DNA of 37,322 nt, taken from contig MHQP01000031.1 in assembly GCA_001820685.1 (NCBI GenBank), positions 1 through 37,322 of the forward strand, written 5' to 3'. Both the position numbers and the translations under genes were made by a program. A model generated the notes under the pieces. It searched no databases and was not told where the DNA came from. It saw only the letters and a program-made list of their open reading frames with translations. Positions 1 to 37,322 of the stretch are shown piece after piece. How positions within the stretch are numbered: position 1 is the stretch's first letter; the number at the start of each line of letters is the position of its first letter. This DNA comes from Candidatus Sungbacteria bacterium RIFCSPLOWO2_01_FULL_47_32 (GTDB lineage Bacteria > Patescibacteriota > Minisyncoccia > Sungbacterales > GWA2-42-14).

Positions 1-34
1 CGGGCGTCTTTTTTTATTTCATAACTAAAATTGC

Positions 35-796
35 CTAAATCTCCGAAATTGACTTTACGATCTGGACAAATTCATCCGCCTTAAGGCTTGCTCCCCCTAC
101 GAGCATTCCTTCCATGCCGCGGATGTCTTTTGAAATGAACGATGCCGCGTTCTTTGCATTTACCGATCCTCCGTATATAATACGGACCCCTTCGCCCGCA
201 GTCTTTCCTAAAACTTTTTTTACGATCTTTCTGATAAAAATTGCCGCGCGCGCCGCGTCGTCCGGCGTATCAGGCCTTCCCGTGCCGATAGCCCACACCG
301 GCTCATACGCGATAATGCCATTTTTAAATTCTCCTTTCTTCAGGCCGGAAAGTGCCGTGCATATCTGCTCCTCAACGATCGCGGGAATATCTCCGGACGA
401 GTCTCGTTCGCGCTCCCCGACGCACAAAACAGGCGTCAACTTCTCTTTGAGAACCGCTTTAATTTTTCTTGCAATCATCTCATCGGTCTCCCCAAGCCAG
501 TTTCTCCTCTCGGAGTGTCCGACGATAACGTGCGTTACGCCGAACTCTTTTAGCATTGATGAGGAAACTTCGCCGGTATAGGCTCCCTTGTCTTCCCAAA
601 AACAATCCTGCGCACCGAGAGACGCGGCTCTGCGAATTTCACTAAGTGCCGGCAGATACACGAACGGCGGGCATACCACGACTTCGGCATTCCGTATCCC
701 AGCCACCCCTTTTTTGACAGCGCTAAAAAGAAGCCGTGCCTCCGATGCCGTGCCCGGGTTTAATTTCCAGTTCGCAATGATGATACTTTTATGCAT
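35..796 (-). CDS. tpiA: Triose-phosphate isomerase
   Basis: The 253-residue protein interconverts dihydroxyacetone phosphate and glyceraldehyde 3-phosphate in the cytoplasm (glycolysis). The family signature is complete: NWKLN near the N-terminus with catalytic Lys11, GHSERR with catalytic His94, AYEPVWAIGTG with catalytic Glu165, and the C-terminal phosphate-binding segments IIYGGSV and GMLVGGAS. Length is normal for the family. The ATG start gives the expected short lead-in before NWK. It lies 18 bp downstream of the DedA gene and is probably the last gene of a galT-DedA-tpiA transcript. Certain in family and function. Confidence 0.97.
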   Translation of the reverse strand: MHKSIIIANWKLNPGTASEARLLFSAVKKGVAGIRNAEVVVCPPFVYLPALSEIRRAASLGAQDCFWEDKGAYTGEVSSSMLKEFGVTHVIVGHSERRNWLGETDEMIARKIKAVLKEKLTPVLCVGERERDSSGDIPAIVEEQICTALSGLKKGEFKNGIIAYEPVWAIGTGRPDTPDDAARAAIFIRKIVKKVLGKTAGEGVRIIYGGSVNAKNAASFISKDIRGMEGMLVGGASLKADEFVQIVKSISEI

Positions 797-814
797 AGGC
801 TGTTGGGGGGCTGG

Positions 815-1456
815 TCAAGCAAGCCCGATGTATTTTTTCACAATTTTGATAGTTTCATCGCGATACTCTTTATCTTTTAATACGTGAATGGCCGGCGGGA
901 GGACTGAAACGACGATAATGCCAAGAACTATAGGAAGAAGATATTTATCTATGTTGGGAATAACGCTTCCGAGAAAATATCCGATTGCGGGGATTCCGAC
1001 GCCCCACGCTATCCCTCCGATAACATTATACGACAGAAATGTCGGGTACCGCATCTGCCCGACACCCGCAAGAATGGGGGCAAACGTCCGGATAATGGGC
1101 ATGAAACGCGCGAGAATGATGGTTTTCTTTCCGTGAAGCTCGTAGAATATCCGCGCCCTTTCAAGCTGCCGCTTATGGAAAAAAAATGAGTCCTCCTTCG
1201 CAAATAGCGTTTCTCCGGTTTTTTTCCCGAAGGCGTATCCGAAACTGTCTCCGAGGATAGCGCCGAGAAGACAGACCAGCATGAGAAGAGCGATATTGAA
1301 ATACCCCTGCGAGGCAAGAAAGCCTGCCGTAAAAAGGAGCGAGTCACCCGGCAAAAAAAAACCGATAAAAAGCCCGGACTCTGCAAACACGACGCCGAAG
1401 AGCCCTAGGTAGCCGGTTGCCTTAAGAAACGAGATGAGATCAAATCCTGGTATCAT
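815..1456 (-). CDS. DedA-family (VTT domain) membrane protein
   Basis: This is a 213-residue integral membrane protein of the DedA/SNARE-associated family; characterised members act in lipid transport and membrane homeostasis. Family marks are visible: ESGLFIGFFLPGDSLL near residue 26 (the acidic, re-entrant PG(E/D) motif), GDSFGYAFGKKTGE near residue 69, and FMPIIRTFAPILAGVG near residue 118, which matches the F.RF.P..R...P..AG signature. Several hydrophobic stretches follow, and the C-terminus is short and basic. It sits 10 bp after galT and 18 bp before tpiA, suggesting co-transcription. The substrate cannot be told from sequence. Confidence 0.93.
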   Translation of the reverse strand: MIPGFDLISFLKATGYLGLFGVVFAESGLFIGFFLPGDSLLFTAGFLASQGYFNIALLMLVCLLGAILGDSFGYAFGKKTGETLFAKEDSFFFHKRQLERARIFYELHGKKTIILARFMPIIRTFAPILAGVGQMRYPTFLSYNVIGGIAWGVGIPAIGYFLGSVIPNIDKYLLPIVLGIIVVSVLPPAIHVLKDKEYRDETIKIVKKYIGLA

Positions 1457-1466
1457 GTTAAAAAAA

Positions 1467-2495
1467 CTATTTTATCTTCCTAAGAAATGCCGCCGCTTTT
1501 TCGGGGGCAACGGTCGAAATATCAATGCCGGTGCCGAGCTCAAAGCCGGCCCAGATCCCGGTTTTGGGAAAAATTTCAACATGCCAATGATAGTGGTCAA
1601 ACGTCCGCGAGTCAAAGGCGGGAGACGTATGGATGAAAAAATTATATGAGGGATTTCCGAGCCCTTTATAAAGCTTGAGAAGAGATACGCGGAGGGCATC
1701 GGCAAAATCCTTTACCGCGCTATTGTGGATGGTTTCAAAAAGAGCCGAATGTTTTTTCGGAAAAATGCGTATTTCAAACGCGGTGCGGGAAGCATACGGC
1801 GCGAATGCGATAAAAAGTTCGTTCTCATAAACAATGCGCTCACGCTCTTTTCGTTCGAAATCAACCATTACGCAGTGAACGCACTTTTTGTTTTTCTTAT
1901 AAAACTTTTCCGAGCCGTCCACGCTTCTCCTGATGGTTGGGGGGACGACCGGTATCGCAACAACCTGGGAGTGCGGATGGGCGATTGACGCTCCCGCTTC
2001 CGGGCCGTGGTTGTGGAATATTGAAACATACTCAACGCAATCCGAGTCTTTGAGCTGAAGATAGCGATCGCGATACGCCCGGATAAGCATGGCAACCTCT
2101 TCGGTCTTCATAAGAGCAATTGAGCGGTTATGGTCGCGCGTCACGACAACATCGTGGAAGCCGACACCGTCTTCTTCAAAATATGGGCCGTTTTTGCGCA
2201 CAACGGAACAGAGTCCTTTCCCGAAGGCTGGATACTTATTCGGAATTATCTGCAAAAACCAATCGCGCCGGAGAAGACTGTAGCTTTTTTTCGAAATGGA
2301 GTGTATCTCGCTGTTTTTCAACGAGACATACAGCGCATTGTCGGCAAGCCCCTCAAACGGACACGTATCTATCCCGGTTGGTTTGGAAGGCTTCGTTTGC
2401 TTCGCAAAGTCATCCGGACGCCTGCCGCGGCCGGTCGCGATAACGACCCAGTCGCCCGAGACGATATCCTGTCTAAGCTCTGAAATATTCTTCAT
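1467..2495 (-). CDS. galT: Galactose-1-phosphate uridylyltransferase family
   Basis: A GalT-type nucleotidyltransferase of the HIT superfamily. In the Leloir pathway GalT transfers UMP from UDP-glucose to galactose-1-phosphate. Seen: an N-terminal Cys segment (CPFEGLADNALYV), the active-site block HNHGPEAGASIAHPHSQ with the HxH nucleophile region, a second Cys pair (CVHC) fitting the structural zinc site, and DHYHWHVEIFPK near the C-terminus. Two starts are possible. The ATG chosen here begins MKNISELRQD one base after the glycosyltransferase stop. An ATG at 2510 would add five residues and overlap that stop. The substrate may be another sugar-1-phosphate, since no galK or galE is in the window. 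The adjacent glycosyltransferase suggests a role in glycan precursor supply. Confidence 0.93.
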   Translation of the reverse strand: MKNISELRQDIVSGDWVVIATGRGRRPDDFAKQTKPSKPTGIDTCPFEGLADNALYVSLKNSEIHSISKKSYSLLRRDWFLQIIPNKYPAFGKGLCSVVRKNGPYFEEDGVGFHDVVVTRDHNRSIALMKTEEVAMLIRAYRDRYLQLKDSDCVEYVSIFHNHGPEAGASIAHPHSQVVAIPVVPPTIRRSVDGSEKFYKKNKKCVHCVMVDFERKERERIVYENELFIAFAPYASRTAFEIRIFPKKHSALFETIHNSAVKDFADALRVSLLKLYKGLGNPSYNFFIHTSPAFDSRTFDHYHWHVEIFPKTGIWAGFELGTGIDISTVAPEKAAAFLRKIK

Positions 2496-2496
2496 T

Positions 2497-3228
2497 TTAT
2501 TTGTATGCATTTATTATCAAGTTCCAGCGTATTTTGAAGACATCAACGAATACTTGAATATAGGCCTTGAGCGTTACGGTGCTTTCTTCAACGTGTTTCC
2601 AGACCACCGGAATAATGCCTATCGTATAGTTAAGATGCCTGGCAATAGCAAGCATTTCGATATCGAAAGAAAAGCCCAGCATGAGAGAACGCGAGAATAT
2701 TTCTTTGGCCGCGCGAGCGGTACATGCCTTGAAACCGTTTTGCGTATCCCAAATTCCCCAAACGGCAAAAAGTTGAATTATCATATTTCCTGCCTTTCCC
2801 GCGAAACGCCTCACAAGCGATTCCGGAACTTCCTGATACGCCCCTTCGGCGTCTTTCGAATTCCGGGAGCTTATAACCACATCGCACCCCCCCGCAAAGA
2901 ACGGCATCATTTTGTCGAAGTGCTCGGGACTTGTCGCGTTATCGGCATCGGAAAAAAGACGGATATCGCCTTTAGCCTCAAGCATCCCACGTTTTACGGC
3001 TCCTCCCTTCCCTCCGGTTTCTCCGGCAAAAACACGGACCGCGGGGTTTGTTTTCGCAAGCCCGTTTGAGACCTCTATCGTCTTATCATTCGAACGGGTA
3101 TCGGCCATGATGAGAATTTCATATCCGCCGGAAAAATTTTTTGATTTGAGGTAGCTCTCAACCTCGGAAACGCTTTTTGCAAGAATATTTTCTCCATTGC
3201 GAACGGGGATTATCCAGCTTATATACAT
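2497..3228 (-). CDS. Family 2 glycosyltransferase (dolichyl/polyprenyl-phosphate sugar synthase type)
   Basis: A 243-residue GT-A glycosyltransferase resembling dolichyl-phosphate glucose/mannose synthases, which move a sugar from a nucleotide-sugar to a polyprenyl phosphate at the membrane. Seen: the N-terminal strand WIIPVRNGE, ADTRSNDKT (nucleotide binding), GGKGGAVKRGM, the metal-binding FSDADNATS, and DTQNGFKACT, the last typical of the polyprenyl-phosphate branch. There is no C-terminal membrane domain, so it is probably peripheral. It is followed directly by galT, which could supply its activated sugar. The donor sugar is unknown. Confidence 0.9.
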   Translation of the reverse strand: MYISWIIPVRNGENILAKSVSEVESYLKSKNFSGGYEILIMADTRSNDKTIEVSNGLAKTNPAVRVFAGETGGKGGAVKRGMLEAKGDIRLFSDADNATSPEHFDKMMPFFAGGCDVVISSRNSKDAEGAYQEVPESLVRRFAGKAGNMIIQLFAVWGIWDTQNGFKACTARAAKEIFSRSLMLGFSFDIEMLAIARHLNYTIGIIPVVWKHVEESTVTLKAYIQVFVDVFKIRWNLIINAYK

Positions 3229-3259
3229 AAAGTTTTCAATAATTAATTTTTTAATATTA

Positions 3260-6200
3260 TTATTTAATCCTCACCCTCACCATCCCGCACACAGAGTTTG
3301 ACACAAGAGCGGTCTGGCCCCCTTCTTCTATAAGAATATCTTTTAAGCCGTTATTCGACAAGGCACAGAAGTCCTGGGCGATAATAGAGGTGGCATGTGT
3401 TGAGATATTGACCCGTATGAGCTTCCCTTCCGCTCCGATAAGAACATGGGTTGAGTCTTCAAACGCAATGGCGACGGGCACGTCTCCTGCGAATCGAAGG
3501 TGGTCAAGAATGGTTTCTGTCGCGTTGTTATTGAGATTAATTTTTGTAAGCTCTCCGTCTGTTGCTCCTTGTTGCATGACGTAGACGACATTATTCGCTT
3601 CGTCCACCGCTATGTGGGCGGGACTGATGAACCCGGTGAATAGCGTTTGAAATACAGGCGTTGTTGAAGCGAGGTCGAGTGTTACGAGAGAACCCGGTAC
3701 ATTCTGCTGGAACCCGTCAGTTGCAAGAACGGTATGCCCGTCGGAGTTAAGGTTAACGTCTCCGAGGTGGCTGGGGTCGGACGCTACTGTGTCGAGATGG
3801 TTCGTTGCCGTATTGAACCTTGCAAGAAATCCGTTTGCTCCGCTGTTGGACCCGATGATGAGGTTAGACGTATTCGGCTCACTCTCCATACCTGCTATCT
3901 GGCAAATGGGGTCGGAGATGCGCTCCGTGATGGTTGAGGCCATATCATAACGGGAGATACCGGAGAATGAGGTACAGCTTGTGTCGGCGATGAGAAGGGT
4001 GGTGTCCGTTTCTTTGACGAAGTCGGATGGGGCAAATATTGTTCTGTTTAAGGTTGAAACTGTTCCTCCCGGCAAAGAGATGAGGTAGAAGTCAGAGGGG
4101 TTGTCTCCGATGCAAACGAGGCCAGTACCGTCGGCTTTGATATCAATGTGAAGGCAGTTTTGGGATGAGACGCTTTGGATAGTTGATGGCTGAAGCACTA
4201 TTTGGAATATACCGCCGAAGGTTGAAACGTAGGCAATAGTTCCGTCAGGAGAAATGGCGACATCCGTTGGAGTGCTTGGAAGAGTGCGAACAAGTGTCCC
4301 TTGCCCGTTCGAGAGGTTTATTCGTATGAGCCCGTCTCCTTGATCAAGACCGGAGCCAAAGGATGCGGAAACAAGGGCTGTTTGTCCGCCCGGTTCTATG
4401 GCTATCCCCGTTCCTCCGTAGGCCGAGATTGCTTGAACGTTGTGGCTTTGAATGTTAACACTGACCGTGCCTCCACTGCCGAATGTTGCGATAAGGAATA
4501 ACTGGTCGGGAGTAATCGTAATGTCTCCTCCGAAATTGTTATGGAAGGTGTTGGATGTGACGACACTTGAAGTTGCTTTGGTAATGAGGTCAACCTTGTC
4601 TATTTGGCCGGGGCCGGCTCCGGTTCCTGGGTTAGAAAGGATATATATGGTATGACCGTCGCTTGAAACTGTGTCTGCGTAGGGTTGGGCGGTAAGGGAA
4701 GCAATATGTTCTATTGTTCCCTGTGGAACGGCTACTGCTGATACTTCTCCTATTCCTCCTATGGCGACGGCTTTGGAGTTACCCATCATGTCGAGGTTTG
4801 TAAGAGAGCCGCCACGGATGCCGTTTACAAGCATCGGGAGAAGAACGAAGTCGCCGACGTTGGGACCGGGTTGGCCGGGAGGAGTGGTGGGGAATGTAGA
4901 AACTTCGTTGCTACCACGAGATAGACCGGCCTTGTCGAAAACAAAAACTTTATAAAAGTACGTAGTGTTCGGAGCAATAGTGGAATCAGTAAAAGTCGTA
5001 ATCAATTTATCCGTACTGGTAGCAACTTGCAAAGAATTTGTACTAACGCCCGGCGTCGTTAGTCGATAAATTCTATATGATTCAAAGTCCCGATCAGAGT
5101 TTTGAGACCAAGACAAATTTACAGCCGTGCTGGAAACAACGATCGGATTATTTAAATGAACTGCAACAGGACGAGTAAGATCAATGAGGCCAAGACAGCT
5201 TTGAGTATTTGGAAATTGATTTATTAGGATGTCGGCGTCAGTATTCAGCGTTTGAGTATCTCGAGAAATTGTTGCAAAAATATCAATGTAGAAGCTCTCT
5301 AACTTCTGAACAAAGCTTTCCTCCGAGTCAGATTCAAACCAACTTAAATTGCCTCCACAAAAAGTACGAAAATCAAGAACGTGGGAAAGTTCATGTAAAA
5401 CAGTTGAGGCCGGTTCAGAAATGCCTGTTGGTACAAGAAAATTTTTCCTTGAAACGTCTTCGGCATCAGTCGGCCGTAGAATAATATGCGTGTTCCCATC
5501 GGACACATCAATTAACATATCCGCAATCCCATTACCATCGCTATCATATGGGGTTAGTCCAGGAATAAGTGTAACGGCACTATCCGCTTTTAAAACGGGA
5601 TTAACTAGTTCATCTCGATGCCATGTATTTTGAGGAAGCGTCGCCGCAATATCATCAGTCCTAATTCCTTTCCTTTTTGCTAAAGTTATTAAATCAGGAA
5701 TGGAATTTTGAACATCTGAATCTACAGCAAGATTCCGCAAAAAATCAACAGAGTTAAGCTGAAATACATAAGGGAGATTTGAGTTTTCACGAAATAGATT
5801 ATCTACCTCTATACTGCTACTTGCCAATAAAAATCTTTGGTTCGCTGGAATTAAGGGCTTAACAGTTCCAAACTGCTGAATAAGAAGATCTGCTAACTTT
5901 TGCTGTAAATCTTGGGGGCTCATTACTTTTATTTCTATCTTTAGCGGCTCAGAAATTGTCTGCTTTCCGCTTCTTATGTGAAGAGTTCCTCTGAGAATTT
6001 TCTTTGCACTATCACCCGGAACTACTATAGTCAAGCCCAACGAGTTCTCCCCCTTGAGAATGGTGAGCGGGACCGAAGAAGAAACCCTTACAAAATGGTC
6101 AATACTAGGGGTAATAAAAACATTTGCGTTGGAAAGATTTTTATTACTTGTAAACCTTGCAACAATTGTCCTAGAACCTCCTCCAAAAACCGTGGAATTA

Positions 6201-6310
6201 ATTTCATCTTTTTTCCAGTCAATCTTCTCTGGTTTTTCAAAAAAATTTAAGCCAGCCCCCACAAATAAGAGGGTCGAAGCAACAGTAGCAAGGATTAGTC
6301 GGCTGAACAT
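3260..6310 (-). CDS. Large secreted protein: HExxH metallopeptidase-like region, FN3 domain, YVTN-type beta-propeller
   Basis: The 1016-residue protein starts with a hydrophobic signal or anchor segment (residues 3-22). Residues about 38-130 look like a beta-sandwich of the CARDB/BACON kind. Near residue 256, DSDGNGIADM resembles a calcium-binding loop. Residues 303-313 read TVLHELSHVLD, an HExxH zinc-protease motif, followed by SDSEESFVQ, where Glu could be the third ligand. An FN3-like domain spans about 381-474 (LSWSQNSDRDFESYRIYR). From about 490 to the end, repeats of the kind AISPDGTIAYVST and ALVSNS form a probable YVTN/NHL beta-propeller. I do not recognise the whole protein. It is likely surface-exposed; protease activity is inferred only from the motif. 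It follows the pilin-like gene by 13 bp. Confidence 0.85.
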   Translation of the reverse strand: MFSRLILATVASTLLFVGAGLNFFEKPEKIDWKKDEINSTVFGGGSRTIVARFTSNKNLSNANVFITPSIDHFVRVSSSVPLTILKGENSLGLTIVVPGDSAKKILRGTLHIRSGKQTISEPLKIEIKVMSPQDLQQKLADLLIQQFGTVKPLIPANQRFLLASSSIEVDNLFRENSNLPYVFQLNSVDFLRNLAVDSDVQNSIPDLITLAKRKGIRTDDIAATLPQNTWHRDELVNPVLKADSAVTLIPGLTPYDSDGNGIADMLIDVSDGNTHIILRPTDAEDVSRKNFLVPTGISEPASTVLHELSHVLDFRTFCGGNLSWFESDSEESFVQKLESFYIDIFATISRDTQTLNTDADILINQFPNTQSCLGLIDLTRPVAVHLNNPIVVSSTAVNLSWSQNSDRDFESYRIYRLTTPGVSTNSLQVATSTDKLITTFTDSTIAPNTTYFYKVFVFDKAGLSRGSNEVSTFPTTPPGQPGPNVGDFVLLPMLVNGIRGGSLTNLDMMGNSKAVAIGGIGEVSAVAVPQGTIEHIASLTAQPYADTVSSDGHTIYILSNPGTGAGPGQIDKVDLITKATSSVVTSNTFHNNFGGDITITPDQLFLIATFGSGGTVSVNIQSHNVQAISAYGGTGIAIEPGGQTALVSASFGSGLDQGDGLIRINLSNGQGTLVRTLPSTPTDVAISPDGTIAYVSTFGGIFQIVLQPSTIQSVSSQNCLHIDIKADGTGLVCIGDNPSDFYLISLPGGTVSTLNRTIFAPSDFVKETDTTLLIADTSCTSFSGISRYDMASTITERISDPICQIAGMESEPNTSNLIIGSNSGANGFLARFNTATNHLDTVASDPSHLGDVNLNSDGHTVLATDGFQQNVPGSLVTLDLASTTPVFQTLFTGFISPAHIAVDEANNVVYVMQQGATDGELTKINLNNNATETILDHLRFAGDVPVAIAFEDSTHVLIGAEGKLIRVNISTHATSIIAQDFCALSNNGLKDILIEEGGQTALVSNSVCGMVRVRIK

Positions 6311-6323
6311 ATTTTATTTCTGA

Positions 6324-6770
6324 TTAATTGCTCAGACACAGAGCTGAATCGTCGCAATTACAACCAAGCACATTCCCGTCTAGGTCGTTCTTGAGAATTA
6401 GATTATTTCTGTCCCTGAGAACAGTTTTTAAAACATAGTGCCCGCCATCATTAGAACTTGCATAGGAATATTTTGGTAAGCTATCCGCCGTACCGGTACT
6501 ATCAAAAACCCTACTACCGCCTAAGTATTCTTTGGTTAAGTATTTCTGAAGAACTGAGGCGTCTTGGCATGTTGGCCCAGTATCTGGGTACTTTTGATTT
6601 TTTTTATGATAAAGTTCTAACGCTAAGCCCAGCATTTTAATCTGACGTATTTTTTCTGTGTCAGGGTTAGCATACTGTATCCGTACGCGAGAAGAAAAAA
6701 AATAGAATAGAAATAATCCACTCGCCATAAGCAGTAGAATGCAGACAAAAAATATCTTTAATTTGTTCAT
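6324..6770 (-). CDS. Membrane-anchored pseudopilin-like protein
   Basis: The 148-residue protein has one N-terminal transmembrane helix (residues 5-26) followed by a pilin-type helix, IRQIKMLGLALELYHKKNQKYPDTG, a pattern typical of type II secretion/type IV pseudopilins ('AL..Y....G.YP'). The C-terminal part is globular with several Cys (CNCDDSALC). The classic prepilin peptidase site (G|FTLxE) is absent, so it may be a fixed membrane protein rather than an assembled pilin. Its ATG overlaps the stop of the upstream Ig-like frame in an ATGA arrangement. A good -10 box (TATAAT on the minus strand near 6800) lies just upstream, so it may have its own promoter. Confidence 0.7.
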   Translation of the reverse strand: MNKLKIFFVCILLLMASGLFLFYFFSSRVRIQYANPDTEKIRQIKMLGLALELYHKKNQKYPDTGPTCQDASVLQKYLTKEYLGGSRVFDSTGTADSLPKYSYASSNDGGHYVLKTVLRDRNNLILKNDLDGNVLGCNCDDSALCLSN

Positions 6771-7182
6771 ATAAGTTTAAATTTAAGCGATGATAATATT
6801 ATAGCATGAAAACTCACTTCATCAAAAAGAGCTGGACGGCGATTGATGTTGTTGTCGTCAGAAGGAGATAAGACAACCACGCCGTTGAGCGTTATCACAG
6901 CGCTATCTACTTTGCTATGAGAGCCATCTCCATTTTCAATCCGCAAAAAGAAATTAACGACTGGATTTGATACCGTAAAAGAACGAGTAAAAATATTAGG
7001 AGAACCAGTCGTCCGTATAAAAGTTTCCGGTCCAAAAGCCGCCCCACCCACCTGGACAATGATTTGTGCATTAGTACTTCTTGAAACTTGCGGAACCTGC
7101 ATCCCTACAAACAAAAGACCAGCACAAGTAGCATGGCTATGATGTGATGAATACGGATTTCTTTACTGACGCCTTCTATCAC
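6767..7182 (-). pseudogene. Frameshifted secreted Ig-like (glucodextranase-B-like) protein
   Basis: Two reading frames together make one sensible protein. The first, from a GTG at 7182, encodes EGVSKEIRIHHIIAMLLVLVFC, a basic start plus hydrophobic anchor, and then stops. The second frame, open from before 7114 to 6767, encodes QVPQVSRSTNAQIIVQ and an Ig-like stretch with SAVITLNGVVVLSPSD, which resembles the small domain common in surface proteins of this phylum. A one-base shift near 7110-7125 (in or beside a T-run) would join them. The domain also ends early, after RPALFDEV, lacking the usual last strands. It is either a decaying gene or a sequencing error, and the function is unknown. The stop overlaps the next gene's ATG. 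Confidence 0.55.
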
Positions 7183-7197
7183 GTTTTTGTTGATAAA

Positions 7198-7860
7198 TTA
7201 TTTTTGCCACGGAGGAATACATATCGGCTCATATATTCGTATCGTCTTCCCTTGTGCATTTCGAGCTTCGATTTTATAGCAAAGAGTTTTTATTTGGGCT
7301 TCGGAAGTAAAATCTTCTGCATTTGCGTTGCGGTTAGCTTTTGCCAGCAGTTGGCCAATATCAACAAATGGGCCGTCTACGGCGTAAGCTCTGAATATGC
7401 GGTATTCTACCGCCCTATCGTCCGTGTCCCAATTAAGATCAATTGACTCAAGCAAATTGCTTCCAACAAGATCACTTTGAGCGTTTGAAATGGTGGGGTT
7501 TTTTGTTTTTTCGTCTTGCCACGGAGGAATACAAATCGGGCCATATGTCTTAATTACCGCCCCGTTCACGCCCATTGCTTCCATCTTGTAGCAAAGCGTT
7601 TTTGTTTGTGCATCAGGAGCAAAATCCTCTGTGTTGGTGCCGTGGTTAATGCACTTGATGGGACTTGAGCCGATATCTCCTGAAGACACCTGCATTCCTT
7701 CTTCGAGCGTTACTCCTTCAGACCCGAAGAGGACGAAGGTGTCGGCATTAAAAAAAAGCGGCGGTCTCGATGGATAGTGAGACGCCGCCAAAAGAATGCC
7801 GCCGACTGCGAAAGCAGAAATAACGTGGTGAGAGCGGATTTTTTTATGCAATTGTGCCAT
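7198..7860 (-). CDS. Secreted protein with internal duplication (FN3-like)
   Basis: A 220-residue protein with a basic N-terminus and one hydrophobic segment (residues 12-26, signal or anchor). It contains two copies of the same unit. The first, about residues 75-113, has EDFAPDAQTKTLCYKMEA and ends YGPICIPPWQ. The second, about 181-219, has EDFTSEAQIKTLCYKIEA and ends YEPICIPPWQ. Each has two Cys that could form a disulfide. Between them, LNWDTDDRAVEYRIFRAY has the look of an FN3 domain. I do not recognise the protein; it is probably a surface or cell-wall protein. It lies 6 bp after ruvX and leads into the other secreted proteins. Confidence 0.75.
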   Translation of the reverse strand: MAQLHKKIRSHHVISAFAVGGILLAASHYPSRPPLFFNADTFVLFGSEGVTLEEGMQVSSGDIGSSPIKCINHGTNTEDFAPDAQTKTLCYKMEAMGVNGAVIKTYGPICIPPWQDEKTKNPTISNAQSDLVGSNLLESIDLNWDTDDRAVEYRIFRAYAVDGPFVDIGQLLAKANRNANAEDFTSEAQIKTLCYKIEARNAQGKTIRIYEPICIPPWQK

Positions 7861-7866
7861 AAAACT

Positions 7867-8259
7867 CTATTTACTTTTTTCTTTATCCAAATAGGATTGG
7901 AGGATTATTGCGGCTGAAGCGGTATCAATGTTTTTTTTTGACGACCCCGAGCGCTCCGCCATTTTCGTACTTAAGACTTCGTTCCCATACTCTACCGGTA
8001 ATTGTAACAGTTTTTTGAGGCTCATACCAAATTCTTTGACTTTCTTGGTTTGCTCGGACTCCTTTCCGCCGAATGTAATGGGAAGCCCGATTATTATCTT
8101 TGAAACTCCTTCCTTTTTTGCAATTTTTCCGACTTCTTTTGCGACGCTTGAAGTATCGGAGTTCGTAATGGTTTTGTGAGGAAACGCAAGACGGCCTTCT
8201 TCGTCGGAAAGTGCAAGTCCTATCCTCTTTTTGCCATAGTCTATGCCGAGATATCTCAT
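7867..8259 (-). CDS. ruvX: Putative Holliday junction resolvase / pre-16S rRNA nuclease (YqgF family)
   Basis: A 130-residue RNase H-fold nuclease. The N-terminus MRYLGIDYGKKRIGLALSD carries the first catalytic Asp (residue 7). IIIGLPITFGGKESEQT holds the conserved GLP region, and the C-terminal IDTASAAIILQSYLD supplies the last acidic residue. E. coli YqgF processes the 5' end of 16S rRNA, and the family was also proposed to resolve Holliday junctions. The length is normal. It lies downstream of map with a bidirectional terminator between them, so it probably starts a separate transcript. Confidence 0.95.
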   Translation of the reverse strand: MRYLGIDYGKKRIGLALSDEEGRLAFPHKTITNSDTSSVAKEVGKIAKKEGVSKIIIGLPITFGGKESEQTKKVKEFGMSLKKLLQLPVEYGNEVLSTKMAERSGSSKKNIDTASAAIILQSYLDKEKSK

Positions 8260-8289
8260 GGAATCATTGTAGCAGAGGCCTTCTCAATT

Positions 8290-8315
8290 AAAAAACGGCG
8301 AATCGCCGTTTTTTA
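8290..8315. terminator. Bidirectional intrinsic terminator after map
   Basis: The stem AACGGCG-AAT-CGCCGTT is flanked by an A-run on the left and a T-run on the right, so it can end transcription in both directions. On the minus strand it closes the translation operon at the map stop codon, which it overlaps. Confidence 0.85.
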
Positions 8316-9110
8316 CAATTGTGTGAGTACTTCCGCCCCGTCTTTCGTAATAAGTACCGTATGCTCAAAGTGCGCCGCGAGTTTTCCATCCGAAGTTTTG
8401 AGTGTCCAACCGTCTTTGTCCAAAATAAGATGCCAGTCCCCTTCAGTCGCCATCGGCTCTATCGCGATGACCATTCCTTCGCGAATCTTCGGACCAGTTC
8501 CGGGCTTCCCGAAATTCGGAACGAACGGGTCTTCATGAAGTTCTCTCCCCACTCCATGTCCCGAAAGGTCGCGTATAACGCCATATCCGTTACGCTCAAG
8601 ATGCTCCTGTATTGTGTACCCCAAGTCCCCGAGCCTCACTCCCGGCGCAAGCATCCGGATTCCCAACTCAAGCGACTCTTTCGTGGCACGCATTATTTTT
8701 TCCGCCTTCGGAGAAACTTTTCCGATGCCGATGGTTTCGGCCATATCGGTAACTAATCCTTGGGGCTTGCCCGCCGAAGCTTTAGCGAAGGCGGGCCACC
8801 GCATGCCGATATCAAGCCCGACGATATCTCCCTCTTTCAAAATACGTTTTTCTGTGGGAATGCCGTGTACGACTTCGTCATTCACGGAAACGCAAAGCGA
8901 GCCGGGGTACGGCCGTGGGTCAAGTTTCGTTTTGTATCCCTTGAAAATAGGTTCTCCGCCCGAAGACAAAATTAAGCCCTCGGCGAGCTTATCAAGTTCT
9001 TTTGTCGAAACTCCGGAACGCGCGGCTTGCTTCACACTAGCCAAAACTTCCGCCAACCGGCGCCCGCACCCCCGCAGTGTTTCTATTTCTTTTTCTGATG
9101 CTACGGTCAT
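8313..9110 (-). CDS. map: Methionine aminopeptidase type I, with a repeat-encoded insertion
   Basis: The enzyme removes the initiator methionine from nascent proteins. The metal ligands are Asp100 (GLD), Asp122 (VTDMAET), His185 (SGHGVG), Glu218 (AIEP) and Glu249 (FEH). The substrate-binding His82 is in VVHGIP. The two aspartates are normally 11 residues apart (E. coli 97/108) but here are 22 apart. The extra residues, WPAFAKASAGKP, are encoded by a palindromic DNA element. The frame is kept and every ligand remains, so the enzyme is probably active with an enlarged loop. Its start overlaps the adk stop by 4 bp (ATGA), so the two are coupled. It is the last gene of the cluster; infA, rpmJ and rpsM, which usually follow, are absent. 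Confidence 0.96.
   Translation of the reverse strand: MTVASEKEIETLRGCGRRLAEVLASVKQAARSGVSTKELDKLAEGLILSSGGEPIFKGYKTKLDPRPYPGSLCVSVNDEVVHGIPTEKRILKEGDIVGLDIGMRWPAFAKASAGKPQGLVTDMAETIGIGKVSPKAEKIMRATKESLELGIRMLAPGVRLGDLGYTIQEHLERNGYGVIRDLSGHGVGRELHEDPFVPNFGKPGTGPKIREGMVIAIEPMATEGDWHLILDKDGWTLKTSDGKLAAHFEHTVLITKDGAEVLTQL
8767..8796. repeat. Small palindromic element inserted in frame in map
   Basis: The sequence reads TGCCCGCCGAAGC-TTTA-GCGAAGGCGGGC, with outer arms GCCCGCC/GGCGGGC. It closely matches 24105-24131, inside the Phd-like gene: both contain GCCCGCCGAAG and GACGAAGG or GCGAAGG. In map it is read as PAFAKASAGK; in the other gene it is read in a different frame as ARRSLDEGG. The match in DNA but not in protein shows that the DNA element is the unit being copied. 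Confidence 0.75.
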
Positions 9111-9802
9111 GTCGTATGTTTTTTAGACCAAGACTCGAGATGGTTTCTTACCTCTTCGGCAATCGCCTCCGGAGGAAGTTCTCCGTTGACATGAACAGTT
9201 TCTATGCCGACTTTTTTAATAAGCTCAAAAACAGGTTCGGTCTGTCTGTAATATTCCCTAAACCGCTCCTTGATTATCTCGGGAACGTCAAGAGAGCGTT
9301 TTACAAGTTCTCCTCCGCACTTGGGACAAACACGCCAGTCTTTCGTTTCACTATTCCAAAGAACCGGAGTCCTGCATTTTTTGCACACCCTGCGATTGCT
9401 GTTCCTAAAAAGAGACGTATCCTCCGACACGTCAACGGCAAAAACAAGCACGTTTTCATAGCCAAAAAGGCTTTCAAAAACCTTAAAAAGGAATTCCGCC
9501 TGCACAATACTTCGAGGCGAGCCGCTGAAAACAAGATTCTTTCCCTCCGCTGAATACTGCTTGATGTATCGCTCAACGACTGTATTCACAACATCAGGAG
9601 AGTTTAATACGCCCGATTCAAAATTTTTCCTTTCGCGTACAACGACGGGGTCATTTTGCTTTGCCGGATCGTACCATTCTTTCTCAAGCACTCTCCCCGT
9701 ATCAAAATGAAAAAAACCGAACCGTTCGGAAACGAGATCGGCCTGAGTCCCCTTGCCAGAGCCAGGAAGCCCCATAAAGATGACTATTTTGGGATATGCC
9801 AT
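9107..9802 (-). CDS. adk: Adenylate kinase (zinc-LID type)
   Basis: The 231-residue nucleotide kinase has the P-loop GLPGSGKGT at residues 11-19. The NMP-binding region follows (FDTGRVLEKE). FSGSPRS replaces the usual DGFPR. The LID has four Cys (CKKC and CPKC) that fit a structural zinc site. The role is AMP + ATP to 2 ADP in the cytoplasm. The position between secY and map is the standard spc-operon location and supports the name. The divergent DGFPR motif leaves some room for another NMP specificity. Confidence 0.93.
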   Translation of the reverse strand: MAYPKIVIFMGLPGSGKGTQADLVSERFGFFHFDTGRVLEKEWYDPAKQNDPVVVRERKNFESGVLNSPDVVNTVVERYIKQYSAEGKNLVFSGSPRSIVQAEFLFKVFESLFGYENVLVFAVDVSEDTSLFRNSNRRVCKKCRTPVLWNSETKDWRVCPKCGGELVKRSLDVPEIIKERFREYYRQTEPVFELIKKVGIETVHVNGELPPEAIAEEVRNHLESWSKKHTT

Positions 9803-9829
9803 TTGTCTTTTTTTGTTCTGAAACAGGCG

Positions 9830-11101
9830 TTATTCGTATTCGTATGTAACGATCTGCGACTGGACCTGCTTCAGCGTCTCAAGAACGACGGATACGGCGA
9901 TCAAAAGCGCAGTACCGCCGATGGTAAATGTCTGGATGGCAAATACTCCCTGGGCCGCAATAGGAAGAACGGCAGTAAGTCCTAAAAATACCGCTCCCAC
10001 GAGCGTTATGCGGTTGATGATGCGGTATAAATATTCCGCAGTTTGCCGCCCGGGGCGAATGCCGAGAACAAACCCCCCTTGCTTTTGAATGTTATCGGCT
10101 ATGGATTGCGGATCAAACGTAACCGCCGTATAGAAATACGTGAATACGAACACAAGAACGAAATAAACGCTTCCGTATATCCACTGGTTGTTGAACATCT
10201 TGATGAGAAAATCCGAGATGAACTGGGCTGTTGAGTTCGGAACACCGGCAAGAAAACTTCCGATAAGTCCGGGGAAAAGAACGATAGACACGGCAAAAAT
10301 TATCGGAATAACTCCCGCCTGATTCACCCGAAGCGGAAGATGAGTGGAAACGCCTCCGTACACGCGATTTCCCCGAACGCGTTTTGCGTATGATACGGGA
10401 ATGTTCCGCTGGGCTTCTGTAATATAGACGACTCCCGCGACAACAATAAGGGCGATTGCCGCAAATACCAGGTAGCTCGGAAGTTTTTCGGGACTATTCC
10501 TGACATCAAACACAAATTGTCCGAAGTTCGTCGGTAAGCCCGAAACAATGCCGGCAAAGATCATGAGCGAAATTCCGTTCCCGATGCCTTTTTCAGAAAT
10601 GAGTTCTCCTATCCAGACAAGAAACATGGTGCCCGCGGTAATGACGACCATGTTCGTAAGAAACCCGAAAATGCCAAGATGAGGAAGGATGTTTTGACGC
10701 GACAGAATGATAAGAAGACCGTACGCTTGTAAGAGCCCAAGCGGAACGGTAAGAAGGCGCGAATATTGGTTGAAGCGCGCTCTGCCCGCCTCTCCTTCTT
10801 CCTGATACATTTCTTTCAAGCGCGGAAATATCATAGTTAAAAGCTGCATGATGATGGAGCCGGTAATGTACGGCCCTACTCCGAGCATCGCGATGGAAAG
10901 GTTCGTCAACGCTCCTCCGGAAAATATGTTCAGAAGCCCGAAGAACTGGCTGTTCCCTAAAAACGAACGGAGCGCTTCCTTGTCAACTCCCGGAACGGGA
11001 ATATTTGCCGCAACCCGAAAGATGACAAGCATGAGCAACACAAAAAGGATCTTTTTCCGAAGATCCGATATTTTTAAAATTTGTTGGAGTCGCTCAAACA
11101 T
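9830..11101 (-). CDS. secY: Protein translocase subunit SecY
   Basis: The central channel of the Sec translocon, 423 residues, with ten predicted membrane helices. Recognisable stretches include NIPVPGVDKEALRSFL near the plug, LGVGPYITGSIIMQLL in helix 2, TAGTMFLVWIGELISEKGIGNG, and the cytosolic C5 loop around GIRPGRQTAEYL, whose Arg contacts ribosome or SecA in characterised homologues. It lies between rplO and adk, as usual. No start ambiguity. Confidence 0.97.
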   Translation of the reverse strand: MFERLQQILKISDLRKKILFVLLMLVIFRVAANIPVPGVDKEALRSFLGNSQFFGLLNIFSGGALTNLSIAMLGVGPYITGSIIMQLLTMIFPRLKEMYQEEGEAGRARFNQYSRLLTVPLGLLQAYGLLIILSRQNILPHLGIFGFLTNMVVITAGTMFLVWIGELISEKGIGNGISLMIFAGIVSGLPTNFGQFVFDVRNSPEKLPSYLVFAAIALIVVAGVVYITEAQRNIPVSYAKRVRGNRVYGGVSTHLPLRVNQAGVIPIIFAVSIVLFPGLIGSFLAGVPNSTAQFISDFLIKMFNNQWIYGSVYFVLVFVFTYFYTAVTFDPQSIADNIQKQGGFVLGIRPGRQTAEYLYRIINRITLVGAVFLGLTAVLPIAAQGVFAIQTFTIGGTALLIAVSVVLETLKQVQSQIVTYEYE

Positions 11102-11113
11102 ATTAGCGTTTGT

Positions 11114-11527
11114 TTATGAGCCTGCTTTTGCCCGTGCCGGACGCGAAAGCTCGACGTCTTTAAATATGAGCTTTTTTTTGAGCTCTCCCTGACCGAGTAT
11201 CTTCACCTTCGGAAGCCGCCCTTTCATTCTATCAAGAAGTCCCCGCTCAACCAATGTCGCCGGAGAGACCGTTTCTCCTTCCTTATAAACCTCGTTTAAG
11301 TCGGAAAGGTTCAAAACTTCCACTTTTGGAGCAAATGAACGGAACTTAAATCCACGGCTTTTCGGAATTTTCTTTATGATATCGCGAAGCGCCGGCCGTA
11401 TCTTATGCCCGGCCCTTGCCTTCTGCCCTTTTGTCCCTCTACCCGCGGTTGTTCCGCGCTTCCCACCTCTCCCGATACGCTGTCCCCTCCTGAATTTTGT
11501 CTTTGATTGTATATTATGAAGCTGCAT
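11114..11527 (-). CDS. rplO: 50S ribosomal protein uL15
   Basis: A 137-residue large-subunit protein. The extended Gly/Arg-rich N-terminal arm (RGGKRGTTAGRGTKGQ) threads into 23S rRNA, and the C-terminal globular part ends VELSRPARAKAGS. It follows rpsE by only 3 bp. The rpmD gene (uL30), normally found here, is missing, a known trait of CPR bacteria. Confidence 0.96.
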   Translation of the reverse strand: MQLHNIQSKTKFRRGQRIGRGGKRGTTAGRGTKGQKARAGHKIRPALRDIIKKIPKSRGFKFRSFAPKVEVLNLSDLNEVYKEGETVSPATLVERGLLDRMKGRLPKVKILGQGELKKKLIFKDVELSRPARAKAGS

Positions 11528-11530
11528 GGT

Positions 11531-12001
11531 TTAATCTTTTAATTTTTTCAGCGCCTCAATGACCGCGCGCGCGTTATTAAGTTTGTTCGGAGAACGAGAA
11601 AGAATTTTTGAAGACATGTTCTGAATTCCTGCCATATCGGCGACCGCCCGGACCGAACCTCCCGCGATAATCCCGGCACCCAAGGGTGCTGGCATAAGTT
11701 TTACATGGGAAGCTGCGTATTTCGCTTCAACTTCAAAAGGGATACTGCCGCTTTTTGTTACGACAACATCAATCATGAACTTTCTTCCTTTGCGAACTGC
11801 CTTTTCAACCGCCTGCGATACGTCCGGCCCCTTTGCGACCCCGATCCCAACACGCCCCGCCTGGTTCCCGATAACAACCGTTGCGCGGAAACTGAAGCGG
11901 CGCCCACCCTTAACAACGCGGGCTGTTCGCCGAATATCCAGAACTTTCTGTTCAAACTCCGATTTTTCTTTTTTGAAACGCTGATGTCTTTCCTGTGCCA
12001 T
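11531..12001 (-). CDS. rpsE: 30S ribosomal protein uS5
   Basis: The 156-residue small-subunit protein takes part in decoding fidelity and mRNA entry. Seen: the N-terminal double-stranded RNA-binding fold with RVVKGGRRFSFRATVVIGN and VGIGVAKGPDVSQAVEKA, then the C-terminal domain with GAGIIAGGSVRAVADMAGI. The start is the ATG giving MAQERHQRFKKEKSEFEQ. The 226 bp upstream, separating it from rplR, is filled with inverted repeats, which is abnormal for this operon. Confidence 0.96.
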   Translation of the reverse strand: MAQERHQRFKKEKSEFEQKVLDIRRTARVVKGGRRFSFRATVVIGNQAGRVGIGVAKGPDVSQAVEKAVRKGRKFMIDVVVTKSGSIPFEVEAKYAASHVKLMPAPLGAGIIAGGSVRAVADMAGIQNMSSKILSRSPNKLNNARAVIEALKKLKD

Positions 12002-12227
12002 GCTAATTTTCTCAGCGAGGCGCCCGCGTCCAGCGGTGCGGCCGAGATATTAGAAAATTAAGCACCCAGCTGTAGTTTTATTAAAAACTGGTTTGCTTAA
12101 TGAACTTTCTTTAATACATTAATCTTGTTTTTGCTACCGACAACCGAAGAGTAAAACTACGGCTGGGTAAGGTTTGCCAGCCGCAATTTTTGTCCGCCCA
12201 AGACGAACAAAAATTGCGGGACAAGCC
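12002..12227. repeat. Three stacked inverted repeats between rplR and rpsE
   Basis: This 226 bp spacer has no gene. It holds three separate palindromic units. (1) TAATTTTCT at 12004-12012 pairs with AGAAAATTA at 12052-12060. (2) CCCAGCTGTAGTTTTA at 12065-12080 pairs with TAAAACTACGGCTGGG at 12152-12167 (15 of 16 Watson-Crick, the other G-U), giving a 103 bp unit. (3) CCGCAATTTTTGT at 12181-12193 pairs perfectly with ACAAAAATTGCGG at 12207-12219, and the arms extend to AAGGTTTG/CAAGCCTT at the rplR stop. All would be transcribed inside the operon and form stable RNA hairpins. Unit 2 has the size and CCC...GGG ends of the mobile elements elsewhere in the window. Confidence 0.75.
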
Positions 12228-12584
12228 TTAGAATTTTAAACCGGCTTTGCGCGCTGCATCAGCCAGCTTCTTAACATTTCCATGATACCGGTATCCGCTG
12301 CGGTCAAACACGACTTCCTTGATGCCTTTCTCAAGCGCGCGCTTTCCGAGAAGTGCGCCCACCTCTTCGGCGGCACCTCCTTGTTTTCCCTTTACTTTTT
12401 TCACTTCGCTGGTTTCGGCGACGATAAGAGTCTTTCCCGCTTCATCATCGACGAGCTGAAGGTGCAGATGCTTATTTGAACGGAATACCGAGAGACGAGG
12501 CCGCGCGGCCGTGCCTAACACACCGGAGCGGATGCGCCTGTGTCTGCGAATGCGTTTGTCCCGTTTTGTTTTAAATTGATTCAT
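12228..12584 (-). CDS. rplR: 50S ribosomal protein uL18
   Basis: A 118-residue protein that binds 5S rRNA and helps place the central protuberance. The N-terminus is strongly basic (FKTKRDKRIRRHRRIRSG). The core has RPRLSVFRSNKHLHLQLVDD, and the family C-terminal signature is FDRSGYRYHGNVKKLADAAR. The downstream inverted repeat begins at its stop codon. Confidence 0.96.
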   Translation of the reverse strand: MNQFKTKRDKRIRRHRRIRSGVLGTAARPRLSVFRSNKHLHLQLVDDEAGKTLIVAETSEVKKVKGKQGGAAEEVGALLGKRALEKGIKEVVFDRSGYRYHGNVKKLADAARKAGLKF

Positions 12585-12642
12585 GAATTCTCAGCTCGTA
12601 CATTTATTCGTATATTCGTACGATTCATTATCCGTAAAATTA

Positions 12643-13188
12643 CTAACCAGCGGTCGTAGTCGCCTTCTTGCCGGCCTTTCGCTTAATAACCTCGCCTGAG
12701 TATCTGATGCCTTTGCCCTTATAAGGCTCGGGCGGCTTCAGGCGCCGGATACGGGCCGCAGTTTCTCCGACCAATTCTTTATCAAAACCGGATATTGTAA
12801 GGGCGTTCTTCTCTATTTTAAATGTAATGCCTTTTGGCGCTTCAAATTTTATTGGATGGGAAAGACCGAGCGAAAAAGAAAGGTTCGGGCCCTCCGCAAC
12901 AACCTTGTAGCCTACCCCCTCTATCTCGAGTTTTTTTTCATATCCTTTTGTAACCCCCTCAACCATATTTTGGAGAAGAGCGCGTGTAAGGCCCCACAGT
13001 GCAGAGGTTTTTTTTGAGTTTTTTACAACAATAACGCTCGCCTCGGTTCCTGCCACCGTAACGTCAATCTCGGGAACAAGCTTTATCGAAAGCTCTCCTT
13101 TCGGCCCTTTGACAACAACAGCACCGCCGTTTTTTGTAACGGTGGTTCCGTTCGGAATTTGAACTATTTTTTTGCCGATGCGACTCAT
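12643..13188 (-). CDS. rplF: 50S ribosomal protein uL6
   Basis: The 181-residue protein is made of two related alpha/beta halves and sits near the sarcin-ricin loop and factor-binding site. Seen: MSRIGKKIVQIPNG at the start, VKGPKGELSIKL in the first half, and the signature RLKPPEPYKGKGIRY in the second. The C-terminal basic tail (KRKAGKK) is usual. It starts 4 bp after the rpsH stop. Confidence 0.97.
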   Translation of the reverse strand: MSRIGKKIVQIPNGTTVTKNGGAVVVKGPKGELSIKLVPEIDVTVAGTEASVIVVKNSKKTSALWGLTRALLQNMVEGVTKGYEKKLEIEGVGYKVVAEGPNLSFSLGLSHPIKFEAPKGITFKIEKNALTISGFDKELVGETAARIRRLKPPEPYKGKGIRYSGEVIKRKAGKKATTTAG

Positions 13189-13192
13189 AGGT

Positions 13193-13579
13193 TTACCAGA
13201 CTTCTAAAATAACTTCTCCTCCAACTCCGGCTTTTTTTGCTTCCCTGTCCGTCATCAGGCCTTTCGAAGTGGAAATAACGGCGCTCCCAAAGCCGTTCTT
13301 TACGGAATATATTTCTGACTTCCCGACATATACCCGTTTTCCAAGCTTTGATATCCGCCGGATGCCGTGCACCGCCGGAGCCTTGCCGTTATAGCGAAGA
13401 GAAAGCTCCAAAAATTTTCTTGCCTTCTTTCCTTTCTTTTCAGTCGCGCTGATGTATTTATTCCTCTCCAAAACTTCTGCGATAGCGTTTTTTATGTTGG
13501 AAAACGGAAGAGTAACCGATTCGTGTTCGGCTTTATAGGCATTTCGTATTTTGGTTATCATGTCCGCGATTGGGTCCAT
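13193..13579 (-). CDS. rpsH: 30S ribosomal protein uS8
   Basis: A 128-residue primary 16S rRNA-binding protein. The N-terminus MDPIADMITKIRNAYKA and the C-terminal block VISTSKGLMTDREAKKAGVG are the family signatures. In E. coli uS8 represses the spc operon by binding its mRNA near rplE; no such site was identified here. Normal length. Confidence 0.97.
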   Translation of the reverse strand: MDPIADMITKIRNAYKAEHESVTLPFSNIKNAIAEVLERNKYISATEKKGKKARKFLELSLRYNGKAPAVHGIRRISKLGKRVYVGKSEIYSVKNGFGSAVISTSKGLMTDREAKKAGVGGEVILEVW

Positions 13580-13611
13580 ATGATTTCGTTAAAGATGAAA
13601 ACTTTTTAAAA

Positions 13612-13797
13612 TTACCAGGAAGATTTTTTAACTCCGGGAATTTCTCCCCTGTTTGCCAGCTCCCGAAAACATATCCTGCACAGGTCAAAGTCTCTCATGT
13701 AGCCATGCTTGCGCCCACACCTGAAGCAACGCCGAACAACCCGCGACTTAAATTTCGGCTTTTTGATGCTTCGTGCTATGACCGATTGCTTTGCCAT
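13612..13797 (-). CDS. rpsN: 30S ribosomal protein uS14, zinc type
   Basis: A 61-residue short form with four Cys arranged CFRC and CRIC around [11 protein letters not shown], the zinc-binding type found in many Gram-positive and CPR bacteria. The C-terminal [16 protein letters not shown] is the usual end. Position between rplE and rpsH is canonical. Confidence 0.97.
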
Positions 13798-13807
13798 TGC
13801 TCAAAAG

Positions 13808-14344
13808 TTATTTCTTAAATGGAAATCCCAGGAGTGCTAACATCTCCCGCGCAACTTCCGGTTTTCGCGCAGTAGTTACGACCGTTACCTCGAATCCGAA
13901 CAAAAAGTGGTAATCTTCCCCGATGATCTCCGGAAAAACAATATGCTCCTTCACGCCGATTGTCAAGTTCCCATGGTGGTCGAATGAATTCGAATCAAGC
14001 CCGCGGAAATCGCGCTCGCGCGGAAGCGCTATCTTAATGAGCCGCTCAAGAAAGTCGTACATCCTTTTTCCCCGCAGCGTTACCTGGTAGCCGATAAGCT
14101 GTCCTATGCGCGTCTTGAAAGAAGCGATTGCTTTTTTAGCCTTTCGGGGCGCTGGTTTTTGGCCGGCGATAAGAGTCAGCATTTTTACGAGTTCCTGCAT
14201 TTGTTTGTCGTCTTTTACTCGCCCCACGCCGGTATTTATTACGACCTTCGTTATTTTCGGAACAGCCATCGGATTTTTCCAGCCAAAACTTGCCATCAGA
14301 GATGGGATAACTTTCTTTTTATATTGTTCCTGCATTGTTGCCAT
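13808..14344 (-). CDS. rplE: 50S ribosomal protein uL5
   Basis: A 178-residue 5S rRNA-binding protein of the central protuberance. Diagnostic parts are NPMAVPKITKVVINTGVGR, TLIAGQKPAPRKAKKAIASF, IGYQVTLRGKRMYDFLERL and the P-site-facing RDFRGLDSNSFDHHGN. The start MATMQEQYKKKVIPSLM is slightly extended but normal for the family. Confidence 0.97.
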   Translation of the reverse strand: MATMQEQYKKKVIPSLMASFGWKNPMAVPKITKVVINTGVGRVKDDKQMQELVKMLTLIAGQKPAPRKAKKAIASFKTRIGQLIGYQVTLRGKRMYDFLERLIKIALPRERDFRGLDSNSFDHHGNLTIGVKEHIVFPEIIGEDYHFLFGFEVTVVTTARKPEVAREMLALLGFPFKK

Positions 14345-14405
14345 ATCTTTTCTTCGCTAACTGCGGATCAGTGCAAATTTACGAAACTCCCCTTTATTCA
14401 TAGTA

Positions 14406-14714
14406 TTATATCTCGCTTCCACATTGTTTGCAGACGCGCATTTTTTCTCCGGCCTCGGTGAATGCGTATCCCATGCGCGTGGACGCGCCGCACTTTGGAC
14501 AGACAATCATAACGTTTGAGATGTGCACGGGCGCCGCGAGGTGAACGGTTTCTCCCTTTTTGCCCTGCTGGCGAGTCTTCTTGTGTTTTTTCCTCATGTT
14601 GACGCCCTCAACCAAAATCCTGTCTTCATTGAGAAAAACTTTCGCTACTTTTCCGGTCTTTCCTTTGTCCTTGCCGGAAATAACCTTTACATTGTCGCCT
14701 TTTCTTATTTTCAT
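14406..14714 (-). CDS. rplX: 50S ribosomal protein uL24 with C-terminal zinc ribbon
   Basis: The 102-residue protein starts with a KOW motif (KGDNVKVISGKDKGKTGKV), which initiates 50S assembly. The C-terminal part holds CPKC and CKQC, a zinc ribbon found in many, but not all, bacterial uL24 proteins. A 61 bp spacer separates it from rplE. Confidence 0.96.
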   Translation of the reverse strand: MKIRKGDNVKVISGKDKGKTGKVAKVFLNEDRILVEGVNMRKKHKKTRQQGKKGETVHLAAPVHISNVMIVCPKCGASTRMGYAFTEAGEKMRVCKQCGSEI

Positions 14715-14724
14715 AGTGAGTATT

Positions 14725-15102
14725 TTAAACTACCTCAGGGGCGAGCGATACAATTTTAATATATCCCCTGTCGCGGAGTTCCCGCGCAACCGGCCCGAAA
14801 ATACGGCCTCCTCGGGGTATCCATCCCTCTTTTGTTTTTTCAACAAGTACCACTGCATTATCATCAAAACGAATGTAGGAGCCGTCGGCACGGCGCACCG
14901 GAGCGCGCTGGCGTACGATGACCGCGCGTATAACATCTTTTTTCTTCGCCATTTTTCTCGGCTCGGCAATTTTTACGGATGCGACGACAACGTCTCCAAG
15001 GCCCGCATAGCGCCGGCGGGAACCACCCAAAACCTTAATAACCTGGACGAGCTTTGCTCCGGTGTTATCCGCGACTTTTAACATTGAACGCGTCTGTATC
15101 AT
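14725..15102 (-). CDS. rplN: 50S ribosomal protein uL14
   Basis: A 125-residue protein at the subunit interface. The N-terminus [18 protein letters not shown] and the signature [16 protein letters not shown] are intact, and the C-terminus [11 protein letters not shown] is usual. The sequence is highly conserved and the start unambiguous. Confidence 0.97.
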
Positions 15103-15114
15103 ACATGGTTAAAT

Positions 15115-15420
15115 TTACGAATTTGCTTCGCTGGGCTTTTCTTCTCCCTCCGCCGGAAGCTCTAGCTCCTCACCAACATCAGCAACATTGATGCTTCCAA
15201 CCTTTTCAACGACCTTCCACCGCTTTTCTTTCGAAAGCGGCCGTGTTTCCTGAATAATGACAATATCCCCCACGACAAATTCTCCCTCGGCATGCGCCTT
15301 ATATTTTTTTGACGCCTGAAAACGTTTTTGGTATTTGGGATGCATCTTTAACCGGTCGATCTTTACGACCACCGTCTTTTGCATTTTATTCGAAACAACT
15401 GTCCCTTTAAGCTTTCTCAT
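15115..15420 (-). CDS. rpsQ: 30S ribosomal protein uS17
   Basis: A 101-residue primary 16S rRNA-binding OB-fold protein. Seen: [20 protein letters not shown] and [19 protein letters not shown]. The last 25 or so residues form an acidic tail ([18 protein letters not shown]) beyond the E. coli length. Confidence 0.96.
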
Positions 15421-15426
15421 GTTTCT

Positions 15427-15621
15427 TTATTTGTTACTCTCGGCTTCTTTTACTATCGTCTTGATACGGGCAATATCTTTTTTTACCGCCGACGCTTCCT
15501 TGACATTCTTCGCTTTTCCCCGGGACGACAAGAACTTCAGCTCTTCCAAGCGCTTTCGCTTTTCCCCAAGCAACGCTTTGAGGTCAGTGATTCCCTGTTG
15601 TCTCAGTTCCGACGGTTTCAT
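15427..15621 (-). CDS. rpmC: 50S ribosomal protein uL29
   Basis: A 64-residue two-helix hairpin protein near the tunnel exit. It opens MKPSELRQQGITDLKALLGE and closes VKKDIARIKTIVKEAE, as in the family. It follows rplP by 3 bp. Confidence 0.95.
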   Translation of the reverse strand: MKPSELRQQGITDLKALLGEKRKRLEELKFLSSRGKAKNVKEASAVKKDIARIKTIVKEAESNK

Positions 15622-15624
15622 GGT

Positions 15625-16032
15625 TTACAGTTTAGATACAAATTTCGTTTTTATCGGAAGCTTATGCCCGGCAAGGCGCATTGCTTCCTTAGCGATGTCT
15701 TTCGCCACGCCATCCATTTCAAAAATGATACGCCCAGGCTTGATCGGAAAAACATAGTGGTCAACATTTCCCTTCCCTCCTCCTAGGGTCATTTCAGCGG
15801 CTTTTTTAGTCACCGGTTTATCGGGAAAAATACGGATCCAAACCTTTCCTCCGCGCTGGATGTAGTGCATCATTGCTTTTCGCGCGGCCTCAATCTGGCG
15901 GGCTGTTATCCATTTCGGTTCTTCGGCTTTAAGCCCGAAGGAGCCGAATGCAAGTTCAGTTCCCCGAGTATCATTCCCGCTCTTTGGCCTCTTTTGCCAT
16001 TTTCTGTGTTTTACTTTTTTTGGTTGTAGCAT
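15625..16032 (-). CDS. rplP: 50S ribosomal protein uL16
   Basis: A 135-residue protein near the peptidyl transferase centre and A-site tRNA elbow. Diagnostic parts: VKHRKWQKR at the start, [20 protein letters not shown] and [20 protein letters not shown]. The intact start is preceded by a two-stem mobile element and, beyond it, by a second, slightly different copy of the first 12 codons (16130-16164), so the 5' end of this gene appears to have been replaced. Confidence 0.97.
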
Positions 16033-16045
16033 AATTTTAGCTTTT

Positions 16046-16129
16046 GTCCCGCTATCTATCAGGTATTATTTAAAGGATAGCGGGATCCCGACTTCATTAT
16101 TTTAAAATATTTATGCTGAGCGTCGGGAC
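16046..16129. mobile_element. Two-stem repeat element (family F), rplP copy
   Basis: An 84 bp element made of two adjoining hairpins: GTCCCGCTATC pairs with GATAGCGGGAT, and TCCCGAC pairs with GTCGGGA, meeting in the centre as GATAGCGGGATCCCGAC. The loops are AT-rich. The same design, stem for stem but with different loops, occurs at 24732-24814 in reverse orientation. The GCTATC end faces the intact rplP and the GTCGGGA end faces the rplP remnant. Confidence 0.8.
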
Positions 16130-16164
16130 CACTTTCTATGTTTTATTTTTTTTGGCTGCAGCAT
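16130..16164 (-). pseudogene. Remnant of the rplP 5' end
   Basis: Read on the minus strand this is ATG followed by codons for LQPKKIKHRK and all but the last base of a Trp codon, which is completed by the element end. Compared with the intact rplP start ([12 protein letters not shown]), 5 of 36 bases differ, all transitions, and only one changes an amino acid (Ile/Val). The remnant ends exactly where the repeat element begins. The pattern of differences is that of two functional alleles, not of a decayed duplicate. Confidence 0.8.
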
Positions 16165-16215
16165 AGTTCGTATTCTTTATTTGCGGCGGCACTCGAGATG
16201 CCATAAACGAATCAT

Positions 16216-16917
16216 CTAACGCTTCTCGGTTTGCACTTCCTTTGCAAAAACGTCTCCTTTGTATATCCAGACCTTAATGCCAATGGTGCCGTAGGTGGTG
16301 TATGCAACCTTTTGCGAAAAATCAACGTCTGCGCGTATCGTCTGGAGCGGTATTCGTCCGCTTTTCAGCCATTCATAGCGCGCCATCTCGGAACCATCAA
16401 GCCTTCCCGATATTGCAAGGCGCACTCCGAGGACTTCCTTTTGCGAGGAAATTTTGTCGAGCGTTTGTTTCAAAACACGTCTGAATGGCATGCGCTTTTC
16501 CAACTCATCCGCCATAGACTGCGCAACAACAGCCGCGTTGAGAAATGGGGATTTTATTTCTTCGACCGTAATCTTCAGTTCGCGTTTCGGAACCGGCTTT
16601 TTTCTCTCAACCGGTATCCGTTTCCAGATCTTTATCATTTGCCGTTCTACTTCTTTTTTCAGTTTGGTGGCGCCCTCACCTCCCCGTCCGATAAGGATGC
16701 CGGGGCGGGCCGTCCGGATGATGATATTCATCGTATTTGGAGAACGCTCAATCTCAATCTCGGAAACATGCATCGGACGCAACTTTGTGGAAAGCCACTC
16801 GCGAAGCATTGTATCTTCGCGCAAGTACTCTTTATAATTCTTCAAACTAAACCACCGCGATTTCCAATTCGTGGTTTGCCCGATTCTGAATATGTATGGA
16901 TGAACTCGATGTGTCAT
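16216..16917 (-). CDS. rpsC: 30S ribosomal protein uS3
   Basis: The 233-residue protein lines the mRNA entry site. The N-terminal MTHRVHPYIFRIGQTTNWKS is followed by a KH domain with the GxxG-type loop IGRGGEGATKLK, then the C-terminal domain with GRLDGSEMARYEWLKSGRIP. It ends DVFAKEVQTEKR. Normal length. Confidence 0.97.
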   Translation of the reverse strand: MTHRVHPYIFRIGQTTNWKSRWFSLKNYKEYLREDTMLREWLSTKLRPMHVSEIEIERSPNTMNIIIRTARPGILIGRGGEGATKLKKEVERQMIKIWKRIPVERKKPVPKRELKITVEEIKSPFLNAAVVAQSMADELEKRMPFRRVLKQTLDKISSQKEVLGVRLAISGRLDGSEMARYEWLKSGRIPLQTIRADVDFSQKVAYTTYGTIGIKVWIYKGDVFAKEVQTEKR

Positions 16918-16926
16918 GGTAGTTCG

Positions 16927-17442
16927 TTAAATGGCTTTCCGTTGAAACATTCTTTGTACGAATCCTTTTTGTTTCTTTACCTGTTTCGACGGCTCCCGCA
17001 GCGATTGCTGGCGCTTCATCTTATCCGAGGTTTCTCTCTTGGTCAATTCTCCCTTTTCTTTCGTTTTCGCGACTTCCGGAACTCTGACTTCCGGCATCGA
17101 ACCTACCTCGCGCACTCCCAGAACAAGATTAATATGGCTTGTTCGCTTCATGATAGGAGCCGAGCGTCCGAACGCCCGCGCTCTTCCCCGTTTCAGCACG
17201 GGGCCTCCGTCAACCGTAATATTTTGCACATATAAGTTCTTCCGTTCAAGCTTAAAGTTATTTTCGGCGTTCGCAATGGCCGACTTCAGGAGTTTTAACA
17301 CTGGCCGCGCCGCACGCTTTCCGACATGGCGCAACTGGGCTTCCGCGCGAAACACATGCATCCCTTTAATAAGATCGCAAACCACGCGCACCTTGCGAGG
17401 CGACATGCGGAGATATCTCAATTTTGCTTCAACGGTTTGCAT
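16927..17442 (-). CDS. rplV: 50S ribosomal protein uL22 with long basic C-terminal extension
   Basis: The first 115 or so residues are standard uL22: YLRMSPRKVRVVCDLIKGM, then the tunnel hairpin around RGRARAFGRSAPIMKRTSHI. The usual end is followed by about 50 extra residues rich in Lys, Arg and Gln (TKEKGELTKRE to FVQRMFQRKAI), probably a flexible rRNA-binding tail. The extension is in frame and continuous. Confidence 0.95.
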   Translation of the reverse strand: MQTVEAKLRYLRMSPRKVRVVCDLIKGMHVFRAEAQLRHVGKRAARPVLKLLKSAIANAENNFKLERKNLYVQNITVDGGPVLKRGRARAFGRSAPIMKRTSHINLVLGVREVGSMPEVRVPEVAKTKEKGELTKRETSDKMKRQQSLREPSKQVKKQKGFVQRMFQRKAI

Positions 17443-17454
17443 GGTTGGTATCGT

Positions 17455-17778
17455 TTATTTTTTCTCCGGAGCCGCCGCGGGTTTTGCCGCTTCAGCCGCT
17501 TTCATTTCAAGCTCTTTTTGCATTCGTCCTCCGTGTCTGACGAATTTCCTCGTCGGAGAAAACTCTCCGAGTTTATGGCCGACCATTTCTTCTTTTATGT
17601 TTACCGGGGTAAATGCCCTTCCGTTATGCACTCCGAAGGTAAATCCGACCATTTCCGGAATAATAGTGGAATTGCGCGACCATGTTTTGATGACCGTCGC
17701 GTCTCCAACCTTAACACGCCCCAGTTTTTTTAGGATTGACGGATGGATGAATGGCCCTTTTTTAAGACTTCGTGGCAT
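17455..17778 (-). CDS. rpsS: 30S ribosomal protein uS19
   Basis: The 107-residue protein of the 30S head starts [19 protein letters not shown] and contains [20 protein letters not shown] and [18 protein letters not shown], the family signature. A Lys/Ala-rich tail ([14 protein letters not shown]) extends past the usual end. The 104 bp to rplB carries only short imperfect hairpins. Confidence 0.97.
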
Positions 17779-17882
17779 GTTCTTTAGTTAGCGAGTTGTC
17801 CGGTTCGCCGGTTTCGCCCGCGTATGGACTCACAGGCTGTTTGTGTGAATGTTAGCTGATACCTTTTGCCAAAACTTGTTAA

Positions 17883-18707
17883 CTATTTCGTTCGTCTTGA
17901 TAAGATGAATTTCCAGGATTTTTTCTTTTTATTCCGCGTTTTGACGCCTTTAGCAGTTTTTCCCCACGGGGTTTTCGGACGCCTCAACCCAAGCTGTGTC
18001 CTCCCTTCTCCTCCTCCGTGCGGATGGTCTCGCGGGTTCATCACACTTCCTCGAACCGTCGGGCGTATTCCGAGGTGCCTGTTCCGTCCGGCTTTGCCGA
18101 TGGTCATGAATGAGTGTTCGGGGTTTGAGACCATTCCGATGCACGCCCAGCTTATCGACGGAACCCTCCGCACTTCTCCCGAGGGAAGCTTTATATTCGT
18201 ATGGTCCCCTTCATGCGCAAGAATTTGCGCTCCGATCCCGGCCGAGCGCACCAGTTGGGCGCCAAGTCCGGGTTTGAGTTCAATATTATAAACAAATGTT
18301 CCGACCGGGATGTTTTTCAGCATTGTGCGACAACCGATCTCAATAGGAGCTTTTTCGGAAACAATTACGGTTGAGCCGGTTTTCATCTCTTGCGGAGCAA
18401 GCACATAGCGCCGTTCTCCGTCAACATAGCGCAAAAGCGCAATAAATCCGGAACGGTTCGGGTCATATTCGAGCGCCTCAACAACGGCTGAAACGTTTTT
18501 CTTGTCATACATGAAATCCACCATGCGGTAGAGCGCTTTGACGCGGCCTCCTTTGTGGCGCGTTGTGATTCGTCCATAATTGTTCCTTCCCTGCGCCCGA
18601 TGAAAACCAAGAACAAGCGAGCGTTCGGGCTCTTTTTTTGTGAGCTGGGAGAAATCAATGATTTCGCCCGCTCTCCTTCCTGCTGATGTCGGTTTGTACT
18701 TCTTCAT
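17883..18707 (-). CDS. rplB: 50S ribosomal protein uL2
   Basis: A 274-residue protein close to the peptidyl transferase centre. Seen: MKKYKPTSAGRRAG at the start, RNNYGRITTRHKGGRVKALY, and the near-invariant block MNPRDHPHGGGEGR with the conserved His of the family, followed by TPWGKTAKGVKTR. Length and sequence are normal. Confidence 0.98.
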   Translation of the reverse strand: MKKYKPTSAGRRAGEIIDFSQLTKKEPERSLVLGFHRAQGRNNYGRITTRHKGGRVKALYRMVDFMYDKKNVSAVVEALEYDPNRSGFIALLRYVDGERRYVLAPQEMKTGSTVIVSEKAPIEIGCRTMLKNIPVGTFVYNIELKPGLGAQLVRSAGIGAQILAHEGDHTNIKLPSGEVRRVPSISWACIGMVSNPEHSFMTIGKAGRNRHLGIRPTVRGSVMNPRDHPHGGGEGRTQLGLRRPKTPWGKTAKGVKTRNKKKKSWKFILSRRTK

Positions 18708-18715
18708 GGTATATT

Positions 18716-19120
18716 TTATACCGCACCTTCTATTTTTTCTCCGTGGATAAGCGTTACCATCGCCTTCTTATATCCGGGAACGACTCCCGTGGTGCGTCCG
18801 AGACGCACTTGGCGGGGTTTCGTGTTCAACATATTCACCCTTCTCACATTGACGCCGTATTTCCCTTCAATGGCTTTTTTTACCTCAAGCTTATTTGCCG
18901 TCTTTGCAACTTTAAAGACATACGTATTCATGCTGTTTGAAAGCGTTGCTTTTTCGGTAACGTGAGGAGAAATCAAAACACCTAACACCAAACGCCCAAA
19001 ATCGGCGGATTTTGCTTTCGGTTCGCGAACGACTGGAGTTGTATCTGCTTCAGCCTTAACAGCCGAAACTTTCTTAGGTTTCTTTTCGTCCTTTTTCGGA
19101 TTTTTTTTGAAAAACGCCAT
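18716..19120 (-). CDS. rplW: 50S ribosomal protein uL23 with N-terminal extension
   Basis: The core (about residues 46-134) is standard: PHVTEKATLSNSMNTYVFKV, the GKYGVNVRRVNMLNTKPR region and a KAMVTL strand. About 45 Lys-rich residues precede it (KKNPKKDEKKPKKVSAVKAE). uL23 forms the docking site for trigger factor and SRP at the tunnel exit. The extension is in frame and begins with the only good upstream ATG. Confidence 0.96.
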   Translation of the reverse strand: MAFFKKNPKKDEKKPKKVSAVKAEADTTPVVREPKAKSADFGRLVLGVLISPHVTEKATLSNSMNTYVFKVAKTANKLEVKKAIEGKYGVNVRRVNMLNTKPRQVRLGRTTGVVPGYKKAMVTLIHGEKIEGAV

Positions 19121-19166
19121 ATTGATTTATAATTTCCAGTTTCCGTTTTTTAATTTCAAAACACGA

Positions 19167-19799
19167 TTATTTTGTAAAAACACTTAGCGCATCTTTCACA
19201 AACAAAAGATATTTATTTGCCAGCGCCTCATATGCGGTAAGATTTCGCGCTTCGTCAAGCGAAATATTCGGAAGATTCCTCACGGCACGTTTGGTATTTT
19301 CGTCTTTCTTTGCGTAAAGAAGCAAAACGCTCCGGCTCCGAAGGTCGTTTTTTACCGTAGCAAGGTCGGAAAAAATTTTTACGGCAATTTTTGTTTTTGG
19401 AGCCTCAAGTTTCAGACCGTCAAGAACCAGTATCTCATTATCGCGCGCTTTTGCCGAAAGTACCGTGTATAAGGCCCTTCGCGCCATTTTTTTGTTTATT
19501 TTCTTCGAATAGTCTTTTTCTTTCAGCGGTCCGTGTGTTACACCTCCTCCCTTCCAGATCGGCGAGCGAGTTGAGCCATGGCGAGCCCGCCCCGTTCCTT
19601 TCTGGCGCCAGGGCTTGCGCCCTCCTCCGCGAACGTTCGCCCTATCCCGGGCATGCGCTACGGTCGGACGCATATTTGCTCCCTGCGAAACCGCAACCTG
19701 ATGGACAAGGTCCGCATTCCACGGCAATCCAAAAACCGCTTCAGGCAATTCTGCCGTTCCCGATTCCTTGCCTTCTTGATTGTAGACCTTGACTTTCAT
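19167..19799 (-). CDS. rplD: 50S ribosomal protein uL4
   Basis: The 210-residue protein has the tunnel-lining extended loop [20 protein letters not shown] followed by [16 protein letters not shown], both diagnostic. N-terminus [20 protein letters not shown]. In E. coli uL4 also represses the S10 operon. Its start region contains the promoter of the opposing lipoprotein gene. Confidence 0.97.
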
Positions 19800-19817
19800 A
19801 AAATTACTTGTTACAAT
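19789..19817 (+). promoter_or_regulatory. Sigma-70-type promoter for the first lipoprotein cassette
   Basis: TTGACT at 19789-19794, a 17 bp spacer and TACAAT at 19812-19817 on the plus strand. It lies partly in the 5' end of rplD, facing the other way. The predicted transcript starts about 30 bp before the lipoprotein ATG. Confidence 0.65.
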
Positions 19818-19853
19818 ACTATCGGTTTCTTTTTAAGAATATTGGAGACATTC

Positions 19854-20099
19854 ATGCTCCGTGCTATCTGGATCGCCCTTTTTTCAGCGCTATTACTTAC
19901 GGCATGCCACGAATCCGAGCAGCTTCCCAAAGGCCATATCAAGCTCCTCGACGGCAACCTCATTCGTTGCGACGGCGGGATAAAAGGTGATAAAAGCAGT
20001 CAATATATTTGCTACCCAAGCCTGAAGAGCGAGAACCAGATAATTATTTCACCCGGCCTTGTTCAGGAAGTTTTCTATCAGGTTAACGAGCTTCGTTAG
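19854..20099 (+). CDS. Small lipoprotein, opposite strand inside the S10 cluster
   Basis: The 81-residue product has a signal peptide (MLRAIWIALFSALL) and a lipobox LTAC, with Cys18 as the lipidation site. The mature part is about 64 residues with two further Cys (RCDGG and ICYPS) that could form a disulfide. It has a GGAG ribosome site about 7 bases before the ATG, its own promoter and its own terminator, and lies antisense to the cluster between rplD and rplC. I do not recognise the family. It resembles the cassette at 24284-24667 in organisation, not in sequence. Confidence 0.75.
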   Translation: MLRAIWIALFSALLLTACHESEQLPKGHIKLLDGNLIRCDGGIKGDKSSQYICYPSLKSENQIIISPGLVQEVFYQVNELR

Positions 20100-20102
20100 C
20101 CG

Positions 20103-20127
20103 CGGCCCTTATCGGCCGTCTTTTTTT
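20103..20127 (+). terminator. Intrinsic terminator of the lipoprotein cassette
   Basis: The stem CGGCC...GGCCG is followed by a run of seven T. It begins four bases after the stop codon and reaches the first bases of the rplC stop on the other strand. Confidence 0.75.
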
Positions 20128-20746
20128 ATCCGTAAATTTCAAGCAATGTTCCTCTTCTTCCCGGCAGAGCCCCCCGAAGCGCTATCAGATTCTGCTCCAC
20201 ATCAACTTTTGCAACCTTCACCCTAATCAGAGTTTTCCTATCGCCTCCCGTGCGCCCCGCCATTTTCATTCCGAGCACAACTCTTCCTCCGGCCCGTCCT
20301 CCGCCTCCTCCGATTGAACCCGGCTCTCGGTGCGCGTGTTTCGTTCCGTGGCTTCCGGGCGCTCCGTGGAATCCGTGCCGCTTCACAACCCCCTGAAATC
20401 CTTTCGATTTTGAGATTCCGGAAACCTTCACAACATCCCCTTCTTTAAAAACGCTCACATCAATTTTATCCCCCCGCGCGGCCTTCATTCCTTCCTCGCG
20501 GAATTCCCGCACGTGCATGAAATTTCCCAAATCCTTAAAGTGCCCTTTTTGAGGTTTTGCGATATTCTTTTCTTTCCGAACGCCAAACCCGACTTGCACC
20601 GCTTCATATCCGTCTTTTTCCTTCGTCCGAACTTGTGTTACGACATTCGGGGTCGCCGAAACAACCGTTACTGGAATAACGTTTCCTTCATCATCAAATA
20701 TCTGCGTCATGCCGATTTTTTCTCCTAGAATGAATTTCATAACCAT
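20126..20746 (-). CDS. rplC: 50S ribosomal protein uL3
   Basis: The 206-residue protein has the family core KFILGEKIGMTQIFDDEGN and, at the tip that reaches the peptidyl transferase centre, GSHGTKHAHREPGSIG. Two ATG codons are possible (MVM...); the second, two codons in, fits the usual N-terminus MKFILG. It is separated from rpsJ by about 1.3 kb of foreign genes and structured DNA, and from rplD by an opposing gene, so it probably needs its own promoter. Confidence 0.97.
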   Translation of the reverse strand: MVMKFILGEKIGMTQIFDDEGNVIPVTVVSATPNVVTQVRTKEKDGYEAVQVGFGVRKEKNIAKPQKGHFKDLGNFMHVREFREEGMKAARGDKIDVSVFKEGDVVKVSGISKSKGFQGVVKRHGFHGAPGSHGTKHAHREPGSIGGGGGRAGGRVVLGMKMAGRTGGDRKTLIRVKVAKVDVEQNLIALRGALPGRRGTLLEIYG

Positions 20747-20764
20747 TAATTCTTAATCCTTTTT

Positions 20765-20809
20765 CTGGATTATAGATGCCTGCGAGTTATCGTACGCATC
20801 TATAGTCCA
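20765..20809. repeat. Hairpin upstream of rplC
   Basis: TGGATTATAGATGC pairs with GCATCTATAGTCCA (13 Watson-Crick pairs plus one G-U) around a 17-base loop. It lies 18 bp upstream of rplC and would sit in its mRNA leader if the transcript starts farther upstream. Confidence 0.6.
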
Positions 20810-20820
20810 AAAAGCAAATA

Positions 20821-21110
20821 AAAAAAACCGGTTTCCCGGTGCACAAAAACCCCTGGGATACTTCAGTTTTCTAGACTACTTTTTTTAAGTTAATACTTGT
20901 CCCAAGACCATAGAATATGGCCGGGACGGCGGCGCTTTCGCGCTTAGCCGCAACTAAGTAACGTTCAATGCATTACTGCACCAAACCCCCATGACAACTG
21001 GGGCGAGTAAACCTCTTTGGCCACTCAATGTTCCCCGCGAACTTTTTCATCAAGCTCGGCTTGACTTCATCGAGTTAGGCTCGAATTCGTGAAGAATGAT
21101 CAATGGCTAG
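20821..21110 (-). ncRNA. Candidate structured RNA or leader ending in a terminator
   Basis: There is no gene between the 116-residue orphan and rplC, but this stretch is dense in stable hairpins when read on the minus strand. They include TCGAG/CTCGA (21070-21084), TCAAGC/GCTTGA (21050-21064), CCCCA/TGGGG (20987-21003), a GCGGC stem enclosing GCGC-GAAA-GCGC (20928-20951), and GTCCC/GGGAC enclosing ACCATA/TATGGC (20899-20926). The region ends in ACCGGGAAACCGG followed by eight T (20821-20840), an intrinsic terminator. This fits a 250-280 nt small RNA, or an attenuator leader of rplC. No RNase P, tmRNA or SRP RNA core motif is visible. Confidence 0.45.
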
Positions 21111-21134
21111 AATTTGTTCATGCCTCCGGCGCGC

Positions 21135-21485
21135 CTATCGCGCACGTTCCGCCGTAAGTCCTTTTATAATATCCGCGTCAATCCGTTCCCGGAGGTCTTT
21201 CTCGAGCAACGAACCAAGCGCTTCTACTTCCGATCCCCAGCGACGCAGTGTCTGCCCTCTTCTTTCGGCAACAATTACGTGGATCATATCTGTTTCAACT
21301 CCTATTTGTTTCAAAAAATCTTCTTCCTCGGCAAGGAGATGCGCAAGGTTAGGTACTGAACATCCCATTTCTTCCGCCTTTAACTCCTGATAGAGCAGAC
21401 GGTATCGCGTCATGCCGGGTGTTTTTTCTTGAGATTCAGTCCCTTTAGATTGCCCCGCTTCGCGTTCTTGCATATGCTCGGTCAT
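21135..21485 (-). CDS. Orphan helical protein inserted in the S10 cluster (116 aa)
   Basis: I do not recognise this protein. It is hydrophilic, with no signal peptide or membrane segment, and looks mostly alpha-helical (ETDMIHVIVAERRGQTLRRW; KDLRERIDADIIKGL). The N-terminal 30 residues are charged and probably disordered. Its ATG overlaps the stop of the upstream gene (ATGA), so it is translationally coupled to it. The pair sits where rpsJ and rplC are normally adjacent. It could be a lineage-specific partner of the translation machinery or simply a passenger. Confidence 0.65.
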   Translation of the reverse strand: MTEHMQEREAGQSKGTESQEKTPGMTRYRLLYQELKAEEMGCSVPNLAHLLAEEEDFLKQIGVETDMIHVIVAERRGQTLRRWGSEVEALGSLLEKDLRERIDADIIKGLTAERAR

Positions 21486-21871
21486 TTAACATCTAAATTA
21501 TCCATCACCCTAGCATTCCATAATTCATACAAGGCATCTAGACCGGCTTCATTGCTAATCTTTAACTTTAAGTCTGCGTCAATCTTTTGCCATATCTTAT
21601 CCAACTCCATTGACATTTCTTTATACCGCTTTATTGCTTTTTGCCTAAGACTGGAATATTTCTCCATTTCTCCCTTACTGACCCCCGCTACGGTCATATC
21701 GTCTCTTTCCGCGGCCAAATCTTCAAAATGCTTCGGATCTAAAAGGTCATCAATTTTTGATTTTTTTTTCAATAATGCGAATTCAAACCTCCACATTCCA
21801 GTAACCAGATCATGCGCCCGTTTTTCAAGATTTTCTTTGGATTCTGTTTTTTGTTCTCCTTCAACTCCCAT
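21482..21871 (-). CDS. Orphan helical protein inserted in the S10 cluster (129 aa)
   Basis: Unrecognised. It is highly charged and predicted alpha-helical throughout, with coiled-coil-like stretches (LRQKAIKRYKEMSMELDKI). A disordered acidic N-terminus (GVEGEQKTESKENLEKRA) is followed by LVTGMWRFEFALLKKKSKI. It has no Cys and no membrane segment. It is coupled by a 4 bp overlap to the 116-residue gene downstream. About 210 bp separates it from rpsJ, and that spacer contains two inverted repeats. Confidence 0.65.
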   Translation of the reverse strand: MGVEGEQKTESKENLEKRAHDLVTGMWRFEFALLKKKSKIDDLLDPKHFEDLAAERDDMTVAGVSKGEMEKYSSLRQKAIKRYKEMSMELDKIWQKIDADLKLKISNEAGLDALYELWNARVMDNLDVK

Positions 21872-21930
21872 ACTTTGTTTTTAATCGTTATGCATGAGCG
21901 AAGCGGCCAAATTTTTCTTCATCTTTAGTA

Positions 21931-22027
21931 ATCCCGCCCTAATTTTACTTGAGAATTTTCCTTCTGCTCAATTTACTTTTTCGCCGTAAATCTTTTCTAC
22001 AAATTCTTCAGTAAAATTAGAGCGGGA
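21931..22027. repeat. Inverted-repeat element downstream of rpsJ
   Basis: ATCCCGCCCTAATTTTACT at 21931-21949 pairs with AGTAAAATTAGAGCGGGAT at 22009-22027 (18 of 19), giving a 97 bp unit. Its size and CCC...GGG ends recall the 109-112 bp mobile elements and unit 2 of the rplR-rpsE spacer, but no target duplication is visible. Confidence 0.65.
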
Positions 22028-22041
22028 TAAAGGTTTTGCAG

Positions 22042-22075
22042 CTATTTTTACTTCGCCGATGGCTCGTAAAAATAG
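22042..22075 (-). repeat. Hairpin after the rpsJ stop
   Basis: CTATTTTTAC pairs perfectly with GTAAAAATAG around a 14-base loop, 10 bp beyond the rpsJ stop. No T-run follows on the minus strand, so it is more likely an RNA-stabilising or regulatory hairpin than a terminator. Confidence 0.5.
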
Positions 22076-22085
22076 GCAAAGCCCT

Positions 22086-22469
22086 TTACATCTTAATCTC
22101 AATATCCACACCCGCAGGCAAATTCAGGTTCATTAACGCGTCAATCGTTTTCGGATTCGGATTGATAATATCAATAAGCCGTTTGTGGACGCGCATTTCG
22201 TATTGTTCCCTGGCGTTTTTGTGCACAAACGAAGAACGATTTACGGTGTACTTGTGTATCTCTCCCGGAAGCGGTACCGGTCCCACGACATCCGCCCCTT
22301 GGCGTCTGGCGGTTTCAACTATCTGCTTTACGGACGAATCTATAATCTTATTATCGTAAGCCCGGACCTTAATTCTAAGGCGCTGTGTTACTTCTTCGGT
22401 TGTCTTTGCCACTGCTTTTGCCGTTGCCAAGGTGCTTTTGGGTCTTGAGCTCGCATCCGCAAGCCCCAT
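22086..22469 (-). CDS. rpsJ: 30S ribosomal protein uS10 with N-terminal extension
   Basis: The 127-residue protein contains the standard uS10 core from about residue 28 ([20 protein letters not shown]), then [20 protein letters not shown] and the [15 protein letters not shown] block. About 25 Ala/Thr/Lys-rich residues precede it. It follows tuf by 6 bp, the usual str-S10 junction in bacteria where the two operons are joined. Confidence 0.97.
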
Positions 22470-22475
22470 TCCCGT

Positions 22476-23669
22476 TTATTTCGTAATTTTCGTTACAACT
22501 CCCGCTCCAACCGTCTTGCCTCCCTCGCGAATGGCAAAGCGCTGTTTTTCTTCCAATGCTACAGGCGATATCAACTTTACAATGAACTTGATGGTATCTC
22601 CCGGCATGACCATTTCAACTCCTGTTGGAAGCGTTACCTCCCCGGTAACATCAGTTGTGCGGAGATAGAACTGCGGTTTATAGCCTCCGAAAAACGGCGT
22701 GTGCCGTCCTCCTTCTTCTTTCGTAAGAATATAGACCTCTGACTCGAATTCTGTGTGAGGAGTAACCGAGCCCGGCTTTGCAATGACCTGTCCCCGCTCA
22801 ATATCTTCTTTCTTCAAACCACGAAGAAGGATGCCGGCATTATCGCCTGCAATTCCCTCGTCCAAAGATTTATTGAACATTTCAATACCGGTAACAATGG
22901 TTTTTTGCGTCGGGCGGAGTCCGATGGCCTCGATCTCATCATTGACCTTCACCTTGCCTCGCTCAATTCTTCCCGTAACGACGGTTCCACGTCCTTCAAT
23001 AGAGAAGACGTCTTCAACCGGCATGAGGAACGGTTTTTCCGTGTCGCGAACCGGGTCAGGAATATATGTATCAAGCTGATTTACAAGTTCCAAAATCGGT
23101 TTTGCCCATTCATCGTCCGGAGATGCCACTTCAAGCGCTTTTAAAGCAGAACCCCTGATAATCGGCGTTTTGTCTCCGGGGAAATTGTATTTCTTCAAAA
23201 GTTCACGGACTTCCACTTCAACCAAATCAACAAGCTCCTTGTCCTCAACCATGTCAACTTTATTCAAAAATACAATGATTGACGGCACTCCAACCTGGTA
23301 GGCCAGAAGGATGTGCTCGCGCGTTTGCGGCATCGGGCCGTCAACGGCGGAAACAACCAAAATTGCGCCGTCCATCTGGGCGGCTCCCGTGATCATGTTC
23401 TTGATATAATCGGCGTGTCCCGGAGCATCAATGTGGGCATAGTGCCGCTTTTCGGTTTCGTATTCCGAATGGTGGAGAGCAATAGTAATACCGCGCGCTT
23501 TTTCTTCCGGCGCGTTGTCGATTTGTTCAACCGACTCAACTCGGGATTTGAACCCTTTAAGCGATAAGACTTTCGTGATGGCCGCTGTCAGGGTTGTCTT
23601 GCCATGGTCAACGTGACCGATGGTTCCGACGTTTACGTGCGGCTTTGATCTATCAAATTTTTCCGCCAT
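22476..23669 (-). CDS. tuf: Elongation factor Tu
   Basis: A 397-residue GTPase that delivers aminoacyl-tRNA to the ribosome. All G motifs are present: [10 protein letters not shown] (P-loop), the switch segment with [14 protein letters not shown], and NKVD. Domains 2 and 3 are complete, including FEAEVYIL-type (here FESEVYIL) and [20 protein letters not shown]. It is driven by the promoter at 23783-23811, directly beside a mobile element. The ribosome site GGGAG precedes the ATG. Confidence 0.99.
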
Positions 23670-23782
23670 TTTGATGTGCTCCCGCCGATTAAGCCATTGC
23701 AGGAGTAATGTAGTTTATTTATTAAAATTTAATTAAAATTGCCAAAAAAGGCTTTATTCCTTAATTTTGGACAACATAGATA

Positions 23783-23811
23783 ATGGTAGACGAATATAAA
23801 AATAATGTCAA
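23783..23811 (-). promoter_or_regulatory. tuf promoter
   Basis: On the minus strand the -35 hexamer TTGACA (23806-23811) is separated by 17 bp from TACCAT (23783-23788). The -35 overlaps the TCAA target duplication of the mobile element that begins at 23812. It predicts a leader of about 105 nt before the tuf ATG. Confidence 0.65.
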
Positions 23812-23920
23812 CCCCACTAGAAGCCTAGCGAGGTTTTACTAAGCCCGTGACACAAAAGGCGAAGCCGCCTTACGGCTTTAGTATCGAGAATCAAAGCTCC
23901 TTTTTAGGTTTCTAGCGGGG
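23812..23920. mobile_element. MITE-like element copy A (109 bp), upstream of tuf
   Basis: The ends are CCCCACTAGAAGCCTA and TAGGTTTCTAGCGGGG, 14 of 16 complementary, and the two mismatches are G-U pairs in RNA. It is flanked by TCAA on both sides (23808-23811 and 23921-23924), a 4 bp target duplication. The centre has AGGCGAAGCCGCCTTACGGC, which allows two alternative hairpins. The same end core, central motif and length recur in copies B and D, and the ends and length in copy C, between rpsL and the PafA-like gene. Confidence 0.85.
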
Positions 23921-23951
23921 TCAAAAACCCTCTGGTACTTTCCACAAAAGA

Positions 23952-24242
23952 CTATAAAGGCAAGTCTTCAAGCCGTATTTTGCTGATATCCTGGGGCAGA
24001 TTGGGGATATCCGCAATGGTCCTGGCGGTATATTCTTGGCGGGGCGACAAATGCGGTGCTTCTGCCGTGTGAGCTTCGGCAACCCCCTCAGGCTTCCGGG
24101 AAAACCCTCCTTCGTCAAGACTTCGGCGGGCAAGCATCCCCTCATAATCTTCGTATGTCATAACGACATAGGCAGGCTTCCCCCCCTCCACCATGATGAA
24201 CTTTTCGCCCTTTCGTATTAAATTTTTGAAATTATCGAACAT
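23952..24242 (-). CDS. Phd/YefM-like antitoxin-family protein carrying a repeat insertion
   Basis: The first 40 or so of 96 residues, with KFIMVEGGKPAYVVMTYEDY, match the DNA-binding fold of Phd/YefM antitoxins. From residue 37 the sequence is LARRSLDEGGFSRK, encoded by the same palindrome found in map, here in another frame. The rest is Pro/Glu-rich and may be disordered. No toxin gene is adjacent, so it may be a solitary regulator. It is transcribed towards tuf, but tuf has its own promoter. Confidence 0.65.
   Translation of the reverse strand: MFDNFKNLIRKGEKFIMVEGGKPAYVVMTYEDYEGMLARRSLDEGGFSRKPEGVAEAHTAEAPHLSPRQEYTARTIADIPNLPQDISKIRLEDLPL
24105..24131. repeat. Small palindromic element inside the Phd-like gene
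   Basis: The plus strand reads CCCTCCTTCGTC...GACTTCGGCGGGC. Its complement, GCCCGCCGAAGTCTTGACG, matches the map copy at 8767-8796 through GCCCGCCGAAG and the following CGAAGG. It is read in frame as protein, adding about ten residues. Confidence 0.7.
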
Positions 24243-24283
24243 AACACACTATTTGTAACCTTTTGAAAAAAATGGCGCAAGAC

Positions 24284-24311
24284 TTGACAAATTTATAATT
24301 CTTAATACAAT
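24284..24311 (+). promoter_or_regulatory. Sigma-70-type promoter for the second lipoprotein cassette
   Basis: TTGACA at 24284-24289, a 16 bp spacer and TACAAT at 24306-24311. The -35 is a perfect match to consensus and the -10 matches at five of six positions. The ATG lies 33 bases after the -10. Confidence 0.75.
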
Positions 24312-24344
24312 ATTAACTGAACAAAAACTGTGCGGAGACGCACC

Positions 24345-24641
24345 ATGAAGCTGGCACTACTCCTCGCCATTCCTGTCTTTACTCTAGTCCTTTTTGGTTG
24401 CGGCGCGGATCAGGAATATACTGTTGACGCTAAGGTGGTTGCAAAATGGAAGTCCGGTTCAACAACCATCGTCAGGGTTCTAACCGCAAAAGGCATATTT
24501 GGAGAGTTCACGAATACATATTTCGGCGACATGAGTCCGGAAGTCGGACAATGCGTTACTGTGTGGGTAAGAATCCGGGAGAGCCAGGAGTTGTATATCT
24601 TCGTCGACAGAAATATTACTCCCTGCCAGAGTAGCAGATAA
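24345..24641 (+). CDS. Small lipoprotein, opposite strand inside the str cluster
   Basis: The 98-residue product has a signal peptide and a lipobox VLFGC with Cys19 lipidated. The mature part looks all-beta (VDAKVVAKWKSGSTTIVRVL; QCVTVWVRIRESQELYIFVD) and could be a small OB- or SH3-like domain. The ribosome site is GGAGAC, the same hexamer as in the other lipoprotein cassette. It is bounded by its own promoter and terminator, antisense to the fusA-tuf direction. I do not recognise the family. Confidence 0.75.
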   Translation: MKLALLLAIPVFTLVLFGCGADQEYTVDAKVVAKWKSGSTTIVRVLTAKGIFGEFTNTYFGDMSPEVGQCVTVWVRIRESQELYIFVDRNITPCQSSR

Positions 24642-24643
24642 TC

Positions 24644-24667
24644 GCGGCGAAATTACGCCGCTTTTTT
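24644..24667 (+). terminator. Intrinsic terminator of the second lipoprotein cassette
   Basis: The stem GCGGCG-AAATTA-CGCCGC is followed by six T, starting three bases after the stop codon. Confidence 0.85.
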
Positions 24668-24731
24668 ATTTCTTCCCTTCGGCAATCTGCGCCGCAATAT
24701 TGTTTGGAACTTCCTCGTAGTAATCAAACTC
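24666..24731 (-). pseudogene. Remnant of the fusA 3' end
   Basis: On the minus strand this encodes [21 protein letters not shown] and a TAA stop, a second copy of the EF-G C-terminus. The intact gene ends [21 protein letters not shown] with TAG. Most of the roughly nine base differences are synonymous. The remnant begins exactly at the end of the two-stem element. There is no start codon or upstream frame, so it is not translated as such. Confidence 0.85.
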
Positions 24732-24814
24732 TCCCGACGTTCTATTAAAAAATAATTTAAAGAAGTCGGGATCCCGCTATCCTCCATATATTAGTCTTGA
24801 ATAGATAGCGGGAC
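24732..24814. mobile_element. Two-stem repeat element (family F), fusA copy
   Basis: The 83 bp element has TCCCGACGTTC pairing imperfectly with GAAGTCGGGA, then CCCGCTATC pairing with GATAGCGGG, joined in the centre as GTCGGGATCCCGCTATC. It matches the rplP copy (16046-16129) in reverse orientation, with the same stems and unrelated AT-rich loops. The GATAGCGGGAC end faces the intact fusA and the TCCCGAC end faces the remnant, as at rplP. Confidence 0.8.
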
Positions 24815-24820
24815 ATGTAG

Positions 24821-26932
24821 CTACTTCTTACCCTCGGCAATCTGAACTGCAATATTGCTTGGAACTTCCTCGTAGTAATCAAACTCCATAGAATAGCTTG
24901 CGCGTCCCTGCGTAAGCGAGCGGATTGCCGTTGCGTACCCGAACATTTCTGAAAGCGGAACTTTCGCGCGGATAGTTTTTATACCAAGTCCCCTATCGGA
25001 CATTTCTTCAATGCGGCCTCTTTTTGAATTAAGGTCTCCCGTAACCTCGCCGAGAAAGTTTTCCGGAGTTACGACCTCAACCTTCATGATTGGTTCAAGC
25101 AAAACAAGCTGGGCACGCTTCGCAACTTCCTGGAGCGCCATGGAACCCGCGATCTTAAACGCCGCTTCAGACGAGTCAACATCGTGGTACGAGCCATCAT
25201 AAACGGCAACGCGAACATCCACCAACGGATACCCCGCGAGTACACCTCTGTCCATCGCTTCTTTAACGCCCTTTTCAACTGCAGGAATATATTCTTGAGG
25301 AACGATTCCCCCCTTGATTTCATTTTCAAATTCAAAACCTTTCCCGCGTTCGAGCGGCTCAATCCGAAGCCACACGTGTCCATATTGCCCGCGTCCTCCC
25401 GACTGGCGAATATATTTTCCTTCCGCTTCGGCGGTCTTTTTGATGGTTTCCTTATAGGCAACCTGCGGACGCCCAACGTTCGCTTCAACCGAAAACTCCC
25501 TCTTCATGCGGTCAACGATAATTTCAAGATGGAGTTCGCCCATGCCTGAAATGATTGTTTCTCCCGTTTCCGTGTCTCCCTTAATTCTGAAGGTCGGGTC
25601 CTCATCAGAAAGGCGCTTCATGGCCATACCCATCTTTTCCTGGTCGGCTTTTGTCTTCGGTTCAATCCTCAACGAAACGACTGGTTCCGGAAATACGATT
25701 TTTTCAAGAATAATCGGCTTTTCCGGGTCGCAAAGAGTATCCCCCGTCCGGGTCATTTTCAACCCAACAAGCGCCCCGATATTCCCGGCTTGTATTTCTT
25801 TCAGCTCTTCCCGCTGGTCCGCGTGCATTCGCAAAATACGCCCGACCCGCTCCTGGTCTCCTTTTGTAGCATTCAAAACATAACTTCCGGCCGTAAGCGT
25901 TCCGGAATAAACGCGAAAATACGTCAATTGGCCGACGAACGGGTCGGTTTGCAGTTTGAAAGCAAGGGCCGCAAACGGCGCGTCGTCTCTTGCTTCGCGG
26001 GTGATTTCGGCGCCCGATTTCGGGTCAATTCCTTTTACCGGCGGAAGATCCAGCGGGGAAGGAAGAAAATCAACAACGCCGTCGAGCACCAATTGCACGC
26101 CTTTATTTTTTAAGGCCGTTCCGCAAAATACCGGAACCAGGCGATATGAAAGTGTTGCCGTGCGAAGAGCTTTTTTAATTTCATCCGCCGCAATTTCCTT
26201 TCCCTCAAGAAAGCGTTCCGTAAGAGAATCATCCGTTTCTGCGACTTTTTCCCAAAGATTGTTATGCCATTTTTCTGCTTCGGCTTTCAACTCTACGGGA
26301 ATATTGGAAAGAATTATTTTTTCTCCTCTCTCCCCTTCAAACGTGATCTTCTTCATGCGTATAAGGTCAACAACGCCTTCAAAATTCTCCTCACTACCGA
26401 TTGGAACCATAACCGGAACGGCATTCGGAGTAAGGCGATCCCAAATGGAACGAAGCGCTTTGTCCCACGATGCCCCCATTCGATCGAGTTTGTTTATAAA
26501 ACAAATTCTGGGGACTTTGTATTTGTCCGCTTGTCTCCATACTGTTTCCGATTGTGGTTCCACCCCGGCAACCCCGTCAAAAACAACGACTCCGCCATCA
26601 AGAACCCGGAGCGAACGTTCTACTTCGACGGTAAAATCCACGTGACCTGGAGTATCAATAATGTTTATGCGGTATTCATTCTCGTGTGTCTGTTTTTCGG
26701 CGGGCAAGTAAGTCGGCTTCCAGAAGCAGTTTGTTGCAGCCGATGTAATGGTAATTCCGCGTTCTCTCTCCTGCTCCATCCAGTCCATGACGGTGTCCCC
26801 CGTGTGAACCTCGCCTATTTTGTGGGAAACTCCCGTATAAAAAAGAACACGCTCCGTTACGGTCGTTTTCCCTGCATCAATATGTGCGATTATCCCGATG
26901 TCTCTTGTTCTTTCAAGAGGATAGTCTCTCAT
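24821..26932 (-). CDS. fusA: Elongation factor G
   Basis: The 703-residue translocase GTPase moves tRNAs and mRNA after peptide bond formation. P-loop [19 protein letters not shown], the switch region with [25 protein letters not shown] and NKLDRMGA are intact. Domain IV includes the tip region around [11 protein letters not shown], and domain V ends [15 protein letters not shown]. Its last 20 codons are duplicated on the far side of the adjacent repeat element, so the gene end may have been exchanged. It is preceded by the 207-residue orphan gene rather than directly by rpsG. Confidence 0.99.
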
Positions 26933-26947
26933 ACGATAAATAAAAAA

Positions 26948-27571
26948 TTACTCAATTCTTTCTTGTGGCGGCTGCCGCTGTCCTCTTTCAAACTCCTCCA
27001 TTTTTTTCTTTAGCGACGGCGTAGATTCCAACAGCTTCTCCAGCAACTTACCTCCGGCCACAACTTCTTCCTTTGCCTGTTTTTGTAAGGCTTCTTTCAC
27101 CGATGGATGCTCCTTGTTTAAGCCAAGGCTAGCGCTAAAAGGGATATGTACGCTAGGATCCTGTCCCAACATTCTTGTAGCTTCTGCCTCTTCCTGGTAG
27201 GCGTCGTGCAGGATCCTTTTGATATTCATCTCTTCTGCGGAGACCTTCCATGTCTTTGCCATCCAGTCTTTTAGCTCAAGAAGGGTGCGAGCTTGGTCTT
27301 TGAATGTGTAGCTCTTTAAATTTAAAATTTCAGCACGATTGTTAAACTCTCTATATTCTCGAGTATCAGGGCTTAACTTTCTTCTTTCTAAAATTGCAAG
27401 AAGGCCTGTCCACATTTTTACCCCGAACGCAATATCGTCTTCAAATTGTCTTTCAAGATTATCCTCCGTCCAAAAACTTCCCTCATCAATACCTTCAATT
27501 TCCTTTCGAATTTCTTCAGGCAAAACGTAAGGCTTTTTTTGCTGCTTAAATTTCTCTTGTCCGCTTTCCAT
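26948..27571 (-). CDS. Orphan helical protein between rpsG and fusA (207 aa)
   Basis: Unrecognised. It is highly charged and appears alpha-helical for most of its length (RQFEDDIAFGVKMWTGLLAI; EMNIKRILHDAYQEEAEATR), with an N-terminal Lys/Gln-rich segment and a C-terminal Glu/Arg/Pro-rich tail. No signal peptide, no membrane helix and no Cys. It is co-oriented with rpsG and fusA and ends 15 bp before fusA, so it is likely co-transcribed. Its general character is similar to the two orphans between rpsJ and rplC, but I see no convincing sequence match. Confidence 0.7.
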   Translation of the reverse strand: MESGQEKFKQQKKPYVLPEEIRKEIEGIDEGSFWTEDNLERQFEDDIAFGVKMWTGLLAILERRKLSPDTREYREFNNRAEILNLKSYTFKDQARTLLELKDWMAKTWKVSAEEMNIKRILHDAYQEEAEATRMLGQDPSVHIPFSASLGLNKEHPSVKEALQKQAKEEVVAGGKLLEKLLESTPSLKKKMEEFERGQRQPPQERIE

Positions 27572-27644
27572 AAGTCAAGGTTTCATTATACAAAGCGAGT
27601 CAGTTTTTCCTGAAAACGCTTACCTTACCGTGAGTTAATCATGA

Positions 27645-27737
27645 GCGAAGATTTCTTATATTTTTTCATCGGGTTGGCAGTGGGATCGAACAAGTATCTA
27701 TAAAATAAAGGCGTGAAAAAATATAAGAAATCAAGCG
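27645..27737. repeat. Inverted-repeat element between rpsG and the 207-aa gene
   Basis: ATTTCTTATATTTTTTCAT at 27651-27669 pairs with GTGAAAAAATATAAGAAAT at 27713-27731 (18 Watson-Crick plus one G-U). With shared flanks the unit is about 93 bp. It lies three bases after the rpsG stop on the minus strand. It would form a long AU-rich hairpin in the operon transcript. Confidence 0.65.
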
Positions 27738-27739
27738 AA

Positions 27740-28207
27740 TTACCATGCGAAGTGAGCGAAAGCTTTGTTGGCTTCGGCCATGCGGTGTGTATCCATCTTC
27801 TTTTTGATGGCGTTTCCTTCGCCTTTTGAAGCGGCGAAGAGCTCTTCGGCAAGCTTTTCTGCCATCGGCTTCCCCTTCTTGCTTCGCGCCGAATTCAATA
27901 TCCAAGTATAGGCGAGTTGCATTTTCCGCTCTCCACGAACCTCGCGCGGAACCTGATATGTGGCACCACCAATGCGGCGTGCTTTAATTTCAAGAAGCGG
28001 AGAGGCATTTTTTATTGCCAAATCAAAAGTAGCCACAGGGTCAACCTTGTATTTTTTCTCAAGGACATCAAACGTCTTATAAACGACTTTCTGCGCAACG
28101 GTCTTCTTGCCCTTGCGCATGACGTAGTTGATGAACTTGGCAATCATCTGATTTCCATATTTCGGATCGGGGATTATTTCACGTTTTATATTTCGTTTTC
28201 TTCGCAT
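27740..28207 (-). CDS. rpsG: 30S ribosomal protein uS7
   Basis: The 155-residue primary head-binding protein starts MRRKRNIKREIIPDPKYGNQ. It carries the family signature region FINYVMRKGKKTVAQKVVY and the sequence GGATYQVPREVRGERKMQLA, and ends MAEANKAFAHFAW. It follows rpsL by 29 bp, the usual order. Confidence 0.97.
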   Translation of the reverse strand: MRRKRNIKREIIPDPKYGNQMIAKFINYVMRKGKKTVAQKVVYKTFDVLEKKYKVDPVATFDLAIKNASPLLEIKARRIGGATYQVPREVRGERKMQLAYTWILNSARSKKGKPMAEKLAEELFAASKGEGNAIKKKMDTHRMAEANKAFAHFAW

Positions 28208-28236
28208 ATTCTAAAAAATTCTAAACGACATTTTTA

Positions 28237-28647
28237 TTATTTCTTGGGTCGTTTTGCTCCATATTTTGACCGCTGTTGCTTGCGGTCAACCCCGGATGTA
28301 TCAAGAATTCCGCGAACAATGTGATACCGCACCCCAGGCAAGTCCTTTACTCTTCCTCCTCGTATCATGACCACCGAATGCTCTTGCAAATTGTGTCCTT
28401 CTCCAGGGATATAAGCCGTAACTTCCATTCCGTTCGTAAGGCGTACACGAGCAACTTTTCGAAGGGCCGAGTTCGGCTTTTTGGGCGTAACAGTCGTTAC
28501 TTTGACGCATACTCCCCGCTTAAAAGGAGAAGCATACGGCCTCGGCCTGTTCTTCAAAACATTAAAACCGCGCAGGAGTGCCGGCGCTTTTGACTTTCCT
28601 TTCCTTATTTTCCGCCCTCGTTTTACGAGTTGGTTTATCGTAGGCAT
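28237..28647 (-). CDS. rpsL: 30S ribosomal protein uS12
   Basis: The decoding-centre protein, 136 residues from the preferred ATG. Seen: [16 protein letters not shown] at the start, the conserved block [20 protein letters not shown] containing the Lys tied to streptomycin sensitivity in E. coli, and [23 protein letters not shown] 12 bases upstream would add MNSS, but the family start and the position of the promoter favour the ATG. Confidence 0.97.
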
Positions 28648-28676
28648 TGAACTATTCACTTGCTAGATACTTGAAT

Positions 28677-28705
28677 ATAGTACATATATACGCTATCGAA
28701 TGCAA
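28677..28705 (-). promoter_or_regulatory. rpsL promoter (proximal)
   Basis: Minus strand: TTGCAT (28700-28705), a 17 bp spacer and TACTAT (28677-28682), giving a leader of only about 23 nt to the rpsL ATG. The -35 overlaps the CAAG target duplication of mobile element copy B. Confidence 0.6.
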
Positions 28706-28706
28706 G

Positions 28707-28816
28707 CCCATATTAGAAACTCTCTCGGTAATCCCTGTGTAAAAAAGAAAAGGCGAAGCCGCCTAATGGCTAGATAGTATTTAAAATCGGATCAAAACTT
28801 TACGCTTCTAACGGGG
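28707..28816. mobile_element. MITE-like element copy B (110 bp)
   Basis: The ends are CCCATATTAGAA and TTCTAACGGGG, flanked by CAAG on both sides (28703-28706 and 28817-28820). The centre has AGGCGAAGCCGCCTAATGGCT, matching copy A. Inserted right at the -35 hexamer of the rpsL promoter. Confidence 0.85.
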
Positions 28817-28824
28817 CAAGTGCA

Positions 28825-28853
28825 AATCTATCATAATGACTGGGAAAGGTCAA
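28825..28853 (-). promoter_or_regulatory. Possible distal rpsL promoter
   Basis: Minus strand: TTGACC (28848-28853), a 17 bp spacer and TAGATT (28825-28830). The -35 coincides with the TCAA duplication of copy D, which begins at 28854. Transcripts from here would read through copy B into rpsL. Confidence 0.45.
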
Positions 28854-29081
28854 CCCTATTTAGAGATTCGCCCAAGCCTTTTGCATGAGAAATACTATGA
28901 AGCGAAGTCCCGTTAGAAGTTTTAAATCGACCTAGTGCGGGTGGGTTAATTTTAGCTGAAAGCGCCTTCGCTTTATAATGCTTGATTGATATTAGGCTCG
29001 GATGAACTTCTAACAGGACGAAGCCGCCTCCGGCTCACAATAGCTTGAATAAAAGGAAAGAATCTTAAACCTCTAACTGGG
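28854..29081. mobile_element. MITE-like element copy D, interrupted by copy C
   Basis: The outer ends are CCCTATTTAGAG and CTCTAACTGGG, flanked by TCAA on the left and TCAG on the right. Removing copy C and one CGAAG repeat leaves 112 bp, the family length. It also restores a centre, GCGAAGCCGCCTCCGGCT, that matches copies A and B. Confidence 0.8.
28908..29018. mobile_element. MITE-like element copy C (111 bp), nested in copy D
   Basis: The ends TCCCGTTAGAAGTT and AACTTCTAACAGGA are complementary at 13 of 14 positions. The 5 bp duplication CGAAG flanks it (28903-28907 and 29019-29023). The centre AAAGCGCCTTCGCTTT is a hairpin different from that of A, B and D, so this is a diverged member. 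Confidence 0.85.
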
Positions 29082-29121
29082 TCAGCCTCGCGCCTCTTAC
29101 AAAGCCTCCACCATCAGGCCC

Positions 29122-29149
29122 TTGATTCCTTGTGCTAGAAGAATATAGT
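29122..29149 (+). promoter_or_regulatory. Possible promoter of the first PafA-like gene
   Basis: TTGATT at 29122-29127, a 16 bp spacer and TATAGT at 29144-29149 on the plus strand, with the ATG 34 bases downstream and a good AAGGAG ribosome site between. Confidence 0.5.
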
Positions 29150-29182
29150 TGATTTTACAGGCTCATTGAAAAGGAGTGTTCA

Positions 29183-30637
29183 ATGGAAAGGCGAATTTTC
29201 GGCCTTGAAAATGAGTATTCGACCTGTGAAAAAAGCAGAGATGGGTTTATATCAGTTTCCGGAAGTTCCGTATTCCCGAGTTGGTTCATTAGGCTGAAAG
29301 AAAATCCGGTTATAAAAAAATATAAGCTTAGTTCAGAAACCTACCAGGATACTATTGACGGCTGGATTGGCGCAAACGGCGGACGTTTTTACCTTGATAT
29401 TAACGGAAAATTCATTCCCGAATATGCAACCCCCGAATGCGACTCCCCGCGCGTTGCCGCAATCCACGATAAGGCGGGGGAACTGTTCTTGCATGAACTC
29501 CGAACCGCTATTGCAAAGGAATATGCAGAGCGAAATGGGGAAAAACCCCCTTCCATCATTATCTCCAAAAACACAACTGTTAGCGACCAAGGGCCCCTTA
29601 CCACCTCGTATGTCGGAGTGCACGAAAACTACCTCTACAATAACTCCATTTTTCTGAAAGAAGCGGATAAGACCACTCTTCGGAATTTTCTCGGCCCGTT
29701 CTTTGCTTCACGCGTCATTATCAACGGTGCTGGCGGCATACGAAAAGATTCCGACGGCCGGTGGCGATATGTTATTTCCCAACGCGCGTTCAAGGCAGCC
29801 AGCGACAGGTGTTTCGTAACCGAAAAACCTGATGAGTATAACCAGAATACGCTGATTCGGCTCCACATCGTGCACGGCGACCCGAATATGTCGCCATTCG
29901 CCACATACCTGAAACTTGGAACGGCCCATCTGGTACTCCGCGCCGCCGAAGAAAGCTGTATTGCCAATCCCCCGGTCGAACTCCCAGACAACTCACACAG
30001 AGCGCTGACAGCATTTTCACAGGATACTTCTCTACAAAAAACGGTCCGCGATGAACTAAGGAAAAAGAACTATCGCGCGCTTGATATTCAGTATGAATAC
30101 CTTCATTATGTCCATCGCGCCGTCCACTCCCTCTCCGAAGAAGATAAGCAAATCCTCCGCGACTGGGAGTGGGTACTCGTAGCGCTCGAAAGGAATCCCG
30201 AAGAACTCCACCGGCATCTCGACTGGGTAACAAAACTCGTCCACATGAGGCACACAACGAATGATTTCGGAAACCCGAAAGCCCGCATGTTCGATTTCCT
30301 TTACTCCGACATCAGCCCGGCAGGGATCTACAACCGCCTTCGAAAGAACGGCTATGTTTATGAATTTGTGTCTGACGCGGAAATTGAGAGAACAGGGCTG
30401 ACTCCGCCCCGTACTCGCGCCTCGGTGCGCGCGCGATACCTTACAGAAGTGTTTGAAAAGAATTTCCCGTACTTTTATGTAAACTGGAACCTCGTTCACG
30501 GCGTAAATGGCGTCAGGCTAAATGATCCGTTTGAAACAACGAGTGAGTCTCTTGAAAAAATGCTTGAGGAGATAGCAAAAGGTATCTGGCCTAGCAGCCT
30601 CCAGCAGCCGGATTCGGAATTTTATGGCGACTTGTGA
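29183..30637 (+). CDS. PafA/Dop-family carboxylate-amine ligase (Pup ligase-like), copy 1
   Basis: The 484-residue protein belongs to the pupylation enzyme family, which joins (PafA) or removes and deamidates (Dop) a small modifier on protein lysines. Seen: the N-terminal metal-binding motif RRIFGLENEY with Glu9, as in actinobacterial PafA. The catalytic-Asp region is GANGGRFYLD (Asp72), followed by IPEYATPEC. Later motifs are GVHENYL, LHIVHGDPNMSPFATYLKLG, HLDWVTK and, near the end, VRLNDPFETTSESLEKML. The AAGGAG site fixes the start. The short segment between Glu9 and Asp72 lacks the long Dop loop, so ligase is the better guess. No Pup-like gene or proteasome gene is in the window. It ends in a strong terminator. 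Confidence 0.85.
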   Translation: MERRIFGLENEYSTCEKSRDGFISVSGSSVFPSWFIRLKENPVIKKYKLSSETYQDTIDGWIGANGGRFYLDINGKFIPEYATPECDSPRVAAIHDKAGELFLHELRTAIAKEYAERNGEKPPSIIISKNTTVSDQGPLTTSYVGVHENYLYNNSIFLKEADKTTLRNFLGPFFASRVIINGAGGIRKDSDGRWRYVISQRAFKAASDRCFVTEKPDEYNQNTLIRLHIVHGDPNMSPFATYLKLGTAHLVLRAAEESCIANPPVELPDNSHRALTAFSQDTSLQKTVRDELRKKNYRALDIQYEYLHYVHRAVHSLSEEDKQILRDWEWVLVALERNPEELHRHLDWVTKLVHMRHTTNDFGNPKARMFDFLYSDISPAGIYNRLRKNGYVYEFVSDAEIERTGLTPPRTRASVRARYLTEVFEKNFPYFYVNWNLVHGVNGVRLNDPFETTSESLEKMLEEIAKGIWPSSLQQPDSEFYGDL

Positions 30638-30660
30638 GAAATAAAATAAGACAGAAAAAC

Positions 30661-30690
30661 CCGTCCCGCTTTCAGCGAGACGGTTTTTTT
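30661..30690 (+). terminator. Intrinsic terminator after the first PafA-like gene
   Basis: CCGTCCCGCT-TTC-AGCGAGACGG (nine pairs, one mismatch) is followed by seven T. It separates the two paralogues into different transcripts, at least in part. Confidence 0.85.
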
Positions 30691-30798
30691 ATTTTACGCC
30701 ATACAAATTAAAAAAATTGGAGACAGACCGGTTGACCAACCCGCTCGAGAACCGTAAAGTAACGCTATCCCCTTTTCTTTGAAAAAATGGATGTATTC

Positions 30799-32295
30799 AT
30801 GCAAAAGCGCACGATGGGTATTGAGACCGAATACGGGCTCCTTCTTAGGCGAAGCAACGGCAAGTTTTGCCAAAAACCGGTAAACGCAAAATTTCTCGCT
30901 CACCCATGGCTGACCCAAACCAAAACGTTCGACGAACTCTATCTTTTCAAAGACGAAAACGACCCCACAAAAGGGCTGTGGATCGGCGCAAACGGCGGAA
31001 AAATCTACCACGATACCGTTGCGTCAAGCAAAGACCTTGACCGCGCTGAATATTCTTCCGCCGAATGCATAAACGGCAAAGATGTCGCCCTGTATGACGC
31101 CGCCGGAGACCTTCTCATGCAAAAAGTCCGCGAATCGTTCATGAGGTCTGGCGCATTTAAGCGCATGCATTGCGCAACGCACGCGCACGAAGACGTTGTC
31201 ATTTCAAAAAATAACTCCGACTTCATCCGCCCGGCTGAAAAACCCAGAGAAAGCATGCACTTTTACGGTTCGCATGAAAACTATATTGCCTACAAGCGGT
31301 TCTTTCGCGTGAATGAAATCGACGGCTTCACGGAGTGCATTCTTCCTTTTCTTGTTTCCCGCACTATTCTCCATGGATCGGGCGGAATGTGGTATACGCC
31401 CGAGAGCGGCTGGCACTACGTTATTTCTCCGAGAGCGCTTGCAACCTTTCGGGCCGAGGGCAGGAGTGCCATATATGAACGACCCATCATCATGTCAAAA
31501 GACATCGGAATAGATGACAGAAAAAAATTGTACATGCGGCTTCATCTTGTCTATGGAGACTCGAATATGTCCCCACGCTCAACATGGATCCGGTTCGACT
31601 CAACGCATCTCATGCTCCGCGTTCTCGAGGAACTTGGCAACGAGGCGCGTTTGCCGGTATTGGAAAACCCTATGGAGGCGCTCCACGCGTTCGCAACAGA
31701 CACGACGCTCAAAGCAAAAGCGGAAACGCATGACCACGGGCATCTCACTGCACTCGATCTTCAAAAACTTTGCATTGAATTAGTGCAAAAACTTGAACTT
31801 TCCGATTACGAAAAGGCATTCGCCGAATATTGGGCAAGCGTCGTCCGGCGCCTTGAGGAAGACCCTCTAAACCTCCGAAAAGAGCTTGACTGGGTTATCA
31901 AGAAAAACTTCATTGAGCGCTCAATGGCGCGCCATGGATATGACATCCGGCATGAAAAAGCCCGGGTGCTTGATGTTTCCTATTCCGAACTTTCCCCAAA
32001 AGGCATTTACTACCGCATTGAGGCGGCCGGAGGCATAGAACCTCTTTTTGCAAAAAAGAGCGTTGAAGCCGCCTTGCAGACACCGCCCCCGGAAACGCGG
32101 GCGGCTCTAAGAAGCAAATACATCATCGCCGTCCGAAAAAAATTCGGCAAAAAAAGTAGCGGCGATTGCACGCTTGTGCGCTGGGAATCCGTCCACTACG
32201 CGCCAAAGGTGCGCCTCGACAACCCCTTCGCGACGAAGTCAAAACGGCTCACGAGAGTCTTGAATTCGAAAAAATTTTTAAACCCCGCTACGTGA
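30799..32295 (+). CDS. PafA/Dop-family carboxylate-amine ligase, copy 2
   Basis: A second member of the same family, 498 residues from the ATG at 30799. An ATG four codons upstream (30787) is possible, but the chosen start puts the metal-binding Glu at residue 9 (RTMGIETEYG) and the catalytic-region Asp at residue 72 (GANGGKIYHD), exactly as in copy 1. Other motifs: AEYSSAEC, GSHENYI, RLHLVYGDSNMSPRSTWIRF, RKELDWVIKK, SYSELSPKGIYYRIE and VRLDNPFATKSKRL. It differs clearly from copy 1, so the two probably have different roles (ligase and depupylase, or two ligases). No convincing ribosome site is visible. Confidence 0.83.
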   Translation: MQKRTMGIETEYGLLLRRSNGKFCQKPVNAKFLAHPWLTQTKTFDELYLFKDENDPTKGLWIGANGGKIYHDTVASSKDLDRAEYSSAECINGKDVALYDAAGDLLMQKVRESFMRSGAFKRMHCATHAHEDVVISKNNSDFIRPAEKPRESMHFYGSHENYIAYKRFFRVNEIDGFTECILPFLVSRTILHGSGGMWYTPESGWHYVISPRALATFRAEGRSAIYERPIIMSKDIGIDDRKKLYMRLHLVYGDSNMSPRSTWIRFDSTHLMLRVLEELGNEARLPVLENPMEALHAFATDTTLKAKAETHDHGHLTALDLQKLCIELVQKLELSDYEKAFAEYWASVVRRLEEDPLNLRKELDWVIKKNFIERSMARHGYDIRHEKARVLDVSYSELSPKGIYYRIEAAGGIEPLFAKKSVEAALQTPPPETRAALRSKYIIAVRKKFGKKSSGDCTLVRWESVHYAPKVRLDNPFATKSKRLTRVLNSKKFLNPAT

Positions 32296-32360
32296 TAGCT
32301 GGGTTTTGTATTGCTCAAAAATTTGGGCGCATCTCGACCAGGCAGTATATACTATTTCCG

Positions 32361-32389
32361 TTGACATACGCGCATCATTCTGATTAACT
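32361..32389 (+). promoter_or_regulatory. Possible promoter of the 139-residue gene
   Basis: TTGACA at 32361-32366, a 17 bp spacer and TTAACT at 32384-32389 (four of six matches). The -35 is perfect and the spacing is optimal. Confidence 0.5.
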
Positions 32390-32423
32390 AATTTCAGTAT
32401 GTTCTTTGTATACCGGAGGAAAT

Positions 32424-32843
32424 ATGCCAATTTATAGAATTCGGATGTATTCCGGAACAAAAGGCGGAAGCAATTACTACCATCACGCTGATGTGGTTTC
32501 AAGAAATCATCATCTGGCACTTAAGGCCGCGAAGGAAGGCCGAGTCCGTAATTGGCGCTGGATTGACACATTTGACACGGCATCAAAAGATTACCGGACC
32601 TATGAATTGTTGGGGCGCATTGAGCCGGATGGAGCCAAAAACCCGCGGCGGCCAACTCCGCATAAGCTCCTTGCTCTCGAAAAAAGAGTTAAAAAAATTG
32701 ACGGAGTGTTAAGCGCTAACATGGGCCGCCGCTATGCGTTTGTACTCTTGGCGCAAAGGTCGCCGAAGCTTCGCCAAAAAGTAAACGACCTCTTGTATCA
32801 GAAATTCCAAGGAAAAGTTCGTTTTGGTTACTCTCGTCGCTAG
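32424..32843 (+). CDS. Orphan basic protein downstream of the PafA/Dop pair (139 aa)
   Basis: I do not recognise it. The ATG at 32424 follows a strong GGAGG site; an earlier in-frame ATG (32406) lacks one. The N-terminal half looks like a small alpha/beta domain (MPIYRIRMYSG; HLALKAAKEGRVRNWRWID). The C-terminal half is helical and basic, with LLALEKRVKKIDG and a highly basic end (GKVRFGYSRR). It has no signal peptide. The C-terminus is not Gln or Glu and there is no GG near it, so it is not a Pup or UBact. A nucleic-acid-binding role is possible from charge alone. Confidence 0.7.
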   Translation: MPIYRIRMYSGTKGGSNYYHHADVVSRNHHLALKAAKEGRVRNWRWIDTFDTASKDYRTYELLGRIEPDGAKNPRRPTPHKLLALEKRVKKIDGVLSANMGRRYAFVLLAQRSPKLRQKVNDLLYQKFQGKVRFGYSRR

Positions 32844-32856
32844 ATGAGAGTTTTTA
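32830..32856 (+). terminator. Intrinsic terminator overlapping the orphan gene's stop
   Basis: ACTCTCGTC-GCTA-GATGAGAGT (nine pairs, one G-U) is followed by five T. The stop codon lies in its loop. Confidence 0.8.
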
Positions 32857-33122
32857 TTTTGAGGTTTCCATTAACATGAAGCCATCAGGATCTATTTATC
32901 CGGCGACCGGTACCGACTGCGCAGGGGCGAAGTCACCGCTCCATCCCGAGCGAAGCGAGGTTAGGACGGCGCGATCCCGCACTTCCGCGCATAAAGTCCT
33001 GAATGACTACCAAGCGAAGATGGGGCTGGATCCTCGCCAACTTCAGCGCTCACTTCGTTCGCGGAAGTTGCGGGGCGCTTCGCCGTGGCAGTACTGCAAA
33101 ATTGGGACTGGGGTATACAGTA
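32857..33122. repeat. Gene-free stretch with imperfect palindromes
   Basis: A reading frame of about 100 codons exists here, but its composition is that of repeat DNA rather than a protein. The clearest structure is CCAACTTC...GGAAGTTG around 33038-33072, enclosing GCGCTCACTTCGTTCGCG. GAGCGAAGCGAGG-type motifs near 32950 are also typical of small palindromic repeats. No conserved gene was recognised. Confidence 0.4.
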
Positions 33123-33800
33123 CTAGAAATTCAGCGCCGTTCCGGTCAAAAGAGAAAAAAGCGGCAAGACTATCATGTAAATAACATTAAAAATGGGAGT
33201 TAAAATGTACGGCCCGAAAAAGAAAAAAGCAATAAGAATAAGAGGCCAGTAAGCGTCAAAGAAAAAGTGGATGCGCCTCATAAGGAACGTCAAGCGGACC
33301 TGTATACGTCCCGGCATAAACGCGTAAAAAACCCTTGAACCATCCAGTGGAGGAATGGGGACAAGGTTGAACACCGCCAACAACAGGTTGATGAAAACAA
33401 TAATACCGAAAATTTGCGCGAGAACAACTCCTTGCTGGGTTTGAAGCACGCCAACCGCGTGAAACAGCACCGCAAAAACTCCGGCAAGAACAAAATTGGA
33501 GAAAGGTCCCGCGACAGCTACGAGTGCCGACCCCCAGCGCTTGTTTTTGAGGTTATACGGATTATACGGAACCGGCTTTGCGGCGCCGACGGGAAACCCC
33601 CACGCAAGATAGGTCGCGATCGGAAGAATTACGAACCCAAAAAGGTCAAAGTGCTTCAGGGGGTTGAGCGTGAGCCTGCCCGAATACTTGGCCGTCGAGT
33701 CGCCAAGGTATAAGGCCATCGAGCCATGGCAAACTTCATGGACTATGGCCGAAAAAATGAGGATAGCGAATTGTAAGACAAGGAGGGTTGTGTCGGGCAT
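33123..33800 (-). CDS. Site-2 protease family (M50) membrane metalloprotease
   Basis: A 225-residue intramembrane zinc protease. The active-site motif HEVCH lies in the first membrane helix (residues 21-25), followed by the conserved GRLTLNPLKHFDLFGF. The third-ligand region FNLVPIPPLDGSRV fits the NxxPxxxxDG motif. Five or six membrane helices, no PDZ domain, so it is the minimal form. Such proteases cut membrane proteins, often anti-sigma factors; the substrate here is unknown. It is convergent with the PafA-side genes and divergent from rpmB. Confidence 0.93.
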   Translation of the reverse strand: MPDTTLLVLQFAILIFSAIVHEVCHGSMALYLGDSTAKYSGRLTLNPLKHFDLFGFVILPIATYLAWGFPVGAAKPVPYNPYNLKNKRWGSALVAVAGPFSNFVLAGVFAVLFHAVGVLQTQQGVVLAQIFGIIVFINLLLAVFNLVPIPPLDGSRVFYAFMPGRIQVRLTFLMRRIHFFFDAYWPLILIAFFFFGPYILTPIFNVIYMIVLPLFSLLTGTALNF

Positions 33801-33847
33801 GAAAATATGCTAGAGTTGACGAGATATTTATAACGAATGCTTCACGT

Positions 33848-34051
33848 ATGAAAGTCTGCGCATTATGTAAAAAGGGCTCGGTTATGGGAGGAAAACGAAA
33901 GCTCCTCCGAGGCCATTATAACTTAACCTGGAGAGGAAGAAAATATCCGAACTTGCAGTGGGCGCGCCTCCCATCGGGACTCCGCCAAAAGATGTGTGCT
34001 TCCTGCATAAAAAAACTTCACCCCGTTACTCCAAAAAACTCCGGCCGGTAG
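33848..34051 (+). CDS. rpmB: 50S ribosomal protein bL28
   Basis: The 67-residue protein has the zinc-type Cys pairs CALC and CASC, with KGSVMGGKRKLLRG and the family motif PNLQWARLPSGLRQK between them. The core is standard. It is monocistronic, 48 bp from the divergent protease gene. Confidence 0.96.
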   Translation: MKVCALCKKGSVMGGKRKLLRGHYNLTWRGRKYPNLQWARLPSGLRQKMCASCIKKLHPVTPKNSGR

Positions 34052-34155
34052 GCTTGGATGTAAGCTCTTTTTAGAGCATTTATTTGGAAAACCTCCCGTC
34101 GAAAAGGTGGGAGTAACGAGGTTCACAAAGCAAAATAGTTATTCTGTTTGCATAC

Positions 34156-35670
34156 GTGAAAATTTTTCTTTCAGCAAAACCAACGCTCCAAAAAAACAAG
34201 GCCGTCGTGGTCTGTTTTTTCAATGACAAAGAAAGGACTGCCGCAAGCCCGCACTCGTTTTTTAAAACGCTCCCCGCAAAAGACGCATCGTACCTAGCGG
34301 ACGTCATGAAGCACGACTTCACGACCTCGCAAGAAAAGTTCCGCGAGGTGCACTTTCCCTCGAACCCTGACCATCTCGTTGTGTTCGCCAACCTCGGCAA
34401 AAAGGATTCCTGGGACGAGAAAAAGTGGGCTCTTTTCGTGCGAAAGGCTGTTGTATATATGAAAGACCGGAGAATCCCCTCTTTTTCTGTTTTCCTCGGT
34501 GATTTTGCGGCGCGCGCACTCTCCCCGGAATATCTCCTCAAAACACTCGGCGAGAACGCCCTCATGGCTGATTCCACATTCTCAAAATTCAAAGAAGCTC
34601 CAAAGGAGGGCTGGCCGGTAATTAAAGATTTCGAAATCATTTCTCCGGACGCAAAGAGCGCGAAACTCGCGGAAGCGTTGAAAAGCGGAATCACCATCGG
34701 AGAAGAAGTGAACGCCTGCAGAGAGCTCTCAAACATGCCGGGAAGCGACATGACGCCGCGCGTTTTGGCGAACGCCGCACGAAGAATAGGCAAAAGAGCA
34801 AAAATAAAAGTTACGGTGCTTGAAGAAAATGCGATGAAAAAACTCGGCATGGGCGGAGTTCTTGGCGTCTCAAAGGGCTCGGATGAAAAACCGCAATTCA
34901 TCATACTGGAATACAAGAGTCCGAAAGCGAACAAAAAAACGAAACCTTTGGTGTTTGCAGGCAAGGGAGTTACATTCGACACAGGAGGACTCAACATCAA
35001 GCCGGGAGAGCACATGTATGAAATGCACATGGACATGGCCGGAGGGGCCGCCGTCATGCACGCGCTGGCTGCAATCGCGCGAATGAAACTTCCCGTCCAC
35101 ATCATCGGCCTTGTTCCGGCAGTTGAGAACATGCCGTCAGGCTCAAGCTATCACCCGGGAGATATTTTGAAGACAATTACAGGAAAAACAATCGAGGTTT
35201 TGAACACGGACGCCGAGGGGCGCGTAATTCTTGCGGACGCGTTGGGATACGCCCAGCGATTTAACCCGAAATTGATTTTGAGCGTGGCAACGCTCACGGG
35301 AGCGGCAGTGGTCGCGGTTGGGCAAAAAGTTATTGCTCTTTTTTCAACAAGCGAAAAACTTGAGTTCTTGATGCGCGAAGTTGGAAAGGTTTCAGGGGAT
35401 GCCGTGTGGCCTCTTCCGATGGGAGACGAATACCTAGACGAAGTGAAAGGAACATTTGGAGACGTTGCGAATGTCGGAAAATCGAAATACGGAGGAGCGA
35501 CTGCGGGAGCTATTTTCCTGAAGCAGTTTGTCGGTAACTTCCCGTTCGTCCACCTCGACATAGCGCCGACAATGACTACGATTGAGGGGCAGTATTTAGC
35601 AAAAGGAGCTTCAGGGTCTGGAGTGAGGTTTTTGGTTGAGCTTGCGAAGAATGTAAATAAGATTCCGTAG
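34156..35670 (+). CDS. pepA: Leucyl aminopeptidase (M17)
   Basis: The 504-residue cytosolic enzyme releases N-terminal residues from peptides, using two metal ions and usually a hexamer. All active-site residues fall at the E. coli PepA numbers: Lys270 and Asp275 (GKGVTFDTGG), Lys282, Asp293 (MHMDMAGG), Asp352, Glu354 and Arg356 (NTDAEGRVILADAL). The N-terminal macro-like domain is more variable. The start is GTG, with MKIFLSAKP as the first residues. In some bacteria PepA also binds DNA (Xer sites); nothing here tests that. Confidence 0.97.
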   Translation: MKIFLSAKPTLQKNKAVVVCFFNDKERTAASPHSFFKTLPAKDASYLADVMKHDFTTSQEKFREVHFPSNPDHLVVFANLGKKDSWDEKKWALFVRKAVVYMKDRRIPSFSVFLGDFAARALSPEYLLKTLGENALMADSTFSKFKEAPKEGWPVIKDFEIISPDAKSAKLAEALKSGITIGEEVNACRELSNMPGSDMTPRVLANAARRIGKRAKIKVTVLEENAMKKLGMGGVLGVSKGSDEKPQFIILEYKSPKANKKTKPLVFAGKGVTFDTGGLNIKPGEHMYEMHMDMAGGAAVMHALAAIARMKLPVHIIGLVPAVENMPSGSSYHPGDILKTITGKTIEVLNTDAEGRVILADALGYAQRFNPKLILSVATLTGAAVVAVGQKVIALFSTSEKLEFLMREVGKVSGDAVWPLPMGDEYLDEVKGTFGDVANVGKSKYGGATAGAIFLKQFVGNFPFVHLDIAPTMTTIEGQYLAKGASGSGVRFLVELAKNVNKIP

Positions 35671-35732
35671 AATTAAGAATTAGGATTTAAGATTTAAGAA
35701 TGCGAAGGACTATAAATTTTAAGGGCTAAGTT

Positions 35733-35766
35733 TTTCCGCCTAGGGCGGATCCGCCTCCGGCGGAAA
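35733..35766. repeat. Palindromic repeat after pepA
   Basis: TTTCCGCC...GGCGGAAA encloses a second palindrome around GGCGGATCCGCC, so the element can fold as one long or two short hairpins. It lies in an AT-rich spacer that otherwise shows no gene. Confidence 0.7.
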
Positions 35767-35815
35767 GTTTTAAATCAAATTAAAATTTAAAATTGAAAAT
35801 TTAAAATTATCGTAA

Positions 35816-35886
35816 CGGGCTATAGTATATTGGTAGTACAACAGGCTGGGGGTCTGTTAGGCTGGGTTCGATTCCCAGTAGCCCGA
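35816..35886 (+). tRNA. tRNA-Pro (anticodon GGG)
   Basis: The 71 nt folds as a complete cloverleaf: acceptor CGGGCTA/TAGCCCG, D-stem GTAT/GTAC (last pair G-U), anticodon stem ACAGG/TCTGT, loop CTGGGGG with anticodon GGG at its centre, a 4-base variable region, and T-arm CTGGG-TTCGATT-CCCAG. The first pair is C1-G72 with discriminator A73, the bacterial proline identity set, and G37 follows the anticodon. CCA is not encoded and must be added. Confidence 0.95.
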
Positions 35887-36060
35887 CTGAACGAAGTGAG
35901 GGAGGGATAAGCGAGCAAACTGCTTTGCTCGCGTCTGGGAATCGAAGGGCGAGCGCTGTGCTGAAAGCACCGCGAGCCCGGGAATTTTCGAGGAGAAAAT
36001 TGATTCCCCGCGGCCCGAAAATTGTGTGTGAAGAAATGAAAAGGGCCCAGGCTTATGGCC
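35887..36060. repeat. Palindrome cluster downstream of tRNA-Pro
   Basis: No gene. Seen in order: GCGAGCAAA-CTGC-TTTGCTCGC (35911-35932, perfect); CTGGGAATCGAA (35935-35946), the reverse complement of the tRNA's own T-arm; GTGC-TGAAA-GCAC; GGGAATTTTC paired with GAAAATTGATTCCC around GAGGA; and GGGCC/GGCCC near 36040-36060. The last could act as a weak terminator. Confidence 0.65.
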
Positions 36061-36104
36061 CGGGCTCGATTTTAAATTATTTTCCGTTTTATTTAGACAA
36101 AATT

Positions 36105-36930
36105 ATGAGATTAGTTAAAAAAAAATCTGACTTACTCCACTTTCTTAGCGGTGTCAAACCTGGGCCTTTTGTTAACTTTCTTCAAGACCTCAATAAGGAG
36201 CATGAGGGGGTGGTGCGCATTTAAGAACCACGGCAGTACTGTGGGCAAAAGTTGCTATAAATTGTTTCAGCATGAACGAGGCTGGATTGCTTACATAGAA
36301 CATTTTATTGATACAATAAAATATTTAATTGGAGACTCCGATGACGTTAATCACCTTTTAGAAGCAACAAATATCCTTGCCAATCCCACCTTAAATTCAA
36401 CTCCTAAAAATTTTAAAGAGAACTTAGGCCGCCTTATACATTTCGTTGAGTTAGCAGAAAAAGAAATTGCTCCAAAACTTTCAAGAATGTCTTGCTTGGA
36501 GTGCAAAAGGATGGGCGAGGCAATTACCTGTTTACAATTAAGCTGTTTTACTGCGAGCACTGTTATGGCCGCATCTGCCGTAGAAGCAAGGCTCCACTAT
36601 TTAATTAGTAGGAAGAATAAAAATATTTATAATAAACATTTTAAGAAAGCTTCACTCGGTGGGCTAATAAAACTTTTTGACGAAAATGAATATAAGAATA
36701 ACAAGTTCATGAGTTTAAAAAGTATCGTACCAGCCCGCCATCATTCTTTGTTGGATATTGTCAATACCTATAGAATTTTTTCTGCACATCCTCTTGGCTA
36801 TGAGCTAGACCGTGCCATCGCGGAAACTGTCATAAACCTAAGCTTTTTGTTTCTACTTGATCCAGAATTAAAAATAGCTGACAAAAAAGCACTAGCTCAT
36901 AGACATCCAAAAAACAGACCTAGTAATTAG
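36105..36930 (+). pseudogene. HEPN-like protein, split by a frameshift
   Basis: The frame from ATG 36105 gives MRLVKKKSDLLHFLSG and so on to LNKEHEG, then stops at 36224. The rest of the protein continues in the next frame (WCAFKNHGSTVGKSCYK) to 36930. Removing one G from the run GGGGG near 36205 joins them into about 274 residues. The C-terminal half is helical, with ASAVEARLHYLISR and a YRIFSAH motif (R, four residues, H), as in HEPN ribonuclease folds. The coding sequence is visibly AT-richer than its neighbours, suggesting transfer. It may be a broken gene, a programmed shift or an assembly error. Confidence 0.5.
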
Positions 36931-37002
36931 CGTCGGATACCTTTTTTAGCCATTCAAAATAATACCTCAATCTATAACCGAAGGTCCTCTCTTGAGAGAG
37001 TC

Positions 37003-37028
37003 TCCGCACGGGCGTGTCCGGCGGTTTT
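37003..37028 (+). terminator. Probable terminator after the HEPN-like gene
   Basis: CCGCACGG...CCGGCGG is an imperfect GC-rich stem followed by seven T. A CTCTC/GAGAG hairpin lies just before it. Confidence 0.5.
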
Positions 37029-37084
37029 TTTATTTTACAAAGGCCGAACCTCGACACGTTGGGGCCTCTTCTTTTTGTTTATGA

Positions 37085-37250
37085 AGCTCCGCGCAGCAGA
37101 GCTACGCGGTATCTTGCGGAATTCTTCCGAAGCCGAATACCCTCCTTCGCTCGCCTTCGGCGAGCTTCGGACGGGTTATTCTCCTCGCCTTCATCCCTAG
37201 AGCACGCTATGGGGTATTCGGCGAAGGAGAATAACCCTCGCCGAATTCCT
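37085..37250. repeat. Complex inverted-repeat region near the window end
   Basis: The region contains CCGCG/CGCGG (around 37089-37109), GCCGAATACCC, GGGTTATTCTCC (37173-37184), GGGGTATTCGG (37211-37221) and GGAGAATAACCC (37226-37237), plus GGAATTC and GAATTCC at the outside. First pairs with third and second with fourth, or first with second and third with fourth, so alternative folds are possible. An open reading frame across it has no protein character. Confidence 0.6.
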
Positions 37251-37273
37251 CTTTTTCTTTTATAATGACCCTA

Positions 37274-37322
37274 TGGCATATTTATTTTTCCCGGGTCGGC
37301 ACCTTTTGACCACAGCGTTCCA
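37274..37322 (+). CDS. Start of a gene running off the window
   Basis: An ATG opens MAYLFFPGRHLLTTAF and stays open to the end. A TATAATG lies just before the ATG. Only 16 codons are visible. The opening, with a hydrophobic strand then PGRH, could be a nucleotidyltransferase-type start, but this is too short to name. Confidence 0.45.

Follow-up and report, generated by a model that had tools for sequence, protein, structure and literature searches.

Beside the intact rplP gene of a Patescibacteria genome lies a second, diverged start of the same gene, separated from it by a small palindromic element, and this locus raises the question of how a conserved translation gene comes to be accompanied by a broken copy of itself. 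The window, i.e., the whole stretch of 37,322 nucleotides that was analysed, belongs to the genome referred to below as G000. An 84 bp element beside rplP, matching another beside fusA, had been predicted from this sequence and proved to be real: the two are related double hairpins sharing the 17-mer GTCGGGATCCCGCTATC, which occurs 2 times in the window (0.02 expected) and at just 2 sites in the whole genome, even with 2 mismatches allowed. The location originally given, 16046-16129, was right apart from one surplus base on each side, and with its exact ends mapped the rplP-side element is an 82-bp double hairpin at 16047-16128 (minus strand). It is composed of hairpin B at 16047-16085 (minus strand; arms TCCCGCTATC at 16047-16056 and GATAGCGGGA at 16076-16085) and hairpin A at 16086-16128 (minus strand; TCCCGAC at 16086-16092 and GTCGGGA at 16122-16128), the latter being conserved as TCCCGACG...GAAGTCGGGA. 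The second copy lies downstream of fusA at 24732-24813 (plus strand; A at 24732-24771, B at 24772-24813). After trimming, the rplP element has a folding z-score of -4.2 and the fusA element one of -6.2, and no shuffled sequence folded equally well. A comparison of the window with Rfam gave no match other than tRNA, and none of the Rfam intron models, by which a self-splicing intron would be recognised, was found in the window at the gathering threshold; the strict full-element pattern had no match in the genome contigs searched. No ORF for an endonuclease or other enzyme is present within either window structure, in line with the expectation that the element has no visible protein; for related arrangements this expectation fails, as these enclose GIY-YIG endonuclease ORFs.

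At both sites the GTCGGGA stem joins the remnant of the neighbouring gene without a gap, as had been described. The remnant of the outer rplP copy (16129-16164, minus strand) comprises the start codon and 11 codons (MLQPKKIKHRKW), and the complete rplP gene, encoding 135 aa, is located at 15625-16032 (minus strand). The duplicated start extends over 40 nt with 85% identity and terminates exactly at the hairpin; the five transitions and one conservative change noted earlier were recovered, the amino-acid change being I/V. On the side facing the intact gene, CAAAAG at 16041-16046 (minus strand) continues the broken rplP copy beyond the insertion (TGG^CAAAAG; the same place in genome G021 reads CAGAAAG), and the rplP hairpin is therefore a clean insertion within the outer rplP copy, without target duplication. 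The fusA hairpin is built likewise: a 3'-end remnant of 21 codons plus stop (24666-24731, minus strand), duplicated over 65 nt with 89% identity, abuts the hairpin A side, while the ATG of the broken copy (24814-24816, minus strand; CAT on the plus strand; ATG^GAG, the same in G005 and G008) is left on the side of the intact fusA gene, which is complete at 24821-26932 (minus strand; 703 aa).

One process that might produce such junctions is site-specific recombination, in which non-autonomous integrative elements would enter tRNA anticodon arms and gene ends by means of a tyrosine or serine integrase acting in trans, with an att site that restores the gene. Anticodon arms of tRNAs and gene ends are classical att sites, which counts for this model, as does a resolvase-type gene beside the tRNA-Lys/Ala nest on contig C18 of G000. 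However, the two rplP copies diverge already at the fourth base from the junction and thus offer no identical crossover core, no recurrent recombinase was found within 4 kb of the hairpins, and the nested tRNAs described below are complete, with acceptor and anticodon stems unlike those of the outer copy, so that we regard this explanation as improbable.

Comparison with other genomes of the order shows that the same codons are used repeatedly. A hairpin pair after the fusA stop codon is found in 3 of the 23 genomes (G000, G005 and the closed genome G008, a single 923-kb contig), which represent three genera, and all three fusA remnants begin at the same codon (M^E). The rplP hairpin is present in 2 of the 22 genomes that have rplP (G000 and G021, from two families), both times at W^Q, and a search of 384 genomes of the class with the rplP junction pattern returned exact matches in these two only. 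The hairpins at the recurring fusA and rplP codons belong to different subfamilies. Across the four remnant/intact pairs, 34 of 41 differences fall at third codon positions (P 9e-11), and 5 amino-acid changes are seen against 29 expected at random, with none in G005. Since the differences are mostly at third positions and change few amino acids, each remnant was a working allele until recently; both copies were therefore under protein-level selection, and they look like alleles of different lineages rather than a gene and its decaying copy. Codon usage in the remnant fits the host better than that of the intact end in G000 (fusA) and G005, which suggests that the intact end is the more recent arrival there, while the direction is slightly reversed for fusA of G008. 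The donor of the inserted end was not traceable within the order because synonymous sites are saturated at this distance, and the same saturation of third positions left no breakpoint to be found in sliding third-position identity along fusA.

Identical broken/complete junctions in other genera, together with this allele-like divergence, support the proposal of an element that travels with a replacement gene terminus. We consider it probable, at roughly 0.6, that a gene-breaking, gene-replacing element, common in this order of Patescibacteria, left the structures at rplP and fusA behind as scars, and, to the same degree, that this is a homing-type element which breaks into a conserved gene and brings along a functional copy of that gene or gene end. 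The word terminus suits fusA and rplP; for tRNAs it is too narrow, as there the whole gene is replaced.

Genes for tRNAs are interrupted much more often than fusA and rplP. A scan for nests, in which a tRNA gene counted only when both of its own halves lay outside it, returned at least 7 of the 32 scannable tRNA genes of G000, each enclosed by a broken tRNA gene of its own kind (0.12 expected), and 4 of the 70 tRNAs of G008 (0.25 expected); the control genome G357, from another family, contained no real nest, its Leu match being a protein repeat. A generic scan of G008 yielded five nests besides the fusA case. The native tRNA-Thr(TGT) of this genome is split in the anticodon loop, its halves resuming exactly around an insertion that reads, in order, hairpin A, TCCCGACAAAAATTT (TCCCGAC), a complete but different tRNA-Thr, and TTGAGCAAATTTACCGTCGGGA (CGTCGGGA). 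Nested replacement tRNAs, which are of the same isotype as the gene they interrupt, often lie in this way within the loop of a TCCCG...CGGGA hairpin, and the acceptor and anticodon stems of the nested complete tRNA both differ from those of the outer copy. Of the 17 genomes of the order that were read, about 10, counted by eye, have a nested tRNA-Thr(TGT) at TTTTG^TA, and in G004 and G016 a second end type is seen (...GGGTGAA^). The same nested architecture occurs at tRNA-Cys, Ala, Thr and Gly in other Patescibacteria of several candidate phyla, and in G008 tRNA-Met and tRNA-Ile form nests of three levels.

Two simpler arrangements were considered for these tRNAs and ruled out: an insertion in a simple tandem tRNA duplicate, because the native 3' half lies beyond the cargo tRNA, and a replacement of the tRNA 5' half alone, because both stems differ between the copies. 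A series of tRNA-Lys remnants with several different hairpin insertions within it was observed in G000 (L034, G000:C18:88000-91125), adjoining tRNA-Ala and a resolvase-type recombinase gene.

Most of the genomes are metagenome-assembled and conserved genes are typical points of mis-assembly, so that strains could have been mis-joined at these genes; yet the single 923-kb contig of G008 contains both its five nests and its fusA case, and assemblies made independently for several candidate phyla show these architectures as well, which makes an assembly artefact most improbable. It also seems very unlikely that the outer genes are still functional, for instance as split tRNAs whose halves are held together by the paired arms and joined at the RNA level. 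Some outer tRNAs are indeed perfect, such as the G008 tRNA-Thr with 7/7 acceptor pairs and the G000 tRNA-Asp, which is identical to the inner one, but decay, truncation or a mosaic structure is seen in many of the outer halves, and the fusA and rplP remnants cannot be rejoined.

In the tRNA-Asp nest of G000 (L237, G000:C1:11608-11683), the inner tRNA is enclosed by a split copy with 100% identity to it, and the native 3' flank has been copied too. A rescue copy can thus originate within the species itself, and the pattern fits local duplication as well as import. The flank GCAGAGTATT reappears on both sides, as a direct copy on one and as an inverted copy on the other, which hints at the origin of the arms.

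Several nests additionally contain small GIY-YIG ORFs, positioned between the outer half and the intact tRNA. In G008 they occur inside nests of tRNA-Ser (twice) and tRNA-Met (once), in G000 inside those of tRNA-Gly and of tRNA-Ala, the latter ORF being degenerate and within an A-type hairpin, and at L073 of a Staskawiczbacteria genome (minus strand, around 3966) such an ORF stands immediately between the 5' part of a tRNA that a hairpin interrupts and a tRNA that is intact. Of the 10 GIY-YIG genes of G008, 3 are no more than 150 nt away from a tRNA, where 0.31 would be expected (P 0.003; small counts), and 2 of the 5 in G000 are likewise near a tRNA by a rough estimate from equally small counts (P 0.002); GIY-YIG genes are present in 23/23 genomes, and their link with the nests is a purely spatial one. 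Among the proteins that recur near hairpins, only housekeeping genes and these small GIY-YIG proteins were found. The architecture, the reuse of the same sites, the same-isotype tRNAs in hairpin loops, the triple nesting and the GIY-YIG ORFs in several nests can all be read directly in the genomes.

A covariance-model search detected the hairpin family in 9 of the order's 23 genomes, and scanning with a pattern returned 41 loci, mainly from Patescibacteria and Omnitrophota, plus a few unrelated matches; neither hairpin A nor the fusA and rplP ends were found in viral contigs, and no phage attP was seen. The original prediction that a partial duplicate always lies on the GTCGGGA side was not borne out, as the majority of copies have no flanking duplicate at all, e.g., the one upstream of ruvA in G005. 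Furthermore, two double hairpins of G008 are in frame and open (frame read by eye): one of 69 nt in uvrB (505502-505571, coding for SRRSLYDVGVPTSLSKDINEASG) and one of 75 nt in hppA (G008:C1:376687-376762, coding for SRRSDATSDVGIPTSLLKDKNGASG). Given that most copies lack a duplicate and that two lie in frame, a double hairpin by itself does not imply replacement. The predicted polarity holds for the GTCGGGA subfamily in Patescibacteria, in which any duplicate present ends exactly at hairpin A, but does not extend to the hairpins in G005 and G021 or to the Omnitrophota copy L048, where the remnant is on the opposite side. In two genera, double hairpins stand seemingly at the same place upstream of rplJ (L009 in G003, L017 in G005), which corresponds to the L10 leader region and shows no gene duplicate.

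Clean hairpin insertions at so many unrelated places, including the in-frame ones in uvrB and hppA, are what would be expected of a passive double-hairpin transposable element, MITE-like and derived from RPEs or IS200/IS605, that inserts randomly at N^YA; insertions in essential genes would then survive only where an imported or local duplicate already existed, and the broken copies would be harmless landing pads. Some hairpins clearly entered tRNAs that were already dead (Lys; Gly(ccc)), and Y1 transposases are encoded in 17 of the 23 genomes (G000 and 16 others), both of which speak for this model. Against it, chance does not account for the identical codons hit in fusA of three genera and in rplP of two families, nor for the anticodon-loop point shared by tRNA-Thr and tRNA-Cys, and the replacement tRNA gene sits inside the hairpin and not merely nearby. 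Y1 transposases do not track the nests either, as none was found in G001, G016 and G021, all of which have nests. We thus consider passive insertion unlikely, though less so than the other alternatives.

For the preferred reading, a gene-breaking and gene-replacing element, we infer cleavage, homing, a moving enzyme and an order of events as follows. The element would enter a conserved translation gene at a set position, without target duplication, and would arrive with, or be rescued by, a complete copy, i.e., the whole gene in the case of tRNAs, the 3' end of fusA or the 5' end of rplP, leaving the old copy as a remnant flush with the hairpin. A homing endonuclease, for which the GIY-YIG proteins are candidates, would cut the uninterrupted gene; the break would be repaired from an element-bearing chromosome or from imported DNA, and the rescue copy would make the insertion survivable. 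Genes for tRNAs would be short enough to be carried whole, whereas in fusA and rplP only the broken end may need replacing, or the other half may have been lost by recombination between the long homologous bodies. As for the 82-bp double hairpins, these would represent non-autonomous relatives without cargo. More tentatively, and with somewhat less than an even chance, the whole may represent a natural cleave-and-rescue selfish system in Patescibacteria, in which one hairpin can carry a GIY-YIG homing endonuclease and the other a complete substitute for the essential tRNA or gene end that is destroyed, and which would spread by homing, with stacked invasions giving rise to nested tRNAs.

Several known systems share parts of this arrangement. 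Synthetic cleave-and-rescue gene drives follow a similar logic, in that an essential gene is broken and a working copy of different sequence is supplied, but these are engineered, and cleavage is only inferred here. Rickettsia palindromic elements (RPEs) are likewise small palindromes found in frame in protein genes, as in uvrB and hppA of G008, but differ in sequence, and two hairpins are present here; we know of no RPE that carries, or is paired with, a replacement gene. The IS200/IS605-derived MITEs, PATEs and REPINs also have hairpin ends and cause no target duplication, but the elements described here show no link with a Y1 transposase, and to our knowledge none of those has been reported to carry a copy of the gene it breaks. 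Gene-restoring integrative elements resemble the present ones in their conserved gene targets and in leaving one intact and one truncated copy; in contrast to them, the elements here are tiny, lack an integrase, may hold a whole tRNA in the hairpin loop and have no identical core at the rplP junction.

The closest precedent is provided by the mobile endonuclease ORFs (mORFs) of fungal mitochondria, described in atp6 of Allomyces and in atp6, atp9, cox2 and nad3 of Glomus, where the native gene end gives way to a foreign one whose differences are largely synonymous, the remnant lies beyond the element and homing endonuclease ORFs are associated (PMC3630166). As in the mORFs, a gene is interrupted and its end is present in two diverged versions, one of them functional (fusA three times, rplP twice). 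The mORFs are organellar, with an endonuclease ORF at each described site, while the present elements are bacterial and palindromic, their window copies have no ORF, 5' ends (rplP) and whole tRNAs are replaced as well, and nests occur. In the open-access literature searched, no report was found of a bacterial counterpart that combines palindromic ends with nesting and the replacement of whole tRNAs. If the proposed reading is true, selfish DNA repeatedly breaks and replaces the essential housekeeping genes of an abundant, uncultured group of bacteria. Cleave-and-rescue gene drives would then have a natural equivalent in bacteria, tRNA and ribosomal genes would have a route by which they are replaced across species, and one source of tRNA mis-annotation would be explained. 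The arrangement also offers defined target sites and candidate endonucleases that are open to direct testing.

Two further tRNA loci are of note. About 20 tRNAs are packed into 3 kb of G008 (G008:C1:439820-442718), the tRNAs elsewhere in this genome being scattered, and this dense array is possibly of viral origin. Within the window, a GGATCC-centred double hairpin (TCCGCC..GGCGGATCCGCC..GGCGGA; 35733-35766, plus strand), which resembles the two elements at rplP and fusA without clearly belonging to their system, is located about 50 nt upstream of tRNA-Pro(ggg) (35816-35886). A lookalike of the 3' end of this tRNA stands 110-130 nt downstream, with an inverted partial T arm (CTGGGAATCGAA) between; the similarity, judged by eye, would make TTGATTCCCCGCGGCCCG at 36000-36017 (plus strand) a possible outer 3' remnant.

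Follow-up and report, generated by a model that had tools for sequence, protein, structure and literature searches.

In the window (the whole stretch of 37,322 nucleotides analysed here, belonging to genome G000), the 3' end of the EF-G gene fusA and the 5' end of the ribosomal protein L16 gene rplP each lie next to a small element of two hairpins that splits a remnant of the old gene end. The best explanation, which we consider fairly likely, is that these are ORF-less mobile double-hairpin elements which home into conserved sites in essential translation genes and bring with them a replacement gene end. The features of the two loci are the following:

15625-16032, minus strand: intact rplP (ribosomal protein L16), an ORF with the replacement start
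16041-16046, minus strand: 6-nt remnant CAAAAG, codons 13-14 of the old rplP, beyond the element (by-eye comparison with TGG CAA AAG of the intact gene)
16047-16128, plus strand: second element copy, with hairpin 1 at 16047-16085 and hairpin 2 at 16086-16128
16129-16164, minus strand: remnant consisting of the first 12 codons of the old rplP, MLQPKKIKHRKW, flush with the element end
24666-24731, minus strand: remnant consisting of the last 22 codons of the old fusA, stop TAA included, flush with the element end
24732-24771, minus strand: hairpin 2 of the fusA element, TCCCGACTTCTTTA...CGTCGGGA, from sequence and fold
24772-24813, minus strand: hairpin 1 of the fusA element, TCCCGCTATC...GATAGCGGGA, from sequence and fold
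24814-24820, minus strand: 7-nt remnant CTACATG of the old fusA, directly upstream of the insertion point and touching the new stop
24821-26932, minus strand: intact fusA (EF-G), an ORF whose last ~22 codons are the replacement end according to the comparison of tails

Read along the minus strand, the TAG of fusA is followed by CTACATG, the 82-nt two-hairpin element (24813-24732) and a second tail of 22 codons. The original prediction had described a two-stem element of 83 bp after the intact fusA stop; the element was confirmed, with a size of 82 bp, but the 7 intervening nucleotides of old fusA had been missed. These resemble the native TTCTATG upstream of the fusA insertion point, a match that is weak when G000 is considered alone. 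Since they derive from the old fusA, the element interrupts the remnant instead of separating it from the gene. The 66 bp beyond the element repeat the EF-G C-terminus with a stop, as predicted, and the two tails are identical at 58 of 66 nucleotides. Differences had been put at about nine, mostly in third positions; six are third-position and two second-position differences, and the amino-acid changes are the expected Ser/Asn and Val/Ala. The tail repeat scored 49.6 (the highest score from 20 block-shuffled windows was 18.6), the element region folds with a z of -4.8, and hairpin 2 matches covariance model R1 with 64.7 bits, this copy being itself included in the model's alignment.

At rplP, the second element copy, likewise absent from the original prediction, shares 80% identity with the fusA copy across 66 nt and splits the old start after codon 12. 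The fusA and rplP remnants are the sole short-range direct repeats above shuffled background in the window, apart from the internal repeats of one unrelated ORF (7198-7860, with a repeat of ~72 nt at 7204-7648, 312 nt apart). An inverted repeat with 28-nt arms, 89% complementary (ATCCCGC...GCGGGAT), was also observed directly downstream of rpsJ (21931-22028); it starts like the element, and no gene remnant is present there. An Rfam scan of the window detected only a tRNA-Pro, and no group I or group II intron. Elsewhere in the window, 29183-32295 encodes two adjacent proteins of the Pup-ligase family (PafA/Dop-like, Pfam PF03136), in a small genome.

The origin of the two ends was addressed with eight gene-end pairs from the window and relatives (fusA in three genomes, rplP, rpmG, rpsG, rpsI, and clpP). 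Out of 76 differences, 63 are in third codon positions, and 60 of the 68 changed codons are synonymous, with 8 nonsynonymous. In 400 simulated runs of a remnant decaying neutrally next to a constrained copy, the third-position share averaged 41% and reached 57% at most, and nonsynonymous codons never numbered fewer than 38. The third-position bias and the synonymous excess thus reject neutral decay of the remnant, in agreement with the earlier exclusion of a decaying duplicate. Judged from this codon pattern, each end evolved in a functional gene, in a lineage of its own, and the two came together recently, a conclusion that, like the anatomy of the loci, is very well supported. Mutagenesis by a diversity-generating retroelement was rejected on reading the pairs, since tail differences are not confined to A.

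Comparison of fusA 3' ends with those of relatives had been proposed as a check of the exchange. In G005, the tails encode the same peptide, yet they differ at 14 of 63 positions, as many as tails of different genera do. In G000, by contrast, the tails are each other's nearest (7 of 63 differences versus at least 12 to others), pointing to a close, unsampled relative as donor; no donor was identified among the 23 genomes of the order compared, none other of which belongs to the genus. In the complete genome of G012, 54 local repeats were found versus 0 in the shuffled control. Several of them are gene-end pairs around hairpin inserts (rpsG, rpsI, clpP, and tRNA-Leu), and others are ordinary protein-internal repeats.

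The fusA arrangement recurs in relatives. In G000, G005, G012, and G152, which represent four genera (the G152 locus was found through a junction-pattern search across 383 genomes), the element occupies the identical fusA codon boundary, between M and E of YTM/EFDHYEE, with 6-10 nt of the old gene touching the new stop and then a second tail that has diverged. The equivalents of CTACATG are TTTCACAATG in G012, TATGATG in G005, and ACGATG in G152, and the origin of the short remnant in old fusA is clear in G012 (native sequence TTCACAATG) and in G152 (exact match). One hairpin subtype, unlike that of G000, is common to G005 and G152, which belong to different families, so that at least two subtypes exist among the four loci. 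A fifth insertion at the same site, in G053, has other hairpins and identical tails; at this locus (L197), the differing hairpin insert measures ~150 bp, and the site sequence also occurs in inverted orientation. The five fusA loci, in five genera, have the insertion site in common. In the first set, a second tail was present in 4 of 71 resolved fusA ends, exactly the four with an insert. The arrangement is not vertically inherited, which had been named as the outcome contrary to an exchange. Most relatives have neither an insert nor a second tail. Together with the codon pattern, the five loci support the proposal that the element interrupts the old end and that the functional one stems from a lineage that had diverged.

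A similar organisation was found in tRNA genes. At three loci (L100, L047, and L216), a tRNA split in the anticodon loop is restored when the flanks of the element are joined (Thr-TGT, Cys-GCA, and Thr-TGT, respectively), and in a fourth case the joined flanks restore a tRNA-Val across the junction. Each of the first three loci also carries, within hairpin 1, an intact tRNA for the same isoacceptor, with 53/72, 54/71, and 60/74 positions identical to the broken gene (74-81%), a divergence indicating a replacement from elsewhere rather than a self-copy. The same picture emerged for tRNA-Cys by reading, without joined-flank prediction, at L004, L208, and L212, and the replacement tRNA adjoins the element across a short remnant, as in fusA, at L045, L091, L109, and L129. 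A dense array of ~21 tRNAs was also noted in G012 (L248-L249, G012:C1:439820-442718), giving this 0.92-Mb genome a second tRNA set.

Across the family, the element is built of two hairpins that lie flush, first TCCCG...CGGGA and then TCCCGACTTCWTTA...GCGTCGGGA. Genomes with matches to a hairpin 2 covariance model numbered 23 of the 86 related ones; there were 11 matches in the window's genome (some overlapping on opposite strands), 17 in G012, and 25 in G058. The named matches belong mostly to Ca. Paceibacteria, including Harrison-, Sung-, Ryan-, Lipton-, and Tagabacteria, among others. Three exact-pattern matches in other taxa (L203, L206, and L210) look like chance, the rest of the element being missing, and neither the element core nor a degenerate fusA tail matched any viral contig. 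Further insertions lie in or beside tRNA genes, 16S and 23S rRNA, and RNase P RNA. One element lies near a 16S rRNA 3' end (L005, G012:C1:681678), and Rfam scores a group II intron domain further downstream. In G037 (L097, G037:C17:1-8000), two near-identical elements 3.3 kb apart and a duplicated tRNA-Val surround a Y1 transposase gene. The copies are dispersed and target duplication is absent: joins are clean in uvrB (read by eye), hppA, and tRNAs, with none of the target-site duplication expected of a MITE, and a long target duplication was rejected because contiguous remnant sequence flanks the element on both sides.

Four insertions in protein genes are in frame and free of stops: those in rnhB, hppA, a CCA/poly(A) polymerase-family gene (Pfam), and a gene that reads as uvrB, the given fragment of which has no Pfam match. 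They suggest that the element is translated, and they speak against self-splicing. Palindromic inserts tolerated in frame inside genes are also known from Rickettsia (Rickettsia palindromic elements), for which we know of no gene-end replacement. The likeness is one of description, and the host group is unrelated.

Small GIY-YIG ORFs (Pfam) were found in the same architecture, comprising an intact tRNA, the GIY-YIG ORF, and a hairpin-split remnant of the same tRNA. In relatives, it involves tRNA-Asp (L292), tRNA-Asn (L279), tRNA-Phe (L097), tRNA-Trp (L294), and tRNA-Met (L296), and at a tRNA-Ser locus of G012 it appears in two nested rounds; on contig C24 of the window's own genome, it is present beside tRNA-Ala with a decayed GIY-YIG ORF (L308). 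A direct repeat spans the ORF at 8 of 18 GIY-YIG loci, some of these being hairpin repeats and not gene remnants, versus 3 of 150 random positions. Element and GIY-YIG gene occur as pairs within 500 bp in 3 cases versus 0.5 expected, a modest excess that by itself is no more than suggestive. Endonuclease genes were lacking from both window loci, fusA and rplP, and from every fusA site that was seen.

From the GIY-YIG association and the parallel with fungal mitochondria, homing appears a reasonably probable mechanism. A GIY-YIG endonuclease would cut the intact gene, and repair of the break from the incoming allele would copy in the element and a cut-resistant gene end, both arriving together. 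The foreign-lineage replacement would restore the severed end of the essential gene, while the old end would stay as a remnant beyond the element. The window copies would be relics or non-autonomous passengers devoid of an endonuclease gene. Simple homing does not obviously predict the short stretch of old sequence left between replacement and element, and this counts against it. Given that the arrangement recurs both at one fusA codon and across many further genes, the replacement seems to travel with the element instead of being a separate repair. The exchange originally proposed for fusA probably represents a recurrent, homing-based process rather than a one-off repair.

Several of these features could be reached by other routes. 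Tandem self-duplication of the gene end, with the element entering the spare copy and slow decay thereafter, would agree with the G000 tails being each other's nearest and with some young cases whose copies are nearly or fully identical (tRNA-Leu in G012, fusA in L197). It is nevertheless strongly disfavoured and very unlikely, because the third-position bias rejects neutral decay and the replacement tRNAs are only 74-81% identical to the broken ones. Tails derived from diverged lineages, and a new gene end that directly joins the remnant at the boundary of the gene or close to it, would also result from natural transformation with homology-facilitated illegitimate recombination. DNA arriving from a relative would have recombined within the gene body and been joined illegitimately at its other end, the hairpin being inserted later or passively in the dead remnant. 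This sequence of events is unlikely, given that four fusA cases share the same codon and the same 6-10 nt spacing to the element, that genomes without the insert have no second tail, and that replacement tRNAs sit within the element's own hairpin.

The anticodon-loop insertions, the precise recurrent fusA site, and the restored gene ends resemble the action of a tyrosine recombinase that integrates a mini-element at an att-like core in conserved genes, the attachment site restoring the gene end as in tRNA-gene genomic islands, and L197, where the repeats are long and identical and the core recurs in inverted orientation, fits this pattern as well. However, insertions are also found at gene starts (rplP, rpmG), in RNase P RNA and rRNA, and in frame within genes, the sequence common to insertion flanks is only weak, and in G012 and G005 divergence between the two copies extends across the putative core. 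No integrase gene was noticed adjoining the elements, although not in a systematic search, and we regard such integration as rather improbable. Hairpins and clean insertion are likewise expected of REP-like sequences mobilised by Y1 (RAYT) transposases, and in G037 a Y1 gene lies between two identical elements. Nevertheless, there is no Y1_Tnp match in G058 (25 element matches) or G029 (5), and Y1 is present in 52 of 86 genomes, many of them without elements, so that mobilisation of this kind is highly improbable.

Several known systems come close. In fungal mitochondria, gene hybrids arise via mobile endonuclease ORFs (LAGLIDADG, GIY-YIG), as in Allomyces atp6 and in Glomus atp6, atp9, cox2, and nad3; in Glomus, these ORFs bring foreign C-termini and the native end remains as a remnant (PMC3630166). 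Here too, a foreign end is fused in frame to the gene of the host, and a remnant of the native end lies downstream. In the fungal hybrids, the endonuclease ORF lies between the copies, whereas here it is found only at some related loci, including tRNA loci of the same genome. Unlike them, the present cases are bacterial, the window copies are ORF-less, gene starts and whole tRNAs are replaced, and a two-hairpin element marks the junction. The double-hairpin elements known from Allomyces mtDNA (Paquin et al., 2000), as described in PMC4478555 and PMC2800124, similarly consist of two adjacent hairpins, dispersed and without target duplication, a likeness of description; in contrast to them, the elements reported here reside in bacterial chromosomes and are tied to gene-end replacement. 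A survey of rRNA genes in CPR, the same bacterial group, reported short ORF-less inserts and GIY-YIG ORFs outside introns, the latter judged to be outside homing, and replacement of broken genes is not described in its accessible sections (PMC11270868). Finally, the synthetic drive HomeR, based on engineered CRISPR in Drosophila, homes into an essential gene at the 3' end of its coding sequence and provides a re-coded rescue (PMC7968924). Insertion in the end of an essential gene together with a replacement is shared with HomeR, whereas here we infer the role of a nuclease.

A tiny hairpin element with an adjoining foreign replacement end, recurring in further essential genes and in relatives, suggests a natural version of an engineered home-and-rescue drive. 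The chances are about even that Paceibacteria harbour a large natural class of such selfish elements, breaking essential genes (EF-G, ribosomal proteins, tRNAs) and carrying the replacement. Drives that destroy an essential gene and supply its substitute are known mainly as engineered designs, with the fungal mitochondrial hybrids as a natural parallel. If this reading is true, these bacteria would offer a natural model for the evolution, resistance, and loss of home-and-rescue drives, and some of the many small GIY-YIG genes in their genomes would acquire a function. Core genes would have been patched with sequence from other lineages, leaving two-hairpin scars, and the universal markers of Patescibacteria (fusA, ribosomal proteins, tRNAs) would be partly mosaic, affecting phylogeny and annotation.
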